Shown one piece after another: positions 1 through 47,255 of a stretch of DNA of 47,255 bases. Where the stretch lies: assembly GCA_003152695.1 (NCBI GenBank), contig PMAT01000072.1, positions 1 through 47,255 of the forward strand. Reading direction: 5' to 3'. This DNA is from Acidobacteriaceae bacterium (lineage in GTDB: Bacteria; Acidobacteriota; Terriglobia; Terriglobales; Acidobacteriaceae). A model generated the notes under the pieces. The model saw nothing but the letters and a program-made list of their open reading frames with translations, ran no database searches and had not been told where the DNA came from. The position numbers and the translations under genes are program-made. Within the stretch, counting starts at the first letter, position 1. The number at the start of each line of letters is the position of its first letter.

Positions 1-162
1 TTTTAACCGGACAGCAGTGATCGGATTTGTATGCGTTCACCCTTAGGCATTCAATAGTTCTTTCCACACATGGGCTCCGGGGCATTTGCCACCATTTTTG
101 TGTGATTCTCCGCGACTCGTGGATGCGAGGTTGCTTCGCTCGGCATAGCTGAAGCCAAAAGA

Positions 163-188
163 AAAGAGCGCCAGCAACGGCGCTCTTT
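163..188. terminator. Perfect 10-bp hairpin, likely bidirectional terminator
   Basis: The two arms at 163-172 and 179-188 are exact reverse complements around a 6-base loop. The outer arms are A-rich on the left and T-rich on the right, so either strand ends in a short T run. It could terminate the minus-strand PEP-CTERM gene, with the tRNA remnant in between, or an upstream plus-strand gene outside the window. No gene is seen in 1-162. Confidence 0.6.
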
Positions 189-205
189 CCGTGACCTCTT
201 GGTAT

Positions 206-263
206 GGTCTCAAAATCCGCCGGGCTTCGGCCCTTGGGGGTTCGATTCCCCCTCCCGGCACCA
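206..263 (+). pseudogene. tRNA-Leu(CAA) 3'-half remnant, putative att scar 1
   Basis: The segment contains an anticodon loop reading CTCAAAA (anticodon CAA), the following TCCGC stem arm, a long variable arm with a TTCGG-type loop, a complete T arm around GTTCGATTC, and an acceptor end with encoded CCA. The 5' half is absent: no acceptor strand of the form GCCGGGAG or D arm lies upstream. Homology begins at the anticodon loop, the usual crossover region for integrases that use tRNA genes. A second copy lies at 6580-6636. Read as a 3'-end duplication left by an integrated element, not as a working tRNA. Confidence 0.65.
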
Positions 264-308
264 CTCAATACTTACTGCAACAAATCTTTAGCAGCATCAG
301 CCGCCAGA

Positions 309-1013
309 CTATAGCTTCAGCTTGCGACGCAATATACCGGCGAGTCCGAGGATGCCAGAACCAAACAGCATAATGCTGCTGGGCTCAGGAACGTCCCAGG
401 TGTTCGTGGTCGAGCTAAGCGTAAGCGTGAAGGATTCCCCGCCCACCCCGCAATCGCCAAAATTGGTACCGCTCTGCCGGAAGTTGCAAGTCGCAGGACC
501 GCCGAGACCGCCGTTTGGTATGTCCCACGCTTCCGTCGAGTTATTGCCCTGGGCGTCGGCGGCATTACTCAGGGAGAGCCAGTACTCGTTGCCGGCATTC
601 ATCCATGCGGAGGTAATTTGGACGGTAACATCGTAAACGTCGTAGCCGTAGCCGTTGGTGAAGAGGAACACGCTGTTTCCCCCGAAACCGGTAGTTTGCG
701 CAACGGTTCCGGAGCCCACGTCGGTGCCGAACGCCGAGGTGCCGAGCTCATAGCCAATACTCGACGGCGTGAACCCGCTGGCTAGCCACTCACCGAACTC
801 GAGGGTGTCGGCCGAACTGGAACCTGCCGCAATAAACCCGTTCGAAATGTCCTGGACAGACCCCAGAAAATTCGGGTTGTTGGGGCCGGTGATAAAGAAC
901 GCATTGTCGTTGCCATCAATCGGACCCTCGCTAAAGATTGTTGTTTGCGCGAAGCCGGTCAAGGCAAGACACAGAATTGTGAGCAGGGACAGCGAAGCAA
1001 GGCGCAGCTTCAT
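309..1013 (-). CDS. PEP-CTERM sorting domain protein, secreted
   Basis: A 234-residue exported protein. Residues 1-22 form a signal peptide (K-R start, then a leucine-rich core ending TGFAQ). The last 27 residues are a PEP-CTERM sorting signal: VPEPSS, a hydrophobic helix, then a basic RRKLKL tail, the type handled by exosortase. The middle is rich in Gly, Ser, Asn and Thr with few charges, as in extracellular matrix-type PEP-CTERM proteins, and has two cysteines near residues 177-189. A purine-rich AGGAAGGGA lies upstream of the ATG. No exosortase gene is in the window. It lies downstream of the efflux operon on the same strand after a 219-bp gap, so it probably has its own promoter. The substrate or role of the mature domain is not recognisable. 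Confidence 0.85.
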   Translation of the reverse strand: MKLRLASLSLLTILCLALTGFAQTTIFSEGPIDGNDNAFFITGPNNPNFLGSVQDISNGFIAAGSSSADTLEFGEWLASGFTPSSIGYELGTSAFGTDVGSGTVAQTTGFGGNSVFLFTNGYGYDVYDVTVQITSAWMNAGNEYWLSLSNAADAQGNNSTEAWDIPNGGLGGPATCNFRQSGTNFGDCGVGGESFTLTLSSTTNTWDVPEPSSIMLFGSGILGLAGILRRKLKL

Positions 1014-1232
1014 GGGTAAGGTCCCTTCCTGGGCCTAATCCAAATATTGCACTCTCGCGAAAACCCTCTGTCAACGCTATTTCTCACGCCGCTCTTTCCT
1101 TTCTCCGCTCGCCCGAGAGGGCAGTATCGAATTTTGCATACGTCCACCTTGCTTCGTCCGGGCGTTCAACAGTTCTTTCCACATCACCCTTCGACTGATC
1201 TTGCTGTCCGCACGCAAATAGAATTCTTGGCG

Positions 1233-4200
1233 CTACGACGCCACCGATGGCGGATTGAGTGGCTCCGTCTTTTTCGTTGCGACGGAAACCAACAATGTCT
1301 TGAGAATCACGTACAGTACCGGGATGAAGAACAGGTTGAGGACGGTGGAGAACAACATGCCACCAACAATCGCGGTCCCTACCGAATGCCTGCCCAACTT
1401 GCCTGCGCCGGTGGCGAAGTACAGGGGCAGCACGCCCAACAGGAATGCGAAGGAGGTCATCAGGATGGGGCGCAAGCGCAGCTCCGCGGCTTCGATGGCG
1501 GCCTCGGTGATGGAGCGTCCGCGCTCGATCAGTTGCTCGGCGAATTCTACGATCAGAATGGAGTTCTTCGCCGAAAGGCCGATCAGCATCACCAGTCCAA
1601 TCTGCACGTAAACGTCATCCACCAGCCCGCGCATCGAGATGAAGGACAGCGCACCCAGCACCGCCATCGGCACCGCCAGCAGGATGATGAAGGGAAGCGC
1701 GAAGCTTTCGTACTGCGCCGAGAGCGTGAGATACACCACGAGAATACCGAGGCCGAAGATGAGGATGGCTTTGCCGGCGGCCTCGACCTCTTCCAGCGCC
1801 AGGCCTGACCAACTGAACGTCATGCCCTGCAGCATGTTCTGCCGGGCCAGTTCTGCCATGGCCACCAGGCCCTGCCCCGAGCTATATCCGGGAGCGGCAC
1901 CCCCGTCAATTTCGGCGGAGCGGAACAGGTTGAAGTGGTTGATCACCTGCGGCCCGGCGGCGTCTTTCAGCGCAACGATGTTGCCCAGCGGCAGCAGGCC
2001 GTTGGCGTCGGAACGAACGTAGTACTGCCGCAGGTCCTGCGCGGTCATGCGGAAGGGCTGGTCGGCCTGCACGTACACGCGGTAGGAGCGATTGTTGAAG
2101 TCGAAATCGTTAACGTACTGCGATCCCATGTAGACGCCAAGGGCTTGCGTGACCTGGCTGAGCGGCACTCCCATGGCCTTGGCTTTCGCGCGATCGATTT
2201 GCACCAGTTGCTGCGGGTCGTTGGCGGTGAAGCTGGTGAACAGCCCGACGAGGTCCTTGCGCTGGCGGCTGCCGGCAACAATTTTGTGCGCCACCTCATC
2301 CAGGTCCTGCAACGTATTGCGGCCCAGGTCCTGCAGTTGGAACTGGAAGCCACCGAAGGCGCCGATGCCTTGAATGGCCGGCGGCTCGAAGGCCGCCACA
2401 ATGGCTCCGGGTATGGCGAAGAGCTTGGGTGCGACCCGGGCCACGATGTCGCTGGCGGCGTGCCCTTTGGCTTTGCGCAGGTCGATGGACTTCAGCGGAG
2501 CGAAGACCAGCCCGTAATTCGACGAACTGCCGCCCGTGAGCGAGAAGCCAGGGACAGCGAAGGTGCCGAATATGTCGGGGTCGGCAAGCAGGATCTTTTC
2601 CGCCTCCCGCGAGATGTTCGTCGTATAGGAGAGCGACGCTCCCGGCGGCGCCTGGACCACCACGATGAAGTAGTTCTGATCTTCCTGCGGCACGAAGCCG
2701 GTAGGAACGTGAATGTACATGAAGGCGGTGGCGGCCAGTCCGGCGAAGAACAGCCCAACCATCACGTAACGGAATTTCAAGGTTGTGGTAATGACTTTCC
2801 CGTAGCCGGAAGCCAGGCCGCGTATAAGGCGATCGACTCCGTGCGCAAATTTGCGATACGCGGTGGAGAGCCAACCGATATGTGTCCAGTCAAACGCCGA
2901 ATACTTGTATTCCTCGCCGCGCAACAGGATGGCCGCCAGCGCGGGCGACAGCGTCAGCGCATTGAACAGCGAGATCGCGATCGCGAAGGCGATAGTCAAG
3001 GAGAATTGTTTGTAGAGAATTCCGGTGGTGCCCGGGAAGAACGATACCGGTACGAATACCGAGATCAGCACCAGCGACGTCGCCACCACCGCTCCCGACA
3101 CTTCCTTCATGGCCGCCGAGGTTGCCGTGCGCGGATCGGTCTTGTCGGTGTCAATGTGGCGCTGCGCATTTTCGATGACCACGATCGCGTCATCCACCAC
3201 TAATCCTGTGGCCAGAGTGATGCCAAACAGCGTCAGCGAATTGATGGAGAAATCGAAGATCTTGATGAAGGCGAAGGTCCCGACCAGCGAAACCGGGATC
3301 GTGACCGCCGGAATGATGGTCGCGCGCCAGTCCAGCAGGAAGAGGAAGATCACCACGATCACGATGAGGATCGCTTCCTCCAGGGTCCTCACTACTTCCC
3401 GCACCGAGTCGCCAACTACGGTCGTCGTGTCAAAGGCGACGACGTACTTGATACCGGGCGGGAACGACTTGGCCAACTCCGCCAACGCCGCTTTGGCCTT
3501 CTTGTCCACGTCCAATGCGTTGGCATCCGAAAGCTGCTGCACACCGATACCGATGGCTTCATGCCCGCTGTACATCAGGTTCGAGTCGTAATTCTCGGAG
3601 CCAATCTCGGCCCGTCCGACATCTTTCAGCTGAACGATGCCGTTGCGGGTGTTTTTCAGGATGATCTGCTCGAATTCCCTCGGATCCGACAGGCGTCCTA
3701 TGACCCGCAGGGTCACCTGGAAATCTTGCTTGGGATCGGAGGGCGGACGTCCCAACTGTCCGGCCGGAATCTCGACGTTTTGCTCCTGCAAGGCGGCGAC
3801 CACGTCGGCGGCCGTCAACTGGCGCTGGGCCAGTTTGGTGGGGTCAAGCCAGATCCGCATGGCGTACTTGCGCTCACCAAAGATGATCACGTCGCCGACG
3901 CCAGGAATGCGCTTCAACGCATCCTTGACGTAAACGTCGAGGTAGTTCGAGATGTACTGGTCCGAGAGGCTGTTGTCGGGCGAATAGAACCCCGCGGCAA
4001 AAACGAAGTTCGGGTTCGCTTTGGTGATGGTGACGCCGGTGTTCTTAATCTCCTGGGGAAGGCGGCCCTGCGCGGTGGCCACGCGGTTCTGTACGTCCAC
4101 CGCCGCAATGTTCAGGTCGTAGCCGGTGCGGAAGGTCACATTGATGCTGCTGGTGCCGTCATTGGAGCTGGTCGAGGTCATATAGTGCATGCCCTCGACG

Positions 4201-4412
4201 CCATTGATCTGCTGCTCCAGCGGAATGGTGACCGCCGACTCCACCACCTGCGCATTGGCGCCCACGTAATTGCTGCTGACGTTGACTTGCGGCGGGGCCA
4301 GGTTGGGATAGAGCGAAATGGGCAGGGTAGGAATGCACACGGCCCCCGCAAGAATTATGAGGAGTGCGCAGACCGTGGCAAAAATTGGCCTTTCAATAAA
4401 AAAGTCAACCAA
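1233..4412 (-). CDS. RND efflux permease, HAE1/AcrB-MexB family
   Basis: A 1059-residue inner-membrane proton/drug antiporter of the hydrophobe/amphiphile efflux class. The start MVDFFIERPIFA matches the family. Two large periplasmic loops separate TM1-2 and TM7-8. The proton-relay pair is present as D407-D408 in GLVVDDAIVVIEN, matching AcrB D407/D408, and the partner lysine is K949 in GLSAKNSILIVEF. Length is normal. It is the second gene of a minus-strand operon, 63 bp after the adaptor at 4476-5564. No outer-membrane factor of the TolC type and no TetR-type regulator lie beside it, so the pump must recruit a channel encoded elsewhere. Drug export is inferred from the family; the substrate is unknown. 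Confidence 0.95.
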   Translation of the reverse strand: MVDFFIERPIFATVCALLIILAGAVCIPTLPISLYPNLAPPQVNVSSNYVGANAQVVESAVTIPLEQQINGVEGMHYMTSTSSNDGTSSINVTFRTGYDLNIAAVDVQNRVATAQGRLPQEIKNTGVTITKANPNFVFAAGFYSPDNSLSDQYISNYLDVYVKDALKRIPGVGDVIIFGERKYAMRIWLDPTKLAQRQLTAADVVAALQEQNVEIPAGQLGRPPSDPKQDFQVTLRVIGRLSDPREFEQIILKNTRNGIVQLKDVGRAEIGSENYDSNLMYSGHEAIGIGVQQLSDANALDVDKKAKAALAELAKSFPPGIKYVVAFDTTTVVGDSVREVVRTLEEAILIVIVVIFLFLLDWRATIIPAVTIPVSLVGTFAFIKIFDFSINSLTLFGITLATGLVVDDAIVVIENAQRHIDTDKTDPRTATSAAMKEVSGAVVATSLVLISVFVPVSFFPGTTGILYKQFSLTIAFAIAISLFNALTLSPALAAILLRGEEYKYSAFDWTHIGWLSTAYRKFAHGVDRLIRGLASGYGKVITTTLKFRYVMVGLFFAGLAATAFMYIHVPTGFVPQEDQNYFIVVVQAPPGASLSYTTNISREAEKILLADPDIFGTFAVPGFSLTGGSSSNYGLVFAPLKSIDLRKAKGHAASDIVARVAPKLFAIPGAIVAAFEPPAIQGIGAFGGFQFQLQDLGRNTLQDLDEVAHKIVAGSRQRKDLVGLFTSFTANDPQQLVQIDRAKAKAMGVPLSQVTQALGVYMGSQYVNDFDFNNRSYRVYVQADQPFRMTAQDLRQYYVRSDANGLLPLGNIVALKDAAGPQVINHFNLFRSAEIDGGAAPGYSSGQGLVAMAELARQNMLQGMTFSWSGLALEEVEAAGKAILIFGLGILVVYLTLSAQYESFALPFIILLAVPMAVLGALSFISMRGLVDDVYVQIGLVMLIGLSAKNSILIVEFAEQLIERGRSITEAAIEAAELRLRPILMTSFAFLLGVLPLYFATGAGKLGRHSVGTAIVGGMLFSTVLNLFFIPVLYVILKTLLVSVATKKTEPLNPPSVAS

Positions 4413-4475
4413 ACGGGAAGTTCCTCTCCTGCGCCGCTCGCCACGCGAAGTCTGCTGCCTATCCGATGGTGTTGC

Positions 4476-5564
4476 CTAGCTGGTTGGTTGAATGGGCACA
4501 CCGTCGATCAGGAACTGCGTGCCGGAGACGATGACCCGGTCACCGGGCGTCAGACCGCCGGTCACGGCGTAGTTATTGCCGATGGTGTCGCCCAGAGTTA
4601 CGGCGCGCTGCTTGGCGACGTGTCCGTTCCCCTGCTGGGCAGCCACGTAAACGAATGCCTGCCCGCCGATACGCGTCACCGCCAGCACCGGAACGGTCGG
4701 CGTGGGAGCCGTGCTCCAAATCACGCGCGCCTTCACCAGTTGTTCGTTGCGGAACCGGTCGAGCGAAGTGTGGATGGGCGCTTTCACCAGAACACCCTGC
4801 AGAGCGTTATCCACCTGCTGCGAAATGAAATAAATCTTGGAACTTTCGATCAGCTCGCCAGCGCTGTTGACGATTTGCACAGGGAGATCCATGCGGATGT
4901 CGCCGGCCCGCTCCGTCGGGATATAGACGTAGGCCTCCAACTCCTGGTTCTCGTCAACCGTGGTCAACAAGGTCTGCGACGACACGTAGTCCCCCAAGTG
5001 CACCGGGATGTCACCGACGATGCCGGCAAACGGGGCCTGCAGGTTGTAGTAGGCCAGCTCGCGCTGCTGCGTGACTTTGGCCGCGGTGGCGGCTTCCCAG
5101 TCGGCCTTCGAATTGGCGAACGCCTGCACCGCCTGGTCATAGCTTTGTTTGCTGGTGACTCCGGATTCGTAGAGCACGCGCTGCCGCTCCAACTCGATCT
5201 GGTTGTAGTCGTAGATGGCTTTTTTCTGTGCCTCGGTGCTGCGCTGCTCATCCACCGTCGCCTGTTGCTTTAATGGGTCGATGGTCATCAACACCTGTCC
5301 GGGGCGCACGTGATCGCCCGACTTGACCAGGATGCGGGTGAGCGTACCCGTCACCTGCGGCTGAATGCTGGCGGAACGCCGCGACTTCACTGTGGCCACG
5401 TATTCGTCCGCCCTGGGTACGGGTTCAAGGCTGATGGTCTGCGTCTTTACCGGCATGGGTTGCGACGCAGGTTGTTTCGCCTCCGTCGTACTGCTGCACC
5501 CCGAGTTGGCCAATATCGCGAACAGCAGCAGCGCCGCTTGCGCCATGATTGCGAGCTTTTTCAC
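4476..5564 (-). CDS. RND efflux periplasmic adaptor (membrane fusion) lipoprotein
   Basis: A 362-residue AcrA/MexA-type adaptor linking the permease to an outer-membrane channel. The chosen start is a GTG (MKKLAIMAQAA...) preceded by GGGGAG at a good distance. The same frame stays open upstream to 5807, but a start there would bury the signal peptide. The signal ends ANSGC|SS, giving a lipid-anchored cysteine, although the -3 residue is unusual. A biotinyl-lipoyl-like segment (VTGTLTRILVKSGDHVRPGQVL) is followed by a helical hairpin rich in Gln and Glu, then the second lipoyl half (LQAPFAGIVGDIPVHLGDYV) and beta-barrel and membrane-proximal domains (PTERAGDIRMDLP; VPVLAVTRIGG). First gene of the efflux operon; divergent from the DUF2306 gene across a 306-bp gap. 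Confidence 0.92.
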   Translation of the reverse strand: MKKLAIMAQAALLLFAILANSGCSSTTEAKQPASQPMPVKTQTISLEPVPRADEYVATVKSRRSASIQPQVTGTLTRILVKSGDHVRPGQVLMTIDPLKQQATVDEQRSTEAQKKAIYDYNQIELERQRVLYESGVTSKQSYDQAVQAFANSKADWEAATAAKVTQQRELAYYNLQAPFAGIVGDIPVHLGDYVSSQTLLTTVDENQELEAYVYIPTERAGDIRMDLPVQIVNSAGELIESSKIYFISQQVDNALQGVLVKAPIHTSLDRFRNEQLVKARVIWSTAPTPTVPVLAVTRIGGQAFVYVAAQQGNGHVAKQRAVTLGDTIGNNYAVTGGLTPGDRVIVSGTQFLIDGVPIQPTS

Positions 5565-5801
5565 GGTTTCTCCCCGGCTAACAAGTATTGAAGAAAAGGA
5601 TGCTTGTCGGCGGGCGAAAGGTTCACGAGTTTTATCCGGAACTCGACGACCCTCAGAATCGAATCTCCAGGCAGGTGTCTGGCCGGCTGGCGGAAATGGC
5701 AGGAAGGTCATACCGGCTGGCGTGTCGAGCAGAGTGGCATGAACCCGATTTTGGCGCGTCCAGCCGACTCTCGTACCAGCGCGCATGAAAGCGCAGTTCC
5801 C

Positions 5802-5814
5802 ATTCAATTTGAAT
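5802..5814. promoter_or_regulatory. 13-bp perfect palindrome in the divergent efflux/DUF2306 gap
   Basis: ATTCAATTTGAAT is a perfect inverted repeat with a single central base, 57 bp ahead of the DUF2306 start and 238 bp ahead of the adaptor start. It is AT-rich in a GC-rich setting. The position and symmetry suit a regulator operator, but short AT palindromes arise by chance and no regulator gene is adjacent. The rest of the gap (5565-5870) shows only a small GCGC...GCGC hairpin near 5781-5794 and no gene. Confidence 0.3.
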
Positions 5815-5870
5815 CTGAACTGGTGTACAGTGTGCGCTCAATCACTTCAAACTCCACTTGGGATCGTGCC

Positions 5871-6539
5871 ATGTCAACTGCCGCGCTGACTGTCCAACGC
5901 GTGTCCTGGGTTAAACCGAAGTATCTGCTGATGGGGCTGATTGTGGCCTATGTGCTCGGCCACAACGAGAGCTTCCTGGTGAATGCGAACGCCCCGGTGT
6001 GGCAGCACTACCAGCCATTCAAATGGTGGCTGTTGCCGCATGGGGTGGCCGGAGCGTGCGCGTTTGTGCTTGCCCCCATGCAGTTCTCCGACCGTCTCCG
6101 CCAGCGCTATGCGAAACTGCATCGCGTCGCAGGAAGGGTTTACGTTGCCGGCGCGTTCATTGCCGGTTCGCTGGGGATCTATATCCAGGTAATTCAACAC
6201 CGCATGGGAGTTCCGCTGTCTTTCACCATGATTGCCGCGACACATGGCAGCTTGTGGATGCTGACCACCGGCATCGCCTTCGCGTTGATCCTCCAGCGAA
6301 AGGTCCAGCAGCACCGCCAATGGATGACTCGCAGCTTTGCTGTGGGACCTGGGGTCTTTCTCGGGGCACGTGTGGTCCTGGGCGTGGCCGGCTTGGAAAA
6401 TCGGGGGCCTGCGGCGGTCGAAACCGCGGTATGGATGTGTCTGGCCTTCTCCATCGTCCTGGCAGACATCGTGCTGCAGTGGCAAGAGCAGCAGCGTTCG
6501 CGTCCCGCCGCCCGCATCGCCAAGGCCGTTGCGGCCTAA
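5871..6539 (+). CDS. DUF2306 family membrane protein
   Basis: A 222-residue polytopic membrane protein with about six hydrophobic segments. The family signature is visible: HGVAGACAFVLAPMQF, then LRQRYAKLHRVAGRVYV, and conserved His residues in later helices (ATHGSLWM, HRQWMTRSF). The frame is open from 5604, but the ATG at 5871 gives the natural N-terminus, a short hydrophilic stretch before the first helix; upstream codons are hydrophilic noise that overlaps the divergent promoter region. DUF2306 proteins are predicted inner-membrane proteins of unknown biochemical role. The conserved histidines suggest heme or metal binding, which is inference. It lies divergent to the efflux operon and just before the second tRNA remnant. 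Confidence 0.85.
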   Translation: MSTAALTVQRVSWVKPKYLLMGLIVAYVLGHNESFLVNANAPVWQHYQPFKWWLLPHGVAGACAFVLAPMQFSDRLRQRYAKLHRVAGRVYVAGAFIAGSLGIYIQVIQHRMGVPLSFTMIAATHGSLWMLTTGIAFALILQRKVQQHRQWMTRSFAVGPGVFLGARVVLGVAGLENRGPAAVETAVWMCLAFSIVLADIVLQWQEQQRSRPAARIAKAVAA

Positions 6540-6579
6540 GAAGGCTGGCGCCTTTGCCGTCGGACGTTACCAAAGTAGC

Positions 6580-6636
6580 GAGTCTCAAAATCGGCCGGGC
6601 CTTCGGCCCTTGGGGTTCGATTTCCGTCCCGGCACC
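6580..6636 (+). pseudogene. tRNA-Leu(CAA) 3'-half remnant, putative att scar 2
   Basis: A direct repeat of 206-263: the same anticodon loop CTCAAAA, variable arm with TTCGG loop, T arm GGGGTTCGATTTCC and acceptor tail CCCGGCACC. It has a few substitutions and an imperfect T stem, and like copy 1 it lacks the 5' half of a tRNA. Together the two copies delimit 264-6579, which carries the PEP-CTERM, efflux and DUF2306 genes. No integrase lies between them. The parent intact tRNA-Leu(CAA) is expected outside the window. Confidence 0.6.
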
Positions 6637-6735
6637 CCTCCTCAGCCCTTGTGAATACCGCATCTAGCTGGCGCTAGTTCACCGCACGGGAGGCGAGAGG
6701 CCAGCCCGAAATCGCCTCATTGTGCCTCGCCATCA

Positions 6736-6900
6736 GTGGTTACTTTAGTGCGAAAACGTCCTTGACCTCACAGACCACCAAGGCAGGGTCCAGCTATCAT
6801 TAACATCGTATGCGTGAACATCGGCTATGAATTGAGTAGTTACGATCACTTCTACTTGAAATAACAGTAATACCGCATCAGATCAGATTGTTCAGGAAGG
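6736..6900 (+). repeat. Duplicated leader, copy A
   Basis: The first 45 bases (GTGGTTACTTTAGTGCG... to ...ACCACCA) are identical to 7993-8037, and similarity continues with scattered changes and small indels to about 6900. The identical core starts GTGGT and ends ACCAC, so it can fold back, with an inner GTG/CAC pair. A shared TATCATTA block sits a fixed distance downstream. Copy A leads into a truncated tannase reading frame (6905-6955); copy B leads into the first phosphatase-like lipoprotein gene. Confidence 0.75.
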
Positions 6901-6904
6901 GCCG

Positions 6905-6955
6905 GACCCGGCGATCCGTTGTGCTAGCATCGCCCAGCTTCGTCTTCCAAATACT
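6905..6955 (+). pseudogene. Tannase-family gene remnant, N-terminal fragment
   Basis: Read in frame from 6905, the DNA encodes DPAIRCASIAQLRLPNT, which matches DPAVSCASVARLSLPNT just after the signal peptide of the intact tannase gene at 11342. The nucleotide match is also strong (GACCCGGCG..TTGTGCTAGC..CGCCC). No start codon and no continuation of tannase similarity are seen beyond 6955, where sequence unrelated to tannase leads to the DUF4239 gene. This is a dead fragment of a second tannase copy. Confidence 0.65.
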
Positions 6956-7032
6956 TTTCAATCCCTCCACTGCCGCTTGGCGCTGGAAGGTGGGCATCGC
7001 GAGGCAGCAATTTCATTTTGGGGTTGCTCTGC

Positions 7033-7794
7033 ATGAGTTCCATCCTGGTCGCCGCACTTGTATTCGCATGCACCTTCGGCGGGGCCTTGGTTGGTATCTT
7101 CCTCCGCGTCAGATTACCCGAGACCCATCGAGACAATGACTCAAGAGCGGTCCTCCAACTAGTGATGGGCCTGATTGCGACCATGTCTGCACTTGTCCTC
7201 GGCCTACTCATTTCCTCGGCCAAGAGTTCATATGACACGCAAAAAGCCGAGGTCCAGCAGCAAGGTATTCACGTATTACAACTCGATCGCATTCTGGCCC
7301 GCTTTGGGCCGGATGCGACGGAAGCACGAAACCAGCTTCGCCAAATTGTTTTGACCGACATCGCGCGCACTTGGCCGAATGATGGTGGCGGAGCAGCGCC
7401 CTATGACCGATTGCAGGCACAAAAGGAAGGCGAGGAGCTTTTTGAACGGATTGAGCGTCTGTCACCGAAGACGGATGCCCAGCGGCTCGACCAGAGCCGG
7501 GCGCAGCAGCTGCTTGTAAATCTATGGGAGACTAACCACCTTCTGGCCGAACAGTCCGGGGGGGGCCTTTCCTGGCCTTTCCTCATGGTGCTTGTGTTTT
7601 GGCTCACGGTCCTCTTCGTTGGCTTCGGTCTTTTCACGCGCTTCAACGTAACTGTAATTGCGGCCCTACTGGTTGGTTCGCTCTCCATGGCCGGAGCGGT
7701 CTTCCTCATTCTCGAGATGAATCAGCCGTACAGCGGGGTGATGCAGATCTCCAGCGCGCCCCTTCGCAATGCCGTGACTCAAATGGGCCGGTAG
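7033..7794 (+). CDS. DUF4239 (bestrophin-like) membrane protein
   Basis: A 253-residue membrane protein from the ATG at 7033 (GGGG lies nine bases ahead; a TTG at 7018 is the alternative). Two N-terminal hydrophobic segments (residues 3-23 and about 40-58), a soluble helical region of about 110 residues rich in Gln, Arg and Glu, then two C-terminal segments (about 178-222). The ending MNQPYSGVMQISSAPLRNA is the hallmark of the DUF4239 family, sometimes called bestrophin-like. A channel role is suggested by that name only. The gene sits between the two copies of the duplicated leader and directly after the tannase fragment, as if inserted into, or captured by, a duplicated secreted-enzyme locus. 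Confidence 0.85.
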   Translation: MSSILVAALVFACTFGGALVGIFLRVRLPETHRDNDSRAVLQLVMGLIATMSALVLGLLISSAKSSYDTQKAEVQQQGIHVLQLDRILARFGPDATEARNQLRQIVLTDIARTWPNDGGGAAPYDRLQAQKEGEELFERIERLSPKTDAQRLDQSRAQQLLVNLWETNHLLAEQSGGGLSWPFLMVLVFWLTVLFVGFGLFTRFNVTVIAALLVGSLSMAGAVFLILEMNQPYSGVMQISSAPLRNAVTQMGR

Positions 7795-7992
7795 CGCGTT
7801 GGCGATCGACCGCAACTGAGCCTGACTGAGAGATCCGCTTTTCTCCGCCGCGTCAACAGAGCCATACAAACAGTGAGGGTTTGTGGCAAGTCCACGGGCG
7901 GTCCGCCGACCGTCTTCCGATAGGGCCTGTCGCAGTTGTCAAGGGCCAGGCCCCGCTTGTTCCGCCCTTTTCCTATCTTGCAGCCGCCGCAG

Positions 7993-8155
7993 GTGGTTAC
8001 TTTAGTGCGAAAACGTCCTTGACCTCACAGACCACCAGGGCAGCGCTTACCTATCATTAGCACCGTATGCGTGGACATCAGCCATGAATTGACCAGTAAG
8101 ACGCCTTCTACCTGAAAGACAGGAATATCAGATCATCCAGGAAGAGTCGGTCGCC
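7993..8155 (+). repeat. Duplicated leader, copy B
   Basis: Matches copy A (6736-6900): 45 identical bases at the start, then roughly three-quarters identity including TATCATTA, CGTATGCGTG and ATGAATTGA blocks. It ends about 80 bp before the start of the lipoprotein gene at 8233, so it probably holds that gene's promoter or 5' leader. No gene is seen in the rest of 7795-8232. Confidence 0.75.
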
Positions 8156-8232
8156 CAGCGGACTTCAAGAGCAACACTATCCGCAACATACTGCTCGCGG
8201 TCGCAAATCGAGCGAAGGGATATGCACATAAT

Positions 8233-9741
8233 ATGCGCCTAAATCGATGCTTAACGAAAAAGAGAATGACGGGAGTAATCGTCGCTCTAATCGCCTTGAC
8301 GCTGCTGGCAGGTTGCGGCAGCTCTTTCAGCCCCAAGTCATCAGCGCCGCCAACTCCCGCTTCGCTGAGCGCCGACAACCTCAACCTGATCTTCGTGGTC
8401 AGCGAAGATTTGGCTTACCAAGCTTCCGGAGACGTCAACCCCAGCACGGCAAACCTCACCAATCAGGGTTTACAGCGATCGCTCCTCATGGCCCCGTTCC
8501 TGCAGCAGCAGGTACTGGGAATGCAGAACGTAACCGGCATCTACGCGCTCGAACCGATGACCCATCTGCAAACCGCAGGCAAGTATCCCGACATTGTCCC
8601 GCTGGAGACGATTCAGCAGTTCGCCATGCTGAATCAGACCAGCGCGTCGTATCAGGGCAGCGGGCCGGTTACCGCAAACAGTTATCCTATCTTCGCGTCG
8701 TATTCGTTAGAGGCCGCATTACCGCCCGACGTTGCGCCGCCGGCGTACCTCTGCGCGGCTTGCCAGGGTCTCGATTTCCGCGACCAGGACAGCGACAACG
8801 AAGTTCTGGTTAGCGGTATCGTCAAGGCAAACGCGCCGGGGTTTTATGTTTTCTCCGCGCCATGGGAGACCGTGAGCGCCGTAATGGCGAACCTCAACCA
8901 GCGCGAAGGTTACAACCTGACCCTTCCCGCAAGCTACATCAGTCCCAACTATATCTATGCGATTTCGATCGCGCCGTCGGGAAGCGCCAGCCTGGTTACC
9001 TACAACAACTACCTGACCCCGCCTTCCACCTACCCTGTGCTGCCCCCGCCGCCGCTGGTCGGCACCGCCTGCAACACGCCGCAGACGCAGACATTTTTCA
9101 GCAGAGCCGTGACCGGCGGTCAGGATGGCGCCGTAATCCCGGCGGGGACCAACACCAACGAAACGGTTTACTTTGTCCGGCACGCGGAGGCGCATCCCAC
9201 TAGCTGGTGGGACGACGGCAATTATATTGGCGCGGGGCAGTGGCGCGCCCTGGACCTTCCCAACGCATTACGCGGCAAAATCCAGCCTACGCAGGTTTAC
9301 TCCATCGATCCCGCGGTCGGCAACCCGGGCGGCGACGGTAGTGTCGCATCGTCGTATGTCAGGCCTTCGTTGACCGTGGAACCGTACGCCATCGCCAACA
9401 ACTTACCCTTGAATCTGGCCGCCAGCGTCCCCGTTTTCTCCCAGAATCCACCCAAACAACCGTTATCCACTTTCGCTAGTGCTTTTTTCTTTACCGGGGG
9501 CACGTTCTCTAACCAAACGATACTGGTGGGCTGGGAGCACGATCACATCCCACCGACCGTCAATGCGCTGCTCACGAGCTATCACGCCAACCCCCAACAA
9601 TTGGCGCCCAAATGGCCGGACACCGACTATGACACCATCTGGACGGTGAAGCTCGACGCCGTGGGCAACGTGACGGTGAACAACGGGATGTGCGAAGGCA
9701 TCGATTCCGGGACGCTGCCGATAACGCCTCCTCAATTCTGA
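8233..9741 (+). CDS. Histidine-phosphatase-fold lipoprotein, copy 1
   Basis: A 502-residue exported lipoprotein. The signal ends LLAGC|GSS (canonical lipobox). After a unique N-terminal domain (residues about 45-290), the phosphohistidine motif appears as VRHAE at residues 315-319 (R316, H317), followed by GAGQWRALDLPNAL, the usual Q/A/L helix of the histidine phosphatase superfamily. The second catalytic region is WEHDHIPP, residues 434-441, with H436 and H438 available. Thus the active-site set looks intact, although the phosphatase motif sits unusually late in the protein. It has a 67-percent-or-so similar tandem neighbour at 9809 (estimate by eye). Its first 22 residues resemble the tannase leader at 11342 rather than that neighbour. 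Substrate unknown. Confidence 0.75.
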   Translation: MRLNRCLTKKRMTGVIVALIALTLLAGCGSSFSPKSSAPPTPASLSADNLNLIFVVSEDLAYQASGDVNPSTANLTNQGLQRSLLMAPFLQQQVLGMQNVTGIYALEPMTHLQTAGKYPDIVPLETIQQFAMLNQTSASYQGSGPVTANSYPIFASYSLEAALPPDVAPPAYLCAACQGLDFRDQDSDNEVLVSGIVKANAPGFYVFSAPWETVSAVMANLNQREGYNLTLPASYISPNYIYAISIAPSGSASLVTYNNYLTPPSTYPVLPPPPLVGTACNTPQTQTFFSRAVTGGQDGAVIPAGTNTNETVYFVRHAEAHPTSWWDDGNYIGAGQWRALDLPNALRGKIQPTQVYSIDPAVGNPGGDGSVASSYVRPSLTVEPYAIANNLPLNLAASVPVFSQNPPKQPLSTFASAFFFTGGTFSNQTILVGWEHDHIPPTVNALLTSYHANPQQLAPKWPDTDYDTIWTVKLDAVGNVTVNNGMCEGIDSGTLPITPPQF

Positions 9742-9808
9742 ACGTGTGTCGGCGCAGTGACTAAACGCGGATTATGGAGTTTGCCGAAAGTTGTAAGAAG
9801 GACTCACA

Positions 9809-11314
9809 ATGAATAAGCCTACCGTTGTATGGCTGCCGTTCCTGGCCTTGGCCATGACACTGCTGGCAGGCTGCGGCAGCTCTTTCAGCCCCAAGTCATC
9901 AGAGCCGCCAACTCCCGCTTCGCTGAGCGCCAACAACCTCAACCTGATCTTCGTGGTAAGTGAGGATTTGCCTTACCAAGCTTCCGGCGATGTCAACCCA
10001 AGCACGGCAAACCTCACCAATCAGGGCTTACAGCGGTCGCTGCTCATGGCCACGTTCCTGCAACAGACGGTACTGGGGACGAACAATGTAACCGGCATCT
10101 ACGTACTCGAACCCACAACCCATCTGCAAACGGCAAACCATTACCCCGACATGGTGGCCCTTGAGACCATTCAGCAGTTCGCCATGCTGAACCAGGTCAC
10201 TATGTCCAGTGACCAGAAGGGCTTCACGCCACGTGCCAACCACAGCTTCCCGCTCAATGCGTCCTATTCGCCAGCGTCGATACCCAGCGGATTTCCTGTC
10301 CCGTCGCCATTCTGCCCGAATTGCCAGGGGCTCGATTTCAACGACCGGGAAGGCGACAACGAGGCCCTGGTAACCGGCATTGTCAAGCCAGACGCCACGG
10401 GCTTCTACGTCTTCTCGGCGCCATGGGAGACCATCAACAGCCTACTGGCAAATATCAATAAGCTCGAAGGTTATAACCTCACTCTTCCGGCGGGCTATAT
10501 CAGTCCCAACTTTATCTACGCGATTTCGATCACGCCGTCGGGAAGCGCCAGCCTGGTCACCTACGACAGCCACATTACCCCGCCTGCCACGTACCCGGTG
10601 TTGTCGCCACCACTGGCCAGCGCTGCCTGCACGGCGCAGACGCCTTTCAGCATCACCGTGACTGGCGGTCAGAATGGCGCTGTCATTCCGGCGGGCATCA
10701 ACACCAACGAAACCCTCTACATCATCCGCCACGCCGACGCGCATCCGCAGCTCTACTGGGACGACAACAACTATGTCGGCGCCGGTCAATGGCGCGCCCT
10801 GGATCTTCCCAACGCCCTGCTCGGCAAAGTTAATGTTGACCAGGTATATTCGAACGACCCTTCTCAATTCGGCCCAGGTTCGGTCTTATATTCGAGCGAC
10901 GGTTCCGTCAGGTTCTCGCAAGACCACAACTGGTCGACGGTTGCGCCCCCGTTGACCGCTGTACCGTACGCCATCGCCAACAACTTGCCCTACAATGTGG
11001 TCACCAGCTTCGACCTCTCCGATAGCACCGTCGACCAGGAGACCAGTACTTTCTTCTTCTTCGTCAACGGCGGCCACTTTTCCAATCAGAGGGTGCTGCT
11101 GGCGTGGTCTTTCCAATTTATACAGCCGACAATCTTGAAGCTGCTCACGAGCTATAACGCCGCTCAACAGGCTCCACCTTCCGACGAGTGGCCGGACAAC
11201 GACTATGACACCATCTGGACGGTCACCCTTGACGCCCACGGCAACTTGAACGTGAACAACACCCTGTGCGAAGGCATCAACACCACGCTGCTGGTTACGC
11301 CTCCGCAATTCTGA
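9809..11314 (+). CDS. Histidine-phosphatase-fold lipoprotein, copy 2, degenerate active site
   Basis: A 501-residue tandem paralogue of the 8233 gene; both share LLAGCGSSFSPKSS and long identical stretches in the N-terminal domain (for example DVNPSTANLTNQGLQRSLLM). The first motif is IRHAD, residues 306-310, with R307 and H308 kept. The second catalytic segment reads WSFQFIQP, residues 433-440, so both histidines of copy 1 (WEHDHIPP) are replaced by Phe. Loss of the second histidine should abolish normal phosphatase chemistry, making this copy a binding or scaffold variant, or neofunctionalised. AAGGA lies well placed before the ATG. The next gene, the tannase, starts 27 bp downstream, so the three genes are probably co-transcribed. 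Confidence 0.75.
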   Translation: MNKPTVVWLPFLALAMTLLAGCGSSFSPKSSEPPTPASLSANNLNLIFVVSEDLPYQASGDVNPSTANLTNQGLQRSLLMATFLQQTVLGTNNVTGIYVLEPTTHLQTANHYPDMVALETIQQFAMLNQVTMSSDQKGFTPRANHSFPLNASYSPASIPSGFPVPSPFCPNCQGLDFNDREGDNEALVTGIVKPDATGFYVFSAPWETINSLLANINKLEGYNLTLPAGYISPNFIYAISITPSGSASLVTYDSHITPPATYPVLSPPLASAACTAQTPFSITVTGGQNGAVIPAGINTNETLYIIRHADAHPQLYWDDNNYVGAGQWRALDLPNALLGKVNVDQVYSNDPSQFGPGSVLYSSDGSVRFSQDHNWSTVAPPLTAVPYAIANNLPYNVVTSFDLSDSTVDQETSTFFFFVNGGHFSNQRVLLAWSFQFIQPTILKLLTSYNAAQQAPPSDEWPDNDYDTIWTVTLDAHGNLNVNNTLCEGINTTLLVTPPQF

Positions 11315-11341
11315 GGGCCACTCAAATCGGAAGGAACGGAC

Positions 11342-13147
11342 ATGCAGATAAGTAGATGCTCAACAGAGGCGAGAATGACTGGCGTTATCGTTACTCTAAT
11401 GGCCATTTGGATGGTTATCTGCAGTAGCGGCTGCGGTGGTCCCGACACTGTTCGAACAGACCCGGCGGTCAGTTGTGCTAGCGTTGCCCGGCTTAGTCTT
11501 CCCAATACTCAGATCACCAAAGCAGAATTCGTGCCGGCCAACTCTACACCTTCCACTACTTATCCAAATTTGCCCGATATGCCTGAGAATTGCCTGATTC
11601 AGGGAACCGTGGACACCCGGATTGGAGTTCCTGCGCCTCCGATGGATCAGTTTGGCAATCTGACCGCAGGAACAGGAAATCCAATTTATGCCATTCAGTT
11701 TGAATTGAGGATGCCTACGACTTGGAATGGTGACTTCTTTTTCACGGGAGGCAGTGGGAACGACGGTGTGGTAGGGGAGGCGGTTGGTCAGAGCCTGGGC
11801 GGGGGCACTGCCTTTTTGCCGGCACTCTATCGCGGGTTCGCAGTTATAACTCAGAATTCAGGCCATACCGCCACTACGAACATTGATCAAAATGATGGGT
11901 TTGGATATGACCCCCAGGCTAGATACGACTACGGCTATCAGCAGACCGGGACCTTGACCCCTATCGCGAAGTCCATCGTGAAGTCGTATTTCGGCACTAG
12001 CCCCGTCCACTCGTACTATATCGGGTGTTCCAACGGAGGGCGGGAGGCTATGGTGGCCAGCCAGCGGTGGGGCAATATGTTCGACGGAATCGTGGCTGGC
12101 GATCCCGGCTTTCGGCTTCCCCACGCCGCGATTGCTGAGGCATGGGATACACAACAATTTGCCAAGGCAGCCGTGGCTGTGGGAACCACATTGGACCCCA
12201 ATGGAAATCCTGTTCTTATCCCCGGCGCAAGCGAATCGGACTTGGCGCTTGTAGGGCAACTCGTGCTTCAGGCGTGTGACACCCTCGATGGACTACAGGA
12301 CAATATGATTTTCAACATGGCGGCCTGCAAGAAAACATTCGACCCGGCCAGCCTCAGCGCGCTTCAGTGCCCGGGAACGAAAACCCCGACCTGCCTGCTT
12401 CCTGAGCAGATTTCGGCGATTCAGAAAGTGTTCGCGGGACCGGTGGATTCTCAGGGGAATCCACTCTACTCCGACTGGCCGTACGACGTGGATATCAGCG
12501 ACGTTTATTGGAGGATGTGGACGGTTGGTTACATATCAGCGCCAAACAATGTTGTCACCATAAACTATGCCGCCAACGATACCCAGGGTGCGCAATCAGC
12601 GATGTATCTCTTCTCGACGCCACCAAATCCTTCCTTGAATATGTTCACCACGCCAATGGACGATTTCAATAGCGAGATAAATGCCACGGACCCTACTTTT
12701 ACACAGTCGGCAACGACCTATATGGAAGCAACCTCGACGAACCTGGATACATTCAGGGCCAATCATGGAAAGATAATCTTCTATCACGGTGAGAGCGACC
12801 CTGTGTTCTCGATGTACGACACTGTGAAGTACTATGAAAATCTGACATCCAAGTATGGGAACGACACGGGGAGCTTTGCCAGACTGTTCCTGATTCCCGG
12901 GATGAACCACTGCGAGCATGGGAGTTATGCGCTCGACAGCTTCGATCCCCTTACTGCAATCGTCAACTGGGTAGAAAAAGGCACGGCCCCCGATTCCATG
13001 ATTGCTGGCACGTCACCGAACAGCACGGCCCTGCCTGCTGGCAGAACCCGCCCCTTGTGTCCTTATCCGCAGTTTGCGCAATATACGGGCGGCCCAGGAG
13101 GCAGTGAAGATGCCGCGAGTTTCACGTGTGTAGCGCCCAGTGATTAA
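11342..13147 (+). CDS. Tannase/feruloyl esterase family lipoprotein
   Basis: A 601-residue exported alpha/beta hydrolase. The leader ends SSGC|GGP, a lipobox-like site. The tannase-family CS-D-HC arrangement is complete: nucleophile in GCSNGG (C229, S230), acid in GESDPV (D486), base in MNHCEHG (H523, C524). C229 and C524 would form the disulfide next to the catalytic Ser and His. A lid-domain calcium-type stretch CDTLDGLQDNMI is present. Family members cleave gallate or hydroxycinnamate esters of plant polyphenols and sugars; some hydrolyse MHET. A GGAAGGA ribosome site precedes the ATG. Last gene of the lipoprotein cluster. Its base composition looks less GC-rich than the core genes that follow. 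Confidence 0.88.
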   Translation: MQISRCSTEARMTGVIVTLMAIWMVICSSGCGGPDTVRTDPAVSCASVARLSLPNTQITKAEFVPANSTPSTTYPNLPDMPENCLIQGTVDTRIGVPAPPMDQFGNLTAGTGNPIYAIQFELRMPTTWNGDFFFTGGSGNDGVVGEAVGQSLGGGTAFLPALYRGFAVITQNSGHTATTNIDQNDGFGYDPQARYDYGYQQTGTLTPIAKSIVKSYFGTSPVHSYYIGCSNGGREAMVASQRWGNMFDGIVAGDPGFRLPHAAIAEAWDTQQFAKAAVAVGTTLDPNGNPVLIPGASESDLALVGQLVLQACDTLDGLQDNMIFNMAACKKTFDPASLSALQCPGTKTPTCLLPEQISAIQKVFAGPVDSQGNPLYSDWPYDVDISDVYWRMWTVGYISAPNNVVTINYAANDTQGAQSAMYLFSTPPNPSLNMFTTPMDDFNSEINATDPTFTQSATTYMEATSTNLDTFRANHGKIIFYHGESDPVFSMYDTVKYYENLTSKYGNDTGSFARLFLIPGMNHCEHGSYALDSFDPLTAIVNWVEKGTAPDSMIAGTSPNSTALPAGRTRPLCPYPQFAQYTGGPGGSEDAASFTCVAPSD

Positions 13148-13220
13148 CTTCTGCTTTTGCAATCAGGTCTTGCGTGCCGCGAAGAATAGGAGACCCTGAC
13201 TCCTCCGCCTGCTGGTAATC

Positions 13221-14207
13221 TTGTCTATTGGTACCCGACTCTTGACCTCGAACAGCCACATCCAGGAACTTGTCCGGCGAATTCGCGCAGGGGAGCCGCG
13301 TGCCTTGGCGCGTGGCATCTCCATCGTCGAAGATCACGGCGCGCAATCCACCGAGCTGCTGAAGGCGCTGTTTCCCTATAGCGGCAAGGCCGTACTGCTG
13401 GGCATGACGGGCTCTCCGGGCGCGGGCAAGAGCACGCTGGTGGACCAGGTGGCGCACGCCTACCGCAAGCAAGGAAAGACGATTGGCATCGTCGCTGTCG
13501 ATCCCACCAGCCCGTTCAGTGGCGGCGCAATTCTGGGCGATCGCATTCGCATGCAATCGCATTTTGCCGACCCCGGAATTTACATCCGCAGCATGGCCAC
13601 GCGCGGCTCGCTGGGCGGATTGGCCAGCACCACCGCCGATGTCGCGACGGTGCTCGACGCCAGCGGCCGCGATATTGTCGTGATCGAGACCGTCGGCGTC
13701 GGCCAGGACGAGGTGGACATCGTGCGCCTGGCGGATGTGACCGTCGTCGTGCTGGTGCCGGGCATGGGCGACGATGTGCAGACCATCAAGGCCGGCATCA
13801 TGGAGATCGCCGACATCTTCGTCATCAACAAGGCGGACCGCGATGGCGCCGAGCGGGTGGAGCGCGAGATTCGCGCCATGCAGACGCTGGCCGTGCGCAA
13901 AGACAATTGGACGCCTCCCATCGTGAAGACCGTGGCCAGCAGTGGGGCTGGCACAACCGAATTGCTGGCGGCAATTGAAAAGTATCGTGCTTATCTGGAG
14001 CAGGACGGCCGCGCCCGCGCCCGCCGCATCGACAACTGGCGCGAGCGCATCGCCGAGATGTTGCGTGACGCGCTTTTTCAGCGGGTGCTGGCGTATTACC
14101 TCAGCGAAGGCGAGGCCACCCGCTATGCCGCCGAAGTTGCCGAACATAAGCGCGACCCGTATTCTCTGGTGGAGAAGATCATCGACAATTTAGGGAAGCC
14201 AGAATGA
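13221..14207 (+). CDS. meaB: Methylmalonyl-CoA mutase-associated GTPase MeaB
   Basis: A 328-residue G3E-type GTPase that loads and protects the B12 cofactor of methylmalonyl-CoA mutase. The P-loop is GSPGAGKST (residues 64-72), a DPTSPFSGGAILGDRIRM switch region follows, ETVGVGQDE lies near 156-164, and the base-specificity motif NKAD is at 203-206. C-terminal helices for dimerisation are present. The start is uncertain: TTG at 13221 or TTG at 13242; neither has a strong ribosome site. Its stop overlaps the ATG of the methylmalonyl-CoA epimerase gene (ATGA), so the two are translationally coupled and belong to propionate or methylmalonyl-CoA metabolism. The mutase itself is not in the window. 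Confidence 0.95.
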   Translation: MSIGTRLLTSNSHIQELVRRIRAGEPRALARGISIVEDHGAQSTELLKALFPYSGKAVLLGMTGSPGAGKSTLVDQVAHAYRKQGKTIGIVAVDPTSPFSGGAILGDRIRMQSHFADPGIYIRSMATRGSLGGLASTTADVATVLDASGRDIVVIETVGVGQDEVDIVRLADVTVVVLVPGMGDDVQTIKAGIMEIADIFVINKADRDGAERVEREIRAMQTLAVRKDNWTPPIVKTVASSGAGTTELLAAIEKYRAYLEQDGRARARRIDNWRERIAEMLRDALFQRVLAYYLSEGEATRYAAEVAEHKRDPYSLVEKIIDNLGKPE

Positions 14208-14611
14208 ATCAGATTGACCATCTCGGCATTGCGGTGAGGTCGCTGGCGGAGGCCAGGAAGTTCTACGAAAAGCTCGGCCTCGAAGTGATGCCGGAAGAGA
14301 CGGTGGAAGCGGAGAAGGTGCGGCTGGCCATGGTGCCGATCGGCGAAAGCCGCCTGGAATTGCTGGAGCCGACATCGCCGGACTCGCCCATCGGGAAGTT
14401 TCTCGCCAAACGCGGCGAGGGACTGCACCATGTCGCGCTGCACATCAGCGATCTGGCGGGCACGGTCGAGCGGCTGAAATCTTCGGGAACGCGCCTGGTC
14501 TCGGACGAGATCAAGATTGGCGCGGGCGGACATCTCTACATTTTCGTTCACCCTTCCAGCGCGGGAGGCGTGCTGCTGGAACTGGTGGAAGACGCTCCTG
14601 TGGGCGTCTGA
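14204..14611 (+). CDS. mce: Methylmalonyl-CoA epimerase
   Basis: A 135-residue vicinal-oxygen-chelate enzyme that interconverts the (S) and (R) forms of methylmalonyl-CoA. The fold is two paired beta-alpha-beta modules. Likely metal ligands are H6 (IDHLGIAV), a Glu in LELLEP (about residue 52), a His in GLHHVALHIS (about 75-76) and the Glu of VLLELVED (about 126). Length is typical. It overlaps meaB by four bases, and tsaB starts one base after its stop, so meaB-mce-tsaB-rimI read as one transcription unit. Pairing with meaB supports methylmalonyl-CoA over a generic glyoxalase role. Confidence 0.93.
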   Translation: MNQIDHLGIAVRSLAEARKFYEKLGLEVMPEETVEAEKVRLAMVPIGESRLELLEPTSPDSPIGKFLAKRGEGLHHVALHISDLAGTVERLKSSGTRLVSDEIKIGAGGHLYIFVHPSSAGGVLLELVEDAPVGV

Positions 14612-14612
14612 A

Positions 14613-15302
14613 ATGCTGATCGTCTCGGTCGATACCTCGGGCCGCAAGGGAAGCATCGCGCTTTGCCGCGGTGACAGCGACAGTTTCGAAGTTCTGCAAC
14701 TGACTTCGCTCGAGGGGGGCACCTACTCGGCGGAATTGCTGCCGCGAATCGCGGAAACGCTCCAGCAGAACAATCTCAGCAAGACGGAGGTCGATGGCTT
14801 TGTCGTCGTCTCCGGTCCCGGCTCGTTTACCGGGTTGCGGGTTGGTCTGTCCACAGTGAAGGGACTTTGCGAAGTACTGCGCAAGCCGCTGGCGACGGTC
14901 TCTATGCTGGAGGCCATGGTGCTCACGCATGGACAAGCGGGCGAAAGCGCGATCGCCGTGTTGGACGCCGGCCGAGGTGAGATCTACGTCGGCGAATACC
15001 AGCTTGAGTCCGGCCGCGCAACTCTGGTTCGCGAATACATTGCAAAACTGGACGAATTTGCCGCGCAACCGCAGGCTGGCAGCGGTGATCTTCTCACCGT
15101 GGACGAGAAAGTTGCCGAAGCGTTGCAAGCCGCGAACCGCAACGTCATTTTGGTCGCGCCGGTCAATGCCGGCGAGATTGGACGCATCGGCATTCGCAAA
15201 TTGCTGTCGGGAGAAACCGCCGACCCCGTCACCATCGATGTCAATTACATCCGCCGGTCCGACGCGGAGATATTCTCGGCGGCGAAGAAGACGCCGTGCT
15301 GA
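14613..15302 (+). CDS. tsaB: tRNA threonylcarbamoyladenosine biosynthesis protein TsaB
   Basis: A 229-residue member of the ASKHA fold that partners TsaD in making the t6A37 modification of ANN-decoding tRNAs. The N-terminus MLIVSVDTSG is the first phosphate-type loop, and GPGSFTGLRVGLS at 68-80 is the family signature. The C-terminal NYIRRSDAE motif is present. The start is the ATG at 14613, one base past the mce stop; the longer open frame upstream runs through mce and is not used. The 3' end overlaps rimI by seven bases, a common tsaB-rimI pairing. Confidence 0.93.
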   Translation: MLIVSVDTSGRKGSIALCRGDSDSFEVLQLTSLEGGTYSAELLPRIAETLQQNNLSKTEVDGFVVVSGPGSFTGLRVGLSTVKGLCEVLRKPLATVSMLEAMVLTHGQAGESAIAVLDAGRGEIYVGEYQLESGRATLVREYIAKLDEFAAQPQAGSGDLLTVDEKVAEALQAANRNVILVAPVNAGEIGRIGIRKLLSGETADPVTIDVNYIRRSDAEIFSAAKKTPC

Positions 15303-15781
15303 TCCGTCCGGCCACTCCTGGCGATGTGCCTTCCATCCGCGCGCTCGAGCAGCAGGCCGAAACCGCGGCACACTGGGCAGAGCGCGAATATGACGCGTTG
15401 TTTGCCGCGGAAGCTCCACCGCGAATCGCGCTGGTCGCAACCTCCGAGGAAGACGCTGGCTGCGTGATCGGCTTCGTCATCGCGCGTTGCGCAACCGCCG
15501 AATGGGAGATTGAAAATCTGGTTGTCGCCCCGGAAAAACGCAATCGCGGGGTGGGCATCAAAATAATTCGGGAGCTGCTGTTGCTAGCCCAGTCCGAAGG
15601 AGCCACTTCCGTGCTATTGGAAGTGCGGGAATCGAACCTGGCGGCCCGCCGACTCTATGAAAAGCTTGGGTTTAGCCAGCAGGGGCGGCGGAGTAATTAT
15701 TACCGAGAGCCCGAAGAAGACGCACTGTTATTGTGTTTTTATATTACAAATCTGCGACAATTTGGTCTTGAAGCAGAATAG
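15296..15781 (+). CDS. rimI: Ribosomal protein S18-alanine N-acetyltransferase, RimI-like
   Basis: A 161-residue GNAT acetyltransferase starting at a GTG inside the end of tsaB. The acetyl-CoA pyrophosphate loop is RNRGVGIKI, following IENLVVAP, and the C-terminal LEVRESNLAARRLYEKLGF block is the RimI-type signature. RimI acetylates the N-terminal alanine of S18; position directly after tsaB supports this over other GNATs. A C-terminal tail of about 20 residues (FYITNLRQFGLEAE) extends past the usual core end. Confidence 0.85.
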   Translation: MLIRPATPGDVPSIRALEQQAETAAHWAEREYDALFAAEAPPRIALVATSEEDAGCVIGFVIARCATAEWEIENLVVAPEKRNRGVGIKIIRELLLLAQSEGATSVLLEVRESNLAARRLYEKLGFSQQGRRSNYYREPEEDALLLCFYITNLRQFGLEAE

Positions 15782-15828
15782 GTCCTATGCTAGCGTTTGC
15801 ATTTTGCATCTCTCCGGAGGTTCACTGA

Positions 15829-16056
15829 ATGGCAACTCAGGTACGCGATCAGCTTCTTGCCAGTAACGATGAATTCCGCCGCCTGGCGGATGAGCACTCG
15901 CAATATTCGCAGCGCCTCGATAATCTGATCCAGAAAAAATATCTTTCTGAAGACGAAAAGCTCGAGGAAGTGCGACTCAAGAAGCTGAAGCTCCGCCTGA
16001 AAGACCAGATGGAGAGTTTGGAACAGAAGTTCCGGACCGGCCACTTGGTCGTTTAG
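15829..16056 (+). CDS. DUF465/YdcH family small coiled-coil protein
   Basis: A 75-residue protein that is almost entirely alpha-helical and charged, with the family pattern SNDEFRRLADEHSQYSQRLDNL, then a basic-acidic second helix (KLEEVRLKKLKLRLKDQM). This matches the DUF465/YdcH group of short coiled-coil proteins of unknown role. A strong GGAGG lies eight bases before the ATG. It follows rimI after a 47-bp gap and has no clear functional partner. The 171-bp gap after it (16057-16227) holds no gene. Confidence 0.85.
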   Translation: MATQVRDQLLASNDEFRRLADEHSQYSQRLDNLIQKKYLSEDEKLEEVRLKKLKLRLKDQMESLEQKFRTGHLVV

Positions 16057-16227
16057 TCAGCATCAAGCCTTTTCTTGCGGCGGTAAAGACCGGATTCTTT
16101 GTCGCCCCGCTCTAGCTATACCTCCTGCTTGAGGTTTCGCTGTACCTCCAAGTCCTTCGATTTCCCTACTGTGTATTTCACAGCACACCACGCGATATAC
16201 GCCCAGGCTCTATAATCTAAAGGACCC

Positions 16228-16884
16228 ATGGTTCGCGACGGCATCTATTACGGACTGGCTTTTATCGCGGTGGCGGTGCTGGTGGGATGGTTGACCCTGC
16301 CCGCTTTGGCGGTCATTCCGTTGCTGCTGGCCGCATTTTTCCTGTGGTTCTTTCGCGATCCCGAGCGTCCGATTCCGGTGGCAGAAGGCGCCATCGTGTC
16401 TCCCGCTGACGGCAAGGTAACGGAGATTTCCACCTTCGCGGAAAATGGCGAGCCACGCACCCGGATCAGCATTTTCCTGAATGTATTCAACGTGCATGTC
16501 AATCGCTCCCCGGTCGCTGGGGTCATCACCGAGGTGAAGTACCGCAAGGGAAAGTTCGGCAACGCCATGGGAGCCATTTCAGCCGAAGAGAACGAGCAGA
16601 ACGTCGTCACCGTCCAGGGCGATGCGGGTAGAGTGGTGTTTAAGCAGATTGCCGGGCTGCTGGCGCGCCGCATTGTGTTCACCAAGAAGATCGGCGATCA
16701 GGTGGCGCGCGGCGAGCGGGTGGGGCTGATCAAGTTCGGCTCGCGCACCGATGTGATCTTCGCGGCTGAAGCTGAGATGCAAGTGCGCGTGGGCGACCAC
16801 GTGAAGGGCGGTTCCAGTGTGCTGGCCGTAGCCCAGCGTCGCGCGGTCCAGCCTTCCTATCAGAGTGTGGCGGAGGTGCGATGA
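16228..16884 (+). CDS. psd: Phosphatidylserine decarboxylase proenzyme, short type
   Basis: A 218-residue pyruvoyl enzyme that converts phosphatidylserine to phosphatidylethanolamine at the inner membrane. Two N-terminal hydrophobic segments (residues 8-41) anchor it. Catalytic residues are seen in SPADGK (D61) and NVHVNR (H90). Self-cleavage at G171-S172 in KFGSRTD would give the beta chain and the pyruvoyl alpha chain. Size and motif match the short type common outside Gammaproteobacteria. AAAGGA precedes the ATG. The stop overlaps pssA by four bases (ATGA), coupling the two steps of PE synthesis. Confidence 0.94.
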
Positions 16885-17750
16885 GCGAGGAGCCGATGCT
16901 ACCGAGAGGCGATTACCTTGGGCCACGCCGAATGCGCAAGGGATTGTACATCCTTCCTTCCGTGTTCACAGCGGGCAACATAGCAGCTGGCTATTACGCC
17001 ATCTCGCAAGCCATCCAGGGGACGGCGTCCGATCCATGGCACTTCGATCACGCCGCCAAGGCCATCGGCTTCGCCATTGTGTTCGATTTTTTCGACGGCG
17101 GCATAGCCCGGCTGACCAACACCACCAGCGCTTTTGGCCGGGAACTGGACTCCATGGCCGACGTGATCGCATTCGGGGTTGCGCCAGCGGTCCTGGCGTG
17201 GATGTGGGGATTCCGTATGCTGCCGCTGGCCGGCGACCCCGACATTCGCAACCGCGTGATTCAGTTGGGAGCCATTGCGACCTTTGTGTTTCTGCTGGCT
17301 GGCGCGTCCCGCCTGGCCCGGTTCAACATCCAGGTGAATCCCCAGCCCTCGAATCCCGGCCGCCCGGGACGCAAGTATTTCGTGGGAATGCCCATTCCGG
17401 CTGGCGCAGGAGCAGTCGCGGCCGTCGTCCATCTGGTGCAAGGGAATCCGCTGCAATACTGGTGGCTCTCCATCGGATGGGGCGTCTTCGTGTTTGCGCT
17501 GGCCTTCCTCATGGTGAGCACCTGGCGGTTCTTGAGCTTGAAAGGCATTAATCTCCGCCAGCCGCAGAATTTTCGCTGGATGATCGTGATCGGGCTGGTC
17601 ATGGCGCTAATCTTGTTTTCTTCGCAATATGTACTCTTCCTGCTGGCGCTGGTCTATATTCTCTCCGGGGTGCTGGCTCGGCTTTCGTTCGTATTCCGGC
17701 GGCCCACCGCGCCGCCTCCTCCACCACAAGACGAGGCCTGGCACGCTTGA
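16881..17750 (+). CDS. pssA: CDP-diacylglycerol--serine O-phosphatidyltransferase
   Basis: A 289-residue integral membrane enzyme making phosphatidylserine from CDP-diacylglycerol and serine. The CDP-alcohol phosphatidyltransferase motif fits exactly: D72-G73-x2-A76-R77-x8-G86-x3-D90-x3-D94. Hydrophobic helices flank it, and the C-terminal half has four more segments. The tail is Pro-rich ([10 protein letters not shown]). It overlaps psd by four bases, so product and next enzyme are co-translated. A 58-bp gap separates it from the Asd-like gene. Confidence 0.94.
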
Positions 17751-17808
17751 TGAAAATGAGCCAAACCGCACCGCTGGTGTTTTGCCCGGCGGACGACATT
17801 GAGGCGCT

Positions 17809-18828
17809 ATGTTTCGCGTAGCCATTGTAGGCGCCGGCACTCTGAAGGGTCGGGAGTTGAAGGACGTCCTCAGCGACCGCAATTTTCCCGCGACCGACAT
17901 TCGTCTGCTCGATGACGATGAGTCGCTCGGCCAACTCGAGGCAGTGGGCGAGGAACCCACCTTCATCCAGAGCGTCCTTCCGGAGCACCTGGAGAACGTG
18001 GACTTCACCTTCTTCGCGGGGGATGAAACCTTCACCCGCAACACCTGGCCGATGGTGCGCAAGGCGGGCAGCGACATCATCGACCTGTCGTACGGACTGG
18101 AGAACGAGAAGGATGTCTTGCTGCGCGCGCCCTGGGTGGAGCGCGAGCTGGGCCTGAGTCCGCGCGTGGACTTTACCCCAGTGCCGGTGACCATTGCTCA
18201 TCCCGCCGCCGTGGTGCTGGCGCTGTTGCTGCTGCGCGCGCAGAAAGTGGGCAAAATCGCGCGCGCCGTCGCTACCATCTTCCAGCCCGCTTCCGAGTAT
18301 GGCAAGCGTGGCATGGACGAATTGCACGAGCAGACCGTGAACCTGCTCTCCTTCCAGCAGTTGCCCAAGTCGGTGTTCGACGGGCAAGTGGCCTTCAATT
18401 TGATTGATCGTTATGGCGAAAAGACGGTATCGTCGTTGAATTCAGCGGAGAGTCGCATGCAGCAGCACTTCCACAAACTGGTGGGCGAGCGGTTGGCCGT
18501 GCCTTCGTTGATGCTTCTGCAAGCACCCGTCTTCCACGGCCAGGCCTTCTCGCTTTATCTTGAGTTGGAGCAAGCGGTGCAGACGGAAGAGTTGACGGCA
18601 GCGCTTTCCGGCGAGCACGTTGACCTGCTGCAAAGCGCGGATGAGTCGCCGAGCAACGTCAATGCGGCGGGACAGGAGCAAATTCAGGTATTTGCGCGTC
18701 GCGATGCGCAACAGCCTGCCGGCTTCTGGCTATGGGCGGCAGCGGACAATCTGCGGATTGCCGCCCTGACTGCGGTGGAATGCGCCGAGAGCATGATCGC
18801 CGCCCGTCCGCGAGGGACCGTTCAGTGA
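17809..18828 (+). CDS. Asd/ArgC-fold protein, USG-1-like, lacking the catalytic Cys
   Basis: A 339-residue protein with the two domains of aspartate-semialdehyde dehydrogenase: an N-terminal dinucleotide-binding segment (VAIVGAGTLKGRELKDVL) and a dimerisation domain. In true Asd the nucleophile lies in an NC motif; here the matching stretch reads TPVPVTIAHPAAVVLA with no cysteine, and no Cys occurs until the C-terminal AVECAES. It therefore resembles the USG-1 branch, whose function is not established. It is followed by lptE with overlapping stop and start (GTGA), placing it in an envelope/replication operon rather than in lysine biosynthesis. Catalysis as Asd is unlikely. Confidence 0.75.
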   Translation: MFRVAIVGAGTLKGRELKDVLSDRNFPATDIRLLDDDESLGQLEAVGEEPTFIQSVLPEHLENVDFTFFAGDETFTRNTWPMVRKAGSDIIDLSYGLENEKDVLLRAPWVERELGLSPRVDFTPVPVTIAHPAAVVLALLLLRAQKVGKIARAVATIFQPASEYGKRGMDELHEQTVNLLSFQQLPKSVFDGQVAFNLIDRYGEKTVSSLNSAESRMQQHFHKLVGERLAVPSLMLLQAPVFHGQAFSLYLELEQAVQTEELTAALSGEHVDLLQSADESPSNVNAAGQEQIQVFARRDAQQPAGFWLWAAADNLRIAALTAVECAESMIAARPRGTVQ

Positions 18829-19367
18829 CCACATCGCAAATCGCGCGCCGGACCATACTTGCAGGCATAGCGGTGCTGCTGCTGGCCACCGGCGGTTGCG
18901 GTTACCACACGGGCGGCCAGGCGGTCCGCTTGCCCACCGACCTTCGCACCCTGTATGTGCCGACCTTCATTAATGCGACCTCAATCTACCGCATTGAACA
19001 AACCATTACGGAAGACGTCATCCGCGAATTCCACGACCGGACCCATTACCGCATCGTGACCACCAATGCGGATGGCGCCGCCGACGCCACCCTGAACGGC
19101 ACGGTCACCGCTGCCACCATAAGTCCTATGACTTACGACCCTACCACCGGGCGTATCTCCTCGGGCATGGTATCGGTCTCGATGAGGGTGTCGCTGGTCA
19201 CCAGCAAGGGCAAGGTCCTTTGGGAAAACCCCAATTATGTTTACCGCGAGCAGTACCAGGTTTCGCGGGATGCTCCCAGTTTTCTGGAGGAAGAGGAGCC
19301 GGCCTTGGGCCGCATTGCCAGTAGTTTTGCCAAAACGCTGGTCAGCGACATCCTGGAGGCCTACTAA
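18825..19367 (+). CDS. lptE: LPS-assembly lipoprotein LptE family
   Basis: A 180-residue outer-membrane lipoprotein that plugs the LptD barrel for LPS export. The start is the GTG at 18825 overlapping the previous stop; earlier in-frame codons belong to the upstream gene. The signal ends ATGG|CGYHTGG, with the GCGYH start typical of LptE. The body has the family pattern: TLYVPTFINAT, then IEQTITEDVIREF, and a C-terminal helix LGRIASSFAKTLVSDILEAY. holA begins immediately after its stop, the same order as in many Gram-negative genomes, which supports the call. Confidence 0.88.
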   Translation: MTTSQIARRTILAGIAVLLLATGGCGYHTGGQAVRLPTDLRTLYVPTFINATSIYRIEQTITEDVIREFHDRTHYRIVTTNADGAADATLNGTVTAATISPMTYDPTTGRISSGMVSVSMRVSLVTSKGKVLWENPNYVYREQYQVSRDAPSFLEEEEPALGRIASSFAKTLVSDILEAY

Positions 19368-20492
19368 GTGCGCAGTTTTGCCGCTTCGGACCGCTTCGTC
19401 GCCGACGTGAAAGCGCGCAAAATGGCGCCGGGGTATGTGTTCATCGGCGACGAGGCTTTTTTCCGCAAGCGCTGCCGCGACGCCATCCTGCAACACCTGG
19501 TGCCGGCGGAGGTGCGCGAACTCAGCGTCTATGACATGGACCTGAGCGAGGTGGAACTGCAGCACATTCTCGATCAGGCGCGCACTCCCTCGCTGATGTC
19601 GCCCTTCCAGGTTTTCTTCATTCGCGGCGTCAAGAACCTTTACGGGCGCGGCAAACACGATGACGAATTTGGCGCCATCGACGATTACTTCAAAGATCCC
19701 AACCCGGATGCGCTGCTCATCTTCGTGGCCGATCACATCAACATTCCCACCGACGTGCGCCGTATGGACCTGAGCGACAAAGACCGCTACGACCGCATCC
19801 GCGAAACCCTGGGCGAGTATTGCAAGCTGCTCGAGTTCGCCCGCGTGGACGAAGGCGATGCGGTGAAGTGGGCGATGGAAACCGCCAGTGCCGAGGACGT
19901 GAAGCTGGACAACGATGCCGCACGCGAATTGGTGGACTCTCTGGGCGGCGACATGATGATGGTCGCCAACGAACTGGAGAAGCTGATTCTTTTCGTCGGC
20001 GACAAGAAACGGATTACGCTGGGCGACGTCGAGACCCTGGTGCTCGCCGCCAAGCACCGGTCGTTCTACGAATTGACCGACGCCATCTCGGCGCGGGACC
20101 GCGCTCGGGCCCTGGGCGTGCTCGACGCCATCCTGAGCACCGGCGACGGCGACGAGGCCGCCATCGGCCACCTCTACATGCTGGCCCGCACCTTCCGCCA
20201 GATGCTGGTCATCCTGGAACGCAATGTGCGCGACTCGCGCGCTTTGTGGCAGGTTTTGTGGCAGGGCTTCCGCATTCCGCCGTTCGCTGCGGAAGACATT
20301 ATCCGGCAGGCGCGCCGCTACAAGTCGCGTCGCGAACTGACCAGCGCCATCCGCCGGGTGGCGCGTGCCGACCTGGCTTTGCGCTCCAATCCTCCCAGCA
20401 AGCGGCTTATCCTGGAGAACCTTGTTCTTGACCTGACCGCTGAACCGAAGTTGCAGGAGACTGGCTGGCTGCAAGGCGAGCTGCCTGTGTAG
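19368..20492 (+). CDS. holA: DNA polymerase III subunit delta
   Basis: A 374-residue clamp-loader subunit that opens the sliding clamp. It starts at a GTG directly after the lptE stop. Domain I has the family opening YVFIGDEAFFRKRCRDAIL, followed by the AAA-like beta strands and LLIFVADHINIPTD; the central and C-terminal helical domains follow (YELTDAISARDRARALGVLD; NPPSKRLILENLVLDL). It lacks a functional Walker A, as delta subunits do. The last base of its stop overlaps the alternative GTG start of the NAT gene. Confidence 0.92.
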   Translation: MRSFAASDRFVADVKARKMAPGYVFIGDEAFFRKRCRDAILQHLVPAEVRELSVYDMDLSEVELQHILDQARTPSLMSPFQVFFIRGVKNLYGRGKHDDEFGAIDDYFKDPNPDALLIFVADHINIPTDVRRMDLSDKDRYDRIRETLGEYCKLLEFARVDEGDAVKWAMETASAEDVKLDNDAARELVDSLGGDMMMVANELEKLILFVGDKKRITLGDVETLVLAAKHRSFYELTDAISARDRARALGVLDAILSTGDGDEAAIGHLYMLARTFRQMLVILERNVRDSRALWQVLWQGFRIPPFAAEDIIRQARRYKSRRELTSAIRRVARADLALRSNPPSKRLILENLVLDLTAEPKLQETGWLQGELPV

Positions 20493-20494
20493 TG

Positions 20495-21286
20495 ATGGAT
20501 GTCGAGTCGTATCTGCGCCGCATAGAATATGACGGCCCGCGCCAGCCCTCTTCCGCTACGTTGCGTGGCTTGCACCGCCAACATCTGTTTACCGTTCCCT
20601 TCGAGAATCTCGATATTGCGCTGAAGACGCCCATCTGGCTTGACCTTGCTTTGCTGTATGACAAGATTGTGCGCCGTCGCCGGGGCGGCTTCTGCTACGA
20701 ACTGAATGGGCTGTTTTGCGGACTGCTGATCGCCCTCGGCTTCCGGGTCCAAATGCTTTCCGCCCGGGTGCGCCGCGACGATGGCGGCTTCGGCCCCGCG
20801 TTCGATCACATGCTGCTACGGGTTGACTTGGAAGAGCCTTGGCTGGTGGATGTGGGATTCGGAGACTCGTTTGTCGATCCGATCGTGTTTCGCGCCGGCG
20901 GCGCCGACCAGGTGAATGGGCATCGCTACCTCGTGTCGCCGTTTGAAGCCGAGTGGCAGTTGCTGCGCCAGGATGACAAAGGCGAGGTGCCGCTTTACAT
21001 TTTTCGAGACGTGCCGAGGCAGCTTAGCGAGTACGAGGAGATGTCAACCTTCCATCAGACTTCACCGGAGTCTGGCTTCACCAAAGGTTGGATTTGTAGC
21101 AAGGCAACACGCGATGGCCGCATCACCTTGGCCAACCGGCGGCTGATCATCACCGCCGGAGACCGCCGCGAGGAGAGCACGCTTGGCAGCAACGACGAAG
21201 TGCGCCGATGCCTGCATGATTATTTCGCAATCGAGTTCGAGGACTCGGTGGACTTGTCGAGACTCGATAGCTTTCCCAAAAGCTAG
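20495..21286 (+). CDS. nat: Arylamine N-acetyltransferase
   Basis: A 263-residue cysteine acetyltransferase that moves acetyl from acetyl-CoA to arylamines or hydrazines. The catalytic triad is visible at normal spacing: C67 in RRGGFCYELN, H105 in FDHMLL, D119 in LVDVGFGD. The N-terminal HRQHLFTVPFENLDI is also typical. The ATG at 20495 is preferred; a GTG three bases earlier overlaps the holA stop. It ends the plus-strand operon and faces the oxidoreductase gene across 18 bp. Physiological substrate unknown. Confidence 0.92.
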   Translation: MDVESYLRRIEYDGPRQPSSATLRGLHRQHLFTVPFENLDIALKTPIWLDLALLYDKIVRRRRGGFCYELNGLFCGLLIALGFRVQMLSARVRRDDGGFGPAFDHMLLRVDLEEPWLVDVGFGDSFVDPIVFRAGGADQVNGHRYLVSPFEAEWQLLRQDDKGEVPLYIFRDVPRQLSEYEEMSTFHQTSPESGFTKGWICSKATRDGRITLANRRLIITAGDRREESTLGSNDEVRRCLHDYFAIEFEDSVDLSRLDSFPKS

Positions 21287-21304
21287 AGCAGTGCGCACAT
21301 GTGG

Positions 21305-22723
21305 TCACAGTCGCGACAGCGCCAATCGGGCGGCGTTGTACCCGCACATGCCATGCACTCCGCCGCCCGGTGGAGTGGAAGAAGAGCAGAGATAGATATC
21401 GTTGGCGGAAGTTGCATACTGCCGCCGCGTAGGACGAAACAGGAACTGCCGAAGGTTCATCGCTCCCCCACCGATGTCTCCGCCCACCAGATTAGCGTCC
21501 ATGCTCTCCAGCGATGCCGGAGTGAGCACCCGCCGCGCCAGAATGCAGTCGCCGAATCCCGGCGCGAAACGCTCGATCTGCGCTTCCAGCCGGTCGAGCA
21601 TGTCGAACTGCGAGCCGTTAGGCACGTGGCAATAAGTCCACGCGGTGTGTTTCCCTTGCGGAGCGCGCGTAGGGTCGAACAAACTGGGCTGCGCCAGCAA
21701 AACAAACGGGCGCTCGGCATGGTGTCCATGCCGCATGGCTTCCTCGGACGCGGCAATCTCTTCCAGAGTGCCCCCCAGATGCACGGTTGCAGCGCGCAAG
21801 CATTCGGCGGCCTTCCACGGAATCGGACTCGACAAGGCGTAGTCAACTTTGAAGACGCCGGGGCCGTAGCTGTACTTCTGCAGCTCACGCCGATATGACG
21901 GAGACAGCCGCTCGCCCGCCATCCCCAGCAACTGGCGCGGAGTCACATCGCAGAGCGTGACAGCATAGTCACCCATCGCGGCGAGGCTCTCAATGCGGGT
22001 GGACGGATGAAGCGTGCCTCCCAGGCTGGCAAGGTATCCGCACAGCGCGTTGGTGATGGATTGCGCGCCACCGCGCGGGATGGGCCATCCCACGGCATGC
22101 GCTGCCGCGCCCAGCATTACCCCAAAGGAGGCACTCAGCGGCTCGTCGAGGGCAAGAACGGAATGTGCCGCTAGTCCGGCGAAGAGTGCCTTGGTCCTCG
22201 CGTTGTGAAACCAATATTCGGCAATCGCAGTTGCCGACGGAAATCCGACCAGCCCTAAATGCGCGAGCAGCAAGGGATGCCGGGTAAGCAAATGGACCGG
22301 CCGCAGCACCTCGGGAGCGAGTTCCGCCCAGCGCTCGGCAAACGGACCCATCAGCCTGCGCCACTGCTTGCCGTCTTCGCCAAGCGCAGCCTCGGCGGCG
22401 TCAAGATCACGCTCCAACATGACCGCTGTACCGTCGTCGAGCGGATGCGCCAATGGCGCCGACGGATGGATCCATTCCAGGCCGTGTTCGCGCAAAGGCA
22501 GCGAAGAGAAGAACGGCGATCCCGCAGCCATGGGATGCACTGCGGAACCGAAGTCGTGGAGGAAGCCGGGCAGAGTAAGCGGCATGGTGCGCGCGGCGCC
22601 GCCGGACTGCGCCTCGGCCTCGAATACATCCACCTGCAAGCCAGCCTGGGCGAGGACGATGGCCGCCGCCAGACCGTTGGGGCCTGCGCCGATCACAGCA
22701 GCTCGTCGTGGCGTCGCAGGCAT
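21305..22723 (-). CDS. Phytoene-desaturase-like NAD(P)/FAD-dependent oxidoreductase
   Basis: A 472-residue flavoprotein. The FAD-binding Rossmann motif is VIGAGPNGLAAAIVLAQAG (residues 10-28), followed by the acidic VDVFEAEAQSGGAART. The C-terminal flavin motif is PPGGGVHGMCGYNAA. A GGAQSITNALCGYL segment is typical of the carotenoid/retinol desaturase-like group that includes PYROXD2 homologues. No other carotenoid genes are near, so the substrate cannot be named; carotenoid desaturation is only one option. Convergent with nat. Followed downstream on the same strand by nothing; the upstream LMF gene ends 81 bp away. Confidence 0.85.
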   Translation of the reverse strand: MPATPRRAAVIGAGPNGLAAAIVLAQAGLQVDVFEAEAQSGGAARTMPLTLPGFLHDFGSAVHPMAAGSPFFSSLPLREHGLEWIHPSAPLAHPLDDGTAVMLERDLDAAEAALGEDGKQWRRLMGPFAERWAELAPEVLRPVHLLTRHPLLLAHLGLVGFPSATAIAEYWFHNARTKALFAGLAAHSVLALDEPLSASFGVMLGAAAHAVGWPIPRGGAQSITNALCGYLASLGGTLHPSTRIESLAAMGDYAVTLCDVTPRQLLGMAGERLSPSYRRELQKYSYGPGVFKVDYALSSPIPWKAAECLRAATVHLGGTLEEIAASEEAMRHGHHAERPFVLLAQPSLFDPTRAPQGKHTAWTYCHVPNGSQFDMLDRLEAQIERFAPGFGDCILARRVLTPASLESMDANLVGGDIGGGAMNLRQFLFRPTRRQYATSANDIYLCSSSTPPGGGVHGMCGYNAARLALSRL

Positions 22724-22804
22724 AGAGAGTAGTTTAGCTTGCTGCTTGCGCTAATCCAAAAAGCGGCGGCGGATAGGACGCGGGTGGCAGTCGTCGGCTA
22801 AGCG

Positions 22805-24445
22805 TTACTGCCGCGGCGGCAGCGGCTCCGGGTATTGCACAACGCCAAGTTTGCCGTCGGGAAGCCGCTCCAGCACCGGAGCGTACAGCCCGATCAGCTT
22901 GCGCTTCCACCACATTCCCGTGGCGCGCTTCTCCTCCAGCGTGGTGAACCAGTATTGCCAAAGTACGGCGCGAAGCTGCTGCGGAGGGGCTTGCGGAAAC
23001 GGATTTCCGGCAAACAGCGCCAGCACATCGGGAGAGCCAGCCAGCAGACGCTCCTCGGTGCTGGGTACGATCATGTTCTCGCGCCACGAGCCCAGCGACG
23101 CGAACCACAGGTTCCAATCGAAGCGCGGCTGATAAGGCGCATAAATCCCCGGCCGTTGACTCGGGTCCTGCGGCTTGTAGCGGAACGGATAGGCCACCCA
23201 AGTTTGCCCGTCATTCGAGCCCTGGAACTCGATCTCCCAACGGCCGCGCGTCATCACCGCAAACAGCCCGTAACGATTGGCGATACGAAATGGATCGAGC
23301 GCGGCAACCGGCGAGACGGGCAGCGGCAGGCGCGGGAAAATAATCCAGATCATTTGCGCGGTCGTGGCGTAGAAGATCCAGATCAGCATCACGCTGACCA
23401 GGGACAGCCGCAGCGCTTGCAAAGGCCGGAACGACTTTCGCTCGGGAAGCGAAGATTGAGAATCCTGCGATTCCACATTTTTCTCTGGGGGAGCGCCGGT
23501 CTGTGGAATGGGAATGGGAGTGGGAGTGATGTAAGCGTGCCACTGCTCCGGCATGATGCGCAGCAGGAACCGGTCGTCCAGCAGGAGGAATCCCAGCACG
23601 AGCACCAGATAGTTCAGGAAGGTGTAGTTCGCGGTGAGGATTACGGGAACCTGCCAGGCAGTAACGATGAAGAAGCACGCGATCCGCCAGCGCCGCGGCA
23701 GGAACAGCATGAACACCAGGCCGAGTTCGAGCCCCAGCGTAGCACCGGTGGCGAAGGCGTGGAACCAGTGCGGAAGGTGCTGCACATACCAACCAATCCA
23801 GGTGGGCAGCGGGCCGTTTTGGTAGTACTCGTCCATGGCGGTGAAATTGCGCCATTCGGCATCGCCGCTGGCCAGCTTCACCATGCCCGACTCGAAGTAG
23901 ATGCGGAACCACTCCCATTGCAGCAGAAACATGCTGGCGCGCGACGGCGGATGCGCTCGGCCCAAGCCGGGAAGAAATCCCGGTGGCGCGAAAAACAGGG
24001 AAATGAATCCCGCCTCCAGCAACATGCCGTCGGATTGATAGCCGGAAAAATCCTGCGCAGCGCTCACGAAGGAGAGAAAGCACACCAGGCATAGGAACAG
24101 CGTGGCGCGCGGCCACACGTTGCAGATGACCAGCAGCGAAGCAATCATCCCGACCCAACAGATTGCGCCGAGCATGTGCGGGCCGGTGGAGAGCCACAGC
24201 AGCGTTGGCGCAAACCAGAAGCGGGCCACCCCGAACTGGTGTGCGACCGCTTCGAGATATTCGTTGGAGGGAAGAATCCCTTGGGCGCCGATGAGTCCCC
24301 GGATCTGAAATGCCAGGGAGAAGAAAGCTGAAAAATAAATCACGCCGAGGGCCCGCAGAAAGATCCAGCGCGGAAGCAGGCGGTCCGCCGCCCCATACTC
24401 CGGATCGAACCACCGGCGGATGAAAGACCCAGGCCCCAAGTCCAT
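22805..24445 (-). CDS. Lipase maturation factor family membrane protein
   Basis: A 546-residue polytopic protein similar to vertebrate LMF1/LMF2. The N-terminus carries the family pattern RWFDPEYGAADRLLPRWIFL followed by FSLAFQIRGLIGAQGILP. About eight membrane helices follow, including the conserved segment with MLLEAGFISLFFAPPG and LLQWEWFRIYFESGMVKL, and a soluble C-terminal domain (GRWEIEFQGSNDGQTW). In animals LMF1 helps lipases fold in the ER; the bacterial role is unknown. It lies 52 bp after the polytopic membrane gene and may share its transcript. Confidence 0.9.
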   Translation of the reverse strand: MDLGPGSFIRRWFDPEYGAADRLLPRWIFLRALGVIYFSAFFSLAFQIRGLIGAQGILPSNEYLEAVAHQFGVARFWFAPTLLWLSTGPHMLGAICWVGMIASLLVICNVWPRATLFLCLVCFLSFVSAAQDFSGYQSDGMLLEAGFISLFFAPPGFLPGLGRAHPPSRASMFLLQWEWFRIYFESGMVKLASGDAEWRNFTAMDEYYQNGPLPTWIGWYVQHLPHWFHAFATGATLGLELGLVFMLFLPRRWRIACFFIVTAWQVPVILTANYTFLNYLVLVLGFLLLDDRFLLRIMPEQWHAYITPTPIPIPQTGAPPEKNVESQDSQSSLPERKSFRPLQALRLSLVSVMLIWIFYATTAQMIWIIFPRLPLPVSPVAALDPFRIANRYGLFAVMTRGRWEIEFQGSNDGQTWVAYPFRYKPQDPSQRPGIYAPYQPRFDWNLWFASLGSWRENMIVPSTEERLLAGSPDVLALFAGNPFPQAPPQQLRAVLWQYWFTTLEEKRATGMWWKRKLIGLYAPVLERLPDGKLGVVQYPEPLPPRQ

Positions 24446-24497
24446 GGCGGTCGAATTATATCGGGGACGCGGAGACGGCGTCTTGCGGCGCGAGTGA

Positions 24498-26387
24498 TCA
24501 GCGCGGCAACAAACGCAAGCGGCGCACGGCCAGGCCGAGCATGCGCGCGTCGTCGCTCAAGCCGGCGGCCGCGGGCGAACCCGCTCCGCTCACGCGCAAT
24601 CGAATGACAACCGGAAGCGCCTTGTTCAGCGCCTTCTGGCTCAGCACCAGCCGATAGGTCTGGTACTCCGGCGCGCCGCCCTTGAATCGGAAACTCCACT
24701 TGCCGGCGACTGTGTCGTTCACCAGCACTTCCACATCAACGGCTGGATTCTTTTCGCTCACAAACGCTGCGGCGATGGCTTCCATCGCCAGGTCCGACTT
24801 CACCTCTCCACCGAGGTCGATCGTTAGCCCAGCTTGCTCCGTAGTCCATGTTCCCCAAGGCTCCGGCTTCCACCAGCCACCGGTTTCGTAAGGGAGCGCA
24901 TCGCCGCCATCGCTGAAGTCGATCCACTGACCAAGTTCGTAAGGGCTGGTCTTGGGCAGGGCCGCGAGATAACGGCTGTAGTCGATGTGGAAGCGTTCCA
25001 GGCGCGGCAACGCCGAAGGAATACGAGGATCAAATGGATAAAACGAAGTGCTCGGCGGAAGCAGAATGGCCTGCACCTTGCCTTCATCGGCATATACAAT
25101 GCTCAACGACAGCAGCGGCCAGTCCGCGTGCATCGCGCGCATCGGCTGCCCGCCCAGCGTCGGCCGCGACAGCAGACTGCCGTTGAAAGGTATCAGCCCG
25201 GTTTGGGTCCGCAGTTCAGAGCGCAGGACAGTCAGCATGAGCGACCACTGCACGCTGGCGACCGCGCTCCATGCTGATTGGCAGATGCCTAACATCGCGG
25301 CAATAACAAACAGTCGCTTGTATTTTGCCGTGTCCAGTTGCAGGAGATTGAAATACACGGCCAGAAAAGCGGCTGCCAACATCAGCGGAACACTGGCGTT
25401 CATCGTTCTGGCAACAATGTGGTCGTCGAGACTGGTCAATTCCGGATGCATGAGAATGAAAACTGGAATCGCCAATGAGCAGATGATGGCGAGTCCAATC
25501 ACCAGATTGAGCGTCTTCCTGTGGATTGCTGGAACCAGCACAACCAACGCGCACAGGATCAGGACTAACCATGAGAAGCGCGCCCCAACATGGCGGTAGT
25601 GAAATACGAACAGCAGGCCCTTGAAGAAATCCGCACGCTGCGTGGGATCGCGAGGAAAGATGATCGCCAGCAGGGCGAAGATCACCCCTAGGCTGTACCA
25701 AACCCCGAAGCCGAATGTCAGCCATTTCTCCCGCGGACTCCTCGCAATCGCACGCCACCGGTAAATGCACGCCCCGACCAGCACCAGTCCGAACAGCGCC
25801 ATGGTTTCGTAGCAAAGAATGAGCGGGGCCGACACGATGATTATCGCGGCAAGATCAAACCATCGGAATTCGCGCGGATATAAAAGCCCAAACAGCGCCG
25901 CCCAAAACAGAGCGCTCATCAGGTGAGTTTCGGAAATCACATACCCTTCGCTGTTCATCGTCCCCGCGAAGAGCGAGAGCAGCGGGAACAGCACGTAGCG
26001 TTTGTCGCGGGCAAAGCGGTAGCAGAGCACGAGGCTGAGCGGCTTGAAGGAAAACAGTGTCACGCCAAAGACGACGGACAGGACCTTCAAGCTGCGAACG
26101 CCCAAGCGCGCCGCCAGCAGCGTGGGAAGTTGCTGGTAACTGAAGGAGCCGAGACGCCCGGCGAAGAAATCGTTCCAGGTATTGCTATTTAAGTGGGTGA
26201 TGTGGTTTTCGGCGAGCAGTCTAAGCAGCAGCCACGAGCCATCGCCGAACAAGTGCCGGCCGGTCGCGATCGCAACGCTTGCCTGCAAGAGGTACACGGC
26301 AACCGCCACTGCCACCAGCGCCATCACGCGTGTGCCCATCGAACGCAATTCGACGGGCCGTTCCGGCGCAATCACTGTGTTGTCCAT
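24498..26387 (-). CDS. Polytopic membrane protein with C-terminal beta domain (GT-C-like architecture)
   Basis: A 629-residue protein. Residues about 20-390 hold some ten to twelve hydrophobic helices; an acidic loop lies near FGDGSWLLLRLL after the first helix. The C-terminal 200 residues look soluble, with a WWKPEPWGTWTTEQAG motif resembling C-terminal modules of membrane saccharide- and phosphoglycerol-transferases, and SFRFKGGAPEYQTYRLVL. The layout is GT-C-like, but no clear catalytic signature is recognised, so transfer of a sugar is only a guess. Its start lies 16 bp inside the anti-sigma gene, so it is translationally coupled to the sigma/anti-sigma pair. Confidence 0.6.
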   Translation of the reverse strand: MDNTVIAPERPVELRSMGTRVMALVAVAVAVYLLQASVAIATGRHLFGDGSWLLLRLLAENHITHLNSNTWNDFFAGRLGSFSYQQLPTLLAARLGVRSLKVLSVVFGVTLFSFKPLSLVLCYRFARDKRYVLFPLLSLFAGTMNSEGYVISETHLMSALFWAALFGLLYPREFRWFDLAAIIIVSAPLILCYETMALFGLVLVGACIYRWRAIARSPREKWLTFGFGVWYSLGVIFALLAIIFPRDPTQRADFFKGLLFVFHYRHVGARFSWLVLILCALVVLVPAIHRKTLNLVIGLAIICSLAIPVFILMHPELTSLDDHIVARTMNASVPLMLAAAFLAVYFNLLQLDTAKYKRLFVIAAMLGICQSAWSAVASVQWSLMLTVLRSELRTQTGLIPFNGSLLSRPTLGGQPMRAMHADWPLLSLSIVYADEGKVQAILLPPSTSFYPFDPRIPSALPRLERFHIDYSRYLAALPKTSPYELGQWIDFSDGGDALPYETGGWWKPEPWGTWTTEQAGLTIDLGGEVKSDLAMEAIAAAFVSEKNPAVDVEVLVNDTVAGKWSFRFKGGAPEYQTYRLVLSQKALNKALPVVIRLRVSGAGSPAAAGLSDDARMLGLAVRRLRLLPR

Positions 26388-27571
26388 GTCATTCCACCAT
26401 TGGTTGTCGCCCAGCGAGTTCCGCTGTCAGAGGCGGCAACTCCGTGTTGCGAATCGTCGAAGCGAATGGAAACGATGGCCCCGTTTTCGACGATGGAGTT
26501 TGCAGCGAGTGAAACTTTGCTCCAATGTTCGCCGCCATCGGATGAGTGGAAGAACGCGCCGCCGTTGCCGCCAGCCCAAACGTCGTTCCCAATGACCGCC
26601 ACCGCATGAAACGTGGTGGGTTGATCGTCGAGCACGCGAGTCCATTGGTTGGCAGCCATCGAGCGCTCAAGGTGGCCGCTCGGGCCGATGCGCCATTGCG
26701 GCCGCACCGCGCTCACCGCTTTCATTGCCATGCCTGATTTGCCGAACAATACCGGAGCGCGCTGCTGTAGTTGCATCGACTGCGCGGTTTCACTTTTCTG
26801 CGTGGATTCACTCTCCGCAAATGAACTCTGCGGACGGACCTCGGGCGCCGCCGCACTGCTGAGGCCACCGACCGCGGCGCCGGCAGTTGCTGATGAAGCC
26901 GTCGCTCGCGAAACAGGCTGCGCCTCTGGAGCGGAGGGGAACTGATCGGCGGCATTACGGGCGACGGTAGTTTGTGCAGGAACTTTCTTAGCTTGCACCG
27001 CCGGCGTGGGGCGCGGGGCCGTTTTGGCGAACATCTCGGCAACAGGGATCTTGGCGGCAGCTTCCTGCGAACTTGGAGTGGCCGCGTTTTGCTGCGCCGG
27101 TGGACTTGCCGGCGCTGGGCGATTGCTGGCAACCGTGAGCGGCGCGGTCTGGTATACGCTGGCGGCGCGCCAGTACTTCAGAACCAACCCCGCAGATACG
27201 AGCACCACAGCGGCCGCACTCAACACGGCCCATCGGGTTCGAATTGTCCATCTGTGTCGAGACGCCTCAGCCCGGGCCGTATCTGGGCGTGAGGTAGCGG
27301 CGTACGCGGGCATGGCCGCCACTCGACCCACGGCCGCCGCGGCCACCAGTTCCCGCCGGTCACGTACTTCATCTTCCGCCGCCTCGCTCGCCAGGAACAC
27401 GATCTCCCGGCATTCCGCGCACTGTGCCAGATGGTGTGTCACCGCCTCGCTTTCTCCCGCAGCCAAGGTGCGCTCCATGAACGACGTGAGCACGTCGGGC
27501 GAAGGATGAACGTCGCCCGCCGCTTGCCGGGCCAGCGCGTTGCGCAGCGACTTGGGAATTTCCTGGTTCAT
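26372..27571 (-). CDS. Membrane anti-sigma-type protein: zf-HC2 finger, TM helix, Ycf48-like domain
   Basis: A 399-residue protein. A zinc-binding anti-sigma finger HLAQCAEC (HxxxCxxC) lies near residues 46-54. One transmembrane helix (AVLSAAAVVLVSAGLVL) is near 115-131. A long Pro/Ala/Gln/Ser-rich linker follows, and the last 110 residues form a Ycf48/BNR-like beta-propeller fragment (VWAGGNGGAFFHSSDGGEHW, ATTNGGMTW). The finger should hold the upstream sigma factor; the extracytoplasmic part would be the sensor. Its ATG overlaps the sigma stop (ATGA), and its end overlaps the membrane-protein gene by 16 bp. The Ycf48-like part has few blades compared with full proteins. Confidence 0.85.
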   Translation of the reverse strand: MNQEIPKSLRNALARQAAGDVHPSPDVLTSFMERTLAAGESEAVTHHLAQCAECREIVFLASEAAEDEVRDRRELVAAAAVGRVAAMPAYAATSRPDTARAEASRHRWTIRTRWAVLSAAAVVLVSAGLVLKYWRAASVYQTAPLTVASNRPAPASPPAQQNAATPSSQEAAAKIPVAEMFAKTAPRPTPAVQAKKVPAQTTVARNAADQFPSAPEAQPVSRATASSATAGAAVGGLSSAAAPEVRPQSSFAESESTQKSETAQSMQLQQRAPVLFGKSGMAMKAVSAVRPQWRIGPSGHLERSMAANQWTRVLDDQPTTFHAVAVIGNDVWAGGNGGAFFHSSDGGEHWSKVSLAANSIVENGAIVSIRFDDSQHGVAASDSGTRWATTNGGMTWTTQ

Positions 27572-28497
27572 CCTTGGTTCCCGCTCTTCTCTTTATAGAA
27601 CGATAAATCTTCCGTTCCTTGCCTCAAAGTTTCGCGCACGGGCACGCGCAGATCGCGCACATCCACGTCCTGCATGGCTTCGTCCGCCTGTCGCGGAGAC
27701 ATTCCCTCCGCAATCAGCCGTTTGCGGATGCGTTTGCGCAACTCCAACGTCACGCGCTCCAGTTTGCGGCTGATGGTGGACTCGTGCACGCCTTGCAGTT
27801 TGGCGATTTCCGCCAGAGTGCGGCGGTCAAGATAATAGGCGGCCAGCAGGAAGCGCTCTTCCGCGGAGAGCGCCGTCAGTTCCTCCGCCGCGGCGGTCTC
27901 GGCGTGAGGATCGGCGACGCTGATATCCGGCTCCCCGGCTGCGAACTGAGCGCCCTCATCCAACGCTACGTCCAGACTGGTCTCGCGCCGGGTAGCCCGA
28001 TACAGGTTGACGTACTCCTGCGCGACCACCGTCCGCAGCCAACCTTGCAACGAACCTCGTCCCTGATAGGAGCGAAGTTTGGAAGTCCGCTGCTGTCCCT
28101 TGGCGTCCACCCCGTAGAGCGCCGCATACAGCGAGTCCGCCAAAGCGCGGGCGGCACTTTCTTCCTTCGCGATCTTGTAGGCCGACTCGTACAACGTAGC
28201 TCGATAACGATTGAGGAACACTTCCCAGGCGTGATTGTCGCCGGCGGCGCAGGCGCGCGCCAGCACCAATTCCTCCAGCCGCAACGTTGCTAGAAAATCG
28301 CGCACCGCGACCTCCGCTGCGGCGTTATTCCCATTCCCATTCCACCGACACACGACTTCCGCGAGAACCTCCGCGAGGTCGGCCGGCGACATACCAAACT
28401 GCGGCGCGCCACATTCCCCGTAGTGATGCGCAGAGAATTCCTTGATCACCGCTACCACCTGCGGATTGAGCGGAGCGGAAACCGGAGCGGAGGCCAT
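27568..28497 (-). CDS. RNA polymerase sigma factor, sigma-70 family, ECF-like with N-terminal extension
   Basis: A 309-residue sigma factor. Region 2 covers HAWEVFLNRYRATLYESAYKIA to GSLQGWLRTVVAQEYVNLYR. Region 4 has the helix-turn-helix LAEIAKLQGVHESTISRKLERV. About 80 residues precede region 2, longer than a minimal ECF factor, and a 40-residue tail follows region 4 (PRQADEAMQDVDVRDL). ATG at 28497 is used; a TTG lies just before it. It is coupled to the zf-HC2 protein by ATGA overlap, the standard sigma/anti-sigma arrangement. It is divergent from the ARPP-1-like gene across 90 bp, which may be one of its targets (inference). Confidence 0.9.
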   Translation of the reverse strand: MASAPVSAPLNPQVVAVIKEFSAHHYGECGAPQFGMSPADLAEVLAEVVCRWNGNGNNAAAEVAVRDFLATLRLEELVLARACAAGDNHAWEVFLNRYRATLYESAYKIAKEESAARALADSLYAALYGVDAKGQQRTSKLRSYQGRGSLQGWLRTVVAQEYVNLYRATRRETSLDVALDEGAQFAAGEPDISVADPHAETAAAEELTALSAEERFLLAAYYLDRRTLAEIAKLQGVHESTISRKLERVTLELRKRIRKRLIAEGMSPRQADEAMQDVDVRDLRVPVRETLRQGTEDLSFYKEKSGNQG

Positions 28498-28587
28498 CAA
28501 GCGAATCGTATCAATTCGGGCGCAAGAAAAACACTGTGCAGCGTTCTCTGCTTAGAAGAGACGCTCCAGCGCCTCCGGAGGTCAACC

Positions 28588-29502
28588 ATGAATTTCAGAA
28601 TCCTGGCGTCGTTCGCATCGGCCATGCTGGCGGCAACATTCGCTGCCGCTGGAAACCCAGCCCATTCCGAGCTGCATGTCCTGTCACCCGTTACCCGAGG
28701 AAACCTGACTATCTTCCCAGTCGTTGGAGGCGCGGAGAACGATACCGGCCGCCTGCTGACGCTCGATGAAGGGCTGCGCTCCGGCGCGGTTGTGGTAACC
28801 GAGGCGGGTTCGCTTCGGGGATTGATACGGCCAGGCTCAACGCCTCCGCGGCAATCCGGGGCGGAGGTGAACCGCCTGGTGCTGATCAACAATTCCGACC
28901 ATCCTCTGCTTCTGCTCGCCGGCGAAGTGGTGACCGGCGGCAAGCAGGACCGCGTGATCGGCGTGGACCGCATTGTTCCGCCCAAGTCAGATCCCATTGA
29001 TCTGTCGGTATTCTGCGTTGAGCCGGGGCGCTGGGTGGCCTCGTCGGAGCACTTCGGCTCCATGAAATCGCAGATGGCGCAGCCCAGCGTGCGCACTCCG
29101 GCCATGGCCGACCGCAATCAGCAGAAGGTGTGGGCAGAGGTGGGCTCGGCGGTGGCAGGCATGGCGAGAGCTGTTCCGCAAGCCAGCCCTACGATGCAGG
29201 CGTCCACTTCCTATGCCAAGGCAATGGAGAATCCGGATGTGCAGAAGAAAGTTGAATCCGTCGCCGCCGATTACGACGGGATGCTGCGCGAGTTGAGGAG
29301 GGAAGGGGCCAAAGGCGTGGTGGTCGCCATCAATGGCCGCATCCTGTGGGCCGACGTCTTCGCCAGTACCGAACTGCTGGAAAAATACTGGCAGAAGCTC
29401 ATCCGGTCCTATGCGGCCGATTCGCTGACAACCGCCAGCGAACGCGGGGGCCGATCAGAAGTCGGCGCAGCTATTTCTCGACCAGATGCACGGAAACCGT
29501 GA
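28588..29502 (+). CDS. ARPP-1-like secreted protein, frameshifted 5' part
   Basis: Residues 1-25 look like a signal peptide (MNFRILASFASAMLAATFAAA). The body carries the ARPP-1 pattern: LLTLDEGLRSGAVVVTEAG, VNRLVLINNSDHPLLLLAGE, then VVTGGKQDRVIGVDRIVPP and GRWVASSEHF. ARPP-1 proteins are often found beside phosphatase or rhodanese genes; their role is unknown. Similarity in this frame stops near SYAADSLTTASERG; the remaining 17 codons are not family-like. The true C-terminus continues in the next frame (29453-29674), so the gene is broken by one extra base in a five-G run at 29446-29450. GGAGG lies before the ATG. Confidence 0.75.
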   Translation: MNFRILASFASAMLAATFAAAGNPAHSELHVLSPVTRGNLTIFPVVGGAENDTGRLLTLDEGLRSGAVVVTEAGSLRGLIRPGSTPPRQSGAEVNRLVLINNSDHPLLLLAGEVVTGGKQDRVIGVDRIVPPKSDPIDLSVFCVEPGRWVASSEHFGSMKSQMAQPSVRTPAMADRNQQKVWAEVGSAVAGMARAVPQASPTMQASTSYAKAMENPDVQKKVESVAADYDGMLRELRREGAKGVVVAINGRILWADVFASTELLEKYWQKLIRSYAADSLTTASERGGRSEVGAAISRPDARKP

Positions 29503-29674
29503 GGTCACGGAGACGGAGCCCGGTCTGTTCCGCCGCACCGAAATCAGCGGCGATGGCTATCGGGTTTTCAGCTTGACCTCGCTGGTGTCGAGGCCGGAGT
29601 ACACCGTGCACCTTGCCAAGATGGTGTACAGCGGCGATGAGCGGTCGAAAGCGTATCCGACAATGTACCGCTAG
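29453..29674 (+). pseudogene. ARPP-1-like gene, out-of-frame 3' part
   Basis: Read in the frame starting at 29453, the DNA gives DQKSAQLFLDQMHGN, then REVTETEPGLFRRTEISGD, FSLTSLVSRPEYTVHLAKMV and a stop at 29674. This continues the upstream protein smoothly. If one G of the run at 29446-29450 is removed, the joined protein reads ...TTASERGADQKSAQLF... with no break, total about 361 residues. Either a real frameshift or a base-calling error in a homopolymer. Confidence 0.7.
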
Positions 29675-29701
29675 TGGGATTCAACGGTGTGCGGTTAAAT
29701 C

Positions 29702-29769
29702 AAAATCCCTACCCAAGCAGAAGCACCTTGGGTGGGGCGCCCTCAGGATTCCCTACCTGGGCCACGCGC
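29702..29769 (-). repeat. Palindromic interspersed repeat, copy R1
   Basis: Contains CCCAAG...CTTGGGTGGGGC, which folds into a hairpin, followed by TCAGGATT and CTGGGCCAC. Same family as R2, R3 and R5. Its orientation is opposite to R2, so R1 and R2 form inverted flanks around the metallopeptidase gene. Lies between the ARPP-1-like gene end and the metallopeptidase stop. Confidence 0.75.
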
Positions 29770-29794
29770 TTACCGCCGTGATTTTGTCAAAAGT

Positions 29795-30454
29795 CTACAT
29801 ATTGTCCTCATCGTCCCATTCGTAACCGCATGACTTGCATGTACAGATTTTCGCGCGGACAGGAACAGGCTCGTTGAGCCATGCTCCAGGGTACGTCACA
29901 AACTTGTCCAGTTTGCGACACGTGACGTCAGCTGAATAGCACTTTAGGCAACGCAGCAGTTGTTCTTGCGCCTCGCCTGACTCCTCAGAACCGTCGGGGA
30001 TTCGCTCGTTTGTCTCCGCGTTTTCTGCATCAAAGTTATTCACCTTGTTCTCTGGCTTGAGCGGCGTTTCACATCCGACGGGTAGTGAAAGAGTCGCGAG
30101 GCCTAGTTCCTTAACCTCTCCCTCACTATAGCCGAGCCAGTGCGCAACCTCATGCCAAACGACTTCCTTCACTTCGGCCCGCAAATCTCCTCTTGAACAC
30201 CGCTGAATTGGGCCGCGAAAAACAAATATCAAATTAGGAGCTATCCTTATATCGTCGTGTCGCCGTTGGGTCCTAGGTATGCCACTAAACAGTCCCAATG
30301 GGCGGCGCTTTTTTCTCTTCGACACGTTCTCAGGCGGCTCGTCCAATACTTGAATACCGGGAAAGTCTCGCAACTTCCTGATCTCCTGCGGCAGGGTACT
30401 GTACGCCCACTCCACAATCTCATCGAAGCTCTCTGGTTTAGTGATCTCGGCCAT
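29795..30454 (-). CDS. Zincin-like metallopeptidase fused to a C-terminal zinc ribbon
   Basis: A 219-residue protein. Start is the ATG at 30454 (MAEITKPESFDEI); the open frame upstream to 30691 is translation of repeats R2 and R3 and is not part of the gene. The N-terminal 110 residues match the minimal zincin (DUF1025/metallopeptidase X) pattern: LPQEIRKL, GLFSGIPRTQRRHDD, PNLIFVFRGPI, and VVWHEVAHWLGYSEGEVKELG with the HExxH site (HEVAH). The last 55 residues form a zinc ribbon with LRCLKCYS and CTCKSCGYEW. That fusion is not usual for the family. Codon use looks less GC-rich than neighbours. The inverted repeats R1 and R2 lie on either side. Confidence 0.82.
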   Translation of the reverse strand: MAEITKPESFDEIVEWAYSTLPQEIRKLRDFPGIQVLDEPPENVSKRKKRRPLGLFSGIPRTQRRHDDIRIAPNLIFVFRGPIQRCSRGDLRAEVKEVVWHEVAHWLGYSEGEVKELGLATLSLPVGCETPLKPENKVNNFDAENAETNERIPDGSEESGEAQEQLLRCLKCYSADVTCRKLDKFVTYPGAWLNEPVPVRAKICTCKSCGYEWDDEDNM

Positions 30455-30483
30455 AGGACGAATCGTCCAGTTCGTATTGTAAT

Positions 30484-30546
30484 GGCGGGTGGCCCAGCCT
30501 AAGATCCTGCGTGCCCCACCCGAGCTTCCTTTGCTTGGGTGGGAAA
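30484..30546 (+). repeat. Palindromic interspersed repeat, copy R2
   Basis: Reads GCGGGTGGCCCAGCCT, ATCCTG, GTGCCCCACCCGAGC, then GCTTGGGTGGG. It lies upstream of the metallopeptidase start, inverted relative to R1 and R3. The GGGTGGCCCAGCC end and the hairpin end are both conserved across copies. Confidence 0.75.
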
Positions 30547-30626
30547 GTTCCGCACGTTTAACTACCCGATCCATGAGTCCGCGACCCGATTTCCTCATTT
30601 TCCCATTGGGCAGCGTGAGGTGAACG

Positions 30627-30696
30627 AAAAAATCCCCATCCAAGCAACACCAACTTGGATGGGGCACCCTCATGATGATTGGCTGGGCCACCCGCC
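30627..30696 (-). repeat. Palindromic interspersed repeat, copy R3
   Basis: Contains CCATCCAAG...CTTGGATGGGGCACCCTCAT and GGCTGGGCCACCCGCC. The hairpin arms have compensating changes relative to R1 (ATCCAAG/CTTGGAT in place of ACCCAAG/CTTGGGT), which supports a selected stem. Lies 40 bp from the end of the YXWGXW gene. Confidence 0.75.
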
Positions 30697-30735
30697 GTCG
30701 CCAGCCTCAGGAACATAACGAAACTCGGTACTCGA

Positions 30736-31737
30736 TTAACGATGCCCGCCACCGCCGCCGTGAGGTGCTCCGCCGCCAGCTGACTGCTGCATGTGCTGCA
30801 TCTGCTGTGTGTGCATTTGCTGCAATTGCTGCGTCTGTTGCTGGTGTCGCTGCTCCACCTGCTGCGTTTGCACTTCATTAGCCTGTCGTCTTGCCATCTG
30901 CTGATGTTCGTTGTCTTGCTGCTGCTGGAGTTTCTGCCGATCCTGGTTCTGCTTCGCGATTAGCTTTTCCTGCTGCTGTTGATATTTTTGGGCCTGCTTC
31001 GCGTTCCCCGTGTTCGGTGGAGCGGGCCGTTCGATGGGTGGCAGGTCCTTAGGATGGACTGCCATGCTGGCGTGAGGAGTTGCAGCCACTGGAGGCGTGC
31101 CGTGGTTCGCAGAAAACCGTTGTTGGGGATTATTGCGGGCCGACCACGCATGTTGCGTCTGAGCGGCTACAGGCCCAATATGTTTTTCATGGGCAGCAGC
31201 CTCTTCTTGAGGCGTGGGGCGCGCATCGATCCCGCCCTTACCGCCGTTGTAACTGACATGGTTGACCGTGGCCTCGTTCACCCTGGTGTTGTAAACGTTG
31301 TGGATCGAGTTAACGTTCACGTTATTCACGGTCGTGTTGTAGAAAAAACGCCCATTGTTCCAGCGCCCGCCCTCATAACCACGACCGAAGTAGCCGAAGC
31401 CATAGTTGATCCCACCATAAAAACCTACACCCAGGCCCCAGTAGCCTTCATTGAAAAAAAATCCTCCGCCACCCCAACCCCAATAGCCCGGAGTCCAGAG
31501 GAACCCGACTTCCGGAGCCATCACCCAGGTGCCCGGTACCCAGTAATAGTCGCCATCGCCCCAAGCCCAATACCCAGGCGTCCAGATATAACCGTCGCCG
31601 GGGCAAAGAGGCTGCTCGTAAGCCGGTAGCTCAGGGGGTGCGACAGTGATGGCGACACCGACTTGCGCGAAAGACGCCGTCGCCAGGAATGGCATTGCTA
31701 GTGCCAACAATAACGAAAGAATGACGCGGATACGCAT
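30736..31737 (-). CDS. YXWGXW repeat-containing exported protein
   Basis: A 333-residue protein with a signal peptide ending ATASFAQ (start ATG at 31737, preceded by AGAGGAGA; earlier in-frame codons lack a signal). Residues about 45-100 hold repeats of the type YIWTPGYWAWGDGDYYWVPG, with WTPGYW occurring twice, the YXWGXW family pattern. A Gly/Tyr/Asn-rich region follows (NEGYWGLGVGFYGG). The C-terminal third is a Gln/His-rich coiled segment (QQQQEKL, QLQQMHTQQMQHM) ending in a Gly-His tail. Probably an envelope or surface protein; no enzymatic motif is seen. Confidence 0.85.
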   Translation of the reverse strand: MRIRVILSLLLALAMPFLATASFAQVGVAITVAPPELPAYEQPLCPGDGYIWTPGYWAWGDGDYYWVPGTWVMAPEVGFLWTPGYWGWGGGGFFFNEGYWGLGVGFYGGINYGFGYFGRGYEGGRWNNGRFFYNTTVNNVNVNSIHNVYNTRVNEATVNHVSYNGGKGGIDARPTPQEEAAAHEKHIGPVAAQTQHAWSARNNPQQRFSANHGTPPVAATPHASMAVHPKDLPPIERPAPPNTGNAKQAQKYQQQQEKLIAKQNQDRQKLQQQQDNEHQQMARRQANEVQTQQVEQRHQQQTQQLQQMHTQQMQHMQQSAGGGAPHGGGGGHR

Positions 31738-31886
31738 AATGTCTCCTCTTGCCGATTGTCCATCGGCTGCCGCCGTTTCAATGGCGATTTCTCGTCCCTG
31801 GCCTGTGTTTGACACGTCCGTTCCCTTTCAGTCAAATGAGGGTGGCGCGCATCAGAAAGCAGGTCAAGATTCCCGAACAGTGTTCT

Positions 31887-32048
31887 TCATGCGGTAAGCG
31901 AGCATGCTTCATGGTCGCACGGGCACGCAATCTCGACCTCCTCGGATCCCGCTTCCTTACAGGCCTGACCGCAGTATTTTTCGCCAGCTTGCACCATGCA
32001 TCGGCATGGTAGGTGCGCACACTTGGTCTGCTCATTTGTCGTCATCAT
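31887..32048 (-). CDS. Prokaryotic metallothionein-like protein, 53 residues
   Basis: A small gene found by reading the minus strand. It encodes eight cysteines in 53 residues: KCAHLPCRCMVQAGEKYCGQ, then ACKEAG, then IACPCDHEACSLTA. The CxxxxCxC, YCGxxC, CxC and HxxxC spacing matches SmtA-type bacterial metallothioneins that bind zinc or cadmium through Cys and His. A strong AAAGGAG ribosome site lies just upstream of the start (first of two ATGs, 32048 or 32045). It sits between the YXWGXW gene and repeat R5. Likely cytoplasmic metal buffering; no ArsR-type regulator is adjacent. Confidence 0.85.
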   Translation of the reverse strand: MMTTNEQTKCAHLPCRCMVQAGEKYCGQACKEAGSEEVEIACPCDHEACSLTA

Positions 32049-32230
32049 TGTTCTCCTTTTTCAACCAACGTCTTAAGTCGGGATCTCCATTTTGGGTCTC
32101 CGAGTGGCCGACGGTATACGCACGATTTGCATTTTGGAGCCCCGCGCAACCATTAATGCATTGGTGGGGCCGTCGGGTCTGTTCACATTTGCTCAGATCT
32201 TTAGACCTTAGTCGCGTGGAGTCCACTCTA

Positions 32231-32323
32231 GGCGGGTGGCCCGGCCTTTCAGTGCAATCCTGAGTTCTAACTTGTGGGTGTGCCCCACCCTTCTCGCCGT
32301 CTTTTGGCGAGAGGGTGGGGATT
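32231..32323 (+). repeat. Palindromic interspersed repeat R5 with strong hairpin
   Basis: Starts GGCGGGTGGCCCGGCCT like R2 and ends with a long hairpin: CCCCACCC-TTCTCGCC at 32283-32298 pairs with GGCGAGAGGGTGGGG at 32306-32320, with one bulged base. It lies 24 bp beyond the stop of the minus-strand VWFA gene and may end that transcript, though no T run follows. The remainder of 32049-32230 shows no gene. Confidence 0.75.
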
Positions 32324-32346
32324 AGAACTCCTTGGCGATCTGCTAC

Positions 32347-34659
32347 CTACTGCACTTCGAAGTCGGCCGTGCGCGGCTGCGAGGTGTTGCCGGCGGAGTC
32401 CATCGCCTTTAGCTCCAGACGATACGATCCTGGCGGAAGCGTATCCACCGGCAGCTTCAGCCCCACCGGAACCAGCGCATTGCCAGGCTTCGCGTCAGCG
32501 GCCGCAACACTACTCTCCATCTTCTTGTCACCGGACTTCCGGTCGATGACGCTCAGCTTGATCCCGACTTTGGGGGGCTTGTCGCTGGTCAGAAGGGAGT
32601 CGTAGATTTCTACATAGAATCCGGCGCGATCGCTCTTCTTGAACTGATCGCTGCCGGATGGCACGAGCTGCAATCCCTGGGTCACGAGTGGGGTGCGGTC
32701 CTCGAGCAGCGCGGCATCCAGACGCTCTCCCATCTGCGAAACCGGATGAATCTCCTTGCTCAGCGCCACCGCACTCAGGGTGAATTGCTTGCCGTCATAG
32801 GGGTCGATCACCAGCGGCATCTCCAGTTTCGCGAAGCTGTCGGCGCCGTGGGGGTTGAACACCACCTTCAGGTTGTAATGACCCGAGGCCACATCGAATT
32901 GGGTGTCATAATGCGATGGCTTGGCGTTGAATTCCTCCACTTCCTTCTTATCCTCGAAGGTGAGGCTGAGGGTGTCGCTGAAGCGCGCCGCCACCGTTCC
33001 ATCCAGCGTGTAGGCAACGCCGACTACATTGAGCGTGCCGTGCAGCTTGCCACTCTGTTTTTCGAACTTGATGGTGTTCGGCGGGATCTCGATGGCCAGG
33101 TTCACGCGGGCGGTGTTCACCGAAGTGTAGAAAAAAGGAGCCAGCATGGAAGCCGCGATGGTCCCCGGCTGCGAACCGGTAAGGCGGTCCTGCAACTGCT
33201 TTTCTTCCGGCTTGCCCGCCAGCAGGTTCGTGGGTCGCACATTGCAATAGCCGCTGCGCCAGCGCGAGACCGTTCCGCTGCGCTCGACCTTGACCTTCAG
33301 GGTGTGGCAGGCGCCTTCCTCCGACGGAGGCGGCGCATACCCCAGCACGTAATACTCAGTTTGCTCGCGCGCGATTTTCTGCATACCCCTCAGCAGATCG
33401 TTGGAATTGACGATCACGAAACCGCCCGTCCCCTGGGCCAGTTGATAGAGGACTTGCTGGTTCTCGACGACATTGGGAATCGTGGGAATGAGTTGCTGGG
33501 CCTGACTGTAGGGGTTGCCATACATCATCGGAGTATTCACGGAAGCGCTGCCAGTGCGACTGCCGCCCGTTCCCGTGCTGCCACCACCGCCCTTGCCGCC
33601 CCCGCCCGTTCCGGTGCCGCCCCCGCCCTTGCCGCCGCCGCCGGTTCCTCCACCTCCGCCACCCCCATGTCCTCCTCCGCCACCGCCGTGCTGCACGTAA
33701 ACCAGGTGCGCGGGCTGGTCGTCTGCCGAGTAGTCCAGGGTTGCGGTCACCAGCCGCGCCGGCAACTCGTCGGGAATGGTCTGCAAGCGCGCCGCCCCCG
33801 GCGCCATGCCAGTGCTCAAGCCCCGGACATCAATCGGGTAAATGGCGACATTGGCCTTGTTGCAGGTGTCAATGACCGCCATCAGTTCCGACTGCTGTTC
33901 AAAGTAGTCGGGATCGCCGGGCGTGAGGGACAAGCCCGCGGTCAGCAGGACCAGGCTCTTTCGCCCCGGCACCGAAGCCAGGCTCTTGCCGACACTGCGC
34001 AAGGCGAGAAGCAGGGTACGCGCGCCAAAACTGGCTTCGGCATTTCCCAGTTGCGGCGCGCCCAGCGACGCAACTTCCACGGGTGGCGCGTTGGGCGACA
34101 CGCTGGAAAACTTAAAGTTGCGCACGACCTGTTTTAAGCGCTGGGCGTCGGCGGTGAAGTTGAGCGCCACGTTCAAGGTGCCGCCGAAATTCATGACTGC
34201 CATGTAGCGGTCGGGCCCGGCGTTGGCTTCGACAAATTTCGCCGCCGCCTCGCGCGCCCGGGACTGGTCCAAGGAGCTCATGGTGGAGTTGTCAAACAGC
34301 AGCACCAGGTAGTGGCGATGACTGTCCGAGGGAGCGGTGGCGCCAGATTCGGCGGAGAAACTCTTGATCGCCTGCTGCTTGTCGTCTTCCCAAACCTTGA
34401 AATCCTTGGCGGTCAGATCGCTGATGTAGTTGCCCTTTTTATCGGTGACGACGGTGTCCACCAGGACCAGCCGGGTTTCCGCCTTGAAGACCGGGATAGA
34501 GCCGCCGGCGGCCGGCGAGGCCTGGTTTTGCCCCGGGTCCGCTTGGGCTTGGGGCGGCGTCTGCTGGGCCTGCGCCAAGCTCGTGACGTCCACGAACGTT
34601 AAGCCCATGCCGGCGATGGCTACCATCAGTGCTGCTAACCACAAGCGACGCGTTTTCAT
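32347..34659 (-). CDS. VWFA-related acidobacterial-type protein 1, with Gly-rich insert
   Basis: A 770-residue exported protein (signal peptide ending SLAQAQ). Start ATG at 34659 has TGAGGTG upstream. A short strand domain (TRLVLVDTVVTDKKGNYISD, LTAKDFKVWEDD) precedes the VWA-like domain (HYLVLLFDNSTMS, the DxSxS metal site as DNSTMS). It belongs to the VWFA-related domain family typical of Acidobacteria. Residues about 322-365 are almost only Gly with Thr, Lys and His, a long flexible insert. GFVIVNSNDL and EYYVLGYAPP follow, then beta-rich C-terminal repeats ending SYRLELKAMDSAGN. Second gene of an operon, 24 bp after VWFA protein 2. Confidence 0.88.
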   Translation of the reverse strand: MKTRRLWLAALMVAIAGMGLTFVDVTSLAQAQQTPPQAQADPGQNQASPAAGGSIPVFKAETRLVLVDTVVTDKKGNYISDLTAKDFKVWEDDKQQAIKSFSAESGATAPSDSHRHYLVLLFDNSTMSSLDQSRAREAAAKFVEANAGPDRYMAVMNFGGTLNVALNFTADAQRLKQVVRNFKFSSVSPNAPPVEVASLGAPQLGNAEASFGARTLLLALRSVGKSLASVPGRKSLVLLTAGLSLTPGDPDYFEQQSELMAVIDTCNKANVAIYPIDVRGLSTGMAPGAARLQTIPDELPARLVTATLDYSADDQPAHLVYVQHGGGGGGHGGGGGGGTGGGGKGGGGTGTGGGGKGGGGSTGTGGSRTGSASVNTPMMYGNPYSQAQQLIPTIPNVVENQQVLYQLAQGTGGFVIVNSNDLLRGMQKIAREQTEYYVLGYAPPPSEEGACHTLKVKVERSGTVSRWRSGYCNVRPTNLLAGKPEEKQLQDRLTGSQPGTIAASMLAPFFYTSVNTARVNLAIEIPPNTIKFEKQSGKLHGTLNVVGVAYTLDGTVAARFSDTLSLTFEDKKEVEEFNAKPSHYDTQFDVASGHYNLKVVFNPHGADSFAKLEMPLVIDPYDGKQFTLSAVALSKEIHPVSQMGERLDAALLEDRTPLVTQGLQLVPSGSDQFKKSDRAGFYVEIYDSLLTSDKPPKVGIKLSVIDRKSGDKKMESSVAAADAKPGNALVPVGLKLPVDTLPPGSYRLELKAMDSAGNTSQPRTADFEVQ

Positions 34660-34683
34660 ATACACCTCAGTACGTACGAGCAC

Positions 34684-36483
34684 TTACGGAATCTCGATGG
34701 CGCCGTTTTGCGCCGTTAATTGCCCTTCCTCATCCCGCACCACCAGCCGCACCATGTAGCTGCCCGGCTTTACGTCGAAGCTGCTTTTCAAAGTCACTCC
34801 CGCAGCCAGCTTGGCGCCCAGGGTCTCATCTTTCCAATGCATCTCCAGCGTCTTCTGATCGCCGCTGACAAAGTTGCCGTTACGGTCGAACAATACAGCG
34901 GTTACAGTGACACTATTGTTGTTGCGGCCGTCCACTTTGCGATAGTGCAGGTGCTGGACGTCGAGCTTGACCAGGACCGAGAGCTTGGCGTCGTTGTCGC
35001 TGGTTTTGAAGAATTGGGTGTGCAACTCGACCGGAAGATCGTGCAATTCTTCCTGGGAAAAAACTTCATCCCGAATCTGCTGTTTGGCCTGCTCGGCCGC
35101 ACTGGTTGCCTGCCTGGGAGCATAGTAACCCTTGCGGGCCTGGATATTCAGCTTTTGCCCTTTGACCGTGACCTTCAGATTGTGAAAGCGGCCATCCAAC
35201 TTCAAGTCTTGCGGGGAGAAGGCAAGCAGGTAAGAGTATGCCGGGGGCGCAGCCAATCGCCGGAGACCGCCCTCAAAGTCGTTGCTGTTCTGGATGAACG
35301 TGCCGCCGGTGGCGTCCGCAAGTCCAGACATCACGTCCGCATTTGCCGACGCTTCCTGATGGGTGTACTGCATCATTTGTCCGGCAATGCTGGGGCCGGG
35401 TTCCCGGCCGTTGCTGGCGTTGGGAGTTAACGTGTACAGACCCCGGGCATCCAGCGCGCTGATGATGACACCCGAATGCAGCGCCCGGTCGGCGATTTCC
35501 ATCTGCTCCTGCAGTTGGTCAGGATTATAAAAACCCGGCGAGACCAGAATAATGCTGCGCTGGCCGGGCGTGGCGGCCATCCTTTGCACGGCGCTCTTCA
35601 AGGTGTCGAGAGAGACCTGGGTTTCATGGTTGCCAAGATCCACCTCGCGCATGATGGCCGACTGCGCCATCTGCTGCGCCTGCGCCATCCGAGTGACATC
35701 GCCGTCAAATGCGCAATCCAAAGCGTCCTGGGTGATGAGTCGCAACGCCTGGGGATCATTCTTGTTCTGTGCCTGGTCTGCTATGTAATACGACACATCG
35801 GGGCATTGCTGTGTCCCAGAGCCGGTGATCGGGCGCGGCTGCAGGCGGTCCAGGGTATCTTGCAACTTGGCGCGGTCGTCGGTGAAGTCCAGTTGCGTCT
35901 GACCGGACGTAGTAAAGATGGCCACCCGGTCCGTGGACTGCAAGGTCAGCAGAGTGCGTTTCACCGCATTTCTCACCTGCGCCAGGTCGCCAAACTTCAA
36001 ATGAATGTCGTCGAAGAGGAAAATGACGTAACGCAGTGGCAACCCGGGAGCCGCGTCGTCGAGGTCGGTTCCCGCATTCGTGTGCTTTGCGACTGGCTTG
36101 GCGCCTGCCTGGTCCATGGAGAATTTCGTGATGACCTGGGGCTTGCCATTGTCGGTAAGCTGGAAATCTTCCTTCCGCAGGTTGCCCACGGCATTTCCCT
36201 GAAGATCGCGAACCACCGCCCGCACTTCGACCAGATTGACCTTCACTTTGAAGGTGGTCGAGGTCTCTTCCCGCGAGGACATTTCCGGCACATTCGCGTT
36301 GGTGGTTTGGGGCGCGGCAGGCGCGCTGGGCGGCGAAGATTGCGGCGTTGAGGCAGAGCTGCTGGCCGCTGAGCCGGGCTGGGCAGCCGGCGCAGGAGTC
36401 GTAGTTTGTTGCGCCGCCATCCCCAGCCCAGCCAGCACCAGCGTCAGCAATGTGACTACGGCGGCCCCACACTTGGTTTTCAT
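34684..36483 (-). CDS. VWFA-related acidobacterial-type protein 2
   Basis: A 599-residue exported protein with a signal peptide ending LGMAAQ and a Pro/Ala/Ser-rich spacer (residues about 25-70). The TIGR03436-type core is present: VNLVEVRAVVRDLQGNAVGNL, LRKEDFQLTDNGKPQVI, then YVIFLFDDIHLKF where the usual DxSxS metal site is DDIHL, so the metal site is altered. RSIILVSPGFY, ATGGTFIQNSNDF and YLLAFSPQD follow; the C-terminus is beta-rich (GSYMVRLVVRDEEG). AGAGG precedes the ATG. First gene of the pair; divergent from rnpB across 237 bp. Confidence 0.88.
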   Translation of the reverse strand: MKTKCGAAVVTLLTLVLAGLGMAAQQTTTPAPAAQPGSAASSSASTPQSSPPSAPAAPQTTNANVPEMSSREETSTTFKVKVNLVEVRAVVRDLQGNAVGNLRKEDFQLTDNGKPQVITKFSMDQAGAKPVAKHTNAGTDLDDAAPGLPLRYVIFLFDDIHLKFGDLAQVRNAVKRTLLTLQSTDRVAIFTTSGQTQLDFTDDRAKLQDTLDRLQPRPITGSGTQQCPDVSYYIADQAQNKNDPQALRLITQDALDCAFDGDVTRMAQAQQMAQSAIMREVDLGNHETQVSLDTLKSAVQRMAATPGQRSIILVSPGFYNPDQLQEQMEIADRALHSGVIISALDARGLYTLTPNASNGREPGPSIAGQMMQYTHQEASANADVMSGLADATGGTFIQNSNDFEGGLRRLAAPPAYSYLLAFSPQDLKLDGRFHNLKVTVKGQKLNIQARKGYYAPRQATSAAEQAKQQIRDEVFSQEELHDLPVELHTQFFKTSDNDAKLSVLVKLDVQHLHYRKVDGRNNNSVTVTAVLFDRNGNFVSGDQKTLEMHWKDETLGAKLAAGVTLKSSFDVKPGSYMVRLVVRDEEGQLTAQNGAIEIP

Positions 36484-36682
36484 CGCTGGTGCCTCTTTCC
36501 CGCGGCTGCTGTCTCAATGGTAGGAACACCGCCGGCAGGAATTCGGCAAGAATTGGTCGCGAAAGGGCAGATTTCTTTGCTGACGAGGAATACGAGGCAA
36601 GAGAGCACAACAGACTCCGGTCGAGCCGCTCTGAGTAGTGGGCTAAAGCATATTCCGAAGCCGGGAAAAGCGCCAGCACAGC

Positions 36683-36711
36683 AGTCAGCCCACACTGCGA
36701 ACATCTATAAT
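36683..36711 (+). promoter_or_regulatory. Promoter of rnpB
   Basis: A consensus -10 hexamer TATAAT at 36706-36711 lies 10 bp before the RNase P RNA 5' end, matching a start near 36718-36721. The -35 region 17 bp upstream (AGTCAG) is poor, so activity rests on the -10 element. Confidence 0.6.
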
Positions 36712-36720
36712 TGATCTGTT

Positions 36721-37171
36721 AGCTGCTGGGCCGGACGGTCGCTGCCGGCCCGCGGACACTGGTCATCCGTTTCGGCGGCCCGCCTCGGCGGGAGACCTGG
36801 TTGCGCGGGCAGACAGAGGAAAGTCCGAACTCCACAGAGCAATGTGCCGGATAACGTCCGGGCGGCGGCGTTCAAGCGCCGTTGACGGAAAGTGCCACAG
36901 AAAACGTACCGCCCCGCCTCACGGCGAGGTAAGGGTGAAAAGGTGCGGTAAGAGCGCACCGCGCCGTCAGTAATGACGGTGGCAGGGAAAACCCCACACG
37001 GAGCAAGACCAAATAGGGGAGGAGCGTCCGCTTCGGCGGAGGCACGTGCCGGCTCGGCGCGTCACAACTTCCGGGTAGGTCGCTAGAGCCCCGCAGTAAT
37101 GCGCGGCCCAGAGGAATGACCGTCGTGCCGCTTCGGCGGCACACAGAATTCGGCTTACAGGCCCGGCAGCT
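36721..37171 (+). ncRNA. rnpB: RNase P RNA, bacterial class A
   Basis: About 451 nt. The catalytic RNA that trims tRNA 5' leaders. Conserved blocks are all present in order: GAGGAAAGTCCGAACTCCACAG (CR I) near 36813-36837, ACAGAAAA, GGTAAGGGTGAAAAGGTG, GGCAGGGAAAACCCC, GGAGCAAGACCAAATAGGG (near 37000), AGAGGAATGACCG, and ACAGAATTCGGCTTACAGGCC at the 3' end. Helix P1 forms between AGCTGCTGGGCC at 36721-36732 and GGCCCGGCAGCT at 37160-37171. No protein gene overlaps it on the plus strand. Confidence 0.97.
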
Positions 37172-37270
37172 ATCTATATCTCGCAGTCCAACCAATCCCT
37201 GGAACTGCCCCCGCCAGACGTGCCCAGAGGCCGGAATCACTCGCTGATTTGTTGTAAGCTTTAGCTAGCG

Positions 37271-38644
37271 ATGAAATCCTCACCCACACTTCGCTCGCTC
37301 GAAAATCGCACCCAGTTTATCAGCGGACTCTACGGCGACCTGATGGAGAATGGCATTCGCTATTTTTTCCCCGGAGCGACGCTGGAACGGCTGGCGGGCG
37401 GCCCGGAGCGGATGCCGGGCCTGCTGGGCGCGGTGCCCAGCGGAGGCCAGGTCGAATTCGAGTGGCTGGGGGCGGGCTACTCGCTGAGCGTAAGTTCGAA
37501 TGTGTCGGACCATGAACGCCGGCTGCTGCGCAGCATCGGCATGGTGCTTTCCGCGCGCTATCAACTGATCACCAACCAGGCGCTGGCGGCGCAAAGCTTT
37601 CAGCTCTTCCGCGGATTGCCCGAAGACCGCTTTGTCTCGGCGTTCCTCGATCCTTCTCCGCACACCAGCGGCGAAGCTATTGCCGGCGTGCCCGATCGCA
37701 TTGCCGATGCCATCGAAGTGTTGCGCATTAGCAGCATGAGCACCTACGAGAACCGTCGCATTGCCACCGGAGTGTTGCTGTTTGGCGCCATGCCGGAGCC
37801 GTGTCATGAGCCGCCGCAGACGCCGGACTGGGCCCTGCGCTATTCCCACGAGCTGACCACCATCCGCAGTTTCCATCGTTTGTGCGATGGGTTGCAGACT
37901 CTCGCCCTGGTTGGCCGGGACGGCCTGCTGGCGGAATTGATCGACGTGCACGAATGGACCGAGCCCTATCGCGACATGCCGCTGCCGGTGCCGACCTCGG
38001 CGCGCTACAGCGACCACTGCCGCGCCACTTTGTGCGGCGGACACATCTGCCTCATTCTCTCCCCCAATGGCGAAGTCAAGATTTACGCCGATGGGGTGCC
38101 CGTCTTCCGCTTTCTCGACGGCAAATGGCGGCTGGTGGATGCGCGCTATCGCTACGAAATGTGGAAGAACGCCATCGGCGACACCGAGCTGGCGGAGCGC
38201 CTGTTTGCCGTGGCCCTGAACCTCACCGAGAGCCGCCGAGGCGCGCTGTTCGTGGTGCTCGACGATCCTGAGTCGGCGCGGGTGCTGGTGTCGCAGCCTG
38301 ATCTGCTCGAGCACATGAATCACCAGCCGGTGACGGAGGGAATTTCCAGCAAGGACCAGTTGCATTATCTGCTGCGCGACAAGAGCATCTTCGACATCCC
38401 TTCCACGGTGCTGGAGAACATTGCCCGCATCGATGGCGCGGTGGTGCTGACGTCGAAGGCCCACCTGCTGGCTTTTGGCGCCATTCTGCACCATCATTCC
38501 AGCGAAGAAGCCATTAACCGTCCGGTCGAGGGCGGACGCACTACCGCCGCCATCGCCGCTTCGCGCTATGGCACGGCCCTGAAAATCAGCGAGGACGGCC
38601 TGGTCTCCATGTATCGCGAGGGGCGCTGCCTGTGGGAGATGTAA
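37271..38644 (+). CDS. DisA_N/diadenylate-cyclase-domain protein with DACNV-type sensor region
   Basis: A 457-residue protein. The C-terminal part (about 330-457) matches the DAC fold: IARIDGAVVLTSKAHLLAFG carries the DGA motif at 388-390, and ISEDGLVSMYREG resembles the strand after the second motif. The RHR motif needed for ATP binding in DisA/CdaA is replaced: the equivalent place reads GGRTTAA with R423-T424-T425. The N-terminal 300 residues are a probable sensor region with many Arg/Asp pairs and a Cys/His stretch (SDHCRATLCGGHIC). It could make or bind c-di-AMP-type nucleotides, but activity is doubtful. Neighbours rnpB and a LolA-like gene give no pathway clue. Confidence 0.7.
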   Translation: MKSSPTLRSLENRTQFISGLYGDLMENGIRYFFPGATLERLAGGPERMPGLLGAVPSGGQVEFEWLGAGYSLSVSSNVSDHERRLLRSIGMVLSARYQLITNQALAAQSFQLFRGLPEDRFVSAFLDPSPHTSGEAIAGVPDRIADAIEVLRISSMSTYENRRIATGVLLFGAMPEPCHEPPQTPDWALRYSHELTTIRSFHRLCDGLQTLALVGRDGLLAELIDVHEWTEPYRDMPLPVPTSARYSDHCRATLCGGHICLILSPNGEVKIYADGVPVFRFLDGKWRLVDARYRYEMWKNAIGDTELAERLFAVALNLTESRRGALFVVLDDPESARVLVSQPDLLEHMNHQPVTEGISSKDQLHYLLRDKSIFDIPSTVLENIARIDGAVVLTSKAHLLAFGAILHHHSSEEAINRPVEGGRTTAAIAASRYGTALKISEDGLVSMYREGRCLWEM

Positions 38645-38839
38645 TGAGGGGCTAGGGAATAGTGGATAGTGAATAGTAGATCTTGTTGAGGGACGGGCCC
38701 GATTCAAAACCTAATCCGTTGGTCGCTATCGATTGCAATCCTGTTCCTGTCGGTCCTTGCCGCAGCCGCCGATAGCGCAGCCGCACCCGTACCCTGTCCA
38801 GCCGCCAACAACCTGGCTGGCACCGAGGTAGTCGCGCGC

Positions 38840-39457
38840 ATGACGAGCCGCAACGCCGACCGCGCGCGAAACTTGCTCAGTTTCCAGGCGACACGCGACT
38901 ACCAATTGCACTACACCGGCTTTCCTTCGCCGCTCACCGCCGAGATGCAGGTGAAGGTTTCCTACACCGCGCCCGGCACGAAGGAGTTCACGATTGAATC
39001 CGAATCCGGTTCCAAGCTCATCATTAATCGCGTCTTTCACCGGCTGCTGGAATCGGAAAAGGAATCCGGGTCCGACGAAGCCAACCGTGCGGCCGTGGCC
39101 CTTACCACCGCCAACTATTCTTTCTCCTTGTTGGGTTGTGCGCCGGGCGATGGCCGGCCCCTGTACGTCATGCGGGTGGAACCTCTGCGCGACACCAAGT
39201 ATCTGTACCGCGGGACGGTGTGGATTGATGCGACCGACTTTGCGGTGACGCGGATTGAGGCGCAACCGGCCAAGAATCCGTCATTCTGGACCAAGCGCAC
39301 GGTGATCGATCACGAGTATCAAAAGGTTGGCGGCTTCTACCTGCCGGCGCTGAATCGCACCGTCACCGACGTCCGGCTGGGCGGCAACGCCGTGCTCACC
39401 ATCCGCTATCAGGACTACAAGTTGTCGGCGGCAGAGAACGTCGCGGACCCGCGATGA
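38840..39457 (+). CDS. LolA-like outer-membrane lipoprotein-sorting family protein; start uncertain
   Basis: A 205-residue frame from ATG 38840, but the true protein is probably longer. In frame upstream lies a signal peptide, NLIRWSLSIAILFLSVLAAAA followed by DSAAAP, back to 38702; the stop at 38687 limits it and no ATG, GTG or TTG exists there. An ATT at 38702 follows GAGGGACGGG and may start translation. The mature part is beta-rich: RDYQLHYTGFPSPL, VKVSYTAPGTKEF, YRGTVWIDATDFAVTRIEAQ and WTKRTVIDHEYQKVGGFYLP, a pattern seen in LolA/lipoprotein-sorting-like proteins. Periplasmic location inferred. Short ATAGTG-type tandem repeats lie at 38659-38678 just upstream. Confidence 0.65.
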   Translation: MTSRNADRARNLLSFQATRDYQLHYTGFPSPLTAEMQVKVSYTAPGTKEFTIESESGSKLIINRVFHRLLESEKESGSDEANRAAVALTTANYSFSLLGCAPGDGRPLYVMRVEPLRDTKYLYRGTVWIDATDFAVTRIEAQPAKNPSFWTKRTVIDHEYQKVGGFYLPALNRTVTDVRLGGNAVLTIRYQDYKLSAAENVADPR

Positions 39458-39557
39458 GCGACCGGCAGACTTCGCGAATGCGCCATCTACAATGACTCCG
39501 AAGGCCGTTTGCGGACCAATAGCCTACAGCGCCGCGGCAACAGAGGAGAGACTTTTC

Positions 39558-39788
39558 ATGTCCGTTGAACAGCACCCCAGTGCAACGCACCGGTTTACCG
39601 TCATCTTCGAGAAGGAGGACGAGGGAGGGTACCACGTTTTCTGCCCGACGTTACCTGGTTGCCACACTCAAAGTGAAACGGTCGAAGAGGGCATCCTTCA
39701 TATTCGCGAGGCAATTCAACTGTATGTAGATAGCCTGATCGAAGGTGGGCTTCCAATTCTGCCGACGTGTCAGGTAAAGGCGAATTGA
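39558..39788 (+). CDS. HicB-like antitoxin, no HicA partner
   Basis: A 76-residue protein with the partial RNase-H-like HicB fold: FTVIFEKEDEGGYHVFCPTLPGC, then HTQSETVEEGILHIREAIQLYVDSL. AGGAGAG lies ahead of the ATG at 39558, which is preferred over the upstream in-frame codons. HicB proteins bind and block the HicA mRNA interferase, but no HicA-type gene lies within the flanking 300 bp on either side. No DNA-binding extension is present. It may be a stand-alone member, which is common for this fold. Confidence 0.8.
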   Translation: MSVEQHPSATHRFTVIFEKEDEGGYHVFCPTLPGCHTQSETVEEGILHIREAIQLYVDSLIEGGLPILPTCQVKAN

Positions 39789-39818
39789 AACTGGCGGCTG
39801 ACAGCTGATGGCTTTCCC

Positions 39819-40262
39819 CTAGCTCTGCCCGGAAATCTTCAGCTTCAACTCTTCGGGAATGCGGTCGCGAATTTCTTCCGGAAGCTTTTCCAGTCCGCGG
39901 CGGGCGCCGATCAGGGCAACATCTTTCATCACCAGCGGGGCCGGGGTCGCGACGGCGACCAGCAGCCACAGCAGCATGGAGAGCAGGAACCCGCCCAGCG
40001 CGCCGATCTCCAGCAGAAACGCGTGGCTGGGTTTGAAGTGGCGAATCACGCCATAGGCAAGCAGAAAAACGAACATGGAGATCGAGGCCAGCGCCATGAG
40101 CCCGATATCGATGCCGCGATGCAGGCGCTGGCGGGAGCGGCAGAAGTCACACTCCGCCAGGTGCGCCGCGTAGTCACCGCGCATTTCGGGAGCGAGACCA
40201 GAGATGTCGTAGCGCCAGCCGGCAAGGATTTTGCCGATGACGCGATCAGTACATGGTGTCAT
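39819..40262 (-). CDS. Small zf-HC2-type membrane protein
   Basis: A 147-residue protein from the ATG at 40262 (a GTG at 40298 is possible). HLAECDFC (HxxxCxxC) at residues 34-41 is the zinc finger seen in anti-sigma proteins. Two membrane helices follow (LMALASISMFVFLLAYGVI and GGFLLSMLLWLLVAVAT), then a charged tail with RRGLEKLPEEIRDR. No sigma factor gene lies beside it, so an anti-sigma role is not supported by context. It lies 48 bp after the MBL hydrolase on the same strand and is probably co-transcribed. Confidence 0.7.
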   Translation of the reverse strand: MTPCTDRVIGKILAGWRYDISGLAPEMRGDYAAHLAECDFCRSRQRLHRGIDIGLMALASISMFVFLLAYGVIRHFKPSHAFLLEIGALGGFLLSMLLWLLVAVATPAPLVMKDVALIGARRGLEKLPEEIRDRIPEELKLKISGQS

Positions 40263-40310
40263 CAACCCCGCCGAACCCTGCCCCGCCGCAGCGGGCACGC
40301 AGGGCGGAAA

Positions 40311-41126
40311 CTACAGTTGGACCGCGGGCAGCGGTTCATGCTGTGCCGCGAGCAGCAATCGGTTGCGCAACAAGCTGCGCTGCTCGCCCAAGGCACGCTC
40401 GGCTGTCATCCGGGCGATCTCCGGATGATTGTTGGTCTCCGAAAGGTGCGCCAGAATGAGGAACTCGGCACTTCCATCATAGTCGCCGGTCAGGAATTCC
40501 GCGAGCTTGCCGTTGGAGAGATGGCCGACCTGGCTCATCACCCGCTGCTTGACGCTCCAGGGATAGGGGCCGCCGCGCAGCATCTCGAGATCGTGGTTCG
40601 ACTCGATCATCAGCACGTGACAACCGCGCAGATTATCGCGAACGCTGGCGGGCATATAGCCCAGGTCGGTGCAGACGCCGATTTTGATGCCGCCGCTGCG
40701 GAAGGTGTACCCCACCGGGTCCGCGGCATCGTGCGGGATGGTGAACGGCTTCACCGTGATGTCGCCAATCTCGAAGGCGTGGCCGGAGCGGAACAGCTCC
40801 CGGCGCTCCAGGCTGACGCGTTTGCCGCTGCAATCGCGGGCAAACTTCTGGTACGCCTGATAGGTCTCGCCGGTGATGTAGATGGGCACCTTCAGCCGCT
40901 TGGCCAGCACCCGCAGGCCGCCGACGTGGTCGGTATGTTCGTGCGTGACCAGGATGGCGTCGATCGTGTGCCAGTCTTCTCCGCACAACATCATGCGCCG
41001 CAGAAGTTCGCGGCAGGAGAGACCGGCGTCCACCAGCAGCCGCGTGCGGGAACTGGAGACGACCGTGCAGTTGCCTCCGCTACCGCTCGCCAGCACCGTG
41101 ATCGACACAGCCATAGCCGCGAGCAT
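40311..41126 (-). CDS. MBL-fold metallo-hydrolase, YycJ/WalJ-like
   Basis: A 271-residue metallo-beta-lactamase-fold protein. The N-terminus VSITVLASGSGGNCTVV is the YycJ-type opening. The metal motif is THEHTDH (H62, H64, D66, H67), with later ligands in TIPHDAADPVG, IGVCTDLGY, ESNHDLEMLRGG and LSETNNHPE. Family members are linked to DNA exonuclease activity and cell-wall-linked regulation in Firmicutes; here only hydrolase chemistry is safe. An internal ATG at 41114 is a possible start. Divergent from dnaB across 357 bp. Confidence 0.88.
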   Translation of the reverse strand: MLAAMAVSITVLASGSGGNCTVVSSSRTRLLVDAGLSCRELLRRMMLCGEDWHTIDAILVTHEHTDHVGGLRVLAKRLKVPIYITGETYQAYQKFARDCSGKRVSLERRELFRSGHAFEIGDITVKPFTIPHDAADPVGYTFRSGGIKIGVCTDLGYMPASVRDNLRGCHVLMIESNHDLEMLRGGPYPWSVKQRVMSQVGHLSNGKLAEFLTGDYDGSAEFLILAHLSETNNHPEIARMTAERALGEQRSLLRNRLLLAAQHEPLPAVQL

Positions 41127-41235
41127 AACTTGAACTCAGTGTTCGCGGTAGTAACAAGATGGTTAACCAGTAGCCGGTAGCCAGTTGCCAGCGGCCAGCA
41201 TCGAGGCGTCAGTTCTCCCGGCTGTCATCCGGACC

Positions 41236-41290
41236 GAGCGTCACTCACTCCAGATTGTCGCGCGATGGAGCGTCACTCCTCAAGATTGTC
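41236..41290. repeat. Two-copy 32-bp direct repeat before dnaB
   Basis: GAGCGTCACTCactcCAGATTGTC (41236-41259) is repeated as GAGCGTCACTCctcAAGATTGTC (41268-41290). It merges into a GTCATCC(C/G)GACCGAGC motif at 41224 and 41288, followed by GCGGAGGGACCTGCTG, which looks like a dispersed repeat family of this group. No gene is seen in 41127-41483; codons in the region are not protein-like. Confidence 0.5.
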
Positions 41291-41483
41291 ATCCCGACCG
41301 AGCCCGCCGCGACGGGCGAGCGGAGGGACCTGCTGTCCGCCGTTTCCCTCGTAAAATTTTCCCCGGGCGAGATTCCTCTTCGTAATCCACAACCGCACAC
41401 AGCATTTCAAACGAAATCGCCGCGCCGAACCTCATTCGGCATTGACCCCGCTTCGCCATCAATGTCTAAATTGAGGGAACACA

Positions 41484-42854
41484 ATGGCCACCACCGACTA
41501 CAGCCTGGAACGAGGCCTGCCCGTCAGCATGGAAGCCGAGCGCTCAATCCTGGGCGCGATCCTGCTCGACAACTCGCTCTACGATCAAGCCGCTGAAAAT
41601 CTCACGCCTGACGACTTTTCTCTGGACGCACATCGCCGTGTTTATTCGCGCATGCGCGACTTGCAGGAGTCAGGCCGTCCGGTGGACATGATCACGCTGG
41701 TCGAGGAACTCGACCGCCGCAAAGAAGTGGAAGCCATCGGCGGGGTGGCATATCTGTCGTCGCTGATCGATGGCGTGCCCGACCGGCCTTCGATCGAGCA
41801 CTACGTGCGCATCGTGCGCAACAAGGCGCTGCTGCGCGGCCTCATCAACCTGTCGCAGAACGCCATCGCCGAAGCCATCGAGCACTCCGACGAAGCCGAA
41901 GAGGTGCTGGGCCGGGCCGAGCAGGCCATCTTCCAGCTCTCGGAGAACCGCATTGGACAGGGGTTCATGAACATCCCGTCCATCATTAAAGGTTCGTTCG
42001 GCTCGCTGGAAGAGTTGTACGCGCGCGGCCAGGAAATTACCGGCCTGGCGACGCACTACACGCTGCTCGACAAGCTGACCAGCGGGCTGCAGCCTTCCGA
42101 CTTGATCATCATCGCCGCGCGGCCCTCGATGGGCAAGACCGCGCTGGCCATGAACATCGCCGAAAACGCGGCGGTGCTCGACGGCAAAGTGGTGGGCGTG
42201 TTCTCGCTGGAAATGTCGCGCGAAGCGTTGCTGATGCGCATGCTCGCGTCGCACGCGCAGGTGGACTCCAAAGATTTGCGGCAGGGCTTCCTCACCAAGG
42301 AAGACATGCGCAAGCTGACGCGCGCCACCGAGCAGCTCTCGCATTCCAAGTTGTGGATTGACGATTCGCCAGGACTCTCTGTGAGCGAGATGCGCGCCAA
42401 GGTCCGCCGCTTGCGCCAGACGGAAGGTCTCGATCTGCTGATCGTGGATTACCTGCAGCTCATGTCGGCGGTGCCCATCGGCGGCAAGCGCTTCGAGAAC
42501 CGGACGCAGGAAGTTTCGGCCATCTCGCGCGGGCTGAAGGCGCTGGCCAAGGAGTTGAAGGTCCCGGTGGTCGCGCTGTCGCAGTTGAGCCGCGCCCCCG
42601 AGAGCCGCGGCGGCGATCATCGGCCGCAGCTTTCCGACCTGCGCGAGTCGGGCTCCATCGAGCAGGATGCCGACGTGGTGGCCTTCATCTTCCGCGAAGA
42701 GGTGTACAAGAAGGACGATCCCGATCTCGAGGGCATGGCCGAACTCATCGTCGCCAAACAACGCAACGGCCCCACCGACATGATCAAGATGGCGTTCGTC
42801 AAGCGCTACACGCGGTTTGAGAACCTGGCGCCAGGGAATGACTACCCGGGCTAA
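41484..42854 (+). CDS. dnaB: Replicative DNA helicase DnaB
   Basis: A 456-residue hexameric 5'-3' helicase. The N-terminal collar domain (MEAERSILGAILLDNSLYDQ, DDFSLDAHRRVYSRM) is followed by a linker and a RecA-like motor: Walker A ARPSMGKTALAM, H1a FSLEMSREALLMRML, Walker B LLIVDYLQLM, H3 QLSRAPESR, and the arginine-finger region KQRNGPT. No intein is present. Length is normal. Its stop overlaps the stop of the minus-strand PIN toxin by four bases. Confidence 0.97.
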   Translation: MATTDYSLERGLPVSMEAERSILGAILLDNSLYDQAAENLTPDDFSLDAHRRVYSRMRDLQESGRPVDMITLVEELDRRKEVEAIGGVAYLSSLIDGVPDRPSIEHYVRIVRNKALLRGLINLSQNAIAEAIEHSDEAEEVLGRAEQAIFQLSENRIGQGFMNIPSIIKGSFGSLEELYARGQEITGLATHYTLLDKLTSGLQPSDLIIIAARPSMGKTALAMNIAENAAVLDGKVVGVFSLEMSREALLMRMLASHAQVDSKDLRQGFLTKEDMRKLTRATEQLSHSKLWIDDSPGLSVSEMRAKVRRLRQTEGLDLLIVDYLQLMSAVPIGGKRFENRTQEVSAISRGLKALAKELKVPVVALSQLSRAPESRGGDHRPQLSDLRESGSIEQDADVVAFIFREEVYKKDDPDLEGMAELIVAKQRNGPTDMIKMAFVKRYTRFENLAPGNDYPG

Positions 42855-43282
42855 CGGAATGGGCTGGGCTCGGGCAGGATGCGGAAACGTCGTCTTCCAT
42901 CGATGCGGTAGGTTTGGAAATCAGAAAAATCGATAGTGAGAATAGTGGTCAGCGACTTACGCTCGGCGAGGTGAACGAGTGTCGCGTCGGCAAAATCCAT
43001 AGGGCGGTCGTGATAGCGATGCATCAACTGAGCCAGTGCAGGTAGATCAGCATCGGCAATCGTACCCAGCGTGACAGCGCCGGAGCGGACGAAGGTCCAT
43101 GTAGTTTCGACCCTGAAGGAGGAGTCAGCTACCATATAAAACAGTTCGGCTAATACAGCTTCGGTTGTAAGCAGGGGTTTGCGAAGCTGGTGAAATGCTT
43201 GAAGACAAGCATCGTGCCAGCGATCTTGCCGATTCAAAATAGCGAGGATTGCCCCAGTATCGAACAGAGCGCTAGCGGGCAT
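42851..43282 (-). CDS. vapC: PIN-domain toxin, VapC family
   Basis: A 143-residue PIN ribonuclease. Acidic active-site residues are visible: D8 in LFDTGAIL, E46 in VLAELFY, D96 and D99 in PMDFADATLV, and D118 in LTIDFSDF. VapC toxins cut tRNA or rRNA when freed from antitoxin. Its 5' end overlaps the antitoxin gene by 11 bp, and its 3' end overlaps dnaB convergently by 4 bp. Confidence 0.88.
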   Translation of the reverse strand: MPASALFDTGAILAILNRQDRWHDACLQAFHQLRKPLLTTEAVLAELFYMVADSSFRVETTWTFVRSGAVTLGTIADADLPALAQLMHRYHDRPMDFADATLVHLAERKSLTTILTIDFSDFQTYRIDGRRRFRILPEPSPFR

Positions 43283-43556
43283 GGCGCTGCTTTAAGCGTG
43301 CGCGCACCTTGGCGCTGACGTTTTGTGAAAAATCCGGACCAGCGGCAATTGCTCCAATCGATTTAGCGGCCGCAGCATGAATACGTGCCTGCTCTTGGTC
43401 ATCGTCCTTACGGTTGCGACGGCGGTCCTCCAGCAACTGACGCGCCGTGCGATCCATCAGTTGGGCCAGCGAGATTCCCTCCCGCCGGGCCTCCTCTTCC
43501 AAGCCCATCTTGGTCTCGGGGTCGAGGCGCCAGCTATAAATCTCTGTCTTCGCCAT
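43272..43556 (-). CDS. Antitoxin with ribbon-helix-helix-like N-terminus, partner of the PIN toxin
   Basis: A 94-residue protein. The first 45 residues (IYSWRLDPETKMGLEEEARREG, SLAQLMDRTARQLLEDRR) fit a ribbon-helix-helix DNA-binding dimer, and the rest is a charged, Ala-rich helix (KVRARLKQRHAR) likely to block the toxin. It precedes and overlaps vapC, the usual antitoxin-first order, and probably autoregulates the pair. Confidence 0.8.
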   Translation of the reverse strand: MAKTEIYSWRLDPETKMGLEEEARREGISLAQLMDRTARQLLEDRRRNRKDDDQEQARIHAAAAKSIGAIAAGPDFSQNVSAKVRARLKQRHAR

Positions 43557-43637
43557 GCATTACATTGTAGTGCAGAACCTTTTCAATTGTCCAATAGCGA
43601 GGCTTCTTTGGAAACAAGGCATCATCGCCCATTACGG

Positions 43638-44075
43638 CTATGCGCCCGCCGCTCGCGCCTGGAGATTGGTCTGCGGACCAATGTAGCGAGCGCTTCCGAA
43701 GCCGAGAATCAGATATCCGATGCCGCTCAGAAAAAACAACAGCACGATGCCGAACACCGGGCTCTGACCAAAGGCCTTGGCGATGTCCATGGCCACAATA
43801 ATAGCGATTGCGATGTTGACCACCGGAATGAAATACAGCAGGAGCCACCATCCCGGCCGGCCGGCAATCTGCAAGAGGATGTAGGCGTTGTAGATGGGAA
43901 CCAGAATCGCCCATCCCGGCTGCCCGGCCTTCACAAAGACCCTCCATCCACCGATGACGACCACCGCTACCATGGCCAGGATAACCATCAGCATGGTGCT
44001 TCCGAAGAGAGCGGCCATAAGACCGCCGGCGGCAGAATCCTGCTGCAGTAAGAGTGACGCAATTCCTGAGATCAT
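43638..44075 (-). CDS. DUF5684-type small membrane protein
   Basis: A 145-residue protein from ATG 44075 (AAGGAGA upstream). The longer frame to 44195 lacks any ribosome site and is not used. Four hydrophobic segments occur; between the first and third is the family-like signature WRVFVKAGQPGWAILVPIYN, then GRPGWWLLLYFIPVVNI and MDIAKAFGQSPVFGI. Proteins of this pattern are annotated as DUF5684 and have no known function. No obvious partner; the vapBC pair lies 81 bp downstream. Confidence 0.8.
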   Translation of the reverse strand: MISGIASLLLQQDSAAGGLMAALFGSTMLMVILAMVAVVVIGGWRVFVKAGQPGWAILVPIYNAYILLQIAGRPGWWLLLYFIPVVNIAIAIIVAMDIAKAFGQSPVFGIVLLFFLSGIGYLILGFGSARYIGPQTNLQARAAGA

Positions 44076-44186
44076 ATTGTCTCCTTTGTTAGGCCAGATC
44101 ACTCGCGGTCGCGAGCTTTCAATCGGGAATTCGCCGGAAGCATACACCCAGCCGCCAACCCTGCCAATCGTAAAGAGTACCGCTGA

Positions 44187-44219
44187 GTGTCGCATCCAAA
44201 CTTCTTTTGCTTGGGCGGG
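44187..44219 (+). repeat. Palindromic interspersed repeat, degenerate copy R4
   Basis: GTGTCGCATCCAAAC..TTTTGCTTGGGCGGG aligns with the hairpin half of R2 (GTGCCCCACCCGAGC..TTTGCTTGGGTGGG). Only the hairpin half is kept. It lies upstream of the DUF5684 gene in a noncoding stretch (44076-44551) that has no other clear feature before the tandem repeat at 44481. Confidence 0.45.
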
Positions 44220-44480
44220 CCCTCTAGAATGTTACTAAGGTAGAGTTGCCCACCCTGTACCTTCGTAATCTTGACAAACCGCGCCAAGGGCTTACGCTTG
44301 AGTAGGGCCCCGCCGCGGCGGGTGTCCGCACGCGTCACACGACGTGGTGAACGGTTCTTTGAGAATTCGGTGGTCGGCTACCAGTGTCAAAACCGGGCAG
44401 GCCGGATTACTGGTTGGTTAGCTTGCGTCTTTGAGAGTGCGAAAAGCGGAGAGTGCCGAAAGGGGAAGGATTTTCTGGCG

Positions 44481-44540
44481 TAAGTCCTTTGAATGGAATA
44501 TCTTGACTCCTAACTCCTTTCGATGGAATATTTTGCGAGG
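44481..44540 (+). repeat. Two tandem 30-bp repeats ahead of the protease promoter
   Basis: TAAGTCCTTTGAATGGAATA at 44481 is repeated as TAACTCCTTTCGATGGAATA at 44511, exactly 30 bp apart, about three helical turns. The pair lies 12 bp ahead of the TTGACA box. Same-face spacing is what a regulator binding cooperatively would need, but the function is not known. Confidence 0.6.
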
Positions 44541-44551
44541 GTAATTATCCC

Positions 44552-44581
44552 TTGACAATACGTAACGAAGTTTTGCATACT
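44552..44581 (+). promoter_or_regulatory. Sigma-70 promoter of the trypsin-like protease gene
   Basis: TTGACA at 44552-44557 is a perfect -35 box, followed after 18 bp by CATACT (four of six bases of the -10 consensus). Because the TTG that opens the reading frame is this -35 box, it is unlikely to be the start codon. Confidence 0.55.
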
Positions 44582-44656
44582 TCGTCTGGGAGCCTCCGGC
44601 GAAGAACCTACTACTCTTGGCCGAACCGACTCCCGTACCAGGTCTGGGAGAAGCCT

Positions 44657-45733
44657 GTGCCTAGAATCGCCGACAGCTTCAGTAACGTCGCCGTCTACAT
44701 CTACGACTCACTGGAAGACGCGCGCCTCGGCCAGCGTTTTGGCGCGAGCGGATTCATTGTCACCACACCACTGGATGAGGACGCTGATTTGCTTGCCGCT
44801 TACATCGTGACAAACAAGCACGTCGTTAAGAACCCGAGCAGGTCGTACAGTAAGACGCCAGTCATCCGGCTGAATCGGAAGGATGGAACCACCGAGTGCA
44901 TACCCACCACGGAAGACCAGTGGAAGTGTCACAAGTACGGCGATGACGTGGCCGTTTTTGAACTCAGGGTAGGCGACTGGGATGCTCTCCGCCTCGCCAG
45001 CGTTGAATTGCGACATTTCGTCACGCCAGAACTAATAGTCGATGAAGACATTGGCATCGGTGACGACACGGTGATGGTCGGGAGATTCGTCAACCATGAG
45101 GGGAAACAGCAGAATGCTCCGGCAGTGCGCTTTGGCAGCATTGCCATGATGAACATTGAGCCGATTCATTGTGAGCGGCTCGGCATTGACCAAGAGAGTT
45201 TCCTGGTTGAAACGCGCTCGCTACCTGGCTACAGCGGTTCGGCGGTTCTTATCTACTCTCCATGCGCTACGAACGATATGTCCGAGCGGAGATTCGGGAA
45301 GAACAAAGAGGCCCCAAATCTCGGCAGTGGCGACCCCGACACTGAATTTAAAATCAAGCAATACGTTTCTCCGAAAGGCCCATACCTGCTTGGCATCGAC
45401 TGGTGTCATATCCACCGTCAATCCTTCGTTCTAAATGCGCAGGGCAAGAAGATTGACGGGGAGTATTATGTTGAAGAGAACACCGGCATGGCGGGCGTCA
45501 TTCCGGCGTGGAAGATCGCCGACGTAATCAACTGCGAGGAGTTTATGGCTGCTAGAAAACAAGAGGCGGCAGAGCACAGGGCTCGACACACTTCTAGCGG
45601 AGTTAGTCTTGATGTGGCCGAGCGTCCAGAGCCGATGCAAATCACCCCGAAGGGAGCGGAGATCCCCGTCCCAACCAAAGAGCAGTTTCTTGGCGATCTG
45701 ACGAAGGCGAGTCGGCGCGTCAAGCCAGATTAG
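44657..45733 (+). CDS. Trypsin-like serine peptidase domain protein, cytoplasmic
   Basis: A 358-residue protein from GTG 44657, with GGGAG seven bases ahead. The frame is open from a TTG at 44552, but that codon is part of the -35 box. No signal peptide. A chymotrypsin-fold triad is visible: H55 in IVTNKHVVK, D97 in GDDVAVFEL, S193 in LPGYSGSAVLI (GxSGx). The oxyanion-side residue is S195 where Gly is usual. The C-terminal tail of about 60 residues is polar and Pro-rich. Similar proteins have unknown targets. The lipoprotein gene begins 10 bp downstream, so the two form an operon. GC content looks lower than in core genes. Confidence 0.72.
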   Translation: MPRIADSFSNVAVYIYDSLEDARLGQRFGASGFIVTTPLDEDADLLAAYIVTNKHVVKNPSRSYSKTPVIRLNRKDGTTECIPTTEDQWKCHKYGDDVAVFELRVGDWDALRLASVELRHFVTPELIVDEDIGIGDDTVMVGRFVNHEGKQQNAPAVRFGSIAMMNIEPIHCERLGIDQESFLVETRSLPGYSGSAVLIYSPCATNDMSERRFGKNKEAPNLGSGDPDTEFKIKQYVSPKGPYLLGIDWCHIHRQSFVLNAQGKKIDGEYYVEENTGMAGVIPAWKIADVINCEEFMAARKQEAAEHRARHTSSGVSLDVAERPEPMQITPKGAEIPVPTKEQFLGDLTKASRRVKPD

Positions 45734-45743
45734 GGTGATTACA

Positions 45744-46241
45744 ATGTCTCACATGCGGTTTCGTGCTGTAACAGCTTTCGTATTGCTGATGGTTCTCTGC
45801 TCGTGCAGCCAAGAGAAGCAGCCGCCCAACCCTGACCAGTGGATGAAGACGAGCGATATTCAGCCGCACCCGACGCGGCAATCAAAACTCGCTGATCCGC
45901 AGGTGACGCGAATCAAGAAACTACAAACCAATTTGGCGGACGTAGATGACTCCAGCCTTGATAAGTGGGTTGAGGATTTTGAAAAAGACAGAAATCCGGA
46001 GAAGGAAATCCGCCTGTGGGAAGCCATCGCAGCCGCATATCAGGAATACTCGTCAAGTCATACCCTAATCCCACAGGCCAAGAAAGAGGTGTTTGGCGTT
46101 TTGATACTTCGATCTGGGACAACGGATGAAGCGGAAATTGTGAAACACGCTAACCTTGTAGTGCTAACCGAAAAACAGGCACGGGATGTAATGGCTGATT
46201 ACAAAGGCGAAGCATCCCCAATCGAAGTGGAGATGAAATAG
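45744..46241 (+). CDS. Small hypothetical lipoprotein
   Basis: A 165-residue protein with signal LLMVLCS|CSQEK, a lipobox with the acylated Cys near residue 20 (ATG at 45744, AGGGTGA upstream). The mature part has a helical segment KKLQTNLADVDDSSLDKWVEDF and a C-terminal VVLTEKQARDVMADY. No family is recognised. Co-transcribed with the preceding protease, from which it is 10 bp away; the protease lacks an export signal, so the two would be on opposite sides of the membrane. Confidence 0.7.
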   Translation: MSHMRFRAVTAFVLLMVLCSCSQEKQPPNPDQWMKTSDIQPHPTRQSKLADPQVTRIKKLQTNLADVDDSSLDKWVEDFEKDRNPEKEIRLWEAIAAAYQEYSSSHTLIPQAKKEVFGVLILRSGTTDEAEIVKHANLVVLTEKQARDVMADYKGEASPIEVEMK

Positions 46242-46244
46242 AAA

Positions 46245-46266
46245 AGCCACGGTGCCAGCCGTGGCT
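46245..46266 (-). terminator. Hairpin terminator, active mainly on the minus strand
   Basis: AGCCACGG and CCGTGGCT pair around a six-base loop. On the minus strand the stem is followed by TTTTCTATTT, so it fits an intrinsic terminator for the gene at 46345-46782; it may also end the lipoprotein transcript converging from the left, though no T run follows on that side. Confidence 0.55.
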
Positions 46267-46344
46267 GCGTGACGTGCTCAAGCGCATATTAGCGCAGGAG
46301 CCGCTTTGTGTCCAATAAGACCCATATAGGGGACTGGGGAAAAT

Positions 46345-46782
46345 TCAAGGTTCCTCAAGCCACGCACGAACTCCCGCAGGACTTGGTAGCACAATCTGAT
46401 GGCCGTGCTCGCATAAGATTCCATCCAGTGTCCAAATGGACATCTCTGCAATGCACTGTTCTTTCGTGGTTCCACGCGGTCGGAGTGCGACCAGTTCTAC
46501 TTGAGATTTGCAGTTGCTACCATCGCATCCTGCTACGACGGAAAATCGGTTCATCACTGTCGCCTGAGGCGGTCCGTCAGTCATTACCGTCCCCGGCGAC
46601 AGGTTGCGATTCGGCCAGTCAAATCGGTAGGCACTCTTGCATTGAGGGCATACAAGCGTTACAAAAGGAGCGCCCGTGGTTGACGCTCCCCGATATTGAA
46701 CTATTTCTGCAAGGTTGGTTTGGTGCTGAAAGGTGTGCATCGGACAGTTTGGGCACTGGAGAAGATACATCGGTTCGAGCAT
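46345..46782 (-). CDS. Hypothetical cysteine-rich protein beside the transposase
   Basis: A 145-residue protein from ATG 46782 (GGAAGG upstream; ATG 46797 is possible). Two CxxC pairs, LQCPNCPMHTF near residue 12 and LVCPQCKSAYRF near 47, could bind zinc; further Cys lie in AGCDGSNC and ILCEHGHQ. No family recognised. It lies 47 bp after the transposase stop on the same strand, so it could be a passenger gene of the same element or a resident gene next to its end. Confidence 0.5.
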   Translation of the reverse strand: MLEPMYLLQCPNCPMHTFQHQTNLAEIVQYRGASTTGAPFVTLVCPQCKSAYRFDWPNRNLSPGTVMTDGPPQATVMNRFSVVAGCDGSNCKSQVELVALRPRGTTKEQCIAEMSIWTLDGILCEHGHQIVLPSPAGVRAWLEEP

Positions 46783-46829
46783 AGCAAGCCTTCCCATGAG
46801 CTTCGCCTATATGCATACCGCGATTCCAT

Positions 46830-47255
46830 TCAGAACGGCTCAACCTCAACCGGAGCGCGGCGCACAACAGCATCCCGCTTCTCGATCTGGTGCATGAAGG
46901 TCTGAAACATCGGCTGCGTATCGAAGCGGTGATTGTACCTGAAGCTGTATTCGTCAAGATAAGTTTGCAAGTAGTGACGGCCAACAGAATGGTAAACGCC
47001 GCGCAGTCCATTTTTCACGAGGGACCAAAATCCCTCAATCGTGTTGGTATGTGTGTCGCCGACCACGTACACCTTCTCGCTGTGATTGATTCTGCGGTGC
47101 TGATAGCCCCGCGCATCGAAGCAGTCGTAGGATGGGAAATCGTCGGTGAATACAAGGGACTGAGGCAGGACATGCTCTTTAACCAATCCCAGCAACGTAT
47201 CGGCTTTAACGTCAGCCGCAACAAATGCTCTGACTTGTCTGGCGTCAACTACTCT
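46830..47255 (-). mobile_element. IS1595-type (ISXO2-like) transposase, 5' end cut by the window edge
   Basis: The last 142 codons of a transposase are visible; the frame runs open off the right edge (RVVDARQVRAFVAADVKADT before TTG 47195). DDE-type features: the second Asp in VFTDDFPSYD, the Glu in TIEGFWSLVKNGLRG, and YLDEYSFRYNHR near the end. This matches the IS1595/ISXO2 transposase domain. The N-terminal zinc-ribbon part and the left terminal inverted repeat lie outside the window; no right terminal repeat was identified. Confidence 0.85.

Follow-up and report, generated by a model that had tools for sequence, protein, structure and literature searches.

The catalytic motif of the histidine phosphatase (HP) superfamily consists of four residues, an Arg-His pair, a second Arg and a second His, and the superfamily also contains inactive proteins that keep the fold, such as tau55. 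A literature search on tandem histidine phosphatase domains found no papers. Another HP-fold protein, Cf60 of Dictyostelium, is reported to be without acid phosphatase activity (PMC7926622). In the tannase family (PF07519), two reports on MHETase state that Arg411 binds the carboxylate of MHET (PMC7568301, PMC6461665), and one of them names Gln410, Arg411, Phe415 and Ser416 and supplied the reference residues for the catalytic set and the cysteine pair (PMC7568301).

The window analysed here, a stretch of 47,255 nucleotides from an Acidobacteriaceae genome (G000; 4.5 Mb in 141 contigs), contains three genes, A, B and C, on the same strand, separated by 67 bp (A-B) and 27 bp (B-C). An earlier note on this DNA had described two tandem proteins of about 500 residues followed 27 bp on by a tannase-family gene, and these coordinates are borne out, as is the family of C, which matches PF07519 with an E-value of 2.6e-107. 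The anatomy of the cluster (Table 1) is well supported: a pair of tandem-HP lipoproteins, probably one active and one dead, with a historically linked tannase, is a real and unusual arrangement. The bestrophin-like gene upstream of A is 81% identical to DNA found downstream of B in genome G213. Downstream of C are genes for MeaB and methylmalonyl-CoA epimerase, which have no evident relation to the cluster.

Table 1. Features of the tannase-HP region, in coordinates of the window.
Feature	Position	Strand	Description
Second leader copy	6736-6905	+	Precedes the tannase 5' relic and the bestrophin-like gene
Tannase 5' relic	6905-6955	+	Agrees with C, from about codon 40 on, at 44/51 bases; precedes the bestrophin-like gene
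Bestrophin-like membrane protein (PF14023)	7018-7794	+	Upstream of A, behind a leader copy
Leader	7957-8232	+	Precedes A; 78-79% identity over about 250 bp with the leader of the G115 tannase gene
A	8233-9741	+	502 aa; lipoprotein with two predicted HP-fold domains, N (44-292, degenerate) and C (297-502)
First ~60 bp of A	8233-8292	+	Shares homology with the 5' end of C; encodes a chimeric signal peptide
Tannase 3' relic	9742-9790	+	Lies between A and B; comprises the final codons, the stop and flanking DNA
B	9809-11314	+	501 aa; paralogue of A, probable pseudophosphatase; dN/dS well below 1
C	11342-13147	+	601 aa; exported esterase of the tannase/feruloyl-esterase family (PF07519)

A and B share 65% identity (322/498 columns), and neither passes any Pfam or NCBIfam cut-off. 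No Pfam histidine-phosphatase family matches A, B, the two domains of A taken separately, or eight single-domain relatives at E <=1; a sub-threshold match to the SixA phosphohistidine phosphatase falls in the N-terminal domain of B (residues 66-127; E 0.19, score 11.5 bits where the cut-off is 74.5). A sequence search of the PDB with A returned no match, and sequence profiles of its two domains returned nothing significant there. The histidine-phosphatase motif that had been noticed behind the N-terminal domain is present as RHA at residues 316-318 of A and 307-309 of B. Lipid anchoring of both proteins, claimed from the outset, is well supported because the lipobox cysteine (Cys28 of A, in LLAGC) is invariant in 18/18 aligned family members.

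Structural models of modest confidence place both halves of A in the HP superfamily. In the model of the whole protein (18 family members as input, mean pLDDT 64.7, pTM 0.67), residues 48-262 match the HP part of Rv2985 (Z 11.2, rmsd 3.2, 151 aligned), residues 291-495 match PGAM5 (Z 10.8, rmsd 3.9, 169 aligned) and residues 309-494 match PhoE (Z 9.6); tau55 is also among its PDB matches. The N-terminal domain modelled alone (mean pLDDT 64.2, likewise of modest confidence) matches Rv2985 (Z 11.1, rmsd 3.2, 147 aligned) and SixA (Z 10.0), and its best 50 matches all belong, by title, to the HP superfamily or contain an HP domain. The best Z usually obtained without a clear relative is 7-8, according to the note supplied with the structure-search tool. 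The best Foldseek E-values are modest (4.1e-4 for the model of A, 2.7e-4 for that of the N-terminal domain), and profiles of the two domains match each other weakly (E 9.5e-4, 65 columns in register, probability 22%), in agreement with an internal duplication. The C-terminal half of A is thus predicted to have the HP fold, and a second HP fold in degenerate form is the likeliest identity of the N-terminal domain; A and B would then be tandem-HP proteins. The idea of an unknown fold for residues 45-290 is rejected, since the predicted model matches HP structures. The alternative allowed for in the earlier note, that the domain would turn out to belong to a known phosphatase in the ordinary way, is half borne out by the models, which predict an HP fold there, but a second and degenerate one.

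Proteins of the tandem form occur in 12 of 300 genomes of the family, in one of them (G287) as fragments only, and any match at all was found in 40 of the 300; the N-domain profile matches 17/397 genomes of the order, 6/399 of the class and 2/396 of the phylum, in samples that overlap. The relatives that carry names are Acidobacteriaceae and Acidobacteriota metagenome-assembled genomes (MAGs), four of them Acidobacteriaceae MAGs named bog_ or palsa_; Mucilaginibacter contributes a single further match, distant and of one domain. Outside the genus of the window, B-type genes were seen in G032, of another genus, and as a fragment in G287, and nowhere else; they form one side of a branch in trees of 20 proteins (support 91/92) and of 27 proteins (82/90). 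Because G032 carries one A-type and one B-type gene, the duplication of A and B appears to predate the genus of the window. The B gene of G032 is a long branch, and the data do not reject (p-AU 0.285) a tree that leaves it outside a group formed by the seven B genes from the genus of the window; the split therefore has no firm age.

The third protein, C, finds its best PDB matches in MHETase chains (E 1.2e-115). It possesses the set Ser230, Asp486 and His523 and the pair Cys229/Cys524. Its export signal has Cys31 at the expected place, in a sequence (CSSGC, 27-31) that on reading is not a textbook lipobox, so that lipid anchoring of C, unlike that of A and B, is tentative. Thr406 of C aligns with the Arg of a QRVSGFS stretch of MHETase, a stretch that fits Gln410, Arg411, Phe415 and Ser416; the substitution at the Arg411 position speaks against MHETase activity and favours a different ester, aromatic or related, as substrate. 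An MHETase-like plastic hydrolase is therefore disfavoured.

Within 6.4 kb of the window there are four traces of tannase genes, namely the 5' relic in front of the bestrophin-like gene, the beginning of A, the 3' relic between A and B, and the complete gene C. Homologues of A align with it at the DNA level only from about position 8291. The similarity of the 5' end of A to the start of C attained a score reached by 0/500 shuffles, that to the start of the G115 tannase a score reached by 2/500, and that of the tail relic between A and B a score reached by 0/500; altogether four junction tests were positive, three at 0/500 and one at 2/500. The test for a tannase tail gave a negative result for the 3' flanks of A from three genomes (G139, G063 and G293) and for that of the window's B, and in a control no tannase-like DNA was detected at E 0.01 in the window outside 6.7-14.7 kb. 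The simplest reading of the four traces, reached by inference, is a tandem array of tannase and HP genes that shared one leader and was collapsed by deletions.

Related rearrangements are found at other loci of the genus. At locus G115:C69 the leader is followed by a complete tannase, an intergenic region and a 5' relic of A; at G115:C91 a leader stub is followed by a 34-codon tannase tail, A and B; and in G139 a leader stub is followed by a tannase tail and A. Locus G000:C21 is collinear with G115:C69 minus the tannase, and there the leader runs on into a start resembling that of A. A is fused to the leader and start of the tannase in G000 and G173, which puts A behind that leader. The traces at several loci thus show tannase and A/B genes as neighbours under a common leader, repeatedly duplicated and truncated within the genus, and their physical linkage is real and recurrent inside this one genus.

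An intact tannase gene adjoins an A/B gene at only one of the 28 loci of the family that have an A/B gene or fragment, which is the window itself. With a protein search of all 28 loci and a DNA-level test of 17, traces were found at five more, three by protein (G115:C91, G139:C119 and G240:C106) and two by DNA (G000:C110 and G173); at the other 22 there is no tannase trace, two of them having the leader only (G213:C205 and G115:C13). The relics lie mostly in one clade (G000, G115, G139 and G173). Contig ends cut several loci (for example the G287 fragments and the 3.4-kb contig of G641), so that the absence of tannase from these is weak evidence. Loci of other genera (genus g9, G449, G997, G032, G033 and G293), some of them cut by contig ends, showed no tannase, the protein search in G449 having taken in the whole genome. 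G139 and G173 have kept A/B with no intact tannase found, and in G173, where A-B is at the same site, none was detected in the genome at all. Among 16 tannase match rows in 15 genomes, five are close orthologues (at least 74% identity), and each of the five has an A/B gene or a relic of A less than 4 kb away, the farthest being a 31-residue piece in G240, with an internal stop, at 3.9 kb; as 12 of the 15 genomes were chosen for carrying A/B, five of five is not an unbiased rate. The three genomes without A/B (G187, G200 and G208) have no close tannase orthologue. The pairing with tannase that had been proposed from the window alone therefore stands as linkage, relics and a common leader at several loci of one genus, and fails as a conserved intact trio, of which there is one in 28 loci.

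Ten copies of the leader are distributed over six of nine genomes of the genus. Nine of them belong to tannase or A/B loci, if one includes the emptied C21 site and the copy ahead of the tannase relic and bestrophin-like gene, which makes shared control of exported hydrolases plausible. The tenth, in G187, precedes a short ORF for a metallophosphoesterase-like lipoprotein, homologues of which (33-36% identity) occur on other contigs of genomes of the genus. That the leader is an abundant mobile repeat is disfavoured, there being only three copies in the genome of the window, and the G187 copy weakens the notion that it strictly marks the tannase-HP set.

These observations can be accommodated in a small set of exoenzymes under one leader, comprising A as a phosphatase, B as a pseudophosphatase and C as an esterase, and we judge this reading to be slightly on the probable side of even. 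Under it, C would cleave an aromatic ester of the galloyl or hydroxycinnamoyl type outside the cytoplasm, and the three proteins together may scavenge phosphate and aromatic acids from plant-derived matter. A substantial possibility, although one that we hold to be short of probable, is that the linkage reflects no partnership, A/B and the tannase being unrelated exported proteins that a recombination-prone leader and short repeats have shuffled together. The single intact adjacency, the concentration of relics in one clade, the leader copies in front of the bestrophin-like gene and the G187 ORF, and the retention of A/B in G139 and G173 are all as such shuffling would have it, but the proximity of all five close tannase sequences to A/B genes or relics and the fusion of A to the tannase leader and start in two genomes are less easily reconciled with it. 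A more specific proposal is unlikely, namely a hitherto undescribed set in which a tandem-HP phosphatase and its conserved pseudophosphatase, both on the cell surface, act with the tannase under a single leader and free a mixed phospho/phenolic ester of peat from its phosphate and its aromatic acyl groups. Polyphenol breakdown in bog- and palsa-type habitats is under debate (PMC11153144, PMC8084988). A joint pathway acting on a phenolic or phosphorylated compound, as the earlier note suggested, is possible, and any common substrate or pathway for A, B and C would be a guess.

The exoenzyme reading assigns different roles to A and B, and the distribution of catalytic residues agrees with this. 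By alignment, the C-terminal domain of A has Arg316-His317, Arg377 and His436. The Arg-His pair of this domain is invariant in 27/27 aligned rows, and 9/9 A-type rows and 9/9 aligned single-domain relatives retain the second Arg (within YVRP of A) and the second His (within WEH), both of which are lost in 8/8 B-type rows. The single-domain rows were taken from nine of 19 loci, those with an ORF readable on the plus strand of the locus; the ORF reading covered 18 loci, L022 being left out for its internal stop. All four residues are also kept in the complete G449 copy (a second copy, cut short after an ambiguous base, was left out of the C-domain scoring) and in six of six copies of genus g9. 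The G240 protein has kept the second His and lost the second Arg, and the G997 protein, though classed with A, has Ser for the second His. In the N-terminal domain, motifs of the VVSEDL- and SAPWET-types replace the catalytic Arg-His and second His in 27/27 rows.

Loss of these residues in B does not appear to have released it from selection. Whole-gene dN/dS is 0.25-0.44 in six B-B comparisons and 0.26-0.45 in five A-A comparisons, and for the C-terminal domain alone it is 0.31-0.49 in B-B and 0.16-0.38 in A-A comparisons, the pairs being in no case independent. Judged from these ratios, B seems to be constrained despite its lost catalytic residues, and its C-terminal domain is probably somewhat less constrained than that of A. 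The likeliest interpretation of the sequences is an HP phosphatase and its pseudophosphatase paralogue, and the early description of A and B as two phosphatase-fold proteins would then be right as to the predicted fold and as to the catalytic set of A, and would not extend to catalysis by B. The C-terminal domain of A may work as a phosphatase through a phospho-His317 intermediate, assisted by Arg316, Arg377 and His436; its N-terminal domain may be a dead copy retained for structure or substrate binding; and B would bind a ligand or pair with A without cleavage. Ig-like He_PIG repeats, which are associated with surface proteins, occur in members from G449. That A and B are both non-enzymatic, their HP folds serving as ligand-binding or adhesion domains on the surface, would suit these repeats, the N-terminal domains devoid of catalytic residues in all complete copies read and the partial losses in G240, G997 and B, but is very unlikely, as retention of the full set in 9/9 A-type rows, the complete G449 copy and all six copies of genus g9 is hard to explain without catalysis.

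The cluster adds to the known HP proteins a family of secreted tandem-HP lipoproteins that pass no Pfam or NCBIfam cut-off, with a predicted division into enzyme and pseudoenzyme that is directly testable, and it brings the rearrangement of an operon into view, with whole genes, fusions at 5' ends, stubs of 3' ends and one emptied site all present. With described members of the superfamily (PGAM5, SixA, PhoE, RosC and the HP part of mycobacterial MutT1/Rv2985) A shares the fold predicted for both of its halves and, in its C-terminal domain, the Arg-His pair, second Arg and second His, whereas A and B differ from them in that a single secreted lipoprotein holds two HP domains, of which the first is degenerate. 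Closer relatives are single-domain secreted proteins of the RHGEKP type from Acidobacteriaceae and Mucilaginibacter, which are 27-31% identical to the C-terminal domain of A and have, in the nine aligned, all four catalytic residues as in A, but possess one domain only; no tannase was detected at their loci by protein search, most of which had 1.5 kb of flank only. C shares with the PF07519 family, including the MHETase of Ideonella, the Ser-Asp-His set together with the two Cys residues that flank the Ser and the His, and has Thr406 where MHETase has Arg411. B resembles Cf60 and tau55 as a probable HP-fold pseudophosphatase, but these are eukaryotic, whereas B is a bacterial lipoprotein encoded beside a probably active paralogue.

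The catalytic set of the histidine-phosphatase (HP) C-domain, namely an Arg-His pair, a second Arg and a second His, is complete in the single-domain secreted HP-like proteins of nine loci (L016, L017, L019, L023, L026, L027, L029, L032 and L039), one of which comes from Mucilaginibacter. None of the eight scanned against Pfam (all except L017) scored above any cut-off, and the proteins make up a family for which there is apparently no model. The tandem-HP proteins in G449, of another family, have He_PIG Ig-like repeats N-terminal to the HP domains.

The flanks adjoining the tannase-less site of the window's own genome are 90-94% identical to those in G115. The tannase position of G173 is taken up by a 310-aa ORF together with an incomplete duplicate of the 5' end of MeaB, the gene downstream of the cluster in the window.

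The ORF behind the leader (the element that precedes lipoprotein gene A) in G187 matches PF00149 with an E value of 9.3e-4, just below the Pfam cut-off. In the window, a second leader copy and then a tannase 5' relic precede the bestrophin-like gene (PF14023), and DNA 81% identical to this gene lies downstream of lipoprotein gene B in G213 (L050 6920-7698).

Coordinates of tannase sites, leader copies and tandem-HP genes
Locus	Genome	Position	Feature
L086 (C21)	G000 (window's own)	3050-3051	Clean site; tannase gene at equivalent point in G115
L048	G173	2035-4014	Other DNA in place of tannase
L103	G449	275-4238	Tandem-HP proteins with He_PIG repeats
L115	G187	4815-5468	Leader copy, then short metallophosphoesterase-like lipoprotein ORF
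Window	G000	6736-7794	Bestrophin-like gene with preceding leader copy and relic
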